A DNA stretch of 64,000 nucleotides from Thermodesulforhabdaceae bacterium (GTDB lineage Bacteria; Desulfobacterota; Syntrophobacteria; Syntrophobacterales; Thermodesulforhabdaceae), in NCBI GenBank assembly GCA_037482015.1, contig JBBFKT010000001.1, forward strand, positions 587,854-651,853. The letters run 5' to 3'. The position numbers were made by a program, and so were the translations under genes. The notes below the pieces were generated by a model. That model did no database searches. It saw only the letters and a program-made list of their open reading frames with translations, and was not told the DNA's origin. Shown here piece by piece: positions 1 to 64,000 of this stretch (positions are counted from its first letter, which is position 1; the number at the start of each line of letters is the position of its first letter).

Positions 1-49
1 AACATGATTGATAAAGATCATAGCAACAATAGTAAGAATCACTAAAAAC

Positions 50-118
50 TTATCCGATCTTTTCTAATTCTTTAAGGATTTCCGGACTCAAATTATAAAA
101 ATGTTTTATTTTGCTCAT
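50..118 (-). other. possible frameshifted 5' end of a small membrane protein gene
   Basis: A 22-codon reading frame starts MSKIKHFYNLSPEILKELEK and stops at 50-52. A one-base shift near position 62 would continue it into a hydrophobic stretch (F-L-V-I-L-T-I-V-A-M-I-F-I) that runs off the left edge. This could be the start of a small one-helix membrane protein with a frameshift, or chance coding. I do not recognise a family. No good ribosome-binding site was seen. Confidence 0.2.
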
Positions 119-207
119 ATCAAATTTTATCATACAATGCTCGATGAGGATGTTCAACTACACTTTTTCTCGATCCAAAAATCTGGTCGTTTTTAGGAGC
201 ACTGCAA

Positions 208-861
208 ATGGACCAAGACCGAATTGTTCAAGTTCTTACTATTTTGAGAGATCTTTATGGCACAAGACCCTGGAACTGGCACACCAGGCAAAAACCTTTT
301 TACGTGCTCATCGCAACGATTCTTTCCCAAAGGACTCGGGACCCTCAAACCGATGCAGCAGCTAAGCGCCTGTTTGGGCAGTATCCTACACCTCAGGCTC
401 TCGCTGAAGCTCCTCTTGAAGATATAGAGAAACTTATAAAGCCCGTAAATTTTTACAAGACCAAGGCTAAGCGAGTTAAAGAAGTAAGCCGGGTGATAGC
501 TCAGGAGTTTGGTGGTAAAGTTCCTGAGTCGCTTGATGTTCTTATGAAACTACCAGGAGTAGGGCGAAAAACTGCTAACTGCGTTCTTCTCTACGGCTTT
601 CATCAGACGGCTCTCCCTGTGGATACTCATGTTCATCGTATTGCTAACCGCCTTGGGTGGATTGAAACAACATCTCCTGAAGAAACGGAAATGGTGCTGA
701 CTAACATCGTTCCTTCAGAGTGGATTCCTCTCGTGAATGATCTTTTCGTAAAGCATGGTCAGACCTTTTGTAGCCCTCAGAAGCCCAGATGCCATGATTG
801 CCCGGTTTTTTCTCTTTGCCAACACGGGCGTGGCGTTGAAGTCAAGAGTCATACAAAGTAA
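208..861 (+). CDS. nth: endonuclease III, archaeal-like subfamily
   Basis: 217-residue DNA glycosylase/AP lyase of base excision repair, expected to remove oxidised pyrimidines. The helix-hairpin-helix reads LPGVGRKTAN (about residues 114-123) and carries the catalytic Lys. The catalytic Asp lies in VDTHVHR. The C-terminus has the C-X6-C-X2-C-X5-C ligands of the [4Fe-4S] cluster. The LSQRTRD motif near residue 38 replaces the LSAQ..D of the classical bacterial enzyme and is what I associate with archaeal EndoIII. The ATG is preceded by AGGAG at 196-200. A second, classical nth lies at 5704-6342, so the two probably differ in substrate. The glycosyltransferase gene follows after 21 bp. Confidence 0.93.
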   Translation: MDQDRIVQVLTILRDLYGTRPWNWHTRQKPFYVLIATILSQRTRDPQTDAAAKRLFGQYPTPQALAEAPLEDIEKLIKPVNFYKTKAKRVKEVSRVIAQEFGGKVPESLDVLMKLPGVGRKTANCVLLYGFHQTALPVDTHVHRIANRLGWIETTSPEETEMVLTNIVPSEWIPLVNDLFVKHGQTFCSPQKPRCHDCPVFSLCQHGRGVEVKSHTK

Positions 862-882
862 ATACAAAGGGGGATCTAATCT

Positions 883-2115
883 TTGGAAATCAAAGAGCCT
901 GTAAGAATTCTAATGTATTCTCACGATACTTACGGACTTGGACATATTAGACGTTCTTTAGCCATTGCCCAAAGCGTCACATCTATTCCTGCCAACGTGC
1001 TAATCGTTACTGGCTCTCCTCTTGTGGGACGCTTTGTAATACCGGAGGGTATTGATTTCGTTCGGGTTCCTGGCATGATAAAGATAACCAACGAGGAATA
1101 CACGCCTCTTTCTATGAAACTACCTTCGTCGCATGTCCTTTCAATTAGAGAAAATATTATTCTTGCGACAGCCAAGTCCTTCCATCCTCATTTTTTTATC
1201 GTTGATAAGGCTCCACTTGGTCTAAAAAAAGAAGTTCAACCAACCCTTGAATGGATTCGATCAGAATATCCCGATTGTACAACCGTTCTTGGTCTAAGAG
1301 ACATTATGGACAGTAGCGAGGAAACGATCAGGGAATGGCGAGAAAAGAATATATACGAGGCTATGGAATCTCTGTATGATGAGATATGGATCTATGGAGT
1401 TCGTGAATTTTACGACCCTGTTAAGGAATACCAGATCCCTCCTTCTGTGGCCAAAAAGTTATATTTTACAGGTTATATTCCTAGGTATGTGCCTTCCTAC
1501 AGAGAGATTGAACGTGTGAAAGAGAGCGTTTTGGTTAGAAGAGCTTCTGGCTCGCGGAGCAAGGCTCACCTCCCAATTGTGCTCGTTACTGCAGGAGGTG
1601 GAGGGGATGGGTATCCCATATTTGATACCTTTCTTAGAGCATTTGAAAAAGACTCTTCCGAGAGTGCCAGGTTTTCTGCCGTTCTTGTTACCGGTCCTTT
1701 TTTGAGCGCAAAAACTTTTAAAGATATCAAAAGAAGAGCTTCACGGCTTGGATGGAAAACTATCAGGTTTTACAGGTTTATGGAGGCTCTTATTGCGGCT
1801 TCTTCATTTGTTGTCAGTATGGGAGGGTATAACACTATCTGTGAAATTTTTACCCTTAAAAAGCCGGCTCTCATTGTGCCACGCTGTGTGCCTAGAGAGG
1901 AACAACTCATTCGAGCAAAAGTTTTGTGTGAACACGGTTTTTGCGATTATATTCCACCGGAGAGTTTCTCGCCCGAGGTTTTGAAAGAAAAGATCCTGTC
2001 TTTTTTGAATCATAATCCCATTAATTCCGCAAAGTTTGACACATTTCCTTTTACAGCCTTCCAATTGATTCAAGATCGAATACGGCACCACCTGATAGAA
2101 AAGGAACTACTATGA
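883..2115 (+). CDS. MurG-like GT-B glycosyltransferase (COG4671 type)
   Basis: 410-residue cytosolic protein with a GT-B (MurG/UDP-GlcNAc 2-epimerase-like) fold. The N-terminus YSHDTYGLGHIRRSLAIA holds the glycine/His loop typical of the family once annotated 'predicted glycosyl transferase' (COG4671). The C-terminal half has a glycine-rich loop (TAGGGGDG) and an acidic nucleotide-sugar site region (MGGYNTICEIF). The start is TTG at 883, chosen because GGGGGAT precedes it at 869-875. Its stop overlaps the next gene's ATG by four bases, so it is co-translated with another glycosyltransferase. Acceptor and donor sugars cannot be told from sequence. The likely job is cell-surface or storage glycan synthesis. 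Confidence 0.75.
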   Translation: MEIKEPVRILMYSHDTYGLGHIRRSLAIAQSVTSIPANVLIVTGSPLVGRFVIPEGIDFVRVPGMIKITNEEYTPLSMKLPSSHVLSIRENIILATAKSFHPHFFIVDKAPLGLKKEVQPTLEWIRSEYPDCTTVLGLRDIMDSSEETIREWREKNIYEAMESLYDEIWIYGVREFYDPVKEYQIPPSVAKKLYFTGYIPRYVPSYREIERVKESVLVRRASGSRSKAHLPIVLVTAGGGGDGYPIFDTFLRAFEKDSSESARFSAVLVTGPFLSAKTFKDIKRRASRLGWKTIRFYRFMEALIAASSFVVSMGGYNTICEIFTLKKPALIVPRCVPREEQLIRAKVLCEHGFCDYIPPESFSPEVLKEKILSFLNHNPINSAKFDTFPFTAFQLIQDRIRHHLIEKELL

Positions 2116-3368
2116 GATCGACTTCTAAAAGACTTGCAATGGTTCTCAAGGGTTATCCTAGAATTTCGGAGACCTTCATAAGTAACGAGATTCTACATCT
2201 AGAGCGATCAGGAATTGATATTGCCATATTTTCATTAAGGCAGCCACGAGAGTCTTTTGCTCATAAGCATGTTAAGCAAATTAGAGCCCCAGTAACCTAT
2301 CTGCCGGAATACATTCTGCCTTCATGGAAGACTCTCTTTAGAGCTAATTTCAGGTATTTTCTATCTTATCCCTACAGATACCTTAGATCTTTCTCCAACG
2401 CATTGAAGGCTTCTATTGCTATATCATCCCCCCTTACTCCAACAGTAAGGCATTTTCTTCAAGCAGGATATCTTGTTCAACATGACTTATTTCGCAAAAA
2501 CATCGCTCATATTCACGCTCATTTTGCCCATACTCCGACATCAGTCGCTCTTTATGCTTCAGAACTAACCGGCATTTCCTTTAGTTTTACCGCTCACGCC
2601 AAGGACATTTACACATCTCATCCAGCCAAATTGATGCGCAAAATAGCTCGTGCTCGATTTATAATAACCTGCACAGAATACAACCGACAATATCTCTTAA
2701 GCCTGGCTGAGGGACTTTCCACGCCCATTTACACAATTTACCATGGCATTGATCTTTCTCGGTTCGAATTTGGTCCTGATCATCTGCCGTCACCACCATT
2801 CAGGATCTTGTCGGTGGGAAGACTTGTTAAGAAAAAGGGATATGACGATTTGTTGAAAGCTTTACGAATCCTGAAAACTCAGCAGATTCCTTTTGAGTTT
2901 TTCCACGTCGGTGATGGGGACCTAAGAGAGCAGATTCATAAGATGGCAGGAGATCTCGGTCTTCTAGATAATGTTCATTTCTTGGGCACTCTAACTCATG
3001 AAGATCTCATACCGCTCTACCGCAGAAGCCACCTTTTTGTTCTGGCTTCAAAAATAGCCCCTGACGGAGACCGAGATGGGCTTCCCAATGTTATTCTTGA
3101 AGCCATGGCGATAGGTATTCCGGTAGTGGCTACTAATGTTTCTGCCATCCCTGAAGCTGTTCATCATGAGAAAACCGGGATTCTTGTTTCACCAGAAAAT
3201 CCTTACGCATTGGCGCAGGCAATAAAAAGGGTTCTTTTTAGTCCGGGTGATGCTAGATCTATGGTCTTCGAAGCTAGACGATTTGTCGAGAGCTATTTCG
3301 ATTCTGCAATATGGATGCCTAGGCTTTACCGTATTTTTAGGGATGTTGTAAGAAATGATTATATCTAG
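2112..3368 (+). CDS. GT4-family glycosyltransferase (WcaL/AmsK-like)
   Basis: 418-residue retaining GT-B enzyme of family GT4. The start MVLKGYPRISETFISNEI resembles colanic acid/amylovoran glycosyltransferases. The C-terminal donor domain shows RILSVGRLVKKKG, HVGDGDLRE and the E-X7-E signature in GLPNVILEAMAIGIPVVAT. No signal peptide or membrane helix is seen. It overlaps the preceding gene by ATGA and is followed after 12 bp by a further GT4 gene, so the three probably build one glycan in sequence. No polymerase, flippase or transport gene is visible in the window, so the product is unknown. Confidence 0.85.
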   Translation: MRSTSKRLAMVLKGYPRISETFISNEILHLERSGIDIAIFSLRQPRESFAHKHVKQIRAPVTYLPEYILPSWKTLFRANFRYFLSYPYRYLRSFSNALKASIAISSPLTPTVRHFLQAGYLVQHDLFRKNIAHIHAHFAHTPTSVALYASELTGISFSFTAHAKDIYTSHPAKLMRKIARARFIITCTEYNRQYLLSLAEGLSTPIYTIYHGIDLSRFEFGPDHLPSPPFRILSVGRLVKKKGYDDLLKALRILKTQQIPFEFFHVGDGDLREQIHKMAGDLGLLDNVHFLGTLTHEDLIPLYRRSHLFVLASKIAPDGDRDGLPNVILEAMAIGIPVVATNVSAIPEAVHHEKTGILVSPENPYALAQAIKRVLFSPGDARSMVFEARRFVESYFDSAIWMPRLYRIFRDVVRNDYI

Positions 3369-3380
3369 GAAAGTTTTGCT

Positions 3381-4496
3381 GTGAGAGTCGGTCTCTATTT
3401 TCCCAACAAGCCACTAAATATTGGCATTCCTTCAGGTGATAAAACTATTGCAGAAGGAATTGTGGCGTCACTTGGTCGTCATGGACATCTATGCCGGGAA
3501 ATGACAGATTTTAGAAGCAGGTTGTTTTGGAAGTCTCTCCAAGAGATTATCAAATTACCTTACGCTTTCTGGGAATCTGTAAGACGGTTTCGTTCATTTA
3601 AGCCCCATATCTGGGTTACTTACCACAGCTATTATAAATCACCGGATCTATTCGGGTGGTGGCTTGCGGCGCCTCGGATTCCTTATGTTATAATTCAACC
3701 CATGAGAGCTAATAAACGAAGGAAGCAAGCCCTTACAAAGCTCGGAGCCGCTATAAACGATATAGCCATACGGCGAGCCAGTCTCCTTATCTCAAACAAT
3801 CTGATGGATATTGAAGCTCTCAAGCGCTTTGTTCCCAGTAAAGAACTTTACTATATTCCTCCGGGAATATTTCCTGATATGTTTCCTCGGGATCTAAATG
3901 CTGCATCGACGTTGCGATTAAAACTATCTCTTCCACCAAACATCCCCTTGCTTCTTACAGTTTGTATGTTCCGAAAAGGCGCGAAGTGGGAAAGCCTTGC
4001 TTTCCTCTTTGAAGCCCTTGAACTCTTGAAGTCTAAGAAAAACTTTATTCTGCTGGTTATTGGTTCTGGTTCTCTCTGGTCGTCGGTAAGGCATTATGCT
4101 TGGGAAAAACTTGGGGATCGTGTTGAATTTCTTGGGATGATTCCTAGATCGGAATTGTTCCGCTATTATTCTCTTGCCGATCTCTTTGTTTTCCCCGGTA
4201 TTGGCGAATCGCTTGGAATGGTCTATCTGGAAGCTCAGTCCTGCGGTTGCCCTGTGGTTGCTCTGGATAGCGAAGGGGTTCGTCAGGTGGTTTGTCACGG
4301 CAAGACAGGCATTTTGGTTTCTTCGCCGCTGCCGGAAGCATACGCTGACGCTGTATCTCTTATGCTGGATAGTCCGAAATTAAGGGATGAAATGGGCAGG
4401 GAAGGGATGACATTCGTTAGAGAAAAGCGAAATGCGCATCTGAACAATTTAAGCCTAGTAAGGCTGTTAGAAAGACTCGTTCATGAGCATGATTAG
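3381..4496 (+). CDS. GT4-family glycosyltransferase
   Basis: 371-residue GT-B glycosyltransferase. The N-terminus starts MRVGLYFPNKPL, with a GIPSGDKTIAEGI loop typical of GT4 acceptor domains. The donor domain has FPGIGESLGMVYLEAQSCG with the paired glutamates, followed by GCPVVALDSEGVRQVV. The start is GTG at 3381 with AGGAAAG just upstream at 3368-3374. It is the last of three co-directional glycosyltransferase genes and ends 31 bp before the convergent ferredoxin gene. Its substrate is unknown. Confidence 0.85.
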   Translation: MRVGLYFPNKPLNIGIPSGDKTIAEGIVASLGRHGHLCREMTDFRSRLFWKSLQEIIKLPYAFWESVRRFRSFKPHIWVTYHSYYKSPDLFGWWLAAPRIPYVIIQPMRANKRRKQALTKLGAAINDIAIRRASLLISNNLMDIEALKRFVPSKELYYIPPGIFPDMFPRDLNAASTLRLKLSLPPNIPLLLTVCMFRKGAKWESLAFLFEALELLKSKKNFILLVIGSGSLWSSVRHYAWEKLGDRVEFLGMIPRSELFRYYSLADLFVFPGIGESLGMVYLEAQSCGCPVVALDSEGVRQVVCHGKTGILVSSPLPEAYADAVSLMLDSPKLRDEMGREGMTFVREKRNAHLNNLSLVRLLERLVHEHD

Positions 4497-4527
4497 GCCA
4501 TCGTCTTCTCATGCAGTTTGTCTTTTT

Positions 4528-4719
4528 TCAATTAGCCCATGAGATACATTCACCCGGGCAGGATCTAATAGCATCTTCTACACATTCGCTTCCGCCTTCA
4601 GGTTTAATCACAGTAGATTTTTCGGAAGCTTCATCGAGCTTAAAGACTTCGGGGCATAGTTCTTGACAGGTTCCACAACCAACACAGCACTCTGCATCTA
4701 TAACGATTTTTTTCGGCAT
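4528..4719 (-). CDS. small [4Fe-4S] ferredoxin
   Basis: 63-residue electron carrier. The motif C-X2-C-X2-C-X4-CP (CVGCGTCQELCP) at the N-terminus and a distal Cys in SCPGECI show a single-cluster ferredoxin of the Desulfovibrio/Thermotoga kind. I chose ATG at 4719 (MPKKIVIDAE) because AAGGAG lies just upstream. An in-frame ATG at 4740 would place the Shine-Dalgarno inside the gene. It directly follows the Gate-domain gene and is probably the last gene of that transcript. The partner is unknown. Confidence 0.9.
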   Translation of the reverse strand: MPKKIVIDAECCVGCGTCQELCPEVFKLDEASEKSTVIKPEGGSECVEDAIRSCPGECISWAN

Positions 4720-4740
4720 TTTTATCTCCTTATGGGACAT

Positions 4741-5679
4741 TCAAGCTTTTTCGCTCAGAAGTTTCATATTTTTTAATCTTACTGCAAAAGCAAACAGCCT
4801 GGTGGTTACCATTGCAACAATAAGGCGGGGAACCCAGAGCCAGAACGGTGGTAACCCGAGAGGCAAGAACAAAGTGGGATCTTCGACCATCGAGTGATTT
4901 ATGCCCACAGACAATTGAAGTGCTTCCAGTTCGTCTTGGGGAATGTCGCCGTTTTTAGCTTCCTCGACAATTACTGCTCCTCCGTAAGCCAGTCCAAAGA
5001 CCACAGCCGTCATCCACAACAGTCCCACTCGCTCTGACAATCCCAGCATTTTTAAGGCTGGCTTCGTCGCTTTTACAATTATAGAAATCCAGCCCTTTGC
5101 CTTGGCCACTTCAAGAAAAATCATGATAGCCATAATAATGAAGAAAATTTTTATGCATAGCTTACCAGTTCCAATTGCCCAGGAAATTGTCATTTCCAGG
5201 AAGCTCTGGTGAACTGTTACGCTTGAAGCGACATCACGGACATTTCCTTCGTGCACACCGGTCTTAATGAAAAATCCCAGCAGGAACACTGTTACAGTTG
5301 CGGCTGTCACTCTAACCATAACAGCCTTCCACGCCTTGATACCGGATTTGGATTGAATTACCGTTTCCTGGATCATATTGTGGCATATAAGAATAAAATT
5401 CGCCATCAGGATCATTTCTTCTTTTGAGAAGGGCAAGACGGACATGGCGGCAATTCCTCCATAGACGCTGGTGAGAGCCCCCACGATAATAGGAATAGCG
5501 CTTATGCCAGGAAGGCCCAGAAGATGCATAATAGGCGCAATTATTGCGGTTAGCTTTTCCAGAATCCCTGTCCAGGAAAGGACTGCCGTCAGGTAGGATA
5601 TGGGCAGGATGATTTCAATCATCCATATAAACCCTGATAGTCCCTTTTTGATACCGTTTTTCAAGGGAACAGTGTCCAT
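4741..5679 (-). CDS. nucleoside-recognition (Gate) domain membrane protein
   Basis: 312-residue polytopic inner-membrane protein with two Gate-type modules (about 45-150 and 200-300), each with glycine-rich and hydrophobic helices. The motif GALTSVYGGIAAMSVLPFS is characteristic, and similar modules occur in spore-maturation proteins SpmA/SpmB, FeoB and nucleoside transporters. The transported substrate is unknown. It lies between the classical nth gene and the ferredoxin and is read with both. Confidence 0.75.
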   Translation of the reverse strand: MDTVPLKNGIKKGLSGFIWMIEIILPISYLTAVLSWTGILEKLTAIIAPIMHLLGLPGISAIPIIVGALTSVYGGIAAMSVLPFSKEEMILMANFILICHNMIQETVIQSKSGIKAWKAVMVRVTAATVTVFLLGFFIKTGVHEGNVRDVASSVTVHQSFLEMTISWAIGTGKLCIKIFFIIMAIMIFLEVAKAKGWISIIVKATKPALKMLGLSERVGLLWMTAVVFGLAYGGAVIVEEAKNGDIPQDELEALQLSVGINHSMVEDPTLFLPLGLPPFWLWVPRLIVAMVTTRLFAFAVRLKNMKLLSEKA

Positions 5680-5703
5680 AAAGATTATCCCGCTTGGATG
5701 GAT

Positions 5704-6342
5704 TTAAGATTGTTTGCCATAATCACACCAGGGTTGCAGACTGCAGGCGTTACACTTGGGATTTTTAGCCGTGCATGTTCTTCTTCCGTGAAGAATCAGT
5801 GCGTTACTAAACCATGTCCAGATAGTTTTAGGCACAAGGTTCATGAGTTCTCGCTCTATAATCTCCGGCTGGCTTGATCCACTCACTCCAAGCCTGTTGA
5901 CTACTCGCTGGACATGTCTGTCAACGGCTATACCTTCTTCAATACCGTAGGCGTTTCCGAGCACCATAGCCGCTGTTTTTCTGCCAACTCCGGGGAGTTT
6001 AGTGAGATCATCGATATTTTCCGGCACTTTGCCGCCAAAACGTTTTTCCAGCATTTCCGCACAGTTTTTTAGAGTTCGTGCTTTTTGCCTGAAAAATCCC
6101 GTGGGGCGTATGATTTCTTCAAGCTGCTCAACAGGAATGTTGATGAAGTCTTGAGGCGTCTTGCATTGCTTGAATAGCTTTGTGGTTACTTGATTTACTC
6201 TTTCGTCCTTACATTGAGCAGAAAGAATCACTGCCACAAGAAGTTCAAAAGGATTTGAAAACTTCAATTCAAGGGGCGCTTCGGGATATTCTTTCCGAAG
6301 CGCTTCGATGATATTTTCGAGTTTTTCTTTTAAATCTCCCAT
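5704..6342 (-). CDS. nth: endonuclease III, classical bacterial type
   Basis: 212-residue bifunctional DNA glycosylase/AP lyase for oxidised pyrimidines. It has LSAQCKDERVN at the substrate pocket, LPGVGRKTAAMVL (helix-hairpin-helix with catalytic Lys), the catalytic Asp in VDRHVQRV, and C-X6-C-X2-C-X5-C iron-sulfur ligands (CTAKNPKCNACSLQPWC). The start overlaps the end of the leucyl aminopeptidase gene by 13 bp, which implies translational coupling. It is the second EndoIII gene in this window, the other being at 208-861. Confidence 0.95.
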   Translation of the reverse strand: MGDLKEKLENIIEALRKEYPEAPLELKFSNPFELLVAVILSAQCKDERVNQVTTKLFKQCKTPQDFINIPVEQLEEIIRPTGFFRQKARTLKNCAEMLEKRFGGKVPENIDDLTKLPGVGRKTAAMVLGNAYGIEEGIAVDRHVQRVVNRLGVSGSSQPEIIERELMNLVPKTIWTWFSNALILHGRRTCTAKNPKCNACSLQPWCDYGKQS

Positions 6343-7832
6343 GCTTTCACCAGTTCAATGAGTGTTCTGATTCCAAAAGCTGTTGCTCCTTTTGGCATCT
6401 GGAACCATGGTTTTTCTGCCCAGGCTGGACCGGCAATATCTATGTGCGCCCAGGGAATTTCCTTGGGGACAAACTGTTTTAAGAAAATTCCCCCGATTAT
6501 GGTTCCGGCTTTGCGGTTTCCTACGTTTTTGAAATCGGCAATATCGCTTTTAATGTCCTCGGCATAAAAATCCCAGAGCGGAAGGGGCCAGAGCTTTTCC
6601 CCAACACGATTACCCAATGTGCTAATTTTTTCGACGACGTCGTCTTTATTGCCAAGAATCCCGGCAACGCGATCCCCCAGCGCAATAATGCAGGCTCCTG
6701 TGAGAGTTGCTAGATCCACAATAAGAGCAGGCGAATAGGTTTTTACGGCGTAGGTTATGGCATCGCACAGGATTAGCCGCCCTTCAGCGTCCGTTGTGAT
6801 AACTTCAACCGTCTGTCCTGAAAGAGTTTTTAACACATCTCCTGGACGATAGGCTTTTCCATCGGGCATGTTTTCAGCGCAGGGCATAACGCCAACAACT
6901 CTTCTAGGAGGTTTCATTGTGCCCACAATTTCCATGGCTCCAAGGACTGTGGCAGCTCCAGCCATGTCGTGCTTCATAAGTTCCATACCTGAAGCTGGTT
7001 TGATGGAAATTCCCCCCGTGTCAAAAGTGATGCCTTTTCCAACAAACACCAGAGGCTTTTCGTTTTCACAGCCCCGTGGACAATATTCCAATACGATAAC
7101 ATAACCAGGGTTGGCACTTCCCTTAGCGACGCCCACAAAGGCGCCCATGCCCATCCTTTCGGCTTCTTCCTGGTCTATTATTGTGCATTTCAGGTTATAG
7201 GTTTCGGCAATAGCTCTGGCTTCCCTGGCGAGTCGTTCAGGGGTAATCTCATTAGAGGGAGCATTAATTAGATTGCGGGCTCTCACTATGCCGTTTTCCA
7301 GACTTTTCAGGTAGCTGAGCACATCAAGAATAGCTCCATTGGGTTCGGTTTTCAGTAGGACAACCTGTTCTTCAATTTGCTTTTTAGTTTCTGCAGGCTT
7401 GGTTTTAAATTCCCGGTATTCGTAGGAAACAGAAAATCCCGTGAAGAGGAGTTCTCTAAGGAACCAGTGCAAATCTTCTGAAAGAAGTTCAAAAATCGGA
7501 AATGGAAAGGCTATTTTAGTGATTCCTTTTTCAGAGGCTTCATTAAAAGTTTTAGCCCAGACAGAGTAAAGAACATCCTGATTATGCTCATCTTTTTTAC
7601 CCAACCCGGCAAGAATTATTTTCCTGAAGGGAACGCCAGAGGGGCTATAACCAGTCATTATTTGCTCTTTTTTGGCTGAAAAATCGTTCCACCAGGGCAT
7701 TTCTTTCAGCCAGGGGAGAACTTTTGCTATCCAGGGGTGCTGAATAATGGTATCCCTTGTTTCTTCAAAGGAGAAAATTACAATAGCGTCTGCACAGCCA
7801 TTGTAAGGTTCGGTTTTCCAGGAAAAAATCAT
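6330..7832 (-). CDS. pepA: leucyl aminopeptidase (M17 family)
   Basis: 500-residue cytosolic dimetal exopeptidase, likely hexameric, used in peptide turnover. The catalytic C-terminal domain (from about residue 180) contains GKGITFDTGGISIKP with the metal/catalytic Lys and Asp, KHDMAGAA, and TTDAEGRL with the metal ligands and catalytic Arg (the family consensus is NTDAEGRL). The N-terminal domain is the usual variable M17 domain. AAGGAGG precedes the ATG. It overlaps nth downstream and follows the E1-like gene by about 56 bp. Confidence 0.95.
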   Translation of the reverse strand: MIFSWKTEPYNGCADAIVIFSFEETRDTIIQHPWIAKVLPWLKEMPWWNDFSAKKEQIMTGYSPSGVPFRKIILAGLGKKDEHNQDVLYSVWAKTFNEASEKGITKIAFPFPIFELLSEDLHWFLRELLFTGFSVSYEYREFKTKPAETKKQIEEQVVLLKTEPNGAILDVLSYLKSLENGIVRARNLINAPSNEITPERLAREARAIAETYNLKCTIIDQEEAERMGMGAFVGVAKGSANPGYVIVLEYCPRGCENEKPLVFVGKGITFDTGGISIKPASGMELMKHDMAGAATVLGAMEIVGTMKPPRRVVGVMPCAENMPDGKAYRPGDVLKTLSGQTVEVITTDAEGRLILCDAITYAVKTYSPALIVDLATLTGACIIALGDRVAGILGNKDDVVEKISTLGNRVGEKLWPLPLWDFYAEDIKSDIADFKNVGNRKAGTIIGGIFLKQFVPKEIPWAHIDIAGPAWAEKPWFQMPKGATAFGIRTLIELVKAWEI

Positions 7833-7888
7833 TTTTTCTCCTCCTTAATTCGGTTATCCGAAATAGCAGGTTTGTTCGTCAATCCAGT

Positions 7889-8665
7889 TCAAAGGTTTAT
7901 AATCATAGCCGTTCCCGATTCTCCATCCCAGTAGAAAAGTTTTCCCGAATATAAAGGAGATTTCGAAGTAGCTATCCGGATTGCTTCGTGAATCTGGACT
8001 GAGGCTATCATTGAAACCACGGGAACGAGAGTTCCAAGTTCTTCTTCGTGTTTTCTGGCTTCTCTTTTTACTCCTGCATAAAGCTTCTTGAGCTTCGGTC
8101 TGTCGTCGGGCATTGTAGTGGTTACCTGTCCCCACCAGCCTCTAACCGCTCCATGAATGAAAGGTATTCCTCGCCGGTTTGCTTCTTCTTCTGCCGATAT
8201 GCGATCCTTTGGGTTGTCAAATCCATCCAGGACTATATCTACATCGTCAAAGTGTGATGGCATTACGCGGGATTCGAAAGCTTCTACTTCGACAAGAGAG
8301 TTGATCCTTCTTATGATTTCTTTTGTGGCGAGGACTTTTGGGAAAAAAAGGGAATCTGCTATACAGAAGGGCTGTCGATTTAGATTTGATAGATCAAATC
8401 TGTCGTGATCAACTATCCTTATAAATCCGAAGCCGAGCCTTGCTGCAAGTTGTATGATATGACCTCCCAGTCCGCCGCAACCACATACAAGAAGTCGGGT
8501 TCTGCAGATGTGAGCCTGATCTTGGGTTGAAATGGTGCCCAGGTTCTTAAGATACCTCTCTGGTATGATGTTGTGTTCTATAGCTAGAGCCGTTGCTTCC
8601 CGGACTGAAATATTCTTTTTCTCAGCTAGCAACATAATTTCAAAATCGGATACTTTTTTAATCAT
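7889..8665 (-). CDS. ThiF/MoeB/HesA-family E1-like adenylyltransferase
   Basis: 258-residue enzyme expected to adenylate the C-terminus of a ubiquitin-like sulfur carrier (ThiS- or MoaD-type). The Rossmann motif is GCGGLGG. Further family residues are DHDRFDLSNLNRQ (metal/ATP site) and DGFDNPKDR. The C-X2-C zinc pairs of typical MoeB/ThiF are missing, so the exact partner cannot be assigned. ATG at 8665 is preferred over TTG at 8671 because GAGGG lies eight bases before it. It sits between mraY and pepA with no carrier protein or thiamine/molybdopterin genes nearby. Confidence 0.85.
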   Translation of the reverse strand: MIKKVSDFEIMLLAEKKNISVREATALAIEHNIIPERYLKNLGTISTQDQAHICRTRLLVCGCGGLGGHIIQLAARLGFGFIRIVDHDRFDLSNLNRQPFCIADSLFFPKVLATKEIIRRINSLVEVEAFESRVMPSHFDDVDIVLDGFDNPKDRISAEEEANRRGIPFIHGAVRGWWGQVTTTMPDDRPKLKKLYAGVKREARKHEEELGTLVPVVSMIASVQIHEAIRIATSKSPLYSGKLFYWDGESGTAMIINL

Positions 8666-8686
8666 GTTCAAAGCCCTCTTTGAGTG

Positions 8687-9796
8687 TTACCTTATTTTCA
8701 ATGTTGCCAGAGCGATGAGAGCCAGGATGCCTGATACTATCCATAAACGGACGACGACTTTAGGTTCAGCAAGCCCCCGGTATTGCAGTGCGTGATGAAG
8801 AGGCGCTCTTGTGAATAGGCGTTTCCCTATGAGTTTTACACCGATTTTGTCCTGAATCTGGCTCGATAGAGCTTCCGCCACGAAAAGCCCGCCAAGAATA
8901 GGGAAAAGCATTTCCTGCTTAAGGAATACGCACATTGTGGAAATAGCTCCTCCCAGAGCAAGGGATCCCGTATCTCCCATGAATATCTGAGCCGGGTAAG
9001 CGTTATACCATAGAAAGCCCAGCCCGGCGCCCCCTAAGGCAGCGGCTACGACGGCGAGTTCTCCAGCCCCAGGAATGTAAGGATAGTATAGGTATGCCGA
9101 ATAGATTTTGTTTCCAATAACGTAAGCAAAAACTCCAAGCACAGAAATGGTAAGAATTGAGGGCATTATAGCAAGTCCGTCCAATCCATCGGTTATGTTT
9201 ACGGAATTGGTTACAAACATTACGAACAAAATGACAAAAACTGTGTAGAGCCAATGCCCCAGGTTAACAAGGGGAGCTTTGAGAAAAGGGATGTAAAAAA
9301 GCGTAGCTTCCCTTGGGTGGAGCGGACTGAAGGAACTTGTAACATAGCACGCAAAACCTATGGCAAAAGCCGCCTGAACAATTAGCTTTGTTCTCTCAGA
9401 AAGACCCCGATCACCACTTTTTCGCCTGAGTTTCTTTATATCGTCGATAAATCCGAGAGCACCAAACCAGGTTGTTGCGAATACAACACCCCAAAGAAAG
9501 GGGCTCGATAAATTGCCCCATAGAAATAGTGAGAAAAAGGCTCCACCGATTATCAGAATTCCTCCCATCGTGGGAGTGTCACCTTTCCCTGATATGAACC
9601 TGAGGCCAGTTTCCCGCTGTTGGTCGAGAATCTTGCGACGATGAAGAAACATTATGTAGGGTTTGCTACAGATAAGAATAAAAATGGCCGCTGTAAGAGC
9701 CGCCATGATAGCTCGAAAGGTTGTGTAGTTTACCAGTCGAAAGAAGGAGAGAAAATCTGAAAGGGACATAAGCAGGTTGCCAAGCCAGTAAAGCAT
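8687..9796 (-). CDS. mraY: MraY-type phospho-MurNAc-pentapeptide transferase, variant
   Basis: 369-residue inner-membrane enzyme with about ten helices. MraY transfers phospho-MurNAc-pentapeptide to undecaprenyl phosphate (lipid I). Canonical signatures are present: TPTMGG near residue 74, the Asp pair in ALGFIDD, NSVNITDGLDGLAIMP, and YPAQIFMGDTGSLALGG with the third catalytic Asp. The cytosolic loop normally reading HHHYELKG reads HHALQYRG, so the third His of the HHH motif and the following Glu are replaced. GGAGG lies upstream of the ATG. It is paired with the MurG-HEAT gene away from any dcw cluster, so it may be a paralogue with altered substrate rather than the essential copy. Confidence 0.88.
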   Translation of the reverse strand: MLYWLGNLLMSLSDFLSFFRLVNYTTFRAIMAALTAAIFILICSKPYIMFLHRRKILDQQRETGLRFISGKGDTPTMGGILIIGGAFFSLFLWGNLSSPFLWGVVFATTWFGALGFIDDIKKLRRKSGDRGLSERTKLIVQAAFAIGFACYVTSSFSPLHPREATLFYIPFLKAPLVNLGHWLYTVFVILFVMFVTNSVNITDGLDGLAIMPSILTISVLGVFAYVIGNKIYSAYLYYPYIPGAGELAVVAAALGGAGLGFLWYNAYPAQIFMGDTGSLALGGAISTMCVFLKQEMLFPILGGLFVAEALSSQIQDKIGVKLIGKRLFTRAPLHHALQYRGLAEPKVVVRLWIVSGILALIALATLKIR

Positions 9797-9874
9797 TCAA
9801 AAACCTCCAAAGGATCGGAATAGTATTTCAAATTCTAAGAAATTGCTTTTCTTGGCTTCATTCTGCCAGTTTTA

Positions 9875-12046
9875 CTATCCTAGTTCTTCTTTAGCTGTTG
9901 TTTTAGTTCCCGCCAGACAGGCCTTTTGTTTGCGGACTCGCTCTTCACACAAAGCCATTATAGCACAGTAGGTCTCCCTGATGGGGAAATGGGGGACAAA
10001 ATCAGTGGATGTTAGAATAAATCCATTCAGTCCCCTGTAAAGTTCTGGCGAAGGGCAGATAACATGTCTTTCCAGCATCTTGAGAATACCTCGCAATGCT
10101 GCTTCCCGCACTTGCCAGAAATGATGCGTTCCTAGAGAAAAGAGCACTTCAATTGCTCGATTATCAACTCCAATGTGCCCTATGGCAACGGCAGCTTCCA
10201 CGACCACTTCAAATGATGGATCCCTTAACTTCGCAAGAATCCTTTTGAACCATACATCCTTTCCAGCCAGCAGTTCTGAAAAGTGAGTTACCACCTGGCA
10301 GGCCTCAGCCCTAACCTCGTAATAGGGATCATCAAGGGCTTTTTCTACTGCTCTGGCAACCTTTGCGTCAAAGACTCCAAGAAGCCTTATGCTTTTTAGG
10401 GCGTTACGGCGTATAAACCCAACTTCTCGAAAATCACCTCCTAGAAGTCTTTGCCATAGCGGAACGGGGGTTCTATCTTCGATCATTCTCAAAAGTTCCG
10501 GTATTTTGTCGCGGCAGAGCAGGTATCCTGCGAGTTTAACGCCCATGTTTCGAATCTCCCACCGATGGTCATTTAAAAGCCGTCCGACACGGTAGCGAAA
10601 GTATTCCAGTTCATCTTCATCCTTTAGCACATCTAGGGGTGTATAAGCGGAAGGATTTTTTTCATAGGAAAGTTGAAGAGCGCGAAGCAATTTCCCATTC
10701 GTCCATGCGGGTGGAATATCCATGGATGCAAGGATTTTTTCTGGAGGTAGAGGCACAGCTCTTCCTTCAATTATGTCGGCGATAGTTTTTGCTGCATTTC
10801 GCTGGAAGATTGCTTTGGCGCATAGGCTCATTGTTGTAAGTAAAACGTTATCCTGCAGGATTCTCAGGATGGCTTGAGCTAGCACCTGCCCTTTAACTTG
10901 CTCTACGATCTCTCCGTTTTCATTCCTGGTCACATCCTCGTAAAGAACATAAGCTGCTCCAGTTTGTTTCATTGCTCTGGCATTCATTACCTGATGATCC
11001 CCGGGAAGCCCACTTTTGGGGATCAGAATAGATGGCTTCCCCATGGCAGCTATTTCACTGATCGTTCCGGCACCACTTCTTGCTACTACAAGATCAGCAA
11101 TAGCATAGACATTCTGAATGTTATAAAAGTAATCCTGCCCGTAGTAAAAATTTGGTAGTTCTTGCTTTATTTCTTCATCAAGTTGAGCAATACGTTCTTC
11201 TGTGTCGCGTTCGGCATCATAAATCGGCGTTTTTGAAAGTCCTCTTCCGTGCACGATAAAAATTTTGTGACGGTACGGAAAAAGGTAAGGAATAGCGTCC
11301 ACAACGGCACGGTTTATAGTTCTTGCCCCCTGGGATCCACCAAATATGAAGACCACTTTTCTGTTTGGTGGGACCTTGAAAGGCAAGGCGGACTCAGACG
11401 GTTTTTTATCCATCACCGATATAGACTGCCTCACAGGGTATCCGCTGATAACGCCGTTTTTAGGGAAGAAGCTAAGAGTCTGTTCAAAACTTACAAATAC
11501 TCGATCAACCCATTTTCCCAATATCAGGTTAACCTTTCCGGGGATGGTATTTTGTTCATGCAGGAAGATTCCTATGGGGACTCTAAACAACCGTTTCAGA
11601 ACCAGAGCAGCCATAACGGTAGGAGCACTGACGTAGCCACCTGTGGAGATCACCCATAAGGGTGGGAATTTCAAAAGATAAACGATACTTTTTAAAGTTC
11701 CAAAGGCTGTAACTACAAGGCACCAGCAAAGCTTAACGGGATTCCTTACACCTTCAAAAGGATGTGCCCAGGTATGAAGAAGCTGAAAGCCTTCCTTTGG
11801 AATAATGTGGTCTTCTGCTTTGCCGGCTTTTCCAATGTATATGACTCGATAGTTTGGGTGTCGGCGCTTGATTTCTTCCAGGATCGCAAGCAGGGGATAA
11901 ACATGTCCCCCCGTTCCACCACCGGCAAGAATCACAGTTGGAGTTTTACGGACAGGCTTAATCCTGAAACGTACAAGAACACTCATTAACCCGTATAAAC
12001 ATACCAATAGAGCTATGGCACCTAACATAAAAGTTAATATCTTCAT
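9875..12046 (-). CDS. murG: membrane-anchored MurG glycosyltransferase fused to HEAT repeats
   Basis: 723 residues, about twice the usual MurG length (about 355). Residues 1-38 form a hydrophobic anchor plus basic stretch absent from normal MurG. Residues 39-430 are a full MurG: GGGTGGHVYPLLAI, GGYVSAP, LHEQNTIPGK, GYPVRQ, FGGSQGAR, and ARSGAGTISEIAAMGKP with the donor-site Glu, then DHQVMNA. From about 455 to 690 it has a series of helical HEAT-like repeats (for example IRRNALKSIRLLGV and VRAEACQVVTHF). MurG adds GlcNAc to lipid I to make lipid II. The HEAT tail suggests a protein-docking role. It overlaps the Sua5 gene by ATGA and precedes mraY, so it is translationally coupled. Confidence 0.88.
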   Translation of the reverse strand: MKILTFMLGAIALLVCLYGLMSVLVRFRIKPVRKTPTVILAGGGTGGHVYPLLAILEEIKRRHPNYRVIYIGKAGKAEDHIIPKEGFQLLHTWAHPFEGVRNPVKLCWCLVVTAFGTLKSIVYLLKFPPLWVISTGGYVSAPTVMAALVLKRLFRVPIGIFLHEQNTIPGKVNLILGKWVDRVFVSFEQTLSFFPKNGVISGYPVRQSISVMDKKPSESALPFKVPPNRKVVFIFGGSQGARTINRAVVDAIPYLFPYRHKIFIVHGRGLSKTPIYDAERDTEERIAQLDEEIKQELPNFYYGQDYFYNIQNVYAIADLVVARSGAGTISEIAAMGKPSILIPKSGLPGDHQVMNARAMKQTGAAYVLYEDVTRNENGEIVEQVKGQVLAQAILRILQDNVLLTTMSLCAKAIFQRNAAKTIADIIEGRAVPLPPEKILASMDIPPAWTNGKLLRALQLSYEKNPSAYTPLDVLKDEDELEYFRYRVGRLLNDHRWEIRNMGVKLAGYLLCRDKIPELLRMIEDRTPVPLWQRLLGGDFREVGFIRRNALKSIRLLGVFDAKVARAVEKALDDPYYEVRAEACQVVTHFSELLAGKDVWFKRILAKLRDPSFEVVVEAAVAIGHIGVDNRAIEVLFSLGTHHFWQVREAALRGILKMLERHVICPSPELYRGLNGFILTSTDFVPHFPIRETYCAIMALCEERVRKQKACLAGTKTTAKEELG

Positions 12047-12699
12047 TGATTTTCCTTGCTGTCACCATCCAGAACTTTCATAAGCAAATCATACGGGATA
12101 GCCCCCTCCCGCAGAATCTTTATTTCTCCCCCTGAGCAGTCAACAACAGTTGATGGAGTCCCAAATATAACACCATTGTCAATAATTACTGCAAGGAAGT
12201 TTTTGAGCCTTGGTGGTATTGATGAAGGGTCCCTCAGAGGCATTTCCCCTGAAGGATTTGCGCTTGTTGATATTATCAATCCCCCCGCAAGTTCTGCAAG
12301 AAGTCTTGCCACAGGATGAGACGAGACACGGACTCCAATTTTTCCTGTCTTTGCATGCAGTATTTCTGGAAGCTTCGGATTTGCCTTGAGCACGATCGTT
12401 AGAGGTCCTGGCCAAAATTTAAGAGCGAGTTTTTCGACTAGATGATTCCACTCTACCCATGCATCTTTTGCATCTTCAAGGGACGCAGCAATGAGCGGAA
12501 GAGGTTTATCTTCGGGGCGGCCTTTAGCAAGATAGATGTTTTGTATCCACTCTTCCCGGTAAGGTGCGGTGCCAATACCGTAAATTGTTTCGGTAGGATA
12601 GAAAAAAATCTGACCCTTTTGAAGAAGTTCACGCCACAAATTTTTAACTTCTTCAGGGATTACCTCATCCTTGTTAAGTTGCCAGTAGAGAGGATTCAT
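12043..12699 (-). CDS. L-threonylcarbamoyladenylate synthase (Sua5/YrdC family)
   Basis: 218-residue cytosolic enzyme that makes threonylcarbamoyl-AMP from Thr, bicarbonate and ATP for t6A37 in ANN-decoding tRNAs. The YrdC-domain hallmarks are FYPTETIYGIG, KGRPEDKPLPL (substrate-binding KxR..K), WPGPLT and STSANPSG. At this length it is the short TsaC-like form without the Sua5 C-terminal domain. The last four bases overlap the murG-HEAT start. Confidence 0.93.
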   Translation of the reverse strand: MNPLYWQLNKDEVIPEEVKNLWRELLQKGQIFFYPTETIYGIGTAPYREEWIQNIYLAKGRPEDKPLPLIAASLEDAKDAWVEWNHLVEKLALKFWPGPLTIVLKANPKLPEILHAKTGKIGVRVSSHPVARLLAELAGGLIISTSANPSGEMPLRDPSSIPPRLKNFLAVIIDNGVIFGTPSTVVDCSGGEIKILREGAIPYDLLMKVLDGDSKENQ

Positions 12700-12771
12700 G
12701 ATTGTTTGCCCGCTTTTAATTAAGCAGGCAGGGACAATGTATTACCAGTATTATCCCTGCTTCTGCTAACT

Positions 12772-13278
12772 CTATTTCATAGTCTCAGAAAGTTCCTCGT
12801 TTTTCTTTAGGATCGCTTCTCTAGTTTCAGCACGGTAGGCAACAAGGCGGTTTTTAAGTCTTTCATCCCATAAAGCCAAAATTTCTACAGCCAGGAAAGC
12901 TGCGTTTTTTGCTCCCCCTTTTCCAATGGAGACCGTTGCTACAGGAACTCCCGGAGGCATCTGCACGGTCGAAAGAAGTGCGTCCCAGCCATGAAGGGGA
13001 GACGAATCTATGGGAACTCCTATGACGGGAAGAACTGTGTTGGCAGCGATAGCGCCTGCAAGATGAGCAGCCCATCCGGCTCCTGCAATTATAACTTTGA
13101 TACCTCGACTATCAGCAGTTTTGGCAAAGTTCGCCACTTCTTCTGGTGCACGATGAGCCGAAAGCACCTTAACTTCATAAGGCACTTCGAAAGATCTAAG
13201 CACTTCCAGTGCACCTTCCATCACCTTCATATCAGAGTCACTGCCCATAAGAACCGCTACTAATGGTTTTTTTGTCAT
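12772..13278 (-). CDS. purE: N5-carboxyaminoimidazole ribonucleotide mutase
   Basis: 168-residue class I PurE of purine synthesis, converting N5-CAIR to CAIR. It shows GSDSDMKVMEGA (phosphate loop), SAHRAPEEV (catalytic His region) and AGAGWAAHLAGAIAANT. No PurK is present in this window. The gene lies 13 bp after purD and forms the tail of a purD-purE unit. AAGGAGG precedes the ATG. Confidence 0.96.
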   Translation of the reverse strand: MTKKPLVAVLMGSDSDMKVMEGALEVLRSFEVPYEVKVLSAHRAPEEVANFAKTADSRGIKVIIAGAGWAAHLAGAIAANTVLPVIGVPIDSSPLHGWDALLSTVQMPPGVPVATVSIGKGGAKNAAFLAVEILALWDERLKNRLVAYRAETREAILKKNEELSETMK

Positions 13279-13291
13279 CTGTTACTCCTCC

Positions 13292-14584
13292 TTACTCCTT
13301 CCCGATGTCGCTTCTGTAATACATACCTTCAAAACTTACTTTTTTCATTTCCCTATAGGCGATTTCTCTAGCTTCCGCTAGAGTGGAACCTCGACTTATA
13401 ATCCCAAAGACTCTTCCACCTGTAGTCACCAATTCTCCATTATCTCCAATTCCAGTCCCCGAATGAAAGACAATACAAGAAGGATCCACCTCTTCCAGTC
13501 CTTTAATTGGCACTCCAATTTTGTATCTATCTGGATAACCCTTATACCATCCTTTTTTGCCCTTGCATCGACCACTAACAGCTATAAGACACAGATAGTA
13601 TGAAGGATCCCAATCCAGACGAATTTCTTTTAGCCGGCGTGTGGATATGGCTTCACAAACATCAACAAGATCGGTTTTAAGGCGAGGTAGAATAACCTGA
13701 GCTTCAGGATCGCCAAGTCTGATGTTGATTTCTAACACATAGGGGGTAATGGAATTATGTTCTTCAACAAGCATTAATCCAAGGTAAATTACGCCTTCGT
13801 AGTGGATTCCGCGTTCGCTGATGCCCTTTACAAGGGGGCGAGCAACCCGGCTCATGATATGTTCTGTAAGTTCTTCAGTTAGCCACGGGTGAGGACTGTA
13901 AGATCCCATTCCGCCAGTGTTTTTTCCCTGGTCGCCATCGTAGGCTCGCTTGTAATCCTGAGCGGCAACCATCGGAAGAATGGTTTCTCCATCGGTAAAG
14001 CAGAAGAATGATAATTCTCTACCGTAAAGCCTTTTTTCTATGTCCACTCTATTTCCTGCGTCTCCAAATATTCGATCAACCATTATAGAGTGAACAGCCT
14101 CTTCTGCTTCTTCTGGAGTGCTACATACAATGGAACCTTTCCCTGCGGCGAGTCCGTCCGCTTTAACAACCACAGGATAGCCCACAGATCGAACATATTG
14201 TTTGGCCTTGTCGGGATCATCAAAAATGGCGAATTCAGCCACAGGTATGCCAAGATCTCTGAGCAGCACCTTTGTGTCGCACTTGCTCGATTCAAGGCGG
14301 CTCGCCCTTTTGTCCGGTCCTACTATAGGAATACCACGCTTCCTGAATTCGTCCACTATGCCAGCAGAAAGGGGCTTTTCTGGGCCAACGAAGGTTAGAT
14401 CAATCTTTTCCTTTTCTGCAAAGTCGGCTATCTCTTCAACTGTTTGAGCGTTAACGCATTCGGCTATTTGAGCTATGCCAGCGTTGCCGTGAGCAACATA
14501 GACTTTTTTAACTCTAGGGCTCTGAAGGAACTTCCACGCTATCGCATGGTCTCTTCCACCGCTTCCTACCACAAGAACCTTCAT
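13292..14584 (-). CDS. purD: phosphoribosylamine-glycine ligase
   Basis: 430-residue ATP-grasp enzyme (GAR synthetase), second step of purine synthesis. The N-terminal domain has VVGSGGRDHAI and HGNAGIA. The ATP-grasp core has VVKADGLAAGKG, and the metal/active-site region has NIRLGDPEAQVILPRL. The length is normal. It lies between the IMP cyclohydrolase and purE genes. GGAGG precedes the start. Confidence 0.97.
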   Translation of the reverse strand: MKVLVVGSGGRDHAIAWKFLQSPRVKKVYVAHGNAGIAQIAECVNAQTVEEIADFAEKEKIDLTFVGPEKPLSAGIVDEFRKRGIPIVGPDKRASRLESSKCDTKVLLRDLGIPVAEFAIFDDPDKAKQYVRSVGYPVVVKADGLAAGKGSIVCSTPEEAEEAVHSIMVDRIFGDAGNRVDIEKRLYGRELSFFCFTDGETILPMVAAQDYKRAYDGDQGKNTGGMGSYSPHPWLTEELTEHIMSRVARPLVKGISERGIHYEGVIYLGLMLVEEHNSITPYVLEINIRLGDPEAQVILPRLKTDLVDVCEAISTRRLKEIRLDWDPSYYLCLIAVSGRCKGKKGWYKGYPDRYKIGVPIKGLEEVDPSCIVFHSGTGIGDNGELVTTGGRVFGIISRGSTLAEAREIAYREMKKVSFEGMYYRSDIGKE

Positions 14585-14670
14585 TTTTTCCTGAATCCTC
14601 CGTTCTGTCCATAAGAGGCAACTTGACGTATCGCCTCTACAAGCTCATTCAAGCTAATTCCCACATTTAT

Positions 14671-15270
14671 TCACAGTCTGGGTATGTTGCTAAGATAATT
14701 ACAAATTGCCCCATCGTAGCGATGAGTCAAACAGAAGGCCTTTTTTGCCATTTCAAAGCTAGTTTGCTCGGAGATTTTTCCTCCCTGAGAATCCATTTCT
14801 TTTAGAATGGTTTGGTAATCTGCCGGGTCTGTTACAACAACTACATGTCGGAAGTTCTTCGCTGATGCTCGGATGAGAGTTGGTCCGCCGATGTCAATGT
14901 TTTCTATAGCTTCTTCCAGAGTGCATCCTTCTCTGGATACGGTGGCTTCAAAGGCATAGAGATTTACGACCACCATATCAATTAACTGAAGCCCGTGAGC
15001 TTTGATGGTTGTCATGTGATTTTCGTTATTCCGTAGAGCCAGAATGCCGCCGTGGATTTTTGGATGTAGAGTCTTGACTCGCCCGTCGAGCATTTCGGGA
15101 AATCCAGTAAAATCCGAAACATCGGTTATAGGTAGCCCCGAATCCCGAAGCACTTTAGCAGTGCCACCCGTTGAAATGATGGATACTCCGTGACGCACAA
15201 GCCCTTTAGCCAGATCAACTATTCCTGTTTTGTCTGTCACACTTATAAGAGCTCTAGTGATTGTTATCAT
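14671..15270 (-). CDS. purH: stand-alone IMP cyclohydrolase (PurH N-terminal domain)
   Basis: 199 residues covering only the MGS-like IMP cyclohydrolase domain of PurH. It closes FAICAR to IMP, the last step of purine synthesis. Motifs are [39 protein letters not shown] and [16 protein letters not shown]. It stops right after [11 protein letters not shown], the normal domain boundary, and the AICAR transformylase half (about 320 residues) does not follow. The clean end suggests a natural split rather than truncation. A separate AICAR formyltransferase must then exist elsewhere. It is the first of three purine genes read together. Confidence 0.93.
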
Positions 15271-15388
15271 CTATCTATGAACTCCTTTCTTCCTAAAGAA
15301 TATTGTTAATGGCTTGAAGAATCAGCCGCAGAGAATATTTGATCCGCCAGCCGATTGAGATATGGCGTGGCGGTAGATTTCAAATCGT

Positions 15389-16183
15389 CTATCCGACTTT
15401 TCGGGCTTTTGCTGCTGTCGAACTAACATCCGCTAGAACCTTTTCAAAGAAAGCTTCACTGGCTTTTACAATAGCCGAATCATCTGGAAGTGCCATGGTG
15501 GGTTTCCCCTGAAGATCGTATTGAGCAATCAAAGGATCCACCGGGAAAACAACTACATTGTTTCCGAAGGTTTTAGCGACATCATCAGGAAGGTTTGTTA
15601 AGAAAGAGTTGGGGTCGCCAGCCCACTGATTAACAATAAGATATTGCTTGCCCAGCTTTATCGGGAGTGATCTAACCAGTTGGGCTATGCGGCAGGCTGC
15701 CGTGATTCCTCGTTTGCTACTGTCTGAAACAACAAGAAGAAGGTCGATATCTTTTTGAGTTAGCCGGTTAAAGTGTTCCATTCCCGCTTCGTTGTCCACA
15801 ACTAAATAAGGGTAATTTGCCATGAGTTTGTCGAGAAGGTTAGACAAAATGCTGTTTGCAGCGCAGTAACATCCGGGACCTTCTGGATGTCCCATAGCGA
15901 CAAGATCGAAGCCGTCAGCTTCTATAAGCGCTTCTTCCATTTGAAGTTCCATGAAAATGTCTTTTGTCATGCCCGTGGGAACATCTTTTTTCATTCGTTC
16001 TCGAGCATCAGAAAGAGTGGTTTTGATTTTTACACCAAGCACTTCATTAAGATTCGTGTTAGGATCGGCATCTACGGCTAGAATCGGTTTCATGCCGTTT
16101 TTCAACATGTAACGGATCAGAAGTCCTGCAACGGTTGTTTTTCCTGTTCCGCCCTTTCCTCCGAGCGAAATTACATAACTCAT
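15389..16183 (-). CDS. cooC: CooC-type nickel-insertion ATPase
   Basis: 264-residue P-loop ATPase of the MinD/CooC group. It has a deviant Walker A, GGKGGTGKTT, the VDADPNTNL switch region, and the GPGCYCAAN segment with the C-X-C pair that binds nickel in CooC. CooC matures carbon monoxide dehydrogenase, so a CODH should exist elsewhere in the genome, though none is in this window. The ATG at 16183 has GGAGATCC just upstream. An in-frame ATG five codons earlier would include the Shine-Dalgarno and is rejected. Confidence 0.88.
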   Translation of the reverse strand: MSYVISLGGKGGTGKTTVAGLLIRYMLKNGMKPILAVDADPNTNLNEVLGVKIKTTLSDARERMKKDVPTGMTKDIFMELQMEEALIEADGFDLVAMGHPEGPGCYCAANSILSNLLDKLMANYPYLVVDNEAGMEHFNRLTQKDIDLLLVVSDSSKRGITAACRIAQLVRSLPIKLGKQYLIVNQWAGDPNSFLTNLPDDVAKTFGNNVVVFPVDPLIAQYDLQGKPTMALPDDSAIVKASEAFFEKVLADVSSTAAKARKVG

Positions 16184-16246
16184 GGGATCTCCTTTCATAC
16201 TACTTCTTATTTAAGAATTTCACGGCTTCTGCCGCGAATTGTTTCA

Positions 16247-17248
16247 TTATTCCCACCACTTTATAAGTATACTTCCCCACGTAAAACCTGCTCCAAAAGC
16301 TGACATTACCAGGTAGTCACCCTTCTTAACTTTTTTCTCTTCGTTGATGATTTCGTATAGACATAGCGGGATCGTAGCTGCAGTAGTATTTCCGTAGCGA
16401 TCAATATTTACAACTACTCTTTCCATCGGTATGCCAGCGCGTTCAGCACAGGCCTGTATGATACGAAGATTTGCTTGATGGGGGAGAAGGAAGGCAATGT
16501 CTTCGCCTTGAAGCCCGTTTTTTTTAATGATCGCTTCAGTTACTGCGGCCATTTCCGATACGGCTACTTTAAAGACAGGTCTGCCTTCCTGATAAACGTA
16601 GTGTTCTCTATTCTGCACTGTTTCTATCGACGCCGGTTTTCGGCTTCCTCCTGCTTTCATATGAAGGTGAGGCTCTCCCGAGCCGTCGCAGTGTAAGATG
16701 AAGTCGAGAATACCGAAGTTTTCTTCAGGGCAGGGTTCTACAAGTGCTGCTCCTGCAGCGTCTCCAAAGAGCACACAGGTGTTACGATCCGTGTAGTCAA
16801 TGATGGAACTCATTACATCGCTTCCGATCACGAGCGCTCGATCATATCGTCCCGATTCTATGAACTGAGCTGCTGTAGCCAGCCCGAATACAAAACCAGA
16901 ACATCCCGCTGACAAATCAAATCCCCAGGCTTTTTTTGCACCTATGTCTCGCTGAACAAGGCAGGCTGTAGATGGAAAAAACATGTCCGGTGTTACCGTT
17001 GCGACGATGATGGCATCTACAGTTTCTGGACCTACTCCTGCACGTTCAAGACATTCTTGTGCAGCTCGAGTAGCCATGTAGGAATTGCCCAACCCTGGTT
17101 CCAGAATGCGCCTTTCACGAATGCCCGTTCTGGTTATGATCCATTCGTCGGTCGTATCGACCATTTTTTCAAAGTCTTTGTTTGTAAGCCTTCGCTCAGG
17201 AAGAAATCTTCCAACTGATCTTATATAAGCTTTCCTTTGCGGCTTCAT
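16247..17248 (-). CDS. fabH: 3-oxoacyl-ACP synthase III
   Basis: 333-residue condensing enzyme that starts fatty acid synthesis from acyl-CoA and malonyl-ACP. The catalytic Cys is in SAGCSGFVFGL, the His in LPHQANLRII and the Asn in YGNTTAATIPL. The N-terminal VDTTDEWIITRTGIRERR is the standard KAS III signature. The length is normal. It is next to an SDR gene and cooC rather than in a fab cluster. It may serve general lipid synthesis or a specialised acyl chain. Confidence 0.95.
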   Translation of the reverse strand: MKPQRKAYIRSVGRFLPERRLTNKDFEKMVDTTDEWIITRTGIRERRILEPGLGNSYMATRAAQECLERAGVGPETVDAIIVATVTPDMFFPSTACLVQRDIGAKKAWGFDLSAGCSGFVFGLATAAQFIESGRYDRALVIGSDVMSSIIDYTDRNTCVLFGDAAGAALVEPCPEENFGILDFILHCDGSGEPHLHMKAGGSRKPASIETVQNREHYVYQEGRPVFKVAVSEMAAVTEAIIKKNGLQGEDIAFLLPHQANLRIIQACAERAGIPMERVVVNIDRYGNTTAATIPLCLYEIINEEKKVKKGDYLVMSAFGAGFTWGSILIKWWE

Positions 17249-17280
17249 GCTTTTTATTCCAGATGTTTGATTGTTTATTA

Positions 17281-18072
17281 TTACATTACTCCTTTATACC
17301 AGCCTCCATCTATATGAATGGATGCGCCGGTTATGTAGCCGGCTTGCTCAGAGGCAAGGAAGGTGACCAAAGCTGCGAATTCCTCGGGAGTTCCAAGGCG
17401 TCCCATGGGAATTTGAGACTCCCATCGTTTAATTATTTCTTCCGGGGTGGTTCCTTCCTTGTCCGCTGTTACTTTCGCAAGATTTCTGACTCGGTCTGTG
17501 AGAGTGTATCCTGGGCAAACATTATTTACCGTAATGTTGTATGGAGCCAGTTCGTTAGACAGACTTTTCGCAAAACCCACAACGCCGGATCTTATAGTAT
17601 TTGAAAGAATAAGCCCATCGATAGGTTGTTTTACTGAAATGGAGGTCATGTTGATAATTCTTCCCCACTTCTTCTCTTTCATAACGGGAACTACCTCGCG
17701 AGTCATCACGATGGTGCTTAAAAGGTTAAGTCGGAAGCCGAAAAACCAAAGGTCGTCGTCTATTTCCAGGAAGGTTTTCGATGGAGGTCCGCCAGCATTA
17801 TTTACGAGGATGTCAACAGTGCCGTAATATTCAAGAGCTTTCCTGATGAAGTTTCTTGCTTGTTCGGGAATGCTTACATCGGCAGCAATGCCTATAATTT
17901 CAGCTCCGGTTTTGGCTCTTATTTCTTCAACGGCATTTGGAAGTTCGGGATCATCGAGAGCGCAGATAGCAAGTCTTGCCCCTTCTCGCCCCATTTCCAT
18001 TGCCACTGCCTTACCCAGGCCCTGGCTACCTCCAGCAATGAAAGCAACCTTTCCCTTAAGTCCCAGATCCAT
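17281..18072 (-). CDS. SDR-family protein, FabG-like, atypical active site
   Basis: 263-residue Rossmann-fold protein. The nucleotide loop is GGSQGLGKA, the NNAG motif is intact (LVNNAGGPPS), and the family Ser is in MTSISVKQ. The expected Tyr-X3-Lys is replaced: the equivalent segment reads LSNTIRSGVVGFAKSL, with Ser for Tyr and Arg for Lys. I recall a beta-ketoacyl-ACP-reductase-like SDR subgroup with imperfect catalytic motifs that fits this. Its reaction is therefore uncertain. It lies next to fabH, which hints at acyl-chain metabolism. GGGAGG precedes the ATG. Confidence 0.82.
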   Translation of the reverse strand: MDLGLKGKVAFIAGGSQGLGKAVAMEMGREGARLAICALDDPELPNAVEEIRAKTGAEIIGIAADVSIPEQARNFIRKALEYYGTVDILVNNAGGPPSKTFLEIDDDLWFFGFRLNLLSTIVMTREVVPVMKEKKWGRIINMTSISVKQPIDGLILSNTIRSGVVGFAKSLSNELAPYNITVNNVCPGYTLTDRVRNLAKVTADKEGTTPEEIIKRWESQIPMGRLGTPEEFAALVTFLASEQAGYITGASIHIDGGWYKGVM

Positions 18073-18142
18073 TCTCTATCCCTCCCGTCTTTGTTTTTTC
18101 AGACATGAGATTAAAATGCCATTTGGGCATTTCTTACGGGTT

Positions 18143-18880
18143 TTATGGTTCGTAAAATTTCTCAACTTGTGGTGTATATCTTTTTTCGCCCGACTCGTAA
18201 ACAAAAAGCGGTGGAGCAATTATAAGTTCACGGCCTACCTTCTTTCTCATAACTATATGAACAAGTTCAGCGTTAGTTCCTGGTTGCGAATGAATACAGG
18301 TAAGCTTTTTAGCTCTCAGATTGTATTGGTGCGCTAGAACAATCAGATCATCTAACCTCCAGGCTGGATAAATCATGGATAAAGTTCCACTATTTTTAAG
18401 AAGATATGCCGCTGCGCTCAAAGTGTCTTCAAGTGTCATCGTCAGTTCGTGGCGAGCTATCGCCTTTTGCGATTCCGGGTTGATCCTTCCGGTTTTCACA
18501 GGACGATAAGGAGGATTGCTTACAACTAAGTCGAAGGTTCCAGCTTCAAAGTGGTCTTTAATTTTTCGAACGTCCACACGGTGAATATCTATAATACTGT
18601 CAAAACCATTTTCTTCCACATTTTTTCTGGCTATTTCTGCTAGATCTTCCTGGATCTCTACTCCCACAATCCGACGCCCTTTCCCACGATAAGCTAATAT
18701 AAGAGGTATTATACCGCAGCCCGTTCCCAGGTCTATAATAAGGTCATTTCTAGTGCATTCGGTAATATTTGCAAGAATGACCGCATCTATGGAGAATCGA
18801 TAACCCTTTTTGTATTGGTAGATTGTGAGCTTCCCGTTGAAAAGCGAATCCCTGGTTATCGTATTAGAATCAACAGTCAT
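18143..18880 (-). CDS. tRNA1(Val) A37 N6-methyltransferase-like (TrmN6/YfiC)
   Basis: 245-residue SAM-dependent methyltransferase. The N-terminus has the YKKGYRFSIDAVILA motif typical of YfiC/TrmN6. The SAM loop is DLGTGCGIIPL, and the catalytic N6-adenine motif is NPPYRP. YfiC methylates A37 of tRNA-Val, but the family also holds other N6/N5 methyltransferases, so the exact substrate is inferred. It follows the DUF1015 gene after four bases. Confidence 0.85.
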   Translation of the reverse strand: MTVDSNTITRDSLFNGKLTIYQYKKGYRFSIDAVILANITECTRNDLIIDLGTGCGIIPLILAYRGKGRRIVGVEIQEDLAEIARKNVEENGFDSIIDIHRVDVRKIKDHFEAGTFDLVVSNPPYRPVKTGRINPESQKAIARHELTMTLEDTLSAAAYLLKNSGTLSMIYPAWRLDDLIVLAHQYNLRAKKLTCIHSQPGTNAELVHIVMRKKVGRELIIAPPLFVYESGEKRYTPQVEKFYEP

Positions 18881-18884
18881 GGAC

Positions 18885-20270
18885 CTAACTGATAGGATTG
18901 CATAATGTTACTGGATCCGTCATGGGATAGATTACAAGACCGCTTGCCACTTTTGGGTAGAAATAAGTGGATTTGTGAGGCATTACAAGACATCGAGATG
19001 CCACTCTCTTGACCTGATCAATCCTTGTGGAATTGATAAAAAATCCCGCCATTTTGGAGCCTTTAAGCACTTTGTTCAAGGCATCCCATATATCGTGGGA
19101 AAAACAGATCTTAAGCTCGTCATCCAGCATGGTTTGATCAAGTCTCAAAAGATGTCCGAAGATGATGCTATCAAGGATGACGACGTCAATATCCAGAAAT
19201 TCTTCTGCTATACGAAGGTTCAAGAGAAATTGTCGGACTTTTTCAGGTTTTGCTCTGAGTAGCCACATTTCACTTTGCCCGTGAAAGACCACCCCAAAAG
19301 CATTGCGACGGTTCTGCCCTTCATCCCAGAGCGCCTTTGCCCACAGACGTTGTTCTTCTTCACTTGAAGTAGAAAACGAAGCGATCTGGAAGAATTCCTT
19401 TGCTCTTTCAAGAAAAGGTTGAACAAGGTCTAACGGGAATGATGGGAATAGCCGGTGAGTAGGAAGTATCATTAGCCCAGGATCTTCCATGGGCGAAAGA
19501 TACATCAAAGCATATTCGTAAGGTTCATTTCCGTCTGCTCTCCCTGTCTTTTCTCTCATTATGTTGCGGTAGGCTAGGGCTGTTTCATAGCGGTGATGAC
19601 CGTCGGCTATGTAAATATCCTTTTCGACGAAGGCTTTACGAAGAAATTCGCAGACTTCTGGATCATTGATGCGCCACAGTCTATGAGCTATACCTTGATC
19701 GTCGGTATAGGTTACGACTTGGGGATTTTTGGAGCTGGCTTCTCGAAGTGCTTCGATGAGTTGACCGCCATTGTCAGAATAAAGAGCAAAAATCGGGCTG
19801 AGGTGAGCTTTGCATGCGGTGGTTAAAAGTAGCCTATCTTTTTTAACTCGCGAAAATGTCTTTTCGTGAGGATAAACACAGCCTTTTTGGAACTCTTCAA
19901 GCTTTAAGAGAGTAAAAAAGCCTTTCCGCGTGTGAAGAACATTGTCTGTAGGAATAAAATAATCGATTTCGTAATAATAAAAAGCAGGTTCTGGGTCTAA
20001 CTCAAAAATCCCTTCCTTGATCCATTCTGAAAAAAGCTTTTTGGCATGTTCATAGGGATCTGTGTTTAATTGCGTTTCGTTTTCGGGTTGGTTAGGGGGT
20101 TTAGGAAGATCGATGTGCACAAAATTGTAGGGACTTCGCAGTCTATACTTTTCTCTTTCTTGGGGGCTTATAACGTCGTATGGAGGAGTTATTACGTCTT
20201 TTAGTGAAAAGCCCTTAGCGAAACATCCTTTGCCGTAGCGTAATCCTCGAAAAGGAGCAATGATAGCCAT
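18885..20270 (-). CDS. DUF1015-family protein
   Basis: 461-residue soluble protein whose start (IAPFRGLRY, TPPYDVISPQER, NFVHIDLP) and the central IADGHHRYETALAYR are hallmarks of DUF1015. Members are widespread in anaerobes and are often labelled as possible kinases, but I know of no firmly established function. It is the first gene of the long minus-strand run that continues into trmN6. The 210-bp divergent region separates it from corC. Confidence 0.8.
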   Translation of the reverse strand: MAIIAPFRGLRYGKGCFAKGFSLKDVITPPYDVISPQEREKYRLRSPYNFVHIDLPKPPNQPENETQLNTDPYEHAKKLFSEWIKEGIFELDPEPAFYYYEIDYFIPTDNVLHTRKGFFTLLKLEEFQKGCVYPHEKTFSRVKKDRLLLTTACKAHLSPIFALYSDNGGQLIEALREASSKNPQVVTYTDDQGIAHRLWRINDPEVCEFLRKAFVEKDIYIADGHHRYETALAYRNIMREKTGRADGNEPYEYALMYLSPMEDPGLMILPTHRLFPSFPLDLVQPFLERAKEFFQIASFSTSSEEEQRLWAKALWDEGQNRRNAFGVVFHGQSEMWLLRAKPEKVRQFLLNLRIAEEFLDIDVVILDSIIFGHLLRLDQTMLDDELKICFSHDIWDALNKVLKGSKMAGFFINSTRIDQVKRVASRCLVMPHKSTYFYPKVASGLVIYPMTDPVTLCNPIS

Positions 20271-20380
20271 TTTTTTGTTGGTCCTTCCTTTCTGTTCTAT
20301 AAAGTCGAAATTTCTCTACAAATTAGAGGCTTTGTTGCTATCATATAGACGGGATTTTAGCAAGAGGGGATCAGAATGCG

Positions 20381-20409
20381 TTGAATCTATGCTTGTGCCG
20401 TGTTATAAA
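20381..20409 (+). promoter_or_regulatory. sigma-70-type promoter for corC-lnt
   Basis: TTGAAT (20381-20386), a 17-base spacer and TATAAA (20404-20409) lie 71 bases before the corC TTG start. A small inverted repeat CCTGAT-TG-ATCAGG at 20431-20444 lies in the 5' leader. Confidence 0.6.
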
Positions 20410-20480
20410 TTCAAACGAGACTTTAAAACGCCTGATTGATCAGGTAATTTAGCATTAGAAAGAAGGGGAGCATTGAAAAA

Positions 20481-21356
20481 TTGAACGAGGAACAACCGGC
20501 AAAGTTGTTGAGATGGCTTAAAAAATTCTTCCGTAAAGTATCACACGCCAGAAAAGCAGAAGATTTTGAAAAGGAAATCGAGCAACTCATAGATGAGGGG
20601 GAAGAAGAGGGGATCATTACTCAGGATGAAGGAGAAATGATTCAGGGTATTTTCTCCTTCAGGGATACGATTGCTAGAGAAGTAATGATCCCTAGAACCG
20701 ATGTTATTGCTATTAAAGCTGATGAACCTATTGAGGAAGTTATTAAAACGATTGTAGAAAGTGGTCATTCGAGAATTCCTATCTATGAGGACACTCTGGA
20801 TAACATCATTGGCATAGTCCACGCTAAGGACCTTCTAAAATACTGGGGGCAGACGGGAATTGCGGCTTCTCAATTTGTTCGTCCGCCATATTATGTTCCC
20901 GAAACTACTAAAATAAGCGTCGTATTTAAGGAACTTAGATCGAGAAAGTCTCACATGGCTGTAGTGCTGGATGAATACGGCGGCACGGCGGGTATTCTTA
21001 CTCTTGAGGACATTATAGAAGAAATTATTGGCGACATAATGGATGAATACGATAATGAGGAAGTATGGATTGTTCCCAATCAGGATGGATCCTTAACCGT
21101 TCACGCTCGCCTTGATGTGGAGGATCTTGAAGACTACCTGGGAGTAGATTTGCCCGAAGGAAAGTTTGAATCCGTTGGAGGGTTGATTATAAGCCTGCTT
21201 GGTAGAGTTCCTGCTAAAGGGGAAAGAATTGCAGTGGGCGGAATCGAAATGGAAGTTCTTCATTCTACAGACCGGAAGATTGAAAAAATAATTGTTAGAC
21301 CTCTTCAATCTCAGGAAAATTCAGATACAGTGGCTTTGAATGGCTCCAGAGAATAG
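20481..21356 (+). CDS. corC: CorC/YbeX-type CBS-domain protein
   Basis: 291 residues. An acidic N-terminal helix region is followed by the MIPRTDV motif that opens the first CBS domain, a second CBS domain (about 130-185), and a C-terminal CorC/HlyC transporter-associated domain (about 205-280). There are no membrane helices, matching YbeX/CorC (about 292 residues) rather than the membrane CNNM-type homologues. Roles in Mg2+/Co2+ handling and in ribosome maturation have been proposed for the family. The start is TTG at 20481 after GGGGAG. It overlaps lnt by 17 bp, the conserved ybeX-lnt arrangement. Confidence 0.9.
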   Translation: MNEEQPAKLLRWLKKFFRKVSHARKAEDFEKEIEQLIDEGEEEGIITQDEGEMIQGIFSFRDTIAREVMIPRTDVIAIKADEPIEEVIKTIVESGHSRIPIYEDTLDNIIGIVHAKDLLKYWGQTGIAASQFVRPPYYVPETTKISVVFKELRSRKSHMAVVLDEYGGTAGILTLEDIIEEIIGDIMDEYDNEEVWIVPNQDGSLTVHARLDVEDLEDYLGVDLPEGKFESVGGLIISLLGRVPAKGERIAVGGIEMEVLHSTDRKIEKIIVRPLQSQENSDTVALNGSRE

Positions 21357-22905
21357 ATCTTTTCTGTCATCTTTGTGGGGATTGTTTTTTGCTTCTGCTT
21401 TAAGTGGGGTATTAGTTGCTCTTAGCTTTCCAAGTGTTTCATTATGGTTTCTTGCCTGGATTGGCATGGTCCCTTTTTTGTATTCGATTATTGCTCGTAA
21501 GGATATGTTAACCCTTAAACAAACGTTGTGTCTTGGCTTTGCCTTTGGTTTCTTCCACTTCCTTGTAGGGCTTTACTGGATCAACATTGTGCTGGAAAAA
21601 TACGGCGGCCTTCCGATATGGATTTCTATCCCCGTGCTGATCTTACTTTGTGGATACCTTGCGTTATACGGTGTCGCCTTTTCCATAGGTCTTAAATTTT
21701 TCCCTGATAATAGAGCTTTTCCCCTGTGGCTTTTTTTACCGTCCTTATGGGTTGTGCTTGAATGGCTGAGAGGTAAACTTCTTACGGGTTTTCCCTGGAA
21801 CCTTCTTGCTTACTCCCAGGGCGATATTATATGGCTTCGCCAGATTGCTGATGTCACGGGAGCTTACGGTGTTAGCTGGCTTGTGGTGCTTGCAAATGTG
21901 CTGCTTGCCCGAGCTTTCATGAGACGTAAAGATTTTATAGGTTGGCTATGTCTCGCTGTGGCTTTACTGTCCACCTTTTGGTATGGAAATAAAACTCTCT
22001 CGTCCGATTTTTACTGCAGTAAGAGAGACGGATTTAACGTGGCAATCGTCCAAGGTAACATCGATCAGGCTCAGAAATGGGACGAAGCTTTTCGGGACTC
22101 CACTATTGACATCTACCGTCAGTTATCACTTAAAGCTTCCCAGTCCAATAAATCGCTTGATTTAATCGTTTGGCCGGAATCGGCTATGCCTTTCTTTTAC
22201 GGATTTGTGCCGAATCTTACACTGCGAGTTGATACGATTATTCAAGATGTGGGTGTTCCGGTGCTTTTTGGAAGTATTGGAATTACCGGTTTTGGCAAAG
22301 ATGCCAGGTTTCTTAACAAAGCATATCTGGTGGAACCAGGAGGTTTCATTGTTGGAGATTATGCAAAAGAACATCTGGTGCCTTTTGGGGAATACGTTCC
22401 ACTCCAGCCTTTTCTATTCTTCGTTCATAAACTAGTTCCTACTGCGGGGGATTTCGTTCCGGGACAATCTCCTGGAGTTATTTCCTGGAAAAATGAAGCA
22501 CTCGGAATGCTTATATGTTATGAAGCTATCTTCCCGGAACTTGCAAGAAGTAGAGTTTTGAACGGGGCAAGCTTGATTGTTAATATATCAAACGATGCCT
22601 GGTTTGGTAGAAGTAGTGCTCCATACCAGCATCTTGAGATTGCAAGGTGGAGAGCAGTTGAAACAAGAAGGCCGATTATTAGATCTACCAACACGGGTAT
22701 TAGCGCCTTTATCGATCCCCTGGGTAACATAGTTTCGACTCTTAATTTATTTGAAGCTGGAACGCTTATTGGCTTTGTGAAACCCTGCTTAGCTCAAACC
22801 TTTTATGTTCGCCACGGGGATTTGTTTGTCGTTTTTTGTGCCTTGATTATCCTTTTAGCTTCGCTATATTCATGGATGAAATGGCGAAAAGGGAAGAATT
22901 TATAG
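21340..22905 (+). CDS. lnt: apolipoprotein N-acyltransferase
   Basis: 521-residue inner-membrane enzyme that N-acylates the Cys of diacylglyceryl lipoproteins, which implies a two-membrane cell. Six or so helices occupy residues 12-215, the nitrilase-fold periplasmic domain about 225-490, and a final helix lies near the C-terminus. The catalytic triad is visible as Glu in VWPESAMP, Lys in YAKEHLVPFGEY and Cys in ICYEAIFPE. It is read with corC. Confidence 0.95.
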   Translation: MAPENRSFLSSLWGLFFASALSGVLVALSFPSVSLWFLAWIGMVPFLYSIIARKDMLTLKQTLCLGFAFGFFHFLVGLYWINIVLEKYGGLPIWISIPVLILLCGYLALYGVAFSIGLKFFPDNRAFPLWLFLPSLWVVLEWLRGKLLTGFPWNLLAYSQGDIIWLRQIADVTGAYGVSWLVVLANVLLARAFMRRKDFIGWLCLAVALLSTFWYGNKTLSSDFYCSKRDGFNVAIVQGNIDQAQKWDEAFRDSTIDIYRQLSLKASQSNKSLDLIVWPESAMPFFYGFVPNLTLRVDTIIQDVGVPVLFGSIGITGFGKDARFLNKAYLVEPGGFIVGDYAKEHLVPFGEYVPLQPFLFFVHKLVPTAGDFVPGQSPGVISWKNEALGMLICYEAIFPELARSRVLNGASLIVNISNDAWFGRSSAPYQHLEIARWRAVETRRPIIRSTNTGISAFIDPLGNIVSTLNLFEAGTLIGFVKPCLAQTFYVRHGDLFVVFCALIILLASLYSWMKWRKGKNL

Positions 22906-22992
22906 TTTTTATTGCCTGAGATCCCAGGGCATGGAAAATGTTATTCCCTGGGCGATTGGGCTGAGCATTTTGAAAATAATGGAGGTAAGTTT

Positions 22993-24130
22993 ATGGCTGT
23001 AGATACTATAGAAATTCAGGGTTCTCTCAGGGAGATAAACGAAAAATTGTCGCTTCTAGGAGCCTATCTTTGACATTGAAGGAAAACAAAACCAGCTTTC
23101 TGAACTGGATGCTTTAATGAGCCAGGATATTTTCTGGCAGGATCCAGCAAGAGCGAAGGAAATTCTAAAGAAAAAATCGGAACTCTCAGAAGTAGTGAGG
23201 AAATGGGCAGATCTTAAGCGCGAATTGGAAGACGCTACTGTCCTTCTAGAACTTGCCGAAGAAGAGAATGATCAGGAAACGTTGCAGGAGGTGATTCAAA
23301 AAGTTGGGCGTCTCAGGAAGGAGATTCGCTTGCTGGAATTGGAGCAACTCATGAAAGATGAGCAGGACGTCCTTAATGCTATTGTCAGTATCCATGCTGG
23401 TGCCGGGGGCACGGAAGCTCAAGATTGGGTAGAAATGCTTTTAAGAATGTATCTTCGGTGGAGTGAACGTAAGGGGTTCAAAATTGAAATGGTGGATATG
23501 CTCCCTGGAGAAGAGGCAGGAATAAAAAGCGTAACTTTTACTGTGGCTGGAAAGTATGCTTACGGGTTTCTAAAGTCTGAGTCGGGTATTCATAGGCTTG
23601 TAAGGATTTCACCTTTTGACGCCAGTGGAAGGCGTCATACGTCTTTTGCGGCAGTTTTTGTATATCCTGAAGTAAACGATGAAATAGTCATTGACATTAG
23701 ACCATCGGATCTACGGATTGAAACTTTTAGAGCCAGTGGAGCTGGCGGGCAACATGTAAACAAAACTAGCTCGGCTGTAAGAATTACTCATATTCCAACA
23801 GGAATTGTTGTAAGTTGCCAGAATGAGAAGTCTCAGCATAGAAACCGTGAAATTGCTATGAAGATTCTTCGTTCGAGGCTTTACGAACGGGAGATCAGGA
23901 AAAGGCAGGAGAAATTTCAGGAAATTCACGATAATTTAGATGATATTTCCTGGGGGAATCAAATAAGGTCCTATATTCTTCAGCCATATCGCCTTGTGAA
24001 AGATCACCGCACAAATGTTGAAAAAGGCGATGTGGATAGTGTGCTTGACGGAGAAATCGACGCCTTTATAGAAGCCTTTCTTCTAAAACAATTACAGGAA
24101 AGAGAATCGGTAAAAGCGGCGATTGCGTAG
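22993..24130 (+). CDS. prfB: peptide chain release factor 2, programmed +1 frameshift
   Basis: RF2 releases peptides at UGA and UAA. The gene is in two frames: 22993-23070, then after skipping one base 23072-24130, giving 378 residues. The in-frame UGA at 23071-23073 is codon 27, in the context TAT-CTT-TGA-C, with a Shine-Dalgarno-like AGGAG at 23058-23062 just before it. This is the classical autoregulatory frameshift. The RF2 tripeptide region SPFDASGRRHTSF and the catalytic GGQ (AGGQHVNKTSSAVR) are intact. The start ATG follows GGAGG at 22981-22985. An annotation starting at ATG 23117 would lose the first 41 residues. Confidence 0.96.
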
Positions 24131-24207
24131 AATTTCCAACCTCTCGCAGGGGAATATTTGTTGGAATTTTATTAAACGAGCGTGTGGACAAAAAGAGGAG
24201 ATCTCGC

Positions 24208-26259
24208 ATGAGAACTTTGTTTGAGGCAAAGAGTGTAGCGGTCGTCGGAGTTTCTACATCTCCAGACAACATGGGCCGAGCAATCATATACAATCTGGTT
24301 CGTTATCAATATTCAGGTGTGGTGTATGCCGTTGGACCAAAAGGAGGAAGCTTTCTGGGCTTTAAGATATATCCATCCGTTATGGATCTTCCAGAGCCAG
24401 TTGATCTTGCGGCAATACTTGTGCCAGCAAGAGCCGTTCCCGATGTATTACGACAGTGTGGAGAGAAGGGAATACGACGAGTTGTTGTAGAATCTGCTGG
24501 TTTTACGGAGCTTGGTGAAGATAGGGCATCCTTAGAACAAGAAGTTCGTAACGTTCTTTCGTCCTATAACATGAGACTTATAGGTCCCAATTGTGTTGGA
24601 ATTATTAACCGCCACACCGGTCTTGCCGTGCCCTTTATGCCGATTGAGCCTCTCGCTCCGCCTGGTGACATAGCCGTAATTGCTCAGAGCGGTGGAGTGG
24701 GGGGTAGCCTTCTTAACATGTTTGGAGAAGAAAGAGTTGGTTACAGTATTTTTGCCTCCATCGGAAATAAACTCAATGTTTCTGAATGTGACCTTGTTGA
24801 TTACTGCATGGATGCTGATCATACTCGAACTATTTTTCTTTACCTTGAAGGTATAGCCGATGGACGCCGACTTATGGAACAGGCTATGCAAGCTCGAAAA
24901 CCTATTATTTTATACAAATCCAATCGAACAGAAGCTGGAAAATCTATCGCTCGCTCACATTCGGCATCTCTGTCAAGCGACGATATGGTTGTTAATGCTG
25001 CCTGTCATCAGGCTGGCATAATTCGAGTTGACGACCAGACTGAAGCTCTTACGGTCTTAAAAGGTTTTTCCCTTCCCATTCCCAAGGGTCCGAGACTTGC
25101 CATTATTTCTCGCTCCGGCGGTCATGCTGTTATTGCCGCCGATGCGGCAGAAGAATACGGCTTTAAGCTTGTTCCTTTCCCGGAAAACATTATCGAAATG
25201 GCGGAAAAACATTCTCGAGCTGGAGTTATACGTTTTCAAAATCCTATGGATCTTGGCGATGTATTTAATTTGAATCTTTATCGCATGCTTGCAGAAGAAG
25301 TCATGAAAAGTCCCGAGTTTGATGCTCTTCTTTTTATTCATCATTATCAAGGAGCCCTTGATGCGGGTGGATCCAGAGAACTGGTGAAAGAGTTAGATTC
25401 AATGAGCCGCCGTTACGATAAGCCCTTAGTTTTCTGTCTTTTTACTTCTCCAAATGAACACCTTGGCAATAAAGCCGCTACTCGATTTCCAATTTTTACT
25501 GACCCAAGGCACGCCCTTCGAGCTCTTGCCGCAACGGTGAAGTGGGAAACTTATAACCCTGTTCCATTTTCTACCAAGCCACCAGCAGGAATTGATAAAA
25601 TATCTGTGAAGAAGATTTTGGATAGCTCTCCGTCCGGGCTTCTTGGTCCTGGAGAGACCGCTGGTATTCTTACATGTTACGGCATACCATTAATTCCATG
25701 GAGTGTGGCTTCCAGCGAAGATGAAGCCGTTTCGGCATCGGAAGCTATTGGGTTTCCTGTTGTGATAAAGACGGCTTCCACCAGGGTTATTCATAAAACT
25801 GATGCTGGTGCCGTGATCCTCAATATCAAAAATGCTGGTGAACTCAGAGAAGCCTACAGGAAAATGTCCGTTTTCGGCAGTGAAGTGCTCATTCAGGCTA
25901 TGGCTCAAGGTGATGGGCTGGAATGGATCGGGGGCGGAAGGCAGGTTGATCAGTTCGGTCCCGTGATTCTTACCGGACTTGGTGGTGTAATGGTGGAAAT
26001 TTTTGCAGATCGAGCTCTTCGCGTTGGTCCAATCACTCACGAAGAGGCGAAGCGCATGATCGACGAAACCAGGGGAGCAAAGCTTCTACAATCCTTCAGA
26101 GGCAGAGAAGCTAGAGATCGGTCTGCTCTCGAAGATATCCTTGTCCGACTTTCCTGGTTGCTTTATGATATGCCACGCATTCAGGAGGTAGATTTGAATC
26201 CTCTCTGGATAACTGCCAGCGGTGCAGTGGCTCTTGATTGGCGGATGATTCTTTCTTAA
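24208..26259 (+). CDS. NDP-forming acyl-CoA synthetase (acetate-CoA ligase family)
   Basis: 683-residue fused-subunit enzyme that interconverts acyl-CoA + ADP + Pi with acid + CoA + ATP. The domains in order are CoA-binding (about 1-125, FEAKSVAVVGVS), succinyl-CoA-ligase-like (about 140-450, with the IARSHSASLS segment at the phospho-His position), and ATP-grasp (about 460-683, VVIKTASTRVIHKTDAGAV). The ATG at 24208 follows GAGGAG. A GTG eight codons earlier lacks a ribosome site. The substrate is unknown, and ATP-yielding use in acetate or branched-acid formation is typical of anaerobes. Confidence 0.88.
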   Translation: MRTLFEAKSVAVVGVSTSPDNMGRAIIYNLVRYQYSGVVYAVGPKGGSFLGFKIYPSVMDLPEPVDLAAILVPARAVPDVLRQCGEKGIRRVVVESAGFTELGEDRASLEQEVRNVLSSYNMRLIGPNCVGIINRHTGLAVPFMPIEPLAPPGDIAVIAQSGGVGGSLLNMFGEERVGYSIFASIGNKLNVSECDLVDYCMDADHTRTIFLYLEGIADGRRLMEQAMQARKPIILYKSNRTEAGKSIARSHSASLSSDDMVVNAACHQAGIIRVDDQTEALTVLKGFSLPIPKGPRLAIISRSGGHAVIAADAAEEYGFKLVPFPENIIEMAEKHSRAGVIRFQNPMDLGDVFNLNLYRMLAEEVMKSPEFDALLFIHHYQGALDAGGSRELVKELDSMSRRYDKPLVFCLFTSPNEHLGNKAATRFPIFTDPRHALRALAATVKWETYNPVPFSTKPPAGIDKISVKKILDSSPSGLLGPGETAGILTCYGIPLIPWSVASSEDEAVSASEAIGFPVVIKTASTRVIHKTDAGAVILNIKNAGELREAYRKMSVFGSEVLIQAMAQGDGLEWIGGGRQVDQFGPVILTGLGGVMVEIFADRALRVGPITHEEAKRMIDETRGAKLLQSFRGREARDRSALEDILVRLSWLLYDMPRIQEVDLNPLWITASGAVALDWRMILS

Positions 26260-26278
26260 AGGGAGGTATCCTATTAGA

Positions 26279-27118
26279 ATGAAAATAGCTTTTAGTTCTA
26301 GAACTTATTCATTTCTGCCACTATACGGAGCTCTTGATGTAATTGCAAAAGCTGGGTTTTCCTACGTAGAAATAGTGGCTGAAAAACCTCATCTCTGCCC
26401 GGAAAAGTTTAATGCCGCTATGGCAGTGGAGTTGGCGGAGTATCTTAAAAAAAACAACCTCGTTGTAACTAGCATAGACACATCACTTACTCATATTCTC
26501 TGTGAAGATGATTCTCAGGTGGTTTGCTCCTGGCTTTCGGAAGACTGGAAAGAACGAGAGAAAAGGATCCGATACACTCTGGACTGTGCAAGAATAGCAG
26601 CCGCTATGGGTGTTCCTCAAATTGTGGTCTCGGCAGGGAGTCCTGTGCCCGAGACCATGGATTCCAAGGAAGCTTGGCGACTTTTTGTGGCAAACATGTT
26701 TAGAGTTCTTCCGGTGGTGGAGCGATTAGGTATTGCTATTGTTATCAAACCCTCCCCAGGTATTCTCATAGAAACCGCTGAACAGCTATTAGCATTCCTT
26801 AAAGAGATGGAATTTCATCCATTTCTTGGAGTTGACCTGGATGTGACTCACGCTTATTGCAGTGGTCAGGATCCCTGCGACGCATTTAAGTTGCTTGCCC
26901 CATATGTTAAGAATATTCACATTAGTGATGGCACCTGTGGTGCTTCCTGCCGCCATCTTCCCTTTGGAGAAGGCGATCTGGAAGTTTCCAAATTTGCTGA
27001 ATGTCTTAAAAATAACGGCTACGATGGATTGCTCACAATATGCTTTGACGCTACGGGAAAATTTCCGGAAGAAACGGTTCAAAAGGCTGGGTTATATTTG
27101 AAGGAGCTTGTCAGTTAA
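26279..27118 (+). CDS. TIM-barrel sugar-phosphate isomerase/epimerase-like protein
   Basis: 279 residues of the AP-endonuclease-2/xylose-isomerase-like superfamily. The barrel start is MKIAFSSRTYSFLPLYGAL. Candidate metal-site segments are GVDLDVTHAY, NIHISDG and RHLPFGEGDLEV. The strand that usually ends in a metal-binding Glu (often LEN) reads VIKPSPG here, so activity may be altered. GGGAGG precedes the ATG. It follows the acyl-CoA synthetase after 19 bases and is probably co-transcribed. The substrate is unknown. Confidence 0.75.
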   Translation: MKIAFSSRTYSFLPLYGALDVIAKAGFSYVEIVAEKPHLCPEKFNAAMAVELAEYLKKNNLVVTSIDTSLTHILCEDDSQVVCSWLSEDWKEREKRIRYTLDCARIAAAMGVPQIVVSAGSPVPETMDSKEAWRLFVANMFRVLPVVERLGIAIVIKPSPGILIETAEQLLAFLKEMEFHPFLGVDLDVTHAYCSGQDPCDAFKLLAPYVKNIHISDGTCGASCRHLPFGEGDLEVSKFAECLKNNGYDGLLTICFDATGKFPEETVQKAGLYLKELVS

Positions 27119-27127
27119 GGGTTTTTA

Positions 27128-27349
27128 TTAAGTATGTGTGTTCGTGAGGGCACACAAAACCGTGTGCCCTTGCAGAATATTTCCGGAAGCGATCATATTT
27201 AACTGCTGTGAGTTTAGATCGAGTTGCTCCAAATTGAACAAGCTCCTTTGTCTGGTTCCATTAGGAGTTCGGTAGGACTCAACCAGCTGGTAATAGATGC
27301 ATTTGATCCCTGTGGTTCGGTCTATTTTTCTATCTTTTCTGATGAACAT
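27128..27349 (-). pseudogene. N-terminal remnant of an IS1634/IS4-like transposase
   Basis: The reading frame MFIRKDRK...IYYQLVESYRT.NGTRQRSLFNLEQLDL matches the N-terminal pattern of IS1634-type DDE transposases (YYxLVESYR..G.xRQR...L..L.L). After about 55 residues the frame enters the palindrome at 27147-27170 and stops, so no catalytic domain exists. Any stretch upstream to 27391 is in frame but not needed for the match. Confidence 0.6.
27147..27170. repeat. short palindromic (REP-like) hairpin
   Basis: A nine-base perfect stem AGGGCACAC / GTGTGCCCT encloses a six-base loop. It resembles the hairpins at 38656-38675 and 45967-45993 and sits at the broken end of the transposase remnant. Confidence 0.6.
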
Positions 27350-27412
27350 AGCGAAGTGATAATATTTCAATACGATTTTCACTCTGACCAATTCATGACT
27401 TTAATGAATTAG

Positions 27413-27656
27413 GCCTCTCTTACCTTTTTCCGATATCCTGTAGAGATAAAGCGGGTAATGTATTATACTAATAGAGAGCGTAAACAGCAAATTCAGGAAG
27501 TCTACGGCTGGAAGGAGAATTTTCCCGACGGATGAATCTCTCCTTAAGTGTCTATACCTGACAGCCATGGAGCTAGAAAGGAAATGGCGCTGTCCCGCTA
27601 AAGATTGGCCATCAGTTTATGCTCAACTATCTATTCTATTTGAGGATAGGCTGTGA
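27413..27656 (+). pseudogene. C-terminal remnant of an IS256 (Mutator) family transposase
   Basis: Translation from 27413 gives FFRYPVEIKRVMYYTN, which corresponds to the FF..P.EIRK.IYTTN segment of IS256-type transposases. The next few conserved residues (AIES.N) are deleted. The frame shifts by one near 27530, then FPTDESLLKCLYLTAMELERKW...LSILFEDRL runs to the family's usual C-terminal end and stops at 27654-27656. The deletion plus frameshift show it is dead. Confidence 0.75.
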
Positions 27657-27704
27657 TCGAATTTACACAAAATTATGGACAGTCCCCTGTTCCTCCCATA
27701 GTTA

Positions 27705-28046
27705 TTATCCTTCAAGGTTTTCCAGAATTTCCTGAATTTGCTTTTTAAGGTGTGGAATATCTACTTTTATTGTCTCCCAGACAAGTTCATACTTTATCCC
27801 AAAATAAAAATGAATTAGCCGGTTCCTCATTCCTATAATATCTTTCCATGGGATATAAGGATATTTCTGTTTGACGGTATCAGGAATATTTCTTGCCGCC
27901 TCCCCGATAATTTCAAATTTCCTTATTACTGCGCTTGACCTCATATCATCATTTTTGAAACTCTCTAAATCTACATCTTTTACAAATTTCTCTATTGCTT
28001 TTATAGCTTCTAAGATATCTCTCAAATAAAGCTTTGGATCTCTCAT
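27705..28046 (-). CDS. hepT: HepT-like HEPN toxin (DUF86)
   Basis: 113-residue HEPN-fold protein. The R-X4-H-X-Y RNase motif is present as RNRLIHFYF (about residues 74-82), with a preceding GEAARNIP helix. In MntA/HepT modules the antitoxin nucleotidyltransferase neutralises HepT by adding nucleotides to its Tyr. The start overlaps the stop of the nucleotidyltransferase gene by four bases (ATGA). The pair lies in a patch of decayed transposons and was probably acquired. Confidence 0.88.
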   Translation of the reverse strand: MRDPKLYLRDILEAIKAIEKFVKDVDLESFKNDDMRSSAVIRKFEIIGEAARNIPDTVKQKYPYIPWKDIIGMRNRLIHFYFGIKYELVWETIKVDIPHLKKQIQEILENLEG

Positions 28047-28339
28047 AAATAAATTGCCTCTTTTAGGATATAATCTTTAATTTCCTCTCTAATGGTATCT
28101 ACTGGAACAATATCAACTTTTACAGAGAGATTTTCTTCAAGAAAATTTCCAAGTCCTGCTAAATGAAGTAATGTTGCTCCTTCAAGAAAGTTCACAAGAA
28201 TATCTAAATCACTACCTTCTTTCTGTTCACCTCGTACATAAGAACCAAATATTCCAATTACCTCGGCTTTGTAGTTTTCTTTTATTTTAAGTTTTAATTT
28301 TTCAAGGGTTTTTATTATTTCTTCAACCTTTTTGTTCAT
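28043..28339 (-). CDS. mntA: MntA-like minimal nucleotidyltransferase antitoxin
   Basis: 98-residue DNA-polymerase-beta-type nucleotidyltransferase. The signature GSYVRGEQKEGSDLDILV gives the GSX10DXD metal site, and a third Asp follows in KVDIVPV. ATG at 28339 is chosen because GGGAG lies about 11 bases upstream. A longer frame to 28375 runs into the TnpB remnant. It is paired with hepT downstream. Confidence 0.87.
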   Translation of the reverse strand: MNKKVEEIIKTLEKLKLKIKENYKAEVIGIFGSYVRGEQKEGSDLDILVNFLEGATLLHLAGLGNFLEENLSVKVDIVPVDTIREEIKDYILKEAIYL

Positions 28340-28344
28340 TTTTT

Positions 28345-28525
28345 TTATTCTCCCATCAGTTTTGTGAACCACCATCCACCTGTAGATGTGGATGCTTCCT
28401 GCTTCAACGACCAGACTTGCCGCTGAGTTTCCTTAACGGTAAAGGCCCGGTCTCCACAGGCGTTAATTCGGGCAGTTCTTACCCTGCTGGTTTATATCCA
28501 ACTTCATAGCTCTTGTCGAATTTAT
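28345..28525 (-). pseudogene. C-terminal remnant of an IS200/IS605 TnpB
   Basis: On the minus strand, VRTARINACGDRAFTVKE, then RQVWSLKQEAS and a stop at 28345-28347, match the tail of IS605-type TnpB proteins (the R.NACGD zinc-ribbon end and the SLKQEA motif). Just upstream, in another frame, SYEVGYKPAG resembles the preceding TnpB residues, so a frameshift is present. The rest of the gene is missing. The mntA Shine-Dalgarno lies in this remnant's last codons. Confidence 0.7.
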
Positions 28526-28559
28526 TATAAGCAATTTGTCGGATCCAGACGACAGTGGT

Positions 28560-28698
28560 GAGGGTGTTCTAAAAACTCCGTAATAAATTGTGGGGGCAAC
28601 CGGCCGGTCGCCCCTACAATATCCCCTATACGCACGTCAACCAATATCGTAAAATGGCCGGCACTACGGACATATCACCCACTTTCTAGAGCACCCTC
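28560..28698. repeat. MITE-like repeat with terminal inverted repeats
   Basis: This 139-bp element has ends GAGGGTGTTCTA and, inverted, GAGGGTGCTCTA. Inside it, at 28590-28617, is a palindrome with the core ACCGGCCGGT. Read on the minus strand, about 105 bases from its right end align by eye with 45889-45995 on the plus strand. It has no coding potential. Confidence 0.65.
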
Positions 28699-28707
28699 TT
28701 TCATAGC

Positions 28708-28737
28708 TTGACAGAAAAATGGGCTTTTAAGTAAATT
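28708..28737 (+). promoter_or_regulatory. sigma-70-type promoter of the porin gene
   Basis: A perfect TTGACA (28708-28713), an 18-base spacer and TAAATT (28732-28737). The expected start of transcription falls in the 16-base palindrome ATTCTTGATCAAGAAT at 28739-28754, a good operator candidate. Confidence 0.6.
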
Positions 28738-28738
28738 G

Positions 28739-28754
28739 ATTCTTGATCAAGAAT
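28739..28754. promoter_or_regulatory. candidate operator palindrome
   Basis: The perfect 16-base palindrome ATTCTTGATCAAGAAT lies immediately after the -10 box of the porin promoter, where a bound repressor would block start-up. No regulator gene is adjacent. Confidence 0.45.
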
Positions 28755-28772
28755 GAAGCTTGGTCAATCTAA

Positions 28773-28820
28773 GCCACGAAGGCTCTGCATGCTAGATGGG
28801 GTCTAAGTGGCTTTTTTATT
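28773..28820 (+). terminator. terminator-like hairpin in the porin leader
   Basis: AAGCCAC near 28775 pairs with GTGGCTT near 28808, followed at once by a T-rich tract (TTTTTTATTTT). The loop of about 30 bases could form alternative structures. It lies between promoter and start codon, so it could act as an attenuator of the porin mRNA. It could also end a short leader RNA. Confidence 0.5.
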
Positions 28821-28847
28821 TTCATGAATAGAAAGGAGGAAAGAGTT

Positions 28848-29996
28848 ATGAATGGATCTGGGGTTAGAAGAGTGGTCAGGTTTTTTGTTTTATTAGCATG
28901 TTTTGCTCTGGTATCTATGCTTTTTTCGCCGACCGCATGGTCTTATGAGGTTAATGAGCGGCTTTCTATTTCTGGAACAGCGACGGGAGGTTATCAGTGG
29001 CTTGAGAAATCGGCAGGGGCAGGAGATGATGAGAATGACGGATGGGGTGTATTTGATTTTAGCGTATCAGTCAAGGCTCCCTGGGAAGGTGGTGAATTTT
29101 CTGGACGAGCAAGCTTTGCAAAAGGTAATGGCGTAAAAAATAAAAGTCCCTTTATTCTTTCCCCGAACGCTGATGATCTTGAGGACGATCTTAAAAATAT
29201 CAACGGTCATAAATGGCAAGATCACCTTCAGGAGTTGTGGTATGCTCACACAGTAAAAATCCAGGAGGGCACTTCTTTTAAGATTACAGGGGGTATTATT
29301 GATGCCACTGCTTTTATTGATGACAACGCCTACGCTAATGATGAAATTGGCCAGTTCATGAATGAAGCCTTTGTTAACAACCCATTGGCAAATCTTCCCA
29401 GCTATGACCTCGGTGGGTCAGTGGAATTTGAAATGGATGCCTGGCATGTGAGGTTTATTGGAATGACATCCAAAAATGATGCGGAAAATGATTACGCCTA
29501 CTTTGGACTACAGGTTGGTTATAAACTTGATACCCCGATTGGTGAAGGAAATTACAGAGTTTACGGTTTCATAACCAACGATGAGTTTCCCAAGTGGGAT
29601 GAGATCGGCAAGGCTTCTCTCAAAGGAATTGGGATAAGCTTTGATCAACAGCTTGTGAAGGACATTTTGGGAGCATTCTTGAGAGCAGGTTGGCAGGATG
29701 ATAAAGCCGCTGTGGATTATGAAACCTTTGTTTCTTTTGGTTTTAACATAAGTGGATCCTTATGGGGACGGGAAGGTGACGAGATTGGTATAGGTTATGG
29801 ATATTTGAACGGTCCTTCAAAGTCGGAGGTTGCTCATACTCACGTGTTAGAGAGCTATGTTAAGTTCAAGGTGTTCGAATACAAAATGATCAACTCCGAT
29901 TTTACCGTTGATTTTCAATACATTAATGACGATGTAAGGGACGCTGGACACAACGAAGGTTACATCTGGGGTGTTAGATTTAATTTGAACTTCTAG
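28848..29996 (+). CDS. outer-membrane beta-barrel porin, unclassified
   Basis: 382 residues starting at ATG 28848, which has AAAGGAGG upstream. The ATG at 28824 would enclose that ribosome site. A signal peptide with a hydrophobic core (VVRFFVLLACFALVSMLF) ends near AWS. The mature part is rich in alternating beta strands, Gly and aromatic residues and ends in NLNF with the terminal Phe used for outer-membrane insertion. I cannot place it in a named porin family or name a substrate. The gene stands alone, with its own promoter, operator-like palindrome and leader hairpin. Confidence 0.75.
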   Translation: MNGSGVRRVVRFFVLLACFALVSMLFSPTAWSYEVNERLSISGTATGGYQWLEKSAGAGDDENDGWGVFDFSVSVKAPWEGGEFSGRASFAKGNGVKNKSPFILSPNADDLEDDLKNINGHKWQDHLQELWYAHTVKIQEGTSFKITGGIIDATAFIDDNAYANDEIGQFMNEAFVNNPLANLPSYDLGGSVEFEMDAWHVRFIGMTSKNDAENDYAYFGLQVGYKLDTPIGEGNYRVYGFITNDEFPKWDEIGKASLKGIGISFDQQLVKDILGAFLRAGWQDDKAAVDYETFVSFGFNISGSLWGREGDEIGIGYGYLNGPSKSEVAHTHVLESYVKFKVFEYKMINSDFTVDFQYINDDVRDAGHNEGYIWGVRFNLNF

Positions 29997-30012
29997 AAAG
30001 ATATCAGAGGAA

Positions 30013-30046
30013 GGTAGCTCCCTCCCGTAAATGGTGGAGAGCTACC
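30013..30046. terminator. stem-loop between convergent genes
   Basis: GGTAGCTC at 30013-30020 pairs with GAGCTACC at 30039-30046 between the convergent porin and slyD genes. There is no T-tract, so its role as a terminator is uncertain. Confidence 0.35.
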
Positions 30047-30058
30047 TGTTCAGGTCAA

Positions 30059-30550
30059 CTAACATCCACATCCACAACCGCAGCCACCGCTAGGGTTACA
30101 GAAGAGAGATGGGCCGGGGCTGTCGGAAATTTCTACCACCTCAACGTCAAAGGTAAGCTTTTGACCGGCAAGAGGATGATTCAAATCAATAGTAATGGTT
30201 GTAGGCGTAATATCAGCTACAATGGCGTGAAGTCTTGTACCGTCTTCGGTCTGGAGAGCAAGTATTTCTCCAACTGATGGCTGAAAATCCATCGGCAGTT
30301 CTGCTCTCTGGAATGTCTGAACCAGCCTTTCATCTCTGTGTCCATAGGCATCGTCTGGCTCGATTGTAAACGTTTTCTTTTGGTTTTGCTCCATTCCCAG
30401 GATCGCATTTTCAAAACCTGGGATGACCTGACCGGAACCTACCTGAAACTCAAAAGGACTTCGACCCTCACTTGAGTCGAAGATTTCGCCATTCTCAAGT
30501 TTTCCGGTGTAATGAACCTTTACAAAATCGCCTTTCTGAACTGTCCTCAT
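30059..30550 (-). CDS. slyD: FKBP-type peptidyl-prolyl isomerase, SlyD-like
   Basis: 163-residue cytosolic prolyl isomerase/chaperone. The FKBP core opens KVHYTGKLENGEIFDSS and closes with LNHPLAGQKLTFDVEVVEI. The insert-in-flap region lies at about 70-125. The C-terminal tail GGCGCGCGC is a short metal-binding Cys cluster, as in SlyD, which delivers nickel to hydrogenase and similar enzymes. A CooC gene elsewhere in this window fits a nickel-using anaerobe. Confidence 0.93.
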   Translation of the reverse strand: MRTVQKGDFVKVHYTGKLENGEIFDSSEGRSPFEFQVGSGQVIPGFENAILGMEQNQKKTFTIEPDDAYGHRDERLVQTFQRAELPMDFQPSVGEILALQTEDGTRLHAIVADITPTTITIDLNHPLAGQKLTFDVEVVEISDSPGPSLFCNPSGGCGCGCGC

Positions 30551-30600
30551 CCTGAACTCCTTCCTTCAATAAATGATTCTTTTTGTGGTGCTTTTAAAAA

Positions 30601-30640
30601 CAAAAAACCAGACCTATATTCCTGTCTGGTATCTTTTTGT
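30601..30640. terminator. bidirectional terminator-like hairpin upstream of slyD
   Basis: ACCAGAC (30607-30613) and GTCTGGT (30624-30630) form a stem with A-runs to the left and T-runs to the right, so it reads as an intrinsic terminator on both strands. It lies in the 372-bp divergent region between slyD and the permease gene. That region otherwise shows an inverted repeat TTGGCGC/GCGCCAA near 30699-30725 and a promoter at 30825-30853. Confidence 0.5.
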
Positions 30641-30824
30641 TTCTCCTTCCTGAAAAATTACTCTATCCTTTCTATTAAGCTTTTACGCCTTTCCCCTCTT
30701 TTGGCGCCCTGGACTCCTGCGCCAATCAAGCAGGAAGTTGTCGAAACACATTTCTTCATAACCTATTGAAGTGGTGCGTTCAAGTGAAATGTGAAAGGTT
30801 TTCGAAGTTAATTTTCTTTTTCGC

Positions 30825-30853
30825 ATGACACTGTGGAACTATTATGATAATAT
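30825..30853 (+). promoter_or_regulatory. candidate promoter of the permease gene
   Basis: ATGACA (30825-30830), 17 bases, then TAATAT (30848-30853), about 70 bases before the start codon. Confidence 0.45.
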
Positions 30854-30922
30854 TTTCCGCTCGGCAAAGGGGTAATGCATTAGTGGTTCATTAAATTTCT
30901 AATTTTTATGGAGGACTAGTTG

Positions 30923-32668
30923 ATGGGGAAGTTGTGGATGTATCTTGTTGCCACCTTGGCTATGTTTCCTCTAACTGTTCTGGCTGCTGTCCAGAATGAT
31001 CGTCTCACAGAAGATAAAAACTCTACAATATTTTATTTGACTGGCACCGTGTTGGATCCTCACAAAAACCAGGTTAGATATGCCAGAATAAGACTCTTCG
31101 TAAACGGTAAACTTCATCCAATTATCGTTGATCAAAATGAGGTTGAAGAAACAGAAACATCTTCTCATGGTGTGTATAAACTGGCTTTCAAAATGCCTAA
31201 GCAAGAAATTAGTAGTTCCAGGATTGAGATAGAAATTTACAAAAGTTCATTTGAAAAAACTCTAATACCAGTTTCTCATGAAGAGCTCTGTCTTAAAGAT
31301 GGTGTGTGCTATTTTTCAAAGGATATAACCATAAACCGCAAACTTAATCCAGCGTTTTACATAGCAACAATTATTTTTGTGCTAACTTATATGGTTATTT
31401 CTTTCGAACTGCTTCATAGAACAATTGCAGCTCTTGCTGGGGGTTCTCTCATCATGCTTGTAAGTTATACTCTGGGGAGCATTAATCCTGAATATCGTAT
31501 CATGTCTTATGAAACTGCTATAGCATCTATTGATATGAATGTGATTTTCCTTCTTATGGGTATGATGATTATTATAGGAGTTCTCAAACATACCGGCGTT
31601 TTCCAGTGGTGTGCTTACATGTCCTATAAAATTGCTCGCGGTAATGTTATGGCTTTATCCATGATTTCCTGCGTTTTTATTGCCGTAACATCGGCTTTTC
31701 TTGATAATGTTACCACCATGCTACTTTATACTCCAGTTCTTATGGAAATAGCCTTAGCACTTCGTATTTCGCCTTTAGCCTTACTACTTCCAGGCGTTCT
31801 TGCTTCGAATGTAGGAGGAACAGCTACTCTCATAGGTGATCCTCCAAACATTATTATTGGTTCTTACACAGGCCTTACCTTCATGCAATTTGTGTATAAC
31901 CTTACATTACCGGTCGTGATTTCTACTATTGTTCTCGGTTTCTACATACGATTTTTTTATGGTAATGAATATCGTAGGGGTAAGGTTGACGACGTAGATG
32001 CTTTCATCGCAAAGTTAAAAGAAGAATATCAGATTACCGATAGGATTTTGCTTGGTTATGGGCTTATTGTTATGGCCATAGTAATTGCTTTCTTTGCCTC
32101 CCATGGTTACTGGCACATGGAGGTTAGCATACCGGCTCTTTTTGGAGCAGCGGCCCTTGCTGTGTATGGACTTCTTACCAAGAAAATCCACCTTTATGAA
32201 CTTCTAGAAAAAGACATTGAATGGCCCACTCTGATTTTCTTCATTTTTCTCTTTATTCTTGTGGGGGCTGTTGAAGAAGTCGGACTTTTGTCAATAATTG
32301 CTGATTGGGTTCTTAACCTTTCTAAAGGGAATCTTTTATTTGCTATTAGCCTTATATTGTGGGTTGCCGCTATAGCAAGTGCTTTTGTGGACAATATCCC
32401 GTTTACAGCTACAATGCTTCCCATAGTTGCTTATTTAACCAAGTCCATACCAGGAGCTGAAAACAACGTCCTGTGGTGGGCGCTGGCTCTTGGAGCCTGT
32501 TTCGGAGGCAATGGAACTATCATTGGAGCCAGTGCCAATGTGGTTACAATGGGTATAGCTGAAGCTAAAGGTTATAGAATGACCTTCATGGGATTTATGA
32601 AGATAGCTTTTCCGTTTATGATAATAAGTGTTGTGATTGCTAATTTATGGCTGTTATTGTTTTACTAA
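30923..32668 (+). CDS. ArsB/NhaD-type ion transporter with N-terminal extracytoplasmic domain
   Basis: 581 residues. ATG at 30923 lies eight bases after GGAGG, so the TTG one codon earlier is not used. Residues 1-22 look like a signal peptide. About 25-145 form a beta-rich domain with two Cys (LCLKDGVCYF), probably periplasmic. From about 150 there are some 11 helices of the ion-transporter superfamily, with paired signatures SAFLDNVTTMLL / GGTATLIGDPPNII and SAFVDNIPFTATMLPI / GGNGTIIGASANVV. Family members move arsenite, Na+/H+ or di-/tricarboxylates. The substrate here is unknown. It appears monocistronic. Confidence 0.85.
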   Translation: MGKLWMYLVATLAMFPLTVLAAVQNDRLTEDKNSTIFYLTGTVLDPHKNQVRYARIRLFVNGKLHPIIVDQNEVEETETSSHGVYKLAFKMPKQEISSSRIEIEIYKSSFEKTLIPVSHEELCLKDGVCYFSKDITINRKLNPAFYIATIIFVLTYMVISFELLHRTIAALAGGSLIMLVSYTLGSINPEYRIMSYETAIASIDMNVIFLLMGMMIIIGVLKHTGVFQWCAYMSYKIARGNVMALSMISCVFIAVTSAFLDNVTTMLLYTPVLMEIALALRISPLALLLPGVLASNVGGTATLIGDPPNIIIGSYTGLTFMQFVYNLTLPVVISTIVLGFYIRFFYGNEYRRGKVDDVDAFIAKLKEEYQITDRILLGYGLIVMAIVIAFFASHGYWHMEVSIPALFGAAALAVYGLLTKKIHLYELLEKDIEWPTLIFFIFLFILVGAVEEVGLLSIIADWVLNLSKGNLLFAISLILWVAAIASAFVDNIPFTATMLPIVAYLTKSIPGAENNVLWWALALGACFGGNGTIIGASANVVTMGIAEAKGYRMTFMGFMKIAFPFMIISVVIANLWLLLFY

Positions 32669-32753
32669 CTCAAAATCTTGTGCTTTTGTCATGCTGGTGG
32701 AGAATAAGCTAAACTCTTAGATCTGGCTCAAGATAAAGTTAATGTTTTTCACT

Positions 32754-32797
32754 AAATGAATGTAAGGGGGATTAATAGCCCCCTCACATTCATTTTT
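32754..32797. terminator. strong bidirectional intrinsic terminator
   Basis: AAATGAATGT (32754-32763) pairs with ACATTCATTT (32786-32795), and an inner GGGGG/CCCCC stem lies between them, followed by T's. It separates the plus-strand permease from the minus-strand trp operon tail and can serve both. Confidence 0.8.
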
Positions 32798-33541
32798 CTA
32801 GAAAATATCAGGATAAACACTTCCAGAATCTACAATCTGCCAACCCCTTGATGTTTTGCCCAAAAGAAGATTAATTTGCCAGCCTATTCGACAGTGACTC
32901 AGAATTTCCTCCGGAAGTCTCAACTCAACCATTTCAATTTCAGAAGATAGAGTTGATAAAATAAGCTTTCCCGGCATGATTTCCTCTATCGTAAAATAAT
33001 CGTCTATTTCCATGTTCCAGGATCTTGGAGGATGAGAGTGAGCATATTCGTATAATAGACGCGCTAACCGCTCAGCAGCGGGTAGCACTCGACTAGCTTC
33101 CGCCGCATAGTTCATAGCTTTTTTAGCCTTAACTTTGCTGATAGCTCCCTTGTCACTTAGCCACTTAATAAGCCGTTTGGTCACAGTTCCCGAATAGCGA
33201 AGAAGCGACTCTGATGCCGCTACTCGTCTTATCATAAAATCCCCTAAAAAGGTTGAGAGAACCAATACAACCTTTTCAGGCCCGAAGATAGAACAAAATT
33301 CAAGCTTTTTCCGCTCGTAAAGCCGTTCGTAAAGTTGCGATTCGGCTTCCGATAGAAAACCATATCCGTAGCTGTCAAGGCAGTGTTCCAGGAGCTGGAT
33401 AACTACGTAGTAGTTTCGAAAGGTGGCAGGCCTTAATCTTCTGCGTTCTTCTTCAAGAAATTCTTCGAAAAGATCCTTTATGCTTGGTTTTTCTGGGGTA
33501 GGGAAAGGAATTACTTGTCCCCGCTGATTTCCCATAGTCAT
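32798..33541 (-). CDS. protein with tyrosine-recombinase core-binding-like domain, no catalytic domain
   Basis: 247 residues from ATG 33541, after AGACAGGG. A TTG start at 33625 would overlap the zinc-ribbon gene and is less likely. Residues 15-150 (SIKDLFEEFLEEERRRLRPAT, then a helix-rich region) look like the N-terminal SAM-like/core-binding domain of phage integrases. None of the R..H-X-X-R..Y catalytic residues follow. The C-terminal 90 residues are beta-rich and not recognised. It is the last gene after the trp operon. Function unknown. Confidence 0.6.
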   Translation of the reverse strand: MTMGNQRGQVIPFPTPEKPSIKDLFEEFLEEERRRLRPATFRNYYVVIQLLEHCLDSYGYGFLSEAESQLYERLYERKKLEFCSIFGPEKVVLVLSTFLGDFMIRRVAASESLLRYSGTVTKRLIKWLSDKGAISKVKAKKAMNYAAEASRVLPAAERLARLLYEYAHSHPPRSWNMEIDDYFTIEEIMPGKLILSTLSSEIEMVELRLPEEILSHCRIGWQINLLLGKTSRGWQIVDSGSVYPDIF

Positions 33542-33597
33542 TCCCTGTCTTTGGTAAGGTTTTACATGAAGCCAACGACCCAAACTAACCTTTCGCT

Positions 33598-33921
33598 TTA
33601 TATCTTTGTTCCACACTGAGGGCAATACTTAAATGAAGGGTCAAGCAATGTGTTGCAGGATGGGCATCTTAGAGGCTCCGTTGCTCGACGCCAGCCATCC
33701 CCCCGATAAGCCTGCTCTTCGGGAACAGTGAAACCGCAGCGGTCACATATGATCAGGGGTTCACCCTTTTTTATGCGAACAATAGGGATAAAAAAAAGAC
33801 TTATATAGTGGTCTATCCGCTTAAGACGAGCCTGAGTAAGGCCGCAATTGGGACATAACCTTGGAGTATCGTCAATTGTAACCGTCTTTGGCTGGACTCC
33901 CCCGATGAAAAAGAAAAACAT
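33598..33921 (-). CDS. zinc-ribbon protein
   Basis: 107 residues with four Cys pairs, CPNCG, CDRCG, CPSC and CPQCG, able to bind two zinc ions as two ribbons. A hydrophobic patch (SLFFIPIVRIKKGEP) separates them. It starts 25 bases after trpA ends, with GGGAGG upstream, so it is likely carried on the trp transcript. No family function is known to me. A role in nucleic-acid or protein binding is only a guess. Confidence 0.7.
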   Translation of the reverse strand: MFFFFIGGVQPKTVTIDDTPRLCPNCGLTQARLKRIDHYISLFFIPIVRIKKGEPLIICDRCGFTVPEEQAYRGDGWRRATEPLRCPSCNTLLDPSFKYCPQCGTKI

Positions 33922-33946
33922 ATTTTTTCAGTTTCCTCCCTCTGTT

Positions 33947-34813
33947 TCAGGGCTTTTGTTGCACCATTGCTTTTTTAAATTCCATCACCATGTTGTCAAG
34001 AATTCTAAGTAAATCGATGTTGTCTTGATGTTCTTCAATGGTTTTTTCAAAAGCACTTCCAATAACTACTCCATCGGCAATCTGCGCAATGCGAGCCGCT
34101 TGAGCAGGAGTTGATACACCAAACCCAACACAAACAGGCACAGTTGTCATGGTCTTGATCAATTGAACCATGCGAGATATTTCGTTGTAATCAAGATTGT
34201 CTCTGGGGTTGCTGCCTTTTGAGGAAGGGAGAATTTCTTCACTGCCTGTAACACCAGTTTTGGAAATCAAATAAACAAAGCCAGATGAATCCTTGAGTAT
34301 TTCTCCCATTCGCTCGGGCGTTGTCGTGGGAGCGATAAGCCTTATGAAACTGAACAGTTCTGGTGTCCAGCCATTCCACTTTTCTGTAAATTCTTTTGAT
34401 TCTTCAGGTGGAAGATCCACTACTAAAACTCCGTCAACTTCTGATTCCAGTGCGTTCTTGTAGAAACGATCTCCACCATAGCGAAAAAGAGGATTATAGT
34501 AGCTAAAGAGAATTACTGGTGTTTCTATGTTGTCCTTTCTGAGCCTTTTTACAAATTCGAAAGCTTTTTGAAGAGTCATTCCTGCTTTGAGAGCTCTCAT
34601 GGATGCACGCTGTATTACAGGTCCGTCGGCTGTGGGATCGGAAAAGGGCATTCCCAATTCGAGGATATCCACCCCGGCTGTGCAGAGAGTTTTTGCTATT
34701 TCAAAGGATTTTTCGATTGAAGGGTCTCCAGCGGTTATGTATCCTACGAGAGCTTTTTCTCCTTTTTCTCTTAACTTACCAAACACTTTTCCTATGCGAT
34801 TCATGGTTGCCAC
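33947..34813 (-). CDS. trpA: tryptophan synthase alpha chain
   Basis: 288-residue TIM barrel that cleaves indole-3-glycerol phosphate. The catalytic Glu is in ELGMPFSDPTADGP, the Asp in VDGVLVVDLPPEE, and the substrate loop is SKTGVTGSEE. The length is slightly above the usual 268 because of a short insertion near residue 200. It follows trpB after 51 bases and forms the alpha2beta2 complex with it. Confidence 0.97.
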   Translation of the reverse strand: MATMNRIGKVFGKLREKGEKALVGYITAGDPSIEKSFEIAKTLCTAGVDILELGMPFSDPTADGPVIQRASMRALKAGMTLQKAFEFVKRLRKDNIETPVILFSYYNPLFRYGGDRFYKNALESEVDGVLVVDLPPEESKEFTEKWNGWTPELFSFIRLIAPTTTPERMGEILKDSSGFVYLISKTGVTGSEEILPSSKGSNPRDNLDYNEISRMVQLIKTMTTVPVCVGFGVSTPAQAARIAQIADGVVIGSAFEKTIEEHQDNIDLLRILDNMVMEFKKAMVQQKP

Positions 34814-34864
34814 CTAACCTTTCTTTTCAAGTGTAAGTTGATCACGAAAAGACTTCAAAAAACA

Positions 34865-36097
34865 TTAAGACGGCTGGTTTCGATATCGCCACACCATTTC
34901 AAGATCTTTGTCTCCTCTTCCGGAAAGATTTACTATGAGCACATCATCTGGTTTTCTTTGCCTGGCTTCCACCATAGCCCAGGCAAGGGCGTGAGCACTT
35001 TCAAGCGCCGGGATGATTCCTTCGTAGCGAGAAAGCGCGTCGAAAGCATCAAGAGCTTCATCATCCCTAACGGACACATAGTGAACTCGACCGATCTCTT
35101 TAAGATAGGCGTGTTCTGGTCCCACGCCGGGATAATCAAGTCCTGCCGCTATTGAGTGAGCTTCTCTGATCTGCCCATGTTCGTCCTGAAGGACGTAGGA
35201 CTTAGATCCGTGAAGCACACCGACCTCACCGGCTCCGAGGGTTGCCGAGTGTTTTCCCGTCTGAAGTCCTTTTCCTGCCGCTTCGACCCCGATCATTTCC
35301 ACAGGATCATCCAGAAAGGCGTAAAAAAGCCCCATAGCGTTGCTTCCCCCACCTACGCAGGCTATGAGACAATCCGGCAGGCGTCCTATAGCTTCCTGCA
35401 CCTGGGATTTTGCTTCTTCCCCGATGACTTTTTGAAATTCCCTCACCATGAGTGGATATGGGTGAGGACCTGCGACGGAGCCGATGACGTAAAAAGTGTC
35501 TCGAACCGTCTGAACCCAGTAACGCATCGCCTCATTCATGGCGTCCTTGAGAGTTCCCGTGCCGCTTGCTACAGGCACCACTCTTGCTCCCAGGAGTTCC
35601 ATTCTTTTTACATTCGGCGCCTGGCGCTTTACGTCTTCCGTTCCCATGAAAACCGTGCACTCCATTCCAAGAAGAGCCGCGGCAGTGGCGGTGGCCACAC
35701 CGTGCTGACCTGCTCCGGTTTCTGCAATAATTTTCCGCTTGCCCATGCGCTTTGCAAGAAGAGCCTGTCCAATAGTGTTGTTGATTTTGTGGGCTCCGGT
35801 GTGAGCAAGATCTTCTCGTTTGAGAAATATTCTGGCTCCACCAGCATATTCAGAAAGCCTTTTTGCATAGTATAAAGGCGTAGGACGCCCAACATAGGTT
35901 TTTAAGTAGTAGTTTATTTCATCAAGAAAGCTCTGATCATGGCGGTAAGTCATAAAGGCTTCCTCAAGTTCCAGGAGTGCGGGCATGAGAGATTCCGCTA
36001 CATAACGTCCCCCATAAATACCAAAATGACCTCTTTTGTCTGGAACCAGTTCCCGAATTTTCACCGTTTCTGCCTTTTTTGCACAGACTGTCATCAT
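34865..36097 (-). CDS. trpB: tryptophan synthase beta chain
   Basis: 410-residue PLP enzyme that joins indole and serine. The PLP Lys is in HTGAHKINN, the catalytic Glu in [11 protein letters not shown], and the phosphate loop in GGGSNAMG. It is the standard TrpB1 type. Two adjacent ATGs occur (36097 and 36094). The second has better spacing from GGGAGG. It overlaps or abuts trpF. Confidence 0.97.
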
Positions 36098-36771
36098 GTC
36101 CTCCCTTTTTCTGAAAACACTGGTTTAACTTCCCAGCTTATTTCTGTTGAGTCCACAACTCTTATGAGAGTTTCTATAAGCTTTGGATCTTTTATCCCTG
36201 GAGATTTTTCTACGCCAGAACTTACGTCAACCCCGTCGGCCTGGGAGTGCCTGAGAGCTTCTGAAGCATTTTCTGGACTTATACCTCCTGCGATGAGATA
36301 GGGTTTACCGTATTTTCTTAGTTCACTTGCATCTTTCCATGTCCAGGACTCTCCTATACCACCCAATCCCTTCCCACCACGTTCGGCAAGAAAGGCCGAA
36401 GCGCTTGATGATTTGGCTCTGGTAAAAGATGGTTCTCTCGCATGAAAAAATGCTTTTATGACCGTAATTTCTCTGGACTCAAGTTCTCGAATCAGTTCAT
36501 CCGGCTCATTTCCGTGTAACTGAACTGTTCTGATTCCTGTTTTTTCAACAATTCTCAAAACATCTTCAAGATCTGGATTTACGAAAACGCCAACAACTAC
36601 GCCTTCAAAAGCAAGACTTATTTCCTTAGCTCGATTTACCTCTACAAAACGTGGACTCCGTGGATAAAAGACGCATCCAATGGCGTCCACCCCAATTTTT
36701 GAACAGAATTCTGCATCTTCCGGACGTGTGATGCCGCAAATCTTAACCTGCACCGGTCTCATGTTAATCAA
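36094..36771 (-). CDS. trpF: phosphoribosylanthranilate isomerase
   Basis: 225-residue TIM barrel that converts PRA to CdRP. The catalytic Cys is in [11 protein letters not shown], the general acid Asp in [11 protein letters not shown], and the substrate segment in [10 protein letters not shown]. It overlaps trpC by eight bases. The separate trpC and trpF genes contrast with the fused TrpCF of E. coli. Confidence 0.96.
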
Positions 36772-37576
36772 TCCCTCGCAAATGCTTTATCATCTGCCCC
36801 GGATCTTCTGATTTCATGATAGACTCACCAACCAGGAAGCATCTAATACCGGTTCCGGTTGTGATCTTTTCTATGTCTTCACGCTTATGAATGCCGCTTT
36901 CGGAAACTCCTATGTGAAGCTTGGGATCAAGATATCCAGCAAGGCGAAGGGTGGTTTCAAGGGAGATGGTAAACGTTGTAAGATCGCGATTATTTATGCC
37001 GATAATGGTTGCTCCGGTGCTGAGAGCCTTTTCCATATCGGCTTCGTCATGAGTTTCAACCAGAACGTCAAGGGAAAGTTCGTCGGCCAGGGCAATAAGA
37101 TCAGCAAGTTCTGATTCTGAAAGAATTCGAGCGATCAAAAGAACAGCATCGGCATTCCATGCGGCAGTTTCGTAAAGCTGGTAAGTGTCCAGGATAAAAT
37201 CTTTTCTCAGGACGGGAATTTCTACAGATTTTTTCACAGTAGCAAGATCGTCAAGGCTTCCCTGGAAAAACTTCTTTTCGGTAAGAACCGAAATCGCCGA
37301 TGCTCCCGCCGATTCGTAAGTTTTGGCCCATAGAGGCACACTAAAGTCCGATCGAATAAGCCCCTTCGATGGCGATGCTCGTTTGATTTCAGCAATTATG
37401 TGAATTCCGTTTCCGATTTTGGAAATGGCTTTACGAAATGGACGTTCGTTTTTCCTGAGTTTTGCGAATTCTTCCGCCCTGGGTATGAGTCCGCTCATGG
37501 GCATGCGGCGTTTTGCATCTGCGAGTTCTTCCTTCTTCCAGTTCAGGATTTCTTGCAGACGATTAGATTTTGTCAT
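36764..37576 (-). CDS. trpC: indole-3-glycerol phosphate synthase
   Basis: 270-residue TIM barrel that makes indole-3-glycerol phosphate from CdRP. Family signatures are IAEIKRASPSKG (catalytic Glu and Lys), LTEKKFFQGS, VLRKDFILD, and GINNRDL and SESGI near the end. The length is normal for an unfused TrpC. It is followed by the overlapping trpF. Confidence 0.97.
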   Translation of the reverse strand: MTKSNRLQEILNWKKEELADAKRRMPMSGLIPRAEEFAKLRKNERPFRKAISKIGNGIHIIAEIKRASPSKGLIRSDFSVPLWAKTYESAGASAISVLTEKKFFQGSLDDLATVKKSVEIPVLRKDFILDTYQLYETAAWNADAVLLIARILSESELADLIALADELSLDVLVETHDEADMEKALSTGATIIGINNRDLTTFTISLETTLRLAGYLDPKLHIGVSESGIHKREDIEKITTGTGIRCFLVGESIMKSEDPGQMIKHLRGID

Positions 37577-37602
37577 GTCTTGTTTGCCTCCAGCAATCCT
37601 GA

Positions 37603-38622
37603 TCAGGAAGCAGATTGGGTAAAGTCTATCAGCGCCTTGAGCTTACCCAAGGCAGCTCCACTGTCTATGCTTTCTCTGGCAAGATTGATCCCTTCCCGAA
37701 CAGTTTCAGCCTTGCCTGCAGCCATCAAGGCAAAGGCGCTGTTAATAAGCACAACGTTTCGCTTGGGACCCTGTTCGTCTCCGCTAAGTATTGACTGAAG
37801 AATAGCAGCGTTTTCTGTGGGGTTACCTCCCTTAAGGGATTCTTCATCTGCGCGTTCGCCGAAGTAATGTTCTGGATAAACATCGTAGGTTTTTATGATA
37901 CCGTTTGCAAGTTCGGTTACTCGAGTGGGCGCACAGACTGAAACTTCGTCCAATCTATCATGTCCGTGAACTACGAAGGCTCGCCTAGCCCCCAGGCTCT
38001 TAAGAGCATTAGCAAACATTTCCGTTAGCTCTGGTGCATAGACTCCTATAAGCTGACAGTGAGCTCCGGCGGGGTTTGTAAGTGGACCCAACATGTTGAA
38101 AAGGGATCTGATGCCAAGTTCTTTGCGAGGTTTTGCCGCATGTTTCATAGCGCCATGGTAAAGTGGGGCAAAAAGGAATCCGATGCCGATTTCATGGATC
38201 GCTTCTTCAACTACTTCTGGCGGCACGTCCAGCTTTACACCTAAAGCCTCCAGAACATCGGCGCTTCCACAGGAACTCGATACCGATCTGTTACCGTGTT
38301 TTGCTACCGTAACACCACATCCGGCAACCACAAAGGCTGTGGTGGTTGAAATGTTAAACGTATTGGCTCCGTCTCCGCCAGTTCCGCAGGTGTCCACAAT
38401 AGTTGAAGCCACAATTTGAAGTTTTTTTGCTTTAGTTCGCATTGATCTAGCCGCACCGGAAAGCTCCTCGGCTGTTTCCCCCTTTGTAGCCAGTGCCGCC
38501 ATAAAGGCGCCTATTTGAGCTTCAGTCAGCTTTCCTTCAAACAGTTCATCCATGGTTTTCATCATCGTCTCTTCTGACAGGTTTTCCTTTACAACTATTT
38601 TTTTCAGAACATTGGAAAACAT
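37603..38622 (-). CDS. trpD: anthranilate phosphoribosyltransferase
   Basis: 339-residue enzyme that joins PRPP and anthranilate. Motifs are DTCGTGGDGANTFNIST (PRPP loop), KHGNRSVSSSCGSADVLEALG and FLFAPLYHGAMK. It is separate from the glutaminase TrpG. The 56-base gap upstream of it holds a palindromic hairpin at 38656-38675. Confidence 0.97.
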   Translation of the reverse strand: MFSNVLKKIVVKENLSEETMMKTMDELFEGKLTEAQIGAFMAALATKGETAEELSGAARSMRTKAKKLQIVASTIVDTCGTGGDGANTFNISTTTAFVVAGCGVTVAKHGNRSVSSSCGSADVLEALGVKLDVPPEVVEEAIHEIGIGFLFAPLYHGAMKHAAKPRKELGIRSLFNMLGPLTNPAGAHCQLIGVYAPELTEMFANALKSLGARRAFVVHGHDRLDEVSVCAPTRVTELANGIIKTYDVYPEHYFGERADEESLKGGNPTENAAILQSILSGDEQGPKRNVVLINSAFALMAAGKAETVREGINLARESIDSGAALGKLKALIDFTQSAS

Positions 38623-38655
38623 AGCGTTTCCTCCTGAGCGAGTTTTGATCTATAG

Positions 38656-38675
38656 GAACGCACAACCGTGCGTTC
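38656..38675. repeat. REP-like hairpin between trpG and trpD
   Basis: The perfect eight-base stem GAACGCAC / GTGCGTTC with a four-base loop belongs by appearance to the same palindrome family as 27147-27170 and 45967-45993. No T-tract follows. It may stabilise or process the mRNA between the two genes. Confidence 0.5.
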
Positions 38676-38678
38676 TAG

Positions 38679-39269
38679 CTAGCCTGATAGCCGATTCCCG
38701 TTTGTGACCATTTCTTTAAAGTTCCTGAGAATTCTTTTTCCCACGGGTGTACCTATAGATTCTGGATGGAACTGGATGCCTTCTATTGGGTAAACTCGGT
38801 GACGAATACCCATGATTTCTCCATCATCTGCTACTGCACTGATTTCGAAAAATTCTGGGAGACTTTCTTTCTCTACGGCAAGAGAATGATAGCGCATAGC
38901 AGGGAAGGGTTTGGTGATGCCTTGAAAGATAGTTTTTCCGTCTGTTGTCACCATGGAAGTTTTTCCGTGCATAAGCCTTCTAGCGAAGGTAATGATTCCG
39001 CCAAAGGCCTTTGCAATAGCTTGATGCCCCAGGCATACGCCGAGAATGGGCACTACCCCTGCAAAACGTCTTATAACGTCGATAGTGATACCTGCTGATT
39101 CGGGTCGCCCAGGTCCTGGGGAAATGACAATACCCTGGGGACGCATCCGAATCAGTTCGTCCACCGATATAGCGTCGTTTCTAAAGACTTTAAGTTCACA
39201 ACCCATATCCCCGAGATACTGGGCAAGGTTGTAAGTAAAAGAATCGTAGTTATCTATCAGGACGATCAT
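38679..39269 (-). CDS. trpG: anthranilate synthase glutaminase subunit
   Basis: 196-residue class I glutamine amidotransferase. The nucleophile Cys is in LGVCLGHQ, the oxyanion motif is ISPGPGRPE, and the His-Glu pair is in QFHPESIGT. It feeds ammonia to TrpE, with which it overlaps by 20 bases. In some species TrpG is shared with PabB for folate. Confidence 0.96.
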   Translation of the reverse strand: MIVLIDNYDSFTYNLAQYLGDMGCELKVFRNDAISVDELIRMRPQGIVISPGPGRPESAGITIDVIRRFAGVVPILGVCLGHQAIAKAFGGIITFARRLMHGKTSMVTTDGKTIFQGITKPFPAMRYHSLAVEKESLPEFFEISAVADDGEIMGIRHRVYPIEGIQFHPESIGTPVGKRILRNFKEMVTNGNRLSG

Positions 39270-40839
39270 TGATGAAATCCTCCTTTATGTTGTTTGTTGC
39301 TGTATGAGCAAGGATGAGCTCTGGTAGTCTTGCAAGAGCTCTTTCCATGGCTTTTGCCTTATGGATCGTCTCAAGCCTTTCTCTTTCCGGATCCGAATCC
39401 GCCACGATACCGGCTCCCGCCTGCACAGTTAGCACTCCGTTTTTGATTGCGGCTGTTCTTATGGTTATCGCCATGTCCATGTTCCCCTGAAATGACACAT
39501 ATCCAACCGCTCCACCGTAGGGACCTCTAGGACGACCTTCCAGATCGGCGATTATCTGCATAGCTCGCACTTTTGGCGCTCCTGTAAGAGTTCCAGCAGG
39601 GAAGGTCGCTTTGAAAAGATCCCATGCATCAAGCCCCTTTTTAAGTTCCGCCTGAACGTGAGACACAAGGTGCATAACGTGGGAATATCGCTCCACAACC
39701 ATGTATTCTGTGACTTGCACTGTGCCCATTTCGGCGACTCGCCCCAGATCGTTTCTTCCGAGGTCAACAAGCATAACGTGTTCTGCTCGTTCCTTTTCGT
39801 CCTGGAGTAATTCGTCAGAAAGTCGCCGGTCTTCTTGCTCTGTTGCACCTCTGGGTCTTGTCCCTGCAATGGGTCTCAGGGAAGCTATGCCTTTTTCAAG
39901 CCTCACCATGGTTTCCGGGGATGAACCCACAAGAGTTGTATCGCCCAGTCGGCAAAAGAAGAGATAGGGAGATGGATTTATGAAACGCTGAAGGCGATAA
40001 AGAAGCCATGGATCAGGAGCGTTAGAACAGATAAACGGCTGAGAAAGGACTATTTGAATGGCTTCACCCTCAGCAATAAATCGTTTTGCCTGAAGAACTG
40101 CGTTTCTGAAGTCTTCTGGTTGAACGGGAGAATGCAACTCAAAGGATAAATTCACCTGTGATGAGTGTATAGGGAGATAGCCCAGGTGTTTGCTCATTAT
40201 GAGTTGGTAAAGCTCTTCCAGGCGTTCTTCACCTTCTCTAGCAATTTCCAACGTTGGTTGATCGCGGGCTGGTAGCACAAGGCTTATCAAAGTTATAGTA
40301 TGGCGACGATTGTCAAAGACGATGATGTCTGACGGGAGGACGAAGTGAGCCATGACGGCATCTTCAGGGAGGAGATTTGGAACGGGTTCAAAGAAAGAGA
40401 TCATTTCGTAACAGACGTATCCGACGAGTCCCCCCCAGAATCTGGGGAGTGCCGAGAGATCGAAAAGCTCTGGAGGCGGTGCGGAAAATCCCTTCATGAA
40501 TGTCCGCAGAACTTCAAGTGGATCTCCCTTGTGCTCCTGCACAATAGTGGAGCTGTCTTTTGAGGAGCTAATCTCAACGGTTTTTTTGAATACTTTGATG
40601 TGATAATGAGTGCCAACCCCAAGAAAGCTGTATCTTCCCCATCGTTCACCTCCCTCGACGCTTTCCAGAAGAAAAGTTCCGTCGCGATGATACACACGCT
40701 TAAGCATGGACACGGGAGTTTCTATGTCTCCTAGCGTTTCAGTAAAGAAAGGAATGACAGGTTGAACCGATGGAATCCTTCTAAAATGATCCATAAGGCG
40801 TTCTAAGGTGTTGATATCAGGAAACGATCTTATGCGCAT
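39250..40839 (-). CDS. trpE: anthranilate synthase component I
   Basis: 529-residue chorismate-utilising enzyme that makes anthranilate. The LLES motif near residue 53 marks the tryptophan feedback site. The catalytic domain shows PIAGTRPRG, DLGRNDLGRV, FPAGTLTGAPKVRAM and GPYGGAVGY. It should be feedback-inhibited by Trp as well as controlled by the attenuator. It overlaps aroF by ten bases and trpG by twenty. Confidence 0.97.
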   Translation of the reverse strand: MRIRSFPDINTLERLMDHFRRIPSVQPVIPFFTETLGDIETPVSMLKRVYHRDGTFLLESVEGGERWGRYSFLGVGTHYHIKVFKKTVEISSSKDSSTIVQEHKGDPLEVLRTFMKGFSAPPPELFDLSALPRFWGGLVGYVCYEMISFFEPVPNLLPEDAVMAHFVLPSDIIVFDNRRHTITLISLVLPARDQPTLEIAREGEERLEELYQLIMSKHLGYLPIHSSQVNLSFELHSPVQPEDFRNAVLQAKRFIAEGEAIQIVLSQPFICSNAPDPWLLYRLQRFINPSPYLFFCRLGDTTLVGSSPETMVRLEKGIASLRPIAGTRPRGATEQEDRRLSDELLQDEKERAEHVMLVDLGRNDLGRVAEMGTVQVTEYMVVERYSHVMHLVSHVQAELKKGLDAWDLFKATFPAGTLTGAPKVRAMQIIADLEGRPRGPYGGAVGYVSFQGNMDMAITIRTAAIKNGVLTVQAGAGIVADSDPERERLETIHKAKAMERALARLPELILAHTATNNIKEDFINDRPDR

Positions 40840-41897
40840 TGTTTAATTGCTCCTTCCTGGAATGTGTTGGTTTGATCATTTGATTCAAGGCTTTTCATTG
40901 CTTCGTTTATTATCCGCAAGTGATGCATGAGTTCAGCGAATTCTTCTAGAGTAAGCGACTGAGGACCATCGCTTAGAGCTTTCTCAGGACTGTTGTGCAC
41001 TTCAACCATAATGCCGTGAACACCAAGACTGCAGGCGGCTCGACTAAGCGGTATAACCTGTTCTCGGCGTCCTGAAGCGTGGCTGGGATCAATAATCACA
41101 GGAAGGTGGCTTTCCTTCATGACGAAGAGAGCTGCGGAGAGATCCAGGGTATTTCTACTGTGGTTGCCGAAAGCCCTGATTCCCCGCTCGCAGAGTATAA
41201 CCTGGCTGTTTCCTTCATGAAGGATATATTCGGCTGCCATAAGCCATTCTTCCACAGTTGATGACATGCCTCGTTTTAACAATACGGGCTTTTTGGATTT
41301 TCCGGCTCGTCTGAGAAGCGAAAAATTTTGCATATTTCGCGCGCCGATTTGAATGACATCGCAGTATTCTTCCACGATATCGAAGAGTTCATGGTCGAGC
41401 GCTTCAGATATAACGGGCATACCTGTCTCTTCACGAACTTTTGCGAGAATCTTCAGCCCTTTTTCTCCAAGCCCTTGAAAAGAATAGGGGGATGTTCTTG
41501 GTTTATAGGCACCACCTCTGAACATTGTGGCTCCTTGAAGCTTTACGTGATGAGCGATGGTTAGGGCTTGGGTTTCACTTTCGATGGCACAGGGTCCTGC
41601 GATGACAGCAAACTCCATGTTTTTCCCTATGAAGCATGAACCTGCCTGGACCATTGTATCACGAGGGTTGAATTCTCTACTTACAAGTTTGTATGGCTTT
41701 GTGACGGGGATGGTTTCTTTAACACCCGGGCAGGAATCGAATAAAGCGGGGTCTATGGGGTGATCATTTCCTACGATCCCAATAGCTGTTCGTTCTCTAC
41801 CTGGTATTGGGCGAGCGTCATAGCCGGCTTTTTGGGCTTTTTCTATGACTCTTTGTATGTCCTCCTCGGAAGCATTTTTTTTCATTACCACCAACAT
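40830..41897 (-). CDS. aroF: 3-deoxy-7-phosphoheptulonate synthase (DAHP synthase)
   Basis: 355-residue first enzyme of the aromatic pathway (PEP + erythrose-4-phosphate). The N-terminal 70 residues form the ferredoxin-like (ACT-like) regulatory domain seen in the Thermotoga-type enzyme. The barrel has AGPCAIES, RGGAYKPRTSPY, QIGARNMQN, LLKRGMSST and DPSHASGR. GGAGAG precedes the ATG. It is the first structural gene of the trp operon, right after the attenuator, so its expression follows tryptophan supply. Confidence 0.96.
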   Translation of the reverse strand: MLVVMKKNASEEDIQRVIEKAQKAGYDARPIPGRERTAIGIVGNDHPIDPALFDSCPGVKETIPVTKPYKLVSREFNPRDTMVQAGSCFIGKNMEFAVIAGPCAIESETQALTIAHHVKLQGATMFRGGAYKPRTSPYSFQGLGEKGLKILAKVREETGMPVISEALDHELFDIVEEYCDVIQIGARNMQNFSLLRRAGKSKKPVLLKRGMSSTVEEWLMAAEYILHEGNSQVILCERGIRAFGNHSRNTLDLSAALFVMKESHLPVIIDPSHASGRREQVIPLSRAACSLGVHGIMVEVHNSPEKALSDGPQSLTLEEFAELMHHLRIINEAMKSLESNDQTNTFQEGAIKQCA

Positions 41898-41935
41898 TGG
41901 TGCTCTCCTTCCTGAACTGAGTTGTTCCTAAATAA

Positions 41936-42061
41936 AAAAGCCGTGGGGGAAATCATCCCACGGCTTTAAAAACACGAAAGCCGTGGGAATCTCTGGGACT
42001 CCCACGGCTTTTGCCTGCTATTTTAATCTAATCACCCAACGGCGCACCCGTGGTGAGTCCC
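41936..42061 (-). promoter_or_regulatory. tryptophan-operon attenuator (five pairing segments)
   Basis: In transcription order: segment 0 (42061-42048, inside the leader peptide), A (about 42011-41995), B (41988-41977), C (41968-41957) and D (41947-41938). A and C are near-identical (AAAGCCGTGGGA), and so are B and D. Possible pairs are 0:A, A:B, B:C (12 perfect pairs) and C:D. C:D is followed by a T-run and is the terminator. Stalling at the Trp codons leaves 0 free to hold A, so B:C forms and transcription continues. A ribosome reaching the leader stop covers 0, so A:B and C:D form and transcription ends. The logic is inferred. The complementarity is directly visible. Confidence 0.88.
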
Positions 42062-42121
42062 TTTTATGGGCCACCACCAGCGCCAGTTTTTAACATTGAG
42101 TGATATATTTTTATTTTCCAT
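42032..42121 (-). CDS. trpL: trp operon leader peptide
   Basis: A 29-residue reading frame starts at ATG 42121 with GAGGAGG just upstream and stops at 42032-42034. It contains W-R-W-W-W at codons 13-17 (42085-42071), four Trp codons in five. Its position before the alternating hairpins and aroF-trpE identifies it as the regulatory peptide of the trp attenuator. It has no expected function as a protein. Confidence 0.92.
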   Translation of the reverse strand: MENKNISLNVKNWRWWWPIKGTHHGCAVG

Positions 42122-42144
42122 TTTCTGCCTCCTCAGCCATCCTT

Positions 42145-42171
42145 CTAATCCAAATAGATTAGGTTAGTCAA
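42145..42171 (-). promoter_or_regulatory. trp promoter region with inverted-repeat operator candidate
   Basis: On the minus strand TTGACT (42171-42166) can serve as a -35 box. Immediately downstream, CTAATC-N6-GATTAG (42162-42145) is a perfect inverted repeat overlapping the spacer and the weak -10 position, a possible repressor site. No trpR-like gene is in the window. Confidence 0.45.
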
Positions 42172-42261
42172 GAGCAAATCAAGGTGTTCGAAAATTCTTT
42201 ATCAAATGAAAAATCTATCATCTTTGCTTTTAGTTCCATTATTGTTGGACAATACGACAAG

Positions 42262-43005
42262 CTAAAAACCAAACTGATATGAGAAATAAAGCCTTATACC
42301 CTTTTCTCTAAGTAGCTCTCTTATTTGAGGCGGAGTTTGATAAGTTACAGCAATTAGTATGCGATCCCCTGGGAAAAGATGCTCTATTTTTGCAAGTTTT
42401 TTAAGAAAATCTTCAACGTCTTTCTTTTTGAATTGGCTCTTACACTCGCCTATTATCCAGACTGTTTTTCCGTCTTTGTAACCCTTCCCGAGAATGTTAA
42501 CTTCTTCGTATCGTCCGGGCCCAAGTTCTACAAAGTCTCTCTTTAGATCCTCAACATCAATACCTTCGTCTTTTTTAAGCAATCGTGGAAGATACACAAA
42601 AGCTCGATCTTCCAAAACATATCCAACCGAGTGGGAAAGTTTACCAAGCTCTTCTCTGGTTTTTCTATGTTCCCCGACAAGCTTTTTTAGCTCTTCCTCG
42701 GTTTTCTTCTGAGCTTCAGCCAGTTCATTGAGTCTTTGTTCAGTTTTCTTCTGGGCTTCAGCGAGTTCATTGAGTCTATGTTCGGTTTTCTTTTGAGCTT
42801 CGGCGAGTTCATTGAGTCTATGTTCGGTTTTCTTTTGAGCTTCAGCGAGTTTTTTAACTATTTCCTTGAGTTCGTTGAATTCCCTTTTGGTTACGGACTC
42901 CTCTCTTTGCCGCTCAATTTCTTCTACAAGAGTAATCAAGACGTCCCGAAGGTCTGGTGGGACTTTTTCTAGTTTTCTGAGAAATGTTACGCTAATCATT
43001 TTCAA
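42262..43005 (-). CDS. coiled-coil protein with C-terminal PD-(D/E)XK-like domain (DUF3782-like)
   Basis: 247 residues. About 25-125 form a coiled coil built from a 14-residue unit, LAEAQKKTEHRLNE, repeated three and a half times with few changes. The C-terminal 110 residues contain GYVLEDRAF, a strand with Val-Asn-Ile, and WIIGECKSQFKK, where E-X-K fits a PD-(D/E)XK nuclease core. Such proteins occur widely in thermophiles and cyanobacteria with unknown function. It is transcribed toward the trp promoter, which lies just downstream. Confidence 0.7.
   Translation of the reverse strand: MKMISVTFLRKLEKVPPDLRDVLITLVEEIERQREESVTKREFNELKEIVKKLAEAQKKTEHRLNELAEAQKKTEHRLNELAEAQKKTEQRLNELAEAQKKTEEELKKLVGEHRKTREELGKLSHSVGYVLEDRAFVYLPRLLKKDEGIDVEDLKRDFVELGPGRYEEVNILGKGYKDGKTVWIIGECKSQFKKKDVEDFLKKLAKIEHLFPGDRILIAVTYQTPPQIRELLREKGIRLYFSYQFGF
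42713..42850. repeat. 42-bp tandem repeat inside a coding region
   Basis: Units start at 42713, 42755, 42797 and 42839 (partial). Each encodes one 14-residue coiled-coil segment of the DUF3782-like protein. Because 42 is divisible by three, copy number can change without a frameshift. Units 2 and 3 differ by a single base. Confidence 0.9.
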
Positions 43006-43162
43006 GTCTAGCCTCGAGCGAATTTTATGTCGATATTAATTAATAGTCCAATATTTAGGACATTTCCACAAAATTTTGTGGCTGTTCCAGAGTTTGTTGT
43101 TGAAGATGGTATGAATTTGTGGTTAAGCCATAAGGGCTGTAAGGTTAAAGGAAGCTCTAGCT

Positions 43163-44188
43163 ATGAAAGTTATCCGCTATCTAATACTTGTTGTTACTAC
43201 AAGATGTAACCTCCAGTGTCGGTATTGTTATAACGGTGAGATTTGCTATACAACTGATATGCCAGAGAATATCCTCAGGCAAGCCCTAGAGATCGTTGGT
43301 GAAGGCAAAAGTCCTATTCATATTCAAATAACCGGGGGAGAACCTGCTCTTGTGCCGAATAAAATCGATGTGATCTTGGAAAGTGTTCGAAAGAAGCTGG
43401 CAAGGCCGTATACTGTTGGGATTCAAACTAATGGAACCCTGATTAGTCCAGATCTAGCTAAAAAATTTAAAATGTACGGAGTTCAAGTTGGAATTAGCCT
43501 GGATGGTCCCCCTGGAATTAACGAAGTTTTAAGGGGTAAAACAGGGGCTACCTTGCGAGGAATGGCGATCCTTGAACATTACAGGGTGCCTTTTTGGATA
43601 ACAACAGTGGTTACAGCTCAAAATCTCCCATTTTTGGACAAACTTGCCTATATGCTTGCTGGATTCAAGGAAGTTAAGGGAATTGGATTGGATCTTCTGG
43701 TTAGGAAAGGACGAGCTTTCTCCAGTAGCGAAATTGCTCTACCGGAACCCAATGAACTACGTAAATCTGTCAAATCTTTCCTTATGGCTTTAGATGAGAT
43801 AAATCGTAGACGCTCTGTGCCGATAGTTCTGAGAGAACGGGAAAAACTCAAAAAAGCTCTTGCTGGTTTTCGCCAAAGTTTTTTCTGCCACGCTTCTAAG
43901 GGAGAAAGCATGGCTGTGATGCCAGACGGATCGATCTTCCCTTGCGGGCAAACTGCCGGGGATCCAAAGTTTTTTGCAGGAACAGTATGGAACTTTGATA
44001 GAGAAAAGCTTGGTTCTCTTGGTTCCTTTAGAGTTTCTGAAAGCGTGTGTAAAGACTGCTCACTGGAAAAAGTCTGTCCTGGTGATTGTCCAAGCCGTGT
44101 AACTTATAATGGGCAGGATGCGAATCTTATATGCAGCATATATCGGGTAATATCGGAAGTGATGTCCCAAAAAGGGAGTTTTAAATAG
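43163..44188 (+). CDS. radical SAM protein with SPASM-like C-terminal Cys cluster
   Basis: 341 residues. The radical SAM [4Fe-4S] motif is C-X3-C-X2-C (RCNLQCRYCYN) at about 14-24, followed by the SAM-binding ITGGEPAL. The C-terminal third has eight further Cys, including FPCGQT, CKDC, VCPGDCPSR and LICSIY, typical of a SPASM domain with auxiliary clusters. Such proteins mature sulfatases or modify ribosomal peptides. AAAGGAAG precedes the ATG. The nitrilase gene starts at the base after its stop, so the two form one unit. Confidence 0.85.
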   Translation: MKVIRYLILVVTTRCNLQCRYCYNGEICYTTDMPENILRQALEIVGEGKSPIHIQITGGEPALVPNKIDVILESVRKKLARPYTVGIQTNGTLISPDLAKKFKMYGVQVGISLDGPPGINEVLRGKTGATLRGMAILEHYRVPFWITTVVTAQNLPFLDKLAYMLAGFKEVKGIGLDLLVRKGRAFSSSEIALPEPNELRKSVKSFLMALDEINRRRSVPIVLREREKLKKALAGFRQSFFCHASKGESMAVMPDGSIFPCGQTAGDPKFFAGTVWNFDREKLGSLGSFRVSESVCKDCSLEKVCPGDCPSRVTYNGQDANLICSIYRVISEVMSQKGSFK

Positions 44189-45706
44189 ATGAAAAATGCA
44201 TTGAGGATTGGCCTGATTCATCTTGCGGTGGCTCATAAACGATTTGAAAATAACTTTAACGATCTTATGAAGCTTATAGATCAAGCCATTAACCATGGTG
44301 CACAGATTGTTGTGACACCAGAACTTGCCCTTTCCGGGTATTCCTTCCGTAGCCGTAGCGATATACTACCTTATACTGAATCCGCAAATGGGCCGGTTAT
44401 TTCGAAACTTTCTCAGGTGGCAAGGGGTTCTTCTGTATATATATGTATAGGTGTTGCAGAAAGAGATGATAAAACCGGAATAATTTATAACTCTGCTTTC
44501 GTGATCAATCCCAATGGTGAGGTTGTTTGTCGCTACAGAAAAATCAGCGCTGAAAGTAGATGGGCTTGTTCCGGGAGTCCTTATCAGGACAATGTGTTTG
44601 AAACTCCATGGGGACGAGTGGGAGTGTTAATTTGCGCAGATTCTTACTATGGCTTGATACCACGCTGCACTGTTCTAAGGGGAGCTGATTTGATCATAGT
44701 TCTTGCAAACTGGCCTCCATCTGGCATGGATCCAAGGGAATTGTGGCGTGCTAGAGCTATCGAAAACGGGATCTTCGTTGTTGCTTGTAACCGAAGTGGA
44801 ATTGATCTCATAATGGACTGTTGTGAAGCCCCATCCTGTGCGTATGATCCCGTGGGAAGATCAATTTTTGAGGGAATCAGTAAGGATTCAACTGTTTTCT
44901 TGGTAGATCTTCCCCTTTCAGGAAATGGTCGCCTGGAGAACGGTTACCGAGAAGATCGTCTGAAGACCCGTTCTCTGGATTTATACAGAGAATGTGCGTT
45001 GAATCTATGGCCGGTTCGAGATCTTACTTCTTTTCTGGGACTTCCGGCTTGCGGAATGCTTTCCACTGTTTGTGTAGTGCCTGCCGAAAATGAACACCCT
45101 GTTGAGGCCCTGAATAGATTGATGAAGCATCAAGCAATACAGAAAGGAGCTTTATGCATTCTCCCGGCTTTCGAATCTAGCGATGTAATTCTGGAAGCCC
45201 TCAGGTCTGTAACCAAGGTTAGTCAAATCGGAATATTGTGGCGTGATGGGTATATTAGTGGAAATGGCTACATAATGATAAAAGATGGGGATGTCGTTAG
45301 ATATGATGAGTTTCTGACAGGTGGAAGTGGAGAAAGAGCTCTACCAGAGTTTGATTTTGGCCCGGCAAGGATTGCAATTGCACCTTTTAAAGTTCTCGAG
45401 CATCCCGAAGTGGCTGTGGCGTTAGCCAAAAAGGGATGTGACATAGCAGTGTCATCAGAGTGGTTTCTTGAAGGGGAGTGGAGGATCATCGGAGGGGTGC
45501 GGACAGTTGAAAATATTGCAGTAGCAATATGTGGTTCGAATGGAGCTGGTATTTGGATTCCTCCGCATGGGCATGAACGATGGGGAGAAGTAATCGCTGG
45601 TAGAGGTGAATACTGTTTATTCAATGTTGATACTTCCCACACAAGGTGTAAACGCTTCCAGGATCGTGTGGATTTTGAACTTCTTCTAAGGGGCGAAAAA
45701 CAATAA
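44189..45706 (+). CDS. tandem two-domain nitrilase-superfamily amidohydrolase
   Basis: 505 residues. Domain 1 (about 1-260) is a full carbon-nitrogen hydrolase with the triad Glu (VTPELALSGY), Lys (RYRKISAE) and Cys (VLICADSYY). Domain 2 (about 280-500) keeps the fold pattern, but the equivalent positions read ILPAFES and AIAPFK, so Glu and Cys are lost and it is probably non-catalytic. The natural substrate is unknown. Tight coupling to the radical SAM gene suggests the two act on the same molecule. Confidence 0.82.
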   Translation: MKNALRIGLIHLAVAHKRFENNFNDLMKLIDQAINHGAQIVVTPELALSGYSFRSRSDILPYTESANGPVISKLSQVARGSSVYICIGVAERDDKTGIIYNSAFVINPNGEVVCRYRKISAESRWACSGSPYQDNVFETPWGRVGVLICADSYYGLIPRCTVLRGADLIIVLANWPPSGMDPRELWRARAIENGIFVVACNRSGIDLIMDCCEAPSCAYDPVGRSIFEGISKDSTVFLVDLPLSGNGRLENGYREDRLKTRSLDLYRECALNLWPVRDLTSFLGLPACGMLSTVCVVPAENEHPVEALNRLMKHQAIQKGALCILPAFESSDVILEALRSVTKVSQIGILWRDGYISGNGYIMIKDGDVVRYDEFLTGGSGERALPEFDFGPARIAIAPFKVLEHPEVAVALAKKGCDIAVSSEWFLEGEWRIIGGVRTVENIAVAICGSNGAGIWIPPHGHERWGEVIAGRGEYCLFNVDTSHTRCKRFQDRVDFELLLRGEKQ

Positions 45707-45718
45707 ATAGTGCTAATT

Positions 45719-46144
45719 TTCGGACATCCTCTCCAAAGTGTAGGAGCGACTGGCCGGTCGCCCCAAAAAAACGGACAGCAAGGCTGCCGTCCCTCTCGAG
45801 ACAGCGGTAGAAAATATTGAGAGGGTCGTCGTCCTCGGCGACCAATACACTTTTATCGGTGTATTTCTAGAACATGCTCCAAAAAGGTGAGGGTGTTCAA
45901 AAAGCGGGCGATATGTTCGTAGCACCGGCCATTCCACGATATAGGTTTATACGTGTAGAAGATATTGTAGGGGCGCACGGCCGTGTGCCCTACACTAAAA
46001 CATCATTAAAGAAACACTGCCTACATAATTGGTCTCTCATTTTTGGGGAGCAGTTCACTGCTGCAAAGGGCTAATTGACACATTGCCCCAAAAACCCAAA
46101 ACGCAGTTGGAGCACTTAATTTATGGAACATCCTCCAAAAAGGT
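45719..46144. repeat. cluster of MITE/REP-like palindromic repeats
   Basis: This gene-free 490-bp gap holds at least three palindromes: 45743-45764 (core TGGCCGG), about 45770-45795 (ACGGACAGC/GCTGCCGT) and 45967-45993 (GCACGGCCGTG). A near-identical direct repeat, GAACATSCTCCAAAAAGGT, occurs at about 45870-45888 and 46126-46144. The stretch 45889-45995 aligns with the element at 28560-28698. No gene is supported here. Confidence 0.65.
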
Positions 46145-46171
46145 TGACTTTCTGCCAAAAATACGTATAAA
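46144..46171 (+). promoter_or_regulatory. sigma-70-type promoter of the tRNA genes
   Basis: TTGACT (46144-46149), 16 bases, then TATAAA (46166-46171), 25 bases before the first tRNA. Confidence 0.65.
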
Positions 46172-46195
46172 AAAGCCAAGCTTGTTAGCTGGAAG

Positions 46196-46272
46196 GCGCC
46201 CGTAGCTCAGCTGGACAGAGCGTCGGACTTCGAATCCGCAGGCCGCAGGTTCGAATCCTGCCGGGCGTACCA
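46196..46272 (+). tRNA. tRNA-Arg (anticodon TCG)
   Basis: 77 bases with encoded CCA. The acceptor GCGCCCG pairs with CGGGCGT, with a G-T first pair. The D-arm is GCTC/GAGC, the anticodon loop CTTCGAA (reads CGA/CGN), and the T-arm GCAGG-TTCGAAT-CCTGC. Position 27:43 appears to be a T-C mismatch. Confidence 0.94.
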
Positions 46273-46297
46273 TTGAAAAGTGGTTTATCTCCGATTT

Positions 46298-46373
46298 GGG
46301 CCGTTAGCTCAAAAGGTAGAGCAGCTGACTCTTAATCAGTTGGTTCGGGGTTCGAGTCCCTGACGGCCCACCA
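46298..46373 (+). tRNA. tRNA-Lys (anticodon CTT)
   Basis: 76 bases with encoded CCA. The acceptor GGGCCGT pairs with ACGGCCC. The anticodon loop CTCTTAA reads AAG. The T-loop TTCGAGT is standard. It lies 25 bases after tRNA-Arg and is likely co-transcribed. Confidence 0.95.
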
Positions 46374-46430
46374 GTTTATTTAGATCTCGAAAAAATGGTG
46401 GCGAATCGAATCAGGAAAAATAAAGGCATC

Positions 46431-48443
46431 ATGAGCCTTTTCAAAACAGATCATCTTCTGGAACCTAAATGTGATCAGCCGCAAGCCATCAAAAGGCTTG
46501 TTGAGGGACTTCAGAAGGGCCTTAAATTTCAGACTCTCCTTGGAGTAACCGGTTCGGGCAAAACTCTCACTATGGCTCATGTTATTGCTCAGATCCAGCG
46601 CCCAACCCTAATTATCGCTCCTAACAAAACCCTTGCGGCTCAGCTCTACGGAGAATTCAAAGCCTTTTTTCCTCACAACGCTGTTGAATACTTTGTGTCC
46701 TATTATGATTACTATCAGCCAGAAGCTTATATACCTCAAACCGATACATATATCGCCAAAGATGCTTCCATTAACGACACAATCGACAAGATGCGACATA
46801 GCGCTACCAGAGCCCTCCTCGAGCGGCGCGATGTAATTATTGTAAGTAGCGTTTCCTGTATTTATGGATTGGGAGAACCTGAAGAATATCGACAAATGCT
46901 TTTATGGCTGAAGGAAAATGAAACAGCTTCCAGAGAGGCTATCATAAAAAAGCTTGTAGAAATACAGTATCAGCGAAACGACACCGATTTTAAGCGAGGA
47001 TGCTTTAGAGTTCGTGGTGATGTGATAGATGTTTTTCCATCTCATCAGGAAGATCTGGCGGTTAGAATCGAACTCTTTGGAAACTGGGTTGAAAGTATCC
47101 GCGAGTTTGATCCACTTACGGGAAAAACTATACGTAAGCTCACCGAAATAGCTATTTATCCTGCAACACACTATGTAACAAGTCGAGAAAAGCTGGAGCG
47201 GGCGGTTAAGTCTATCGAAGAAGAACTCGAAGAGCGGCTTAAGGAATTGCGAGCCCAGGGAAAACTCCTTGAAGCTCAGCGTCTTGAAGAAAGAACCAGA
47301 CTGGATATAGAAATGCTCCTTGAACTTGGTTACTGTCAGGGGATCGAAAATTATTCACGCCATCTTACCGGTAGAAAACCGGGTGAACCTCCCCCAACTC
47401 TTATAGACTATTTCCCTCCTGACTGGCTTCTTTTTATTGACGAGAGTCATATCACAGTTCCACAACTTCAGGGTATGTATAGAGGAGACCGCTCTCGTAA
47501 GCAGACCCTTGTGGAATACGGCTTTCGCCTTCCTTCCGCTCTCGACAATCGCCCTCTATCTTTTGAAGAATTCATTGACCGCGTAAATCAGGTAATATTC
47601 GTATCGGCTACTCCGGGTCCTTATGAGTTGGAGGTTAGTGGTGATGCCGTGGTAGAACAAATCATTAGACCTACTGGTCTGGTGGATCCGGTTATAGAAG
47701 TAAGACCTGCTCGTAATCAGATTGATGATCTCATATCAGAGATAAGAAAGCGAGTTACCAGAGGACAGCGAGTGCTTGTTACAACTCTTACTAAGCGTAT
47801 GGCAGAGGATCTCACGGAGTATCTGTCTGAATTAAAGATTCGAGTGCGTTATATGCATTCGGATGTGGACACGCTGGAACGGATTGAGCTTATTCGAGAA
47901 CTCAGACTGGGAAGCTATGATGTCCTTGTGGGAATAAACCTTCTTCGGGAGGGGCTTGATATTCCGGAGGTGTCTCTTGTTGCGATACTTGACGCCGATA
48001 GTGAAGGTTTCCTTCGTTCAGAACGATCGTTGATACAAACTGCCGGAAGAGCCGCTCGAAATGTTGACGGAACAGTTATTCTTTACGCTGACCGAATTAC
48101 CAGATCCATGGCTAAGGCTATTGAGGAAACAAATCGCCGAAGACAGATTCAGCTTGCTTACAATGAGGCTCATGGCATTATTCCAAAGACCATTGAAAAG
48201 GATGTCCACGATGTTTTGGCTCCTTACAGGGCTGGAATAGAGGAAAAAATAGGGATAAGTGATTCTGACGCGGCTGTTATGGAAGAACAAGCTGGTTGGA
48301 GCAGGGAAGACCTTGATGAACACATAAGAGAGATGGAACGGGCCATGCGTGAAGCTGCGGAGAGACTTGAGTTTGAGAAGGCGGCAGAACTACGGGACAA
48401 GATTAAAAAATTGAAATATCTTCAGCTTATGACCCAGAGCTAA
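46431..48443 (+). CDS. uvrB: excinuclease ABC subunit B
   Basis: 670-residue DNA-damage-verifying helicase of nucleotide excision repair. It has Walker A GVTGSGKT, the beta-hairpin region [21 protein letters not shown], helicase motifs [13 protein letters not shown] and TAGRAARN, and a C-terminal UVR domain (about 625-660) that binds UvrC. I prefer the ATG at 46431 (MSLFKTDHL), where the family normally begins. The ATG at 46395 lacks a ribosome site and adds 12 non-conserved residues. It ends eight bases from the convergent rimO. Confidence 0.97.
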
Positions 48444-48450
48444 CTCTATT

Positions 48451-49791
48451 TTAGGTTGAAAAGTCTGTGCAAGAATCCAGGATTTCCGCCTCTACATCGT
48501 AATCGTGAGTTTTTGTAATCCGTGCCGGAACTATGGAACCAGGCTTAGCAGTGCCGGATGTTATAGTAACGATTCCATCGATTTGAGGTGCCTGAGAAGG
48601 AAGCCTTCCTGCCAAAAGCAAGTCTGAGTCCGGATGGGGACCATCAATTATTATAGGAAGTATTTTCCTTTTGTATTGTCTAAGCTTTCTTCGGGATATT
48701 TTTCTTTGTATTTTGTAGAGAGTTTTCAGTCGAGTGCGCTTAATTCTGTCGGGCACTTGATTTGGTAGTTTAGCAGCTCTGGTGCCCTGTTCTGGAGAAA
48801 AAGCAAATACACCAATATGATCTATTTCCATTTGTTCAACGAAATTCACTAGTTCCTCAAATTCTTTTTCTCCTTCTCCCGGGAATCCGACCATAAAGGT
48901 AGTGCGAAGGGTTATGTCAGGTATGAAAGATCTGATCATTTCTATAACTTCTGCAGGATGTTGAGCTATTCTTTTTCTTCCCATGGCTGCGAGCAGGGTA
49001 GGGGAAACGTGTTGAAAGGGTATATCTAGATAAGGCAAAATTTTTGAAGATGATTTTATAGTAGCAAGCAGTTTTTCAGTAATGTGTCCCGGGTATGTGT
49101 ATAATAGCCTGATCCATCGAATAGATGTTAGAGTTTCAAGAGCTTCCAGGAGTTTTATTAATTGATCAGAACTTCCCCAATCTCGCCCGTAAGAAGCCAC
49201 ATCCTGTGCTATAAGAATAATTTCAGGAATTCCAAGTTCGTTTAGCATTCGTGCTTCCTGAAGGATGTCATTCAAAGGGCGGCTTCTCAGGGGACCTCTA
49301 ATTTTGGGAATCATGCAGTAAGTGCAGACGTTACTGCAGCCTTCGGATATTTTAAGATAGGCGTAAGACTTATCAGTTGATACAGCGCGGAATAGAAAAG
49401 ATTGATGGCTTACCTTATCGGGACGTGAAACTAGAAGGGAAGGGTGATTGGAATCTAAAACCAGAGCTATGTCCTCATAGTGGTTTGTTCCCAGGAATAG
49501 ATCTACTTCGGGCATTAGAGTGGTTAACTTTTTGCCGTAGCGTTGAACCATGCAACCGGTTACCACAATTTTTTTACATCTTCCCTTATCTTTCCAGGTG
49601 GCTAAGGTAAAGATGTGATCGATAGCTTCTTCAACGGCTGATTCTATAAATCCACAGGTGTTGATAACAATGATATCAGCTTGAGCTGGATCGGTTACGG
49701 GTGATAATCCCGACCGGATGAGAATTCCCAGCATTCGCTCACTGTCAACAAGGTTTTTATCGCATCCAAGGCTGACTAAATAAACATTCAT
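48451..49791 (-). CDS. rimO: ribosomal protein S12 methylthiotransferase
   Basis: 446-residue radical SAM enzyme that adds a methylthio group to Asp of S12. The N-terminal MTTase domain has three cluster Cys (SLGCDKN, INTCGFI, VTGCMVQRYG). The radical SAM motif CSNVCTYCMIPKIRG lies near 155, and a C-terminal TRAM domain completes the family layout. It lies downstream of the ribosomal super-operon but after its terminator, so it is probably expressed separately. Confidence 0.96.
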   Translation of the reverse strand: MNVYLVSLGCDKNLVDSERMLGILIRSGLSPVTDPAQADIIVINTCGFIESAVEEAIDHIFTLATWKDKGRCKKIVVTGCMVQRYGKKLTTLMPEVDLFLGTNHYEDIALVLDSNHPSLLVSRPDKVSHQSFLFRAVSTDKSYAYLKISEGCSNVCTYCMIPKIRGPLRSRPLNDILQEARMLNELGIPEIILIAQDVASYGRDWGSSDQLIKLLEALETLTSIRWIRLLYTYPGHITEKLLATIKSSSKILPYLDIPFQHVSPTLLAAMGRKRIAQHPAEVIEMIRSFIPDITLRTTFMVGFPGEGEKEFEELVNFVEQMEIDHIGVFAFSPEQGTRAAKLPNQVPDRIKRTRLKTLYKIQRKISRRKLRQYKRKILPIIIDGPHPDSDLLLAGRLPSQAPQIDGIVTITSGTAKPGSIVPARITKTHDYDVEAEILDSCTDFST

Positions 49792-49829
49792 GGGAAATGA
49801 GTTTATGGGAGGGGATTGAATAAAAGTTA

Positions 49830-49852
49830 AAGGTGCCGCAAAGCGGCACCTT
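49830..49852. terminator. intrinsic terminator of the ribosomal super-operon
   Basis: A ten-base perfect GC-rich stem, AAGGTGCCGC / GCGGCACCTT, with a three-base loop lies 16 bases after the rplQ stop. T's follow it in the minus-strand direction. Confidence 0.85.
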
Positions 49853-49867
49853 CTTGCTTAGGGAATT

Positions 49868-50236
49868 TTATTTTTGTTCTTCCGGTTTTACTAGCTCAAT
49901 AAGGCACATTGGCGAACCATCTCCTCGCCTGAAACCCATTTTAACTATGCGAGTGTATCCACCCTGTCGCTGAGCATACCGAGGAGCGATTTCGGCAAAG
50001 AGCTTATGAACAACTTTTTTGCTTCGGACGAAGGCAAGAGCCTGTCGTCTGGCGTGAAGATCACCACGCTTGCCGAGAGTGATCATGTGCTCAGCAAATT
50101 TCCTTATTTCCTTTGCCTTTGGCACCGTGGTCACAATTCGCTCATGGTCGAGCAAAGACGTGACCATGTTTCTGAACATGGCAAGCCTGTGTTCTGTTTT
50201 TCTCCCCAGCTTTCTTCCGGCTACTCTATGACGCAT
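49868..50236 (-). CDS. rplQ: 50S ribosomal protein L17
   Basis: 122 residues beginning [17 protein letters not shown] with the L17 signature [17 protein letters not shown]. It lines the polypeptide exit tunnel region. It overlaps rpoA by 11 bases and is the last gene of the super-operon, just before the terminator. Confidence 0.97.
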
Positions 50237-51263
50237 AGCTTTCCTTTTCCCTCTCTCTTTCTTTTCGTTCTAACTCTTCTCTGCTTGGGAATCCCTCTAA
50301 CTTCATCCCTAGCGACAGACCCATTTCCGCAAGGATTTCTTTGATCTCATTAAGAGACTTCCGACCAAAGTTTTTTGTTTTCAACATTTCGGCTTCGGTC
50401 TTCTGAACGAGTTCCCCTATATACTTAATGTCAGCATTTTTCAAGCAATTTGCTGATCTAACTGACAGTTCCAATTCGTCGACTCTGCGAAATAGGTTGT
50501 CGTTCCATACAACTTTTTCTTCCTTTGGTGGCTCTTCTTTAGGTATTTCCACATCCTCTTCAAAGTTTATGAAAACAGAAAACTGATCTTTAAGGATTTT
50601 TGCGGCATAGGCTAAGGCATCTTCCGGTGTGATGCTTCCATCGGTCCAAACTTCCATTGTGAGACGATCGTAATCTGTCATTTGTCCTACTCGAGCTTGG
50701 GTGACCGTATAAGTTACGCGATCAATAGGTGAAAAGATAGCATCTATTGGTATTGTTCCAATAGGCATGTTAGGTTCAGTGTTACGCTCTGCGGGAACAT
50801 AGCCTTTGCCGGTTTTAACCTTGAGTTCCATTTTAATGTGGGCGTCTTTAGACAGAGTGCAAATGTAATGATCGGGGTTAAGCACTGTAACCAGGGAACT
50901 GCCATGAATATCTCCAGCTTTTACAACACCTTTCCCGGTTTTTTCTATACGAAGTGTAGCCGGTTCATCCGTTTTCGATTTGAAACGCACGCCCTTAAGG
51001 TTTAGCACTATGTCTGTTACGTCTTCAACCACTCCGGGGATGCTGGAAAATTCGTGAGCCACACCTTCGATCTTGACACTTGTGATAGCACAACCCCTAA
51101 GGGATGAAAGCAAAACCCTTCTTAGGGCGTTGCCCAAAGTTATTCCGAAACCTCTCTCAAGAGGTTCGCAAACAAACTTTGCATACCTGTTAGGATCGCC
51201 GGGCTTTTCAATTTTCAAACCCTTAGGTTTTATAAGTTCTTTCCAGTTCTTTGCTATATCCAT
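50226..51263 (-). CDS. rpoA: RNA polymerase alpha subunit
   Basis: 345 residues. The N-terminal dimerisation domain has [26 protein letters not shown] and [18 protein letters not shown] short linker leads to the C-terminal promoter-binding domain with helix-hairpin-helix ([32 protein letters not shown]). It is separated from rpsD by a structured 142-bp spacer. Confidence 0.97.
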
Positions 51264-51317
51264 GGTGTATCCTCGTCAATTCATCAACACCAAATTAGCC
51301 TCTTTTACTAGAGACAA

Positions 51318-51380
51318 CAAAAACCGGCTTTTAAATCCCTTTGCTACCACATTTGAAGCATTAGGGACCCAACCGGTTTG
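51318..51380 (-). other. structured RNA element between rpsD and rpoA
   Basis: On the minus strand CAAACCGG (51380-51373) pairs with CCGGTTTTTG (51327-51318). Inside, TCCCT pairs with AGGGA and TGCT with AGCA. The T-run after the outer stem makes it terminator-like, so it may lower or regulate rpoA-rplQ transcription relative to the ribosomal genes. Confidence 0.5.
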
Positions 51381-51405
51381 TAACAGAAAAATCGAGGTGT
51401 AGCAT

Positions 51406-52032
51406 TTACTTCGAGTAAAACTCTACGATCAACTGCTCCTGCACGGGTATGTCTATCTCTTCCCTTGTGGGGAAAGTTTTGAAAACTCCCTCGTATTGTT
51501 CTCTTTTAAGTTCGAGCCATGGAGACACGCCACGCCTCGGCAAAGCCTCAAGAGCTTCGTTAATTACCGCCAGGCTTCGGCTTTTTTCTCTAACTACGAC
51601 TACATCTCCCGGCTTTAGAAGGTATGAGGGAATATCTACAGACTTTCCGTTTACCAGGAAATGCCCGTGTCGCACCATCTGTCTTGCTTGAGCTCGAGAT
51701 TGAGCAAACCCAAGGCGATAGACCACGTTGTCAAGGCGACGTTCAAGCAGGATAAGGAAGTTAGTACCGGTTACACCTTTCTGCCGTTCGGCTTCTTTAA
51801 AATACTTTTTAAACTGAGTTTCAGTAAGGCCATAAATACGTCTCAACTTTTGCTTTTCTCTAAGTCGCAGTCCGTAATCCGAAAGCTTTGCTCGGATCTT
51901 TCCATGTTGACCGGGAGCGTAGTTCCTTCTTTCGTAAGCGCATTTATCGGAATAGCATCGGTCGCCTTTAAGATATAGTTTCATATTTTCACGACGGCAC
52001 AACCGACAGGCAGGTCCAGTATATCGAGCCAA
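51406..52032 (-). CDS. rpsD: 30S ribosomal protein S4 (zinc form)
   Basis: 208 residues, 16S rRNA-binding assembly initiator and often the translational repressor of its operon. The N-terminus has the zinc ligands C-X2-C...C-X4-C ([16 protein letters not shown]). The S4 RNA-binding domain is [27 protein letters not shown]. Confidence 0.97.
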
Positions 52033-52069
52033 GGTTTTTCCTCCCTTCTAACTCATAGAATTTCTTTGC

Positions 52070-52459
52070 TCATACTCGCCGACGCTTCGGAGGGCGACAA
52101 CCGTTATGGGGGATTGGGGTAACATCTTTAATAGCGGTGATATTCAACCCAACCGCCTGTAACGCCCTAAGAGCTGCTTCACGGCCAGATCCAGGTCCTT
52201 TGATGTGAACCTCAACATTTTGAAGTCCGTGCTCCATTGCTTTTTTTGCCGCAGATTCAGCAGCCATCTGAGCGGCAAAAGGAGTGCTTTTACGAGATCC
52301 CTTGAAGTTTTGAGTTCCTGCACTTGCCCAAGAGATCGTATTACCGCTCATGTCGGTTATGGTTACAATCGTATTGTTAAAGGTAGATTGAATATGAGCA
52401 ATTCCGTTTTGGATGTTCTTTTTTTCTTTCTTTTTTCTAGGTCCTCTCTGCTTAGCCAT
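52070..52459 (-). CDS. rpsK: 30S ribosomal protein S11
   Basis: 129 residues. Signatures are [18 protein letters not shown], the [15 protein letters not shown] loop and the basic tail CRPPKRRRV. It forms part of the platform. It lies 18 bases after rpsM. Confidence 0.97.
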
Positions 52460-52477
52460 TGTTCCTCCTGGTCATTT

Positions 52478-52849
52478 CTACTTTTTCTTCTTTCCGATGA
52501 GAGAGCCTCTCGGTCCCTTGCGAGTTCTGGCGTTAGAATGAGTTCTTTGTCCTCTTACTGGCAATCCACGGCGATGTCTGAGACCTCTGTAACACCCCAT
52601 GTCCATGAGCCTTTTAATGTTCATTGCAACCTGAGTTCTCAGTTCTCCCTCGACCTTGTAGTTTGTATCGATAATCCGGCGTAAAGCAGCAATCTGTTCG
52701 TCCGTTAGGTTGTCAGTTCGAGTATTAGGATCTATTCCCGCCTCTTCGATGATTTTCTTAGCCGTGGAACGCCCTATACCGTAAATGTAAGTCAGGGCGA
52801 TCTCAATACGCTTGTTTTTAGGCAAATCAACTCCTGCGATACGAGCCAA
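52478..52849 (-). CDS. rpsM: 30S ribosomal protein S13
   Basis: 123 residues starting [26 protein letters not shown] with the HHLH-type head and the basic end [26 protein letters not shown]. It contacts the P-site tRNA and 50S bridges. It is the first gene of the classical alpha block. Confidence 0.97.
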
Positions 52850-52875
52850 CTTTTCTTACCTCCCGCTTATCCCGT

Positions 52876-52989
52876 TTATCCCTGGCGCTGTTTGTGTTTG
52901 GGATTTTCACAAATAACCCTTACGGACCCGTGACGTTTAATAATTCTGCACTTCTTACAAATCCTCTTGACCGACGCTCTAACCTTCAT
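52876..52989 (-). CDS. rpmJ: 50S ribosomal protein L36 (zinc form)
   Basis: 37 residues read from ATG 52989 to TAA 52876-52878. [21 protein letters not shown] and the later Cys and His give the L36 zinc ribbon. It lies between infA and rpsM, its usual place, and is short enough to be missed. Confidence 0.97.
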
Positions 52990-53012
52990 CTTCCCTGCTC
53001 CTTACTAATCCT

Positions 53013-53234
53013 TTACGATTTTGCTCTGTAGATGATGCGTCCTCGAGTCAAATCATACGGCGACAATTCCACTGTAACCTTGTCTCCCGGGAGAATTCTA
53101 ATAAAATGCATCCGCATCTTCCCAGATATGTGGGCGAGCACTCGATGCCCATTAGGAAGTTCTACTCTAAACATGGCATTTGGAAGCGTTTCTACAACCG
53201 TTCCTTCCACTTCAATGGCATCCTCTTTTGGCAT
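53013..53234 (-). CDS. infA: translation initiation factor IF-1
   Basis: 73-residue OB-fold protein, [15 protein letters not shown]...[30 protein letters not shown], that occupies the ribosomal A site during initiation. ATG at 53234 gives the usual length. A GTG three codons earlier is possible, with AAGGAG close to both. Confidence 0.97.
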
Positions 53235-53292
53235 GCCTTTCACTTCTCCTTAACTTTGAATTTCCTTGCTTACAGGTTCCAAAAATTGAAAT

Positions 53293-54084
53293 TTACACCC
53301 TATAATTGCTTTTGTCAAAGAAAACCGCTTCTTCATTCAGAGAAGAAAGAATTTCAGGTCCCCTGGGAGTAATAGCTATCGTATGTTCAAAATGCGCAGA
53401 AAGCCTTCTGTCCTTTGTAACCGCTGTCCAACCGTCGGGAAGAATTTCTATTTGATGGGTTCCTTCGTTGATCATTGGTTCTATGGCGAAAACCATACCA
53501 GCCTTAAGTCTTGGACCTCTTCCCGGCGGACCATAGTTTGGAATCTGAGGACCTTCATGCAAAGATCTTCCAATCCCATGTCCTACAAACTCTCTTACCA
53601 CTGAAAAACCTTCCATTTCAGCGCGTACCTGGATAGCGTGAGAAATATCCGATAAGCGATTTCCAACCTTTGCTTCGGCAATTCCACAATATAGAGATTC
53701 CCTGGTAACTCTACAAAGTCTTTCCGCTCGCTCGCTTATCTTACCTACCGGAACCGTTATTGCCGCATCTCCATAAAACCCATCCACCACAACTCCAAAA
53801 TCTAAGCTAATTATGTCCCCCTCCTTTAATACCCGCTTCTTAGAGGGCATCCCATGAACGATTTCTTCATTTATTGATGTGCAAAGGGCATAAGGATAAC
53901 CCTTATACCCTTTGAAAGCTGGTGTCGCCTTTTTTTTTCTTGCAAGTTCTTCACTTAGCCGATTAAGATCCCACGTAGTAATTCCAGGTTTGACCTCTTC
54001 TTTCAACCTTTCCAACACTTCCGCTACTATGAGACATGCTCTACGGATCTTCTCTATTTCTTCTTGGCTCTTCAGAGTGATCAA
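53293..54084 (-). CDS. map: methionine aminopeptidase, type I
   Basis: 263-residue dimetal enzyme removing initiator Met. The metal ligands are visible in ISLDFGVVVDGFYGDAAITV (two Asp), GHGIGRSLHEGP (His), AIEPMINEG (Glu) and HFEHTIAI (Glu). It lies in the secY-adk-map-infA block. Confidence 0.97.
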   Translation of the reverse strand: MITLKSQEEIEKIRRACLIVAEVLERLKEEVKPGITTWDLNRLSEELARKKKATPAFKGYKGYPYALCTSINEEIVHGMPSKKRVLKEGDIISLDFGVVVDGFYGDAAITVPVGKISERAERLCRVTRESLYCGIAEAKVGNRLSDISHAIQVRAEMEGFSVVREFVGHGIGRSLHEGPQIPNYGPPGRGPRLKAGMVFAIEPMINEGTHQIEILPDGWTAVTKDRRLSAHFEHTIAITPRGPEILSSLNEEAVFFDKSNYRV

Positions 54085-54106
54085 CGATGTCGATCCTTTC
54101 TTACCT

Positions 54107-54748
54107 TTATCCCAATACGGCTACGATGCGATTAAAGATTTCATCAATCGAGCCCAAACCATTGATCCTGCGAAGTTTGCCCTGTTTTTCGTAGTAGGCG
54201 ATGAGTGGTTCAGTCTGATCTTTGTAAACTTTAAGTCTTGATGTCACAGTCTGAACATTATCATCGTCGCGCTGGTAGAGTTCTCCACCGCATTTGTCGC
54301 AGACGCCATCTTTTTTAGGAGGATCAAACATAACATGATAACCAGCTCCGCATTGACGGCAAGTTCTTCTACCTGTCAGTCTTTGAACGAGTTCATCTTC
54401 GGGAACTTCGATGCATACCACATGATCGATCTTTTGCCCTAGTTCACTCAGCATTTTATCTAGAGTTTCGGCCTGGCTCACGTTTCTAGGAAATCCATCA
54501 AGCATATAACCCTTTTTGCAATCATCTTTCTGGATGCGTTCTTTAACTAACCCGATTACAACACTATCCGGGACAAGTTGGCCTGCGTCCATGTATTTTT
54601 TAGCTTCCAGACCAAGGGGTGTTTTTTCTGCTACAGCCGCTCTTAGCATATCGCCTGTAGAAATTTGGGGGATTCCATACCTTTCTATAAGCCGCTTAGC
54701 CTGTGTGCCTTTGCCTGCTCCTGGAGGTCCCAACAGTATGATGTTCAT
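54107..54748 (-). CDS. adk: adenylate kinase (zinc LID form)
   Basis: 213-residue NMP kinase. The P-loop is LLGPPGAGKGTQA, the AMP site GDMLRAAV and LDGFPRN, and the long LID carries four Cys (CRQCGAGYH, CDKC) for zinc. It balances adenine nucleotides and sits next to secY as in many bacteria. Confidence 0.97.
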   Translation of the reverse strand: MNIILLGPPGAGKGTQAKRLIERYGIPQISTGDMLRAAVAEKTPLGLEAKKYMDAGQLVPDSVVIGLVKERIQKDDCKKGYMLDGFPRNVSQAETLDKMLSELGQKIDHVVCIEVPEDELVQRLTGRRTCRQCGAGYHVMFDPPKKDGVCDKCGGELYQRDDDNVQTVTSRLKVYKDQTEPLIAYYEKQGKLRRINGLGSIDEIFNRIVAVLG

Positions 54749-54821
54749 TTCCCAATCCTCCTCGATTTTTACATTGTCTATATTGCTTCATAACAATTAC
54801 GCCGAATTGCAAAATTATTCT

Positions 54822-56135
54822 CTATCGGCGTCCCACCACTCTTCCCTGTTTTAAGAAACCTTCGTAATGTCTGGTCAGCATGTGAGCTTCTATTTGAGCT
54901 ACCGTATCTAGCGCAACGCCTATGACGATCAAGAGAGCAGTTCCGCCAAAGTAAAATGGAACATTGAATTTGGTGATAAGAATTTCGGGAAGAATACATA
55001 CCGCGGAAACGTATATTGCTCCTCCAAGCGTTATCCGGCTCAAGACTTTGTCTATGTATTCTGCGGTCGCTTTGCCAGGTCTAATGCCGGGTATAAAACC
55101 ACCGTATTTTTTCATATTTTCCGCAACGTCCTGGGTATTAAAAACGATAGCGGTGTAGAAAAAGCAGAAGAAGATTATAAAACCGACGTAAAATATAGTA
55201 TGGAGCCAATGCCCCGGAGAAAGCCACATAGAGAGAGTCTTAAGGGCAGGATGAGGAACAAAGTTTGCTATAGTTGCAGGAAACATAATAAGGGAGGATG
55301 CGAAAATGGGTGGAATAACCCCTGAAGTGTTGATTTTCAAAGGGATGTGAGTGCTCTGTCCCCCGTATACTCTCCTTCCCACGACTCGCCGTGCATACTG
55401 CACTGGAACCCTTCTCTGTCCACGTTCCACAAATATAACAAATCCAACAACTAAGAGAATGAGGATTAGAATAATGAGCACCTTAAAGATGCTCATCTCA
55501 CCTGTTTCTACCAGCCTTATAGTATTCCCTACGGCGGAGGGCATTCCTGCTACAATCCCGGCAAATATTATAAGCGATATACCATTTCCAATGCCCTTTT
55601 CGGTTATCTGTTCGCCAAGCCACATGATAAAAGCAGTTCCAGCCGTTAATGTAATGACCGTCATTAGGCGGAAACCCCAGCCAGGATGTATCACAACCGC
55701 TTCGCCCCCAGGTGCTGTCATGCCTTCAAGTCCAAAGGCGATGCCAAAACCCTGAATGAAACTGAGAATGACCGTTCCATAGCGGGTGTATTGAACAATT
55801 TTCTTCCTACCGGCTTCTCCCTCTTTTTTCAATTGTTCCAGATGAGGAATTACTACCGTGAGCAGTTGAAGAATAATTGACGAACTGATGTAAGGCATAA
55901 TTCCCAGGGCGAAGATCGAAAGGCGCCTCATGGCGCCTCCAGAGAACATATCAAAAAAACCGAGCAATGTCCCCTGAGCTGCATTAAAAAAGGCGTTAAG
56001 TGCTTCGGCATTTATACCAGGGGTTGGCACATGAACGCCTATTCGATAGACTGCCAAAAAAAGAAGAGTTATGAGGATTCGCTTCTTTAGCTCGGGAATT
56101 TTCCCAATATTCTGAAAACTACCAATGTTAAACAT
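54822..56135 (-). CDS. secY: preprotein translocase subunit SecY
   Basis: 437-residue channel subunit with ten membrane helices. Signatures are [44 protein letters not shown] and a C-terminal loop VVGRR. The start shares one base with the rplO stop (TAATG), so it is translationally coupled. Confidence 0.97.
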
Positions 56136-56605
56136 TACTGAATCGCCTCACTTTGCTGCGATAGAAGTGTAATTTGCCCTCCGATAGCCTTAACTTTTTC
56201 AACAGCTACGGCACTGGCTTTATGAACCTTCAAGATGAGCGGATGTTTAAGTTCACCTTCGGCCAGCAATTTAATGCCCGATTTGGATTTTTTAACCAAC
56301 CCGGCTTTTTTCAATTCTTCTGGACCAACTTCGCTGTTTGGTTCAAAACGATTTAGATCGCGCAGGTTAACAACTGCATATTCTTTTCTAAACTTATTGT
56401 AAAATCCTCGCTTGGGAGTTCTCCGAATAAGCGGCATCTGTCCGCCCTCAAACCAAGGAGGAATTTCAAGCCCAGTTCTGGCCTTTTGGCCTTTGTGTCC
56501 TTTACATGCCGTTTTTCCATGTCCTGAACCAGGACCTCTTCCGACTCTTTTCTTTTTATGTCTGGAACCAGGTGCTGGAGCAAGATCACTAAGTCTAAGT
56601 CCCAT
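56135..56605 (-). CDS. rplO: 50S ribosomal protein L15
   Basis: 156 residues. The Gly/Lys-rich N-terminus ([22 protein letters not shown]) and the [17 protein letters not shown] motif identify it. It is coupled to secY by TAATG. Confidence 0.97.
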
Positions 56606-56629
56606 TGTCCTGTCCCTCTCTTGCTATTT

Positions 56630-56818
56630 TTATTCTTCGACTATTTCCAACTCCACAAAGTGAGCAACTTTGCGGATAGCGCCCAGAATAGCGGGATTTG
56701 GATAGAATTGTCGGGTTTTGTTAAGTTTAGTAAGTCCCAGGGCTCTCAAAATTCGCCTGTGCTTTTCAGGATGTCCTATAGAACTTCTCACAAGCTTTAC
56801 TTTGATCATGCGAGCCAT
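56630..56818 (-). CDS. rpmD: 50S ribosomal protein L30
   Basis: 62 residues, MARMIKVKLVRSSIGHPEKHRRILRALGL, the short bacterial L30. It lies between rpsE and rplO. Confidence 0.95.
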   Translation of the reverse strand: MARMIKVKLVRSSIGHPEKHRRILRALGLTKLNKTRQFYPNPAILGAIRKVAHFVELEIVEE

Positions 56819-56864
56819 AAACTAATTTCCTCCTTTTGATCTTGAGAGCATTCTACGGGGAATC

Positions 56865-57377
56865 TCAACCTACGATCTCGTCCAGGTTTTTCCCTCTTAG
56901 CTTTGCCACTTCTTCTGGGCTTTTGAGCTTTTTAAGTCCATCGATTGTGGCTTTAACAACGTTATGGGGATTTCGAGATCCCAAACACTTCGTAAGAATA
57001 TCGGTTACTCCAGCCGCTTCCATGATGGCTCTCACTACTCCACCCGCGATAACACCAGTTCCTTGAGAAGCGGGTTTTAATATAACTTTGGATGCTCCGA
57101 AATTTCCTTCTACTGTATGAGTTATCGTACCGTTGACGATAGGTATAGTAAGCATATTTTTTTGAGCCGCTTCCATGCCTTTACGAATGGCATCAGGCAC
57201 CTCACGAGCCTTACCCAAAGCGTATCCGACACGCCCTTTTCCGTCGCCAACCACTACAAGGGCGCTGAAAGAAAACCTCCTACCGCCCTTTACAACTTTG
57301 GCTACACGGCTTATATGGACGACCTTATCAATAAGCTGGAGATCGTAGGAATCTTCCGTTGCTACATATCTTACCAA
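56865..57377 (-). CDS. rpsE: 30S ribosomal protein S5
   Basis: 170 residues. The double-stranded RNA-binding-like domain has [32 protein letters not shown], followed by the [18 protein letters not shown] domain. It is a decoding-fidelity protein. Confidence 0.97.
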
Positions 57378-57396
57378 GATGTTGCCTCCCTTCTAT

Positions 57397-57771
57397 CTAA
57401 AAATCTAAACCAGCTTCACGAGCCCCCTCTGCCAAAGCCTGAACACGCCCATGGTATAGATAACCGTTACGATCGAAAACCACTTTTTGAATTCCTTTTT
57501 CAAGAGCTTTTTTAGCTATAAGTGCTCCGACAAGCTTTGCTGCGTCAACCTTGCCTGAGGCAGACTCAAGCTTTCCCTTAAGTTCGGGTGAAAGTGTTGA
57601 TGCAGCAACAATTGTTACGCCCCTTTCATCATCAATTACTTGAGCGTAAATGTGTTTAAGGCTTCTATAAACGCAAAGCCGCGGACGTAAAGCCGTCCCA
57701 AAAACTTTCTTCCGTATTCTTTTTTTCCGCCGCAGACGTGCCGCCACCCGCGGGTCAAGATTTGAACCCAT
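57397..57771 (-). CDS. rplR: 50S ribosomal protein L18
   Basis: 124 residues, 5S rRNA binder. [21 protein letters not shown] and [24 protein letters not shown] are diagnostic. Confidence 0.97.
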
Positions 57772-57795
57772 GCTTCTATCCTCCTCCCATCAGGA

Positions 57796-58338
57796 CTATT
57801 TCTTCGAACCAGTTTTGCCAGCTTTTCGGCGAACTTCTTCGTCCCCGTATCGAATTCCTTTTCCTTTGTATGGCTCTACGGGTCTCAGATCTCTTATCTT
57901 GGCCGCAGTTTGCCCAAGCAATTCTTTATCCGAGCTTTCGAGCTTGATTATAACTTGCTTATCAACGGTTGCCTTAATACCTTCTGGTAATTGGAATTCG
58001 ACTGGATGGGAGTATCCCAGCGAAAGAACCAGGGCGTTTCCCTTTACATCAGCCCTATAACCGGTTCCGAAGATGTGAAGCTCCCTAGTAAACCCCTGGT
58101 GCACTCCAACAACCATATTGTTGATAAGAGTTCTGACAAGCCCGTGAATCGATCTCGCCTGGCGCGACTGATCCCTAGGGGTTACGACCACAGCTCCGTC
58201 TTTTAGCTCAATATTAACCTTATCAGGGAACTTCCGACTGAGCGTTCCTTTCGGTCCTTTTACCGTTACCTCTGTCCCTTGAATGGTAACGGTCACATCC
58301 TTTGGTATTTGCACGGGACGTTTCCCAATACGGGACAT
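57796..58338 (-). CDS. rplF: 50S ribosomal protein L6
   Basis: 180 residues with two L6 folds, starting MSRIGKRPVQIPKDVTV. The rRNA-binding C-terminal segment reads RDLRPVEPYKGKGIRY. Confidence 0.97.
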   Translation of the reverse strand: MSRIGKRPVQIPKDVTVTIQGTEVTVKGPKGTLSRKFPDKVNIELKDGAVVVTPRDQSRQARSIHGLVRTLINNMVVGVHQGFTRELHIFGTGYRADVKGNALVLSLGYSHPVEFQLPEGIKATVDKQVIIKLESSDKELLGQTAAKIRDLRPVEPYKGKGIRYGDEEVRRKAGKTGSKK

Positions 58339-58380
58339 GACCCTTTCTCCTTTCTCCTATCATTCTTGGCGTTTCTGCTG

Positions 58381-58803
58381 CTACCACACAGCGCAGATAA
58401 GTTCCCCGCCAACCTTTTCCTTTCTTGCCTGTTTGTCAGTTAGAATTCCCTTTGATGTAGAGAGTATAGCAATTCCCAACCCATTTAGAATTTTAGGGAT
58501 TTCTTCGTATCCCACATACACTCGCCGTCCAGGTTTGCTAACTCTTTTGACTCCAGCGATCGCTGCTTGCCTTTGTGAGTCATACTTTAACTGAATTCTC
58601 AAAATACCCTGGCGGTTGTCGTGGATAAACTTGTAGTGTTTGATATATCCCTCATCTTTGAGGATTCTCGCAATGTTTAGCTTTATCTTGGATGCGGGAA
58701 TATCCACCTTATCCATCCGCACACGTTGAGCATTAACAATTCTGTTCAAAAAATCGGCGATCGGATCCGTCATCACCATAGAAGCTTGCTCCTCTTCTAC
58801 CAA
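58381..58803 (-). CDS. rpsH: 30S ribosomal protein S8
   Basis: 140 residues, [17 protein letters not shown] at the start and [22 protein letters not shown] at the end. It binds helix 21 of 16S rRNA. In E. coli it is the spc operon repressor. It overlaps rpsN by seven bases. Confidence 0.97.
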
Positions 58804-58982
58804 CTTGCCTTCCTGACTCCCGGAAGTTCTCCACTAAGAGCCAGAGTTCTGAAACATATACGACACATGCCAAATTTGCGCAAATAGGCTCGAGATCGCC
58901 CGCAAAGCGGACATCGATTGTATGCTCGAACCTTAAACTTTGGCTTCCTCTGCGCTTTGATAATCAGAGACTTCTTTGCCAA
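58797..58982 (-). CDS. rpsN: 30S ribosomal protein S14, type Z (zinc form)
   Basis: 61 residues, the short zinc form with [10 protein letters not shown] and GMCRICF (two C-X2-C pairs). It overlaps rpsH. Confidence 0.97.
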
Positions 58983-58997
58983 TGTTTATTCCCCCCT

Positions 58998-59537
58998 TTA
59001 CTTTCTGAAAGGCATTCCAAACCCTTCGAGTAGGGCTCGAGCTTCCTCATCAGTTTTTGCCGTAGTCGTAATAGTTACATTCAGCCCTTTTATCTTATCC
59101 ACTTTATCGTAGTCGATTTCTGGAAATATAATATGTTCACGAATTCCTATGGTGTAGTTTCCTCTTCCATCGAACGACTTTGGCGATACCCCTCTGAAGT
59201 CCCTTATTCTGGGCAGTGCCACGTGGATAAGCTTTTCCAGAAAGTCATACATCCTATCGCCTCTTAGGGTTACCATACAACCTATCGGCATACCCTTACG
59301 CAGTTTAAATGCAGCGATGCTTTTTCTAGCTCTAGTGATAACCGGTTTTTGCCCGCTGATAAGTTTTAAATCTTCAGAAGCTGTTTCCAGAATTTTCGCA
59401 TTTTGAATAGCTTCACCTAATCCCATGTTTAAGACTATCTTTTCAATGCGTGGAACCTGCATTGGGCTTTTATAACCGAATCTCTCCTGGAGCATGGACC
59501 TGATTTCTTTTTCGTAAACTTCTCTAAGTCGCGCCAT
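58998..59537 (-). CDS. rplE: 50S ribosomal protein L5
   Basis: 179 residues. [30 protein letters not shown] and [21 protein letters not shown] are standard. It binds 5S rRNA and the P-site tRNA elbow. Confidence 0.97.
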
Positions 59538-59558
59538 TAACTTCCTCCATCGTGGACG

Positions 59559-59918
59559 TTAGCCCTCGATAATTTCATTACATTTCTTGCAATATCGGAC
59601 TTTTCGTCCGTCATCGAGGAACTTATAGCCCACCCGCGTTGGCTTTGTGCACTTAGGACACACAAGCATAACGTTAGAGATATGAATTGGTCCTTCCCGT
59701 TCCAATATGCCGCCTTCCTGACTGTATCTGCCTGGCCTAAGGTGCCTTTTAATCATGTTGATCTTTTCTACAATGACTCGATCTTTTTTCTTAAGAATTT
59801 TAAGCACCTTGCCAGTCTTGCCTTTTTCCTTGCCGGCGGTAACCATCACTATGTCGTTTTTCTTGATGCGAAACTTTTTTTCATACTTTGGTGTTGATGA
59901 TGTTTTCACGGACGCCAT
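59559..59918 (-). CDS. rplX: 50S ribosomal protein L24
   Basis: 119 residues. The KOW motif region [24 protein letters not shown] and NMIKRHLRP identify L24. An N-terminal extension of about 16 residues and a C-terminal zinc-type pair set (VCPKC, YCKKC) make it a little longer than the E. coli protein. Confidence 0.96.
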
Positions 59919-59933
59919 AACTTTTTCTCCCTT

Positions 59934-60302
59934 CTACAATACTTCGGGAGCAAGCGATATTATTTTCATGAAATTCTTTGCTCGAAGCTCTCTAGCCACA
60001 GGACCGAATATACGAGTTCCTATTGGGTCTCCTGCGTTGTTGATAAGAACGGCGGAATTATCGTCAAACTTGATGTAAGAACCGTCGGGACGTCGCACTT
60101 CTTTTTTGGTTCTAACCACTACAGCTCTCATTACATCGCCTTTTTTTACTTTGGAATTAGGAAGTGCTTCTTTTACGGATACAACGATTACATCCCCGAC
60201 AGTGGCATACCGCCGTTTGCTGCCCCCAAGCACTCGGATACAGTAGAGCTTCTTAGCTCCCGAGTTATCCGCTGCATTAAGTTGAGTTTCCTGCTGGATC
60301 AT
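59934..60302 (-). CDS. rplN: 50S ribosomal protein L14
   Basis: 122 residues, [28 protein letters not shown], with the [13 protein letters not shown] end. It is an intersubunit-bridge protein. Confidence 0.97.
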
Positions 60303-60313
60303 GGCTTCACTCC

Positions 60314-60631
60314 TTACGACTGCTCATCTACTGTATCTATTACGGGACCACTGGTATCCCTTTTTGCGGCACGCTCAAGTATGGTTACAACACGCCAACG
60401 CTTTGTTTTGCTTAGCGGTCTCGTTTCCTCTATCATAACCCGATCTCCCTCCCTACAGAGGTTTCGGGGATCGTGCGCTTTGAATTTCTTATATCTTTTT
60501 ACATACTTATGATACATTGGGTGCTCAACGAGTCTTTCCACTCGCACAGTGATTGTCTTATCCATCTTATCACTTATAACAACGCCTACAAATCTCTTCC
60601 TGTTAGAAACCTTTTTGGCTTGCCCTTCCAT
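60314..60631 (-). CDS. rpsQ: 30S ribosomal protein S17
   Basis: 105 residues. The OB-fold core is [20 protein letters not shown] and [10 protein letters not shown]. The C-terminus is about 20 residues longer than the E. coli protein. Confidence 0.96.
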
Positions 60632-60637
60632 AAACTT

Positions 60638-60853
60638 TTATCCTCGTTTACCTTTATCTTGTAGCCCTTTTTCTCCAAGAATGGTCAAGACTCGAGCAAT
60701 TTCCCTTCGGGTTTTCTTCAATTGAGCAGTATTTTGGAGTTGCTCGCGAGAATGCTGGATCTTGAGGCTAAAAAGGGCCTCTTTGAGATCTTTCAATCTC
60801 GCCAGAAGTTCCTCTCTCGTCATGTTTCTAAGCTCTTCAGCATGCTTCTTCAT
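60638..60853 (-). CDS. rpmC: 50S ribosomal protein L29
   Basis: 71 residues, a two-helix hairpin protein ([25 protein letters not shown]) at the tunnel exit near the trigger-factor site. It overlaps rplP by four bases. Confidence 0.96.
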
Positions 60854-61266
60854 AGCACATCCTGCCTTGATACAAATCTTGTTGCGATAGGAAGCTTATG
60901 AGATGCCAAACGCAGGGCTTCCTTTGCTACTTCTTCTGAAATTCCCTTGATTTCATATAGAATTCGCCCAGGTTTAACGACCGCAACCCAGCCTTCGGGA
61001 GAACCTTTTCCTTTACCCATACGAGTTTCAGCCGGTTTCTTCGTAATGGGTTTATCGGGAAAAACACGAATCCATACTTTCCCACCGCGCTTGACGTATC
61101 GTGTAATAGCTATTCGCGCTGCTTCAATCTGCTTTGAAGTCAACCATCCGCATTCGAGTGCTTTAAGACCGTAGTCTCCAAAGGCAAGACTATTGCCTCG
61201 GGTTGCCATACCCTTCATACGGCCCTTTTGCATTTTGCGGTATTTAACTCTTTTTGGAGCTAGCAT
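60850..61266 (-). CDS. rplP: 50S ribosomal protein L16
   Basis: 138 residues, [19 protein letters not shown], with [21 protein letters not shown]. It organises the A-site tRNA region. It overlaps rpmC by ATGA. Confidence 0.97.
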
Positions 61267-61296
61267 TTTAAGGTCTCCTTGTCTCGTTCACCGCTT

Positions 61297-61923
61297 TTAT
61301 GGGAGAACCTCTCCCTTAAAAATCCAGACTTTTATTCCGATTACTCCATAAGTTGTTTTGGCAATAGCTGTGCCGTAATCAATATCAGCTCTTAAGGTAT
61401 GAAGGGGCACTCGTCCTTCTCTATACCATTCATATCTTGCCATTTCTGCTCCACCTAACCGACCTGAGCAGGCAACCTTTATACCTTTGGCTCCAGCCTT
61501 AAGTGCAGCAGTTACGGCTCGTTTCATTGCCCGCCTGAAGGCAACCCTTCTAAGGAGTTGCAAAGCGATGTTTTCTGCCACCAGGGTAGCATCAAGTTCC
61601 GGGCGTCGAACCTCTTTGGTATCTATTGTGAATTCTCGATTGAAACGTTGTTCTAGCTCTTTTCGTAGAGCTTCAATCTCAACGCCCTTTTTACCAATAA
61701 CAATTCCGGGTCTAGCTGTATGAATAATCACTTTGACCTTGTTTCCGGCTCGCTCGATTTCAATCAAAGAAACCCCCGCATGGTAGAATTTCTCTTTTAT
61801 GATTTTGCGAATGTTTCGATCTTCTACTGCCAACTTATTATATTCTTTCTCAGAAAACCACTTGGAATCCCAAGTTCTTATAACTCCGAGCCGAAAACCT
61901 TTTGGATGAACCTTTTGACCCAA
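61297..61923 (-). CDS. rpsC: 30S ribosomal protein S3
   Basis: 208 residues. The KH domain motif is [20 protein letters not shown], and the C-terminal domain is [20 protein letters not shown]. It sits at the mRNA entry site. Confidence 0.97.
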
Positions 61924-61960
61924 GCTTCACCTCCACACCTTATTAAACTTTGACCGTCCT

Positions 61961-62296
61961 TTATTCGTCAGCCACTACTACCGTTATATGACTTAATCTC
62001 CGAACTATCGGTCTTACTCTTCCCATAGCCCTGGCTTTCCATCTTCTGAGCCTAGGTCCTTCATCAACATAAATCTTGCTTACATAGAGGTTATCCACAT
62101 CCATCATTTTGGTTTCTTCCGCATTTGCCACGGCTGAAGCGAGAGTTTTATAGATTATGCGAGCGGCTTTTCTCGGGGTGTAGCGCAGGATGTGGTAAGC
62201 CTCGCTCACTTTTTTACCTCTAATTAGGTTGGCAACCAAACGAGCCTTTTGGGGAGAAACTCGCATGTATTTGGCAACAGCTTTTGCTTCCATCAT
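61961..62296 (-). CDS. rplV: 50S ribosomal protein L22
   Basis: 111 residues, [20 protein letters not shown]-type start and a tunnel-lining loop ending [17 protein letters not shown]. It overlaps rpsS by four bases. Confidence 0.96.
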
Positions 62297-62580
62297 TTCT
62301 TCCCTTTGACCTTGGATTTCTTATCCCCTGCGTGTCCATAAAAAGTTCTTGTGGGTGCAAATTCCCCTAGCTTATGCCCGATCATATTTTCGGTAATGTA
62401 AACAGGGATAAACTTTCTGCCATTATGCACGGCAATAGTCAACCCGACAAATTCGGGCACGATGGTGGACCGGCGAGACCAGGTTTTAATAACTTTTCGG
62501 TCGCCAGTCTCTCTCGCCTTAAGAACCTTTTTCATGAGATGATCATCTACAAAAGGTCCCTTTCTTAAGGAACGCGGCAC
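62293..62580 (-). CDS. rpsS: 30S ribosomal protein S19
   Basis: 95 residues, [19 protein letters not shown], with [23 protein letters not shown]. It is a 30S head protein near the A-site finger. Confidence 0.97.
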
Positions 62581-62613
62581 GTTATCCTCCTTACTTAAAC
62601 ATATAGGCGCCTT

Positions 62614-63438
62614 CTACTTGCGCCGTCTTATTATGAACTTGTCGCTTGGCTTATCTGGTTTTCTCGTTTTATAACCCTTAGTAGGTACTCCCCAGGGTGT
62701 ACAGGGATGGCGCCCACCTGAGCTTTTACCTTCACCACCACCCATGGGATGATCTATTGGGTTCATGGCCACGCCTCTCACGTGAGGACGACGGCCAAGC
62801 CATCGGTTCCTTCCGGCTTTGCCTATGGAAACGTTTATGTGATCAATGTTTCCAACTTGCCCGATTGTAGCCTTGCACTCCAGGAGCACCATTCGCATCT
62901 CACCTGAGGGAAGACGCAAAACGGCATAACGCCCTTCTTTTGCCATGACCTGTATTGCTGTCCCAGCAGATCTTCCTAATTGTCCACCTTTGCCGGGTTG
63001 AAGTTCCACGTTATGGACAATTGTTCCCACTGGGATTGCCTTCAACCTTAAGCAATTGCCAGGTTTAATATCGGCCTCATCACTGGTAATTACCTGATCA
63101 CCAACTTTAAGGCCCATGGGAGCAATGATGTAACGCTTTTCACCATCAACGTAATGCAGCAGAGCTATGTTGGCAGATCTGTTAGGATCGTATTCTATGC
63201 TCGCAACTTTAGCGGGTATGCCCTCTTTATCACGTCTAAAGTCGATAATCCTGTAGAGTCTCTTATGCCCGCCGCCTCTATGCCATGCTGTTACACGACC
63301 GAAATTGTTTCTTCCCCCCGTTTTTTTTAGGGGTTCCACCAGGCTCTTTTCAGGTTCAGTTTTGGTAATTTCGTCAAAAGTCAAGTAGGTTTGAAATCTT
63401 CTGCCCGGCGATGTTGGCTTTACCTTTTTGATACCCAT
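62614..63438 (-). CDS. rplB: 50S ribosomal protein L2
   Basis: 274 residues. [14 protein letters not shown] near the start and the highly conserved [18 protein letters not shown] with the peptidyl-transferase-important His are present. There is a 124-bp gap upstream to rplW. Confidence 0.97.
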
Positions 63439-63562
63439 GGTCTTACCCTCATGTATGATTCTTCGCTACTGCAAAATATTTACTCACCGAGTTAGTTCGC
63501 TCCGCCTAGAGCCACCCAAAAAGGATTGTCGCAGACACAATGACCCTATTCCTAAACGCGCT

Positions 63563-63865
63563 CTACACACCCTCAAAAAGTTCTACTTTCTGTCCGGGTT
63601 TGATAGTTACAATTGCCTTTTTCCAATCGGGTCTTTTTGTAAAATATCGACCAATCCTTTTTTTCTTTCCTTTCATTCGTATTGTGTGGACATCTACAAC
63701 GTCAACTTTGAAGATTAGTTCTACCGCCTTACGGATCTCTATCTTGTTAGCCTTTGGATCCACCTCGAAGGTGAGCTTGTTGTATAAGTTTTTTTGAAGC
63801 AGCGTTTTTTCCGTAAGGATCGGCCGTTTAATGACGCTATATGCCTTGATCAGGTCGTTGCTCAT
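63563..63865 (-). CDS. rplW: 50S ribosomal protein L23
   Basis: 100 residues, [16 protein letters not shown] at the start and [25 protein letters not shown] toward the end. It is the main docking site for SRP and trigger factor at the tunnel exit. It overlaps the rplD stop by ATGA. Confidence 0.97.
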
Positions 63866-64000
63866 TTCCCCAAGAACTCCTCTATCTTTTGGACACTTTC
63901 CTGTGTAAGAACAAGGTGGTGATAGTTTAAAACATCATAGACGTTTAATCCGTCCCAACGGAGAATCTTCACTAAAGGAATGTTTCGTGCCGATTTTTCC
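63862..64000 (-). CDS. rplD: 50S ribosomal protein L4, C-terminal part (runs off the window)
   Basis: The last 45 or so codons of L4, ending [20 protein letters not shown]...[14 protein letters not shown], with the stop at 63862-63864. It is partial because of the window edge, not truncated. rpsJ and rplC are expected beyond. Confidence 0.93.

Follow-up and report, generated by a model that had tools for sequence, protein, structure and literature searches.

The locus raises the question of whether a MurG-like protein that carries an N-terminal hydrophobic helix and a C-terminal HEAT-like domain, and whose gene adjoins mraY, is an additional, specialised enzyme or the lipid II synthase of the cell. 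In the window (the whole stretch of 64,000 nucleotides analysed here) the gene occupies positions 9875..12046 on the minus strand and encodes 723 aa; it is defined by its open reading frame, a ribosome-binding site and an ATGA overlap with the upstream gene. Its start codon is the ATG at 12046, which overlaps the stop of a sua5-like gene; AAGGAA is found about 5 bases before this ATG and an in-frame stop 6 codons upstream of it. The start is therefore well supported and the hydrophobic helix belongs to the gene. Together with a helix modelled by AlphaFold at residues 2–29 and a hydropathy of 2.47 over 19 residues, this confirms the membrane anchor proposed by the sequence-only reading as a single N-terminal transmembrane helix (11960..12043, minus strand). 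The helix itself is poorly conserved (18% mean identity among aligned homologues), and it is followed by basic residues with a mean net charge of +4.3 in 34 homologues. With such a positive-inside flank the C-terminus of the helix, and hence the rest of the protein, should lie in the cytoplasm.

Behind the helix we find a complete MurG core (residues 35–430; 10757..11944, minus strand), assigned from Pfam, TIGR01133 and the match to solved MurG by sequence and fold. Both GT28 domains are present (PF03033 with 84.9 bits, cut-off 26.2; PF04101 with 85.5 bits, cut-off 22), and AlphaFold places a MurG fold at residues 37–426. The model reaches a TM-score of 0.80 (normalised by target) against 1f0k, and a fold search of the PDB with it listed MurG and other glycosyltransferases. 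For conservation we aligned 43 homologues, all of which match GT28 and HEAT_2 and 41 of which match HEAT. In all 43 sequences H48, N166, S238, E331 and Q352 as well as the stretch G42-H48 are invariant and align with solved MurG; we take these positions to be the glycine loops, the catalytic His and the donor-site Glu and Gln. The equivalog model TIGR01133 is matched over its full length (5–353 of 353, E 1e-67), but the score of 228.7 bits falls short of the cut-off of 250.25. The protein is therefore filed as a divergent MurG variant with a new architecture, neither as a plain member nor as a new kind of system.

A variable linker (residues 431–475; 10622..10756, minus strand), with 30% mean pairwise identity and no invariant position, connects the core to a HEAT solenoid (residues 476–690; 9977..10621, minus strand), which is delimited by the Pfam HEAT and HEAT_2 matches, the AlphaFold model and conservation. 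The HEAT-like domain suspected from the sequence passes both Pfam cut-offs (HEAT 34.1 bits, cut-off 23.5; HEAT_2 33.7 bits, cut-off 27.7). Structure modelling past residue 440, proposed earlier as a check, returned a helical solenoid: consecutive helices at about 435–674 with pLDDT values mostly of 90–98, the stacking of helix pairs being judged from secondary structure and not from coordinates. For the whole protein the model has a mean pLDDT of 90 and a pTM of 0.85. Mean pairwise identity is 53% in the HEAT domain, with 20 invariant positions, compared to 56–58% in the catalytic GT28 domains, while helix, linker and C-terminal tail are weakly conserved (18–30%). Since the HEAT domain is conserved as strongly as the enzyme, it is under selection and not a loose tail. 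The invariant charged residues include D538, R546, R547, D573, E577 and E613; W644 is invariant as well.

The neighbourhood of the gene bears on its role. Directly downstream lies mraY (8687..9796, minus strand), in line with the expected operon. This gene had been taken for a variant, but with 297.6 bits against TIGR00445 (cut-off 192.05) and a full-length match to solved MraY it is an ordinary mraY, and a genome search finds no other MraY above that cut-off in the genome. Upstream are the overlapping sua5/YrdC-like gene (12043..12699, minus strand) and, further away, purE and purD (12772..14584, minus strand), all conserved and named from our reading of the sequence. The murG-mraY pair of the window thus stands behind purD-purE-sua5, and the order purE-sua5-murG-mraY is kept through the class Syntrophobacteria. 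The dcw cluster of the genome is found on another contig and reads murE-murF-murD-ftsW-murC-murB (L156 4972..13170, G000:C11; gene names by reading, order confirmed by BLAST). Two genes are missing from it: mraY, which usually stands between murF and murD, and murG, which usually follows ftsW and precedes murC. Exactly these two sit together in the window. The dcw cluster of Syntrophobacter fumaroxidans MPOB (L159) has the same order and likewise contains neither mraY nor murG. The search of the window genome for a second, short murG in the dcw cluster, which the sequence-only reading had recommended, found none, and the gene of the window encodes the only full-length MurG in this genome (95% complete). 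The protein is thus the sole and presumably essential MurG of the cell, and the idea of an extra, specialised enzyme is not supported.

This architecture is not confined to the genome of the window. Within our sample of 56 genomes of the class Syntrophobacteria (NCBI) we found helix, MurG and HEAT to be the MurG of nearly all members, including Syntrophobacter fumaroxidans. Among 395 genomes of the phylum, matches spanning both MurG and HEAT occur outside the class only in the families f7 (3 genomes) and f32 (1 genome), and these proteins are without the membrane helix; the remaining listed matches outside the class cover the MurG core only. The fusion is therefore the common MurG of a lineage, which, as had been anticipated, reduces its novelty. 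Still, a description of MurJ-MurG or MurG-HEAT proteins was found in none of the open-access papers searched (a collection outside which most subscription journals lie), in agreement with the earlier remark that no enzyme of this architecture was known; in public databases these proteins may well be annotated as MurG.

In two families of the same class, f5 and f6, the syntenic gene is a single frame encoding MurJ, MurG and HEAT (1,204–1,247 residues), followed by mraY. The frame lies at L037 2689..6285 (plus strand), with the same gene in G040–G054; it is intact in 13 genomes, and in G050, G055 and G039 it is interrupted by the end of a contig or by stretches of N. Its MurG part scores 218.1 bits against TIGR01133 (cut-off 250.25, as above). 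The MurJ part passes the equivalog cut-off of TIGR01695 (284 bits; cut-off 235.55) and agrees with solved MurJ in both sequence and fold, with a TM-score of up to 0.84 (normalised by target). The residues R18, R24, D39, R52 and R270, which are essential in E. coli MurJ (PMC4790310), are kept in 14 of the 14 domains examined. A model of the fused protein has a pTM of 0.57, which leaves the arrangement of the domains uncertain. In the trees of MurG and of MurJ alike, the fused forms group as a single clade. No other MurJ was found in five of the fusion genomes, two of which are single-contig assemblies (87 and 91% complete). The fused MurJ has its nearest relative in G078, the sole sampled genome of its class, which is not Syntrophobacteria. 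In G078 this murJ of the fused type is followed after 25 bases by a separate murG, within which the contig ends (L090 / L130).

The genome of the window contains a single MurJ homologue (L052 1462..3039, plus strand; G000:C1:349605-351089). It passes the MurJ cut-off but carries N, Y and G in place of R52, R53 and E57, a loss shared by the MurJ homologues of most of its order; in a Burkholderia MurJ homologue R52 is dispensable (PMC4790310). This divergent homologue is the only MurJ that the order retains. We also considered whether the standalone MurJ of this order is the split-off half of the fusion, which is unsupported, the protein being a distant MurJ. As a separate observation, many f5 genomes with the fused MurJ also hold a second, more canonical MurJ (L056–L064).

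The fusion offers a possible origin for the membrane anchor: the ancestor of the class may have possessed a MurJ-MurG-HEAT protein, of which the order of the window kept only the last MurJ helix. In the models, helix 2–29 corresponds in length to the last MurJ helix of the fused protein (494–522); 7 residues separate the former from the first MurG strand and 8 the latter, and both helices have the same predicted direction. Helix-only and fused forms share synteny, and in G078, outside the class, a fused-type MurJ directly precedes murG. When profiles are compared, the helix region matches MurJ best exactly at the place of the last helix; however, this match is weak (P 0.08), and the helix is poorly conserved. 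Also, the best tree puts the helix-only forms outside the fused clade, although their grouping as one clade is not rejected (p-AU 0.365), so that the trees are compatible with either loss or gain of MurJ. On balance we give the loss of MurJ a little under an even chance.

Compared to canonical MurG (E. coli 1f0k, P. aeruginosa 3s2u; TIGR01133), the protein of the window shares the GT28 fold, the active-site residues, the sole copy and the place in the pathway, but adds the N-terminal helix and a HEAT solenoid of about 215 residues; its gene lies outside the dcw cluster, is paired with mraY and encodes a protein scoring below the equivalog cut-off. With the known HEAT-repeat proteins (PF02985, PF13646) it has the alternating solenoid helices in common and both cut-offs are passed, whereas here the solenoid forms the tail of a peptidoglycan enzyme. 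The MurJ domain of the relatives resembles MurJ (E. coli 6cc4, 7waw/7wax; TIGR01695) in score, charged residues and fold but, unlike the E. coli protein, bears MurG and HEAT at its C-terminus. Fusions described previously are ftsW-murG (Kribbella flavida), murG-murC (Cellulomonas gilvus) and murE-murF (PMC4929429) as well as MraY-MurG (PMC6420597). They share with the sister families that MurG is fused to a second enzyme or to a polytopic membrane protein acting in the pathway. What differs is that the sister families have MurG joined to the flippase MurJ and followed by a HEAT solenoid; those reports mention neither feature.

The architecture, the single copy, the pairing with mraY outside the dcw cluster, the conservation and the fusion in relatives are computed results; catalysis, membrane orientation, docking of a partner by HEAT and the transfer of lipid II to a flippase are inferred. 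Taken as a whole, the protein is probably the sole housekeeping MurG, a membrane-tethered lipid II synthase that couples MraY, MurG and flippase and whose HEAT domain docks another protein of this pathway. The neighbouring MraY would make lipid I, to which the anchored MurG would add GlcNAc to yield lipid II; the N-terminal helix would hold MurG at the membrane, instead of peripheral binding only, and the HEAT solenoid would serve as a docking surface, most likely for MraY, for a flippase or for the machinery of elongation or division. In f5 and f6, lipid II synthesis and export would reside in one polypeptide, MurG handing lipid II to MurJ in the same chain, while in the lineage of the window a single helix would hold MurG where the last MurJ helix sits in the fused protein. 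The MurJ-MurG fusion in sister bacteria suggests that lipid II synthesis and export are physically coupled. The scaffolded lipid II or lipid-linked sugar synthase envisaged by the sequence-only reading therefore survives in part: a scaffolding or coupling role is plausible, being favoured by the MurJ-MurG-HEAT fusion in sister families, but not for a specialised extra enzyme. More tentatively, and in our estimate somewhat against the odds, the whole class might run MraY, MurG-HEAT and MurJ as one unit in which lipid II is passed directly from synthase to flippase; the MurJ-MurG-HEAT protein would then be a single-chain synthase-flippase, HEAT would dock MraY, and the form found in the window would be a reduced machine.

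Alternatively, the HEAT domain could stabilise MurG or mediate its self-assembly rather than dock a partner. Bordetella MurG forms oligomers (PMC6420597), a confident model (pTM 0.85) shows solenoid and enzyme packed together within a single chain, and no partner of HEAT was identified in this analysis. However, other MurGs manage without HEAT, and the invariant positions of the domain, some of them charged, suggest more than a structural role, even if some may be structural; we therefore regard this alternative as unlikely, at about one chance in four, and prefer docking of a partner. That the protein is not a lipid II synthase at all but serves a lipid-linked sugar as some other GT28 enzyme, as the existence of other GT28 families and the score below the TIGR01133 cut-off might suggest, is highly improbable given that it is the only MurG candidate in a genome in which murB, murC, murD, murE, murF, ftsW, rodA and mraY are all present, that its gene adjoins mraY and that relatives fuse the same gene to MurJ.

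How lipid II reaches the flippase from MurG, and which protein flips it, MurJ or FtsW, has long been debated. The natural MurJ-MurG polypeptide, conserved in sister families and in some genomes with no other MurJ found, provides independent evidence, by gene fusion, that the product of MurG goes directly to MurJ. The MurJ-MurG chain also provides a single protein for measuring synthesis-coupled flipping, and the mraY-murG pair outside the dcw cluster, together with the conserved putative docking domain, is a handle for finding the partner of MurG. Elsewhere in the window, two different endonuclease III-like proteins, recognised by inspection of the sequence only, are encoded within 6 kb of each other (208..861, plus strand; 5704..6342, minus strand).
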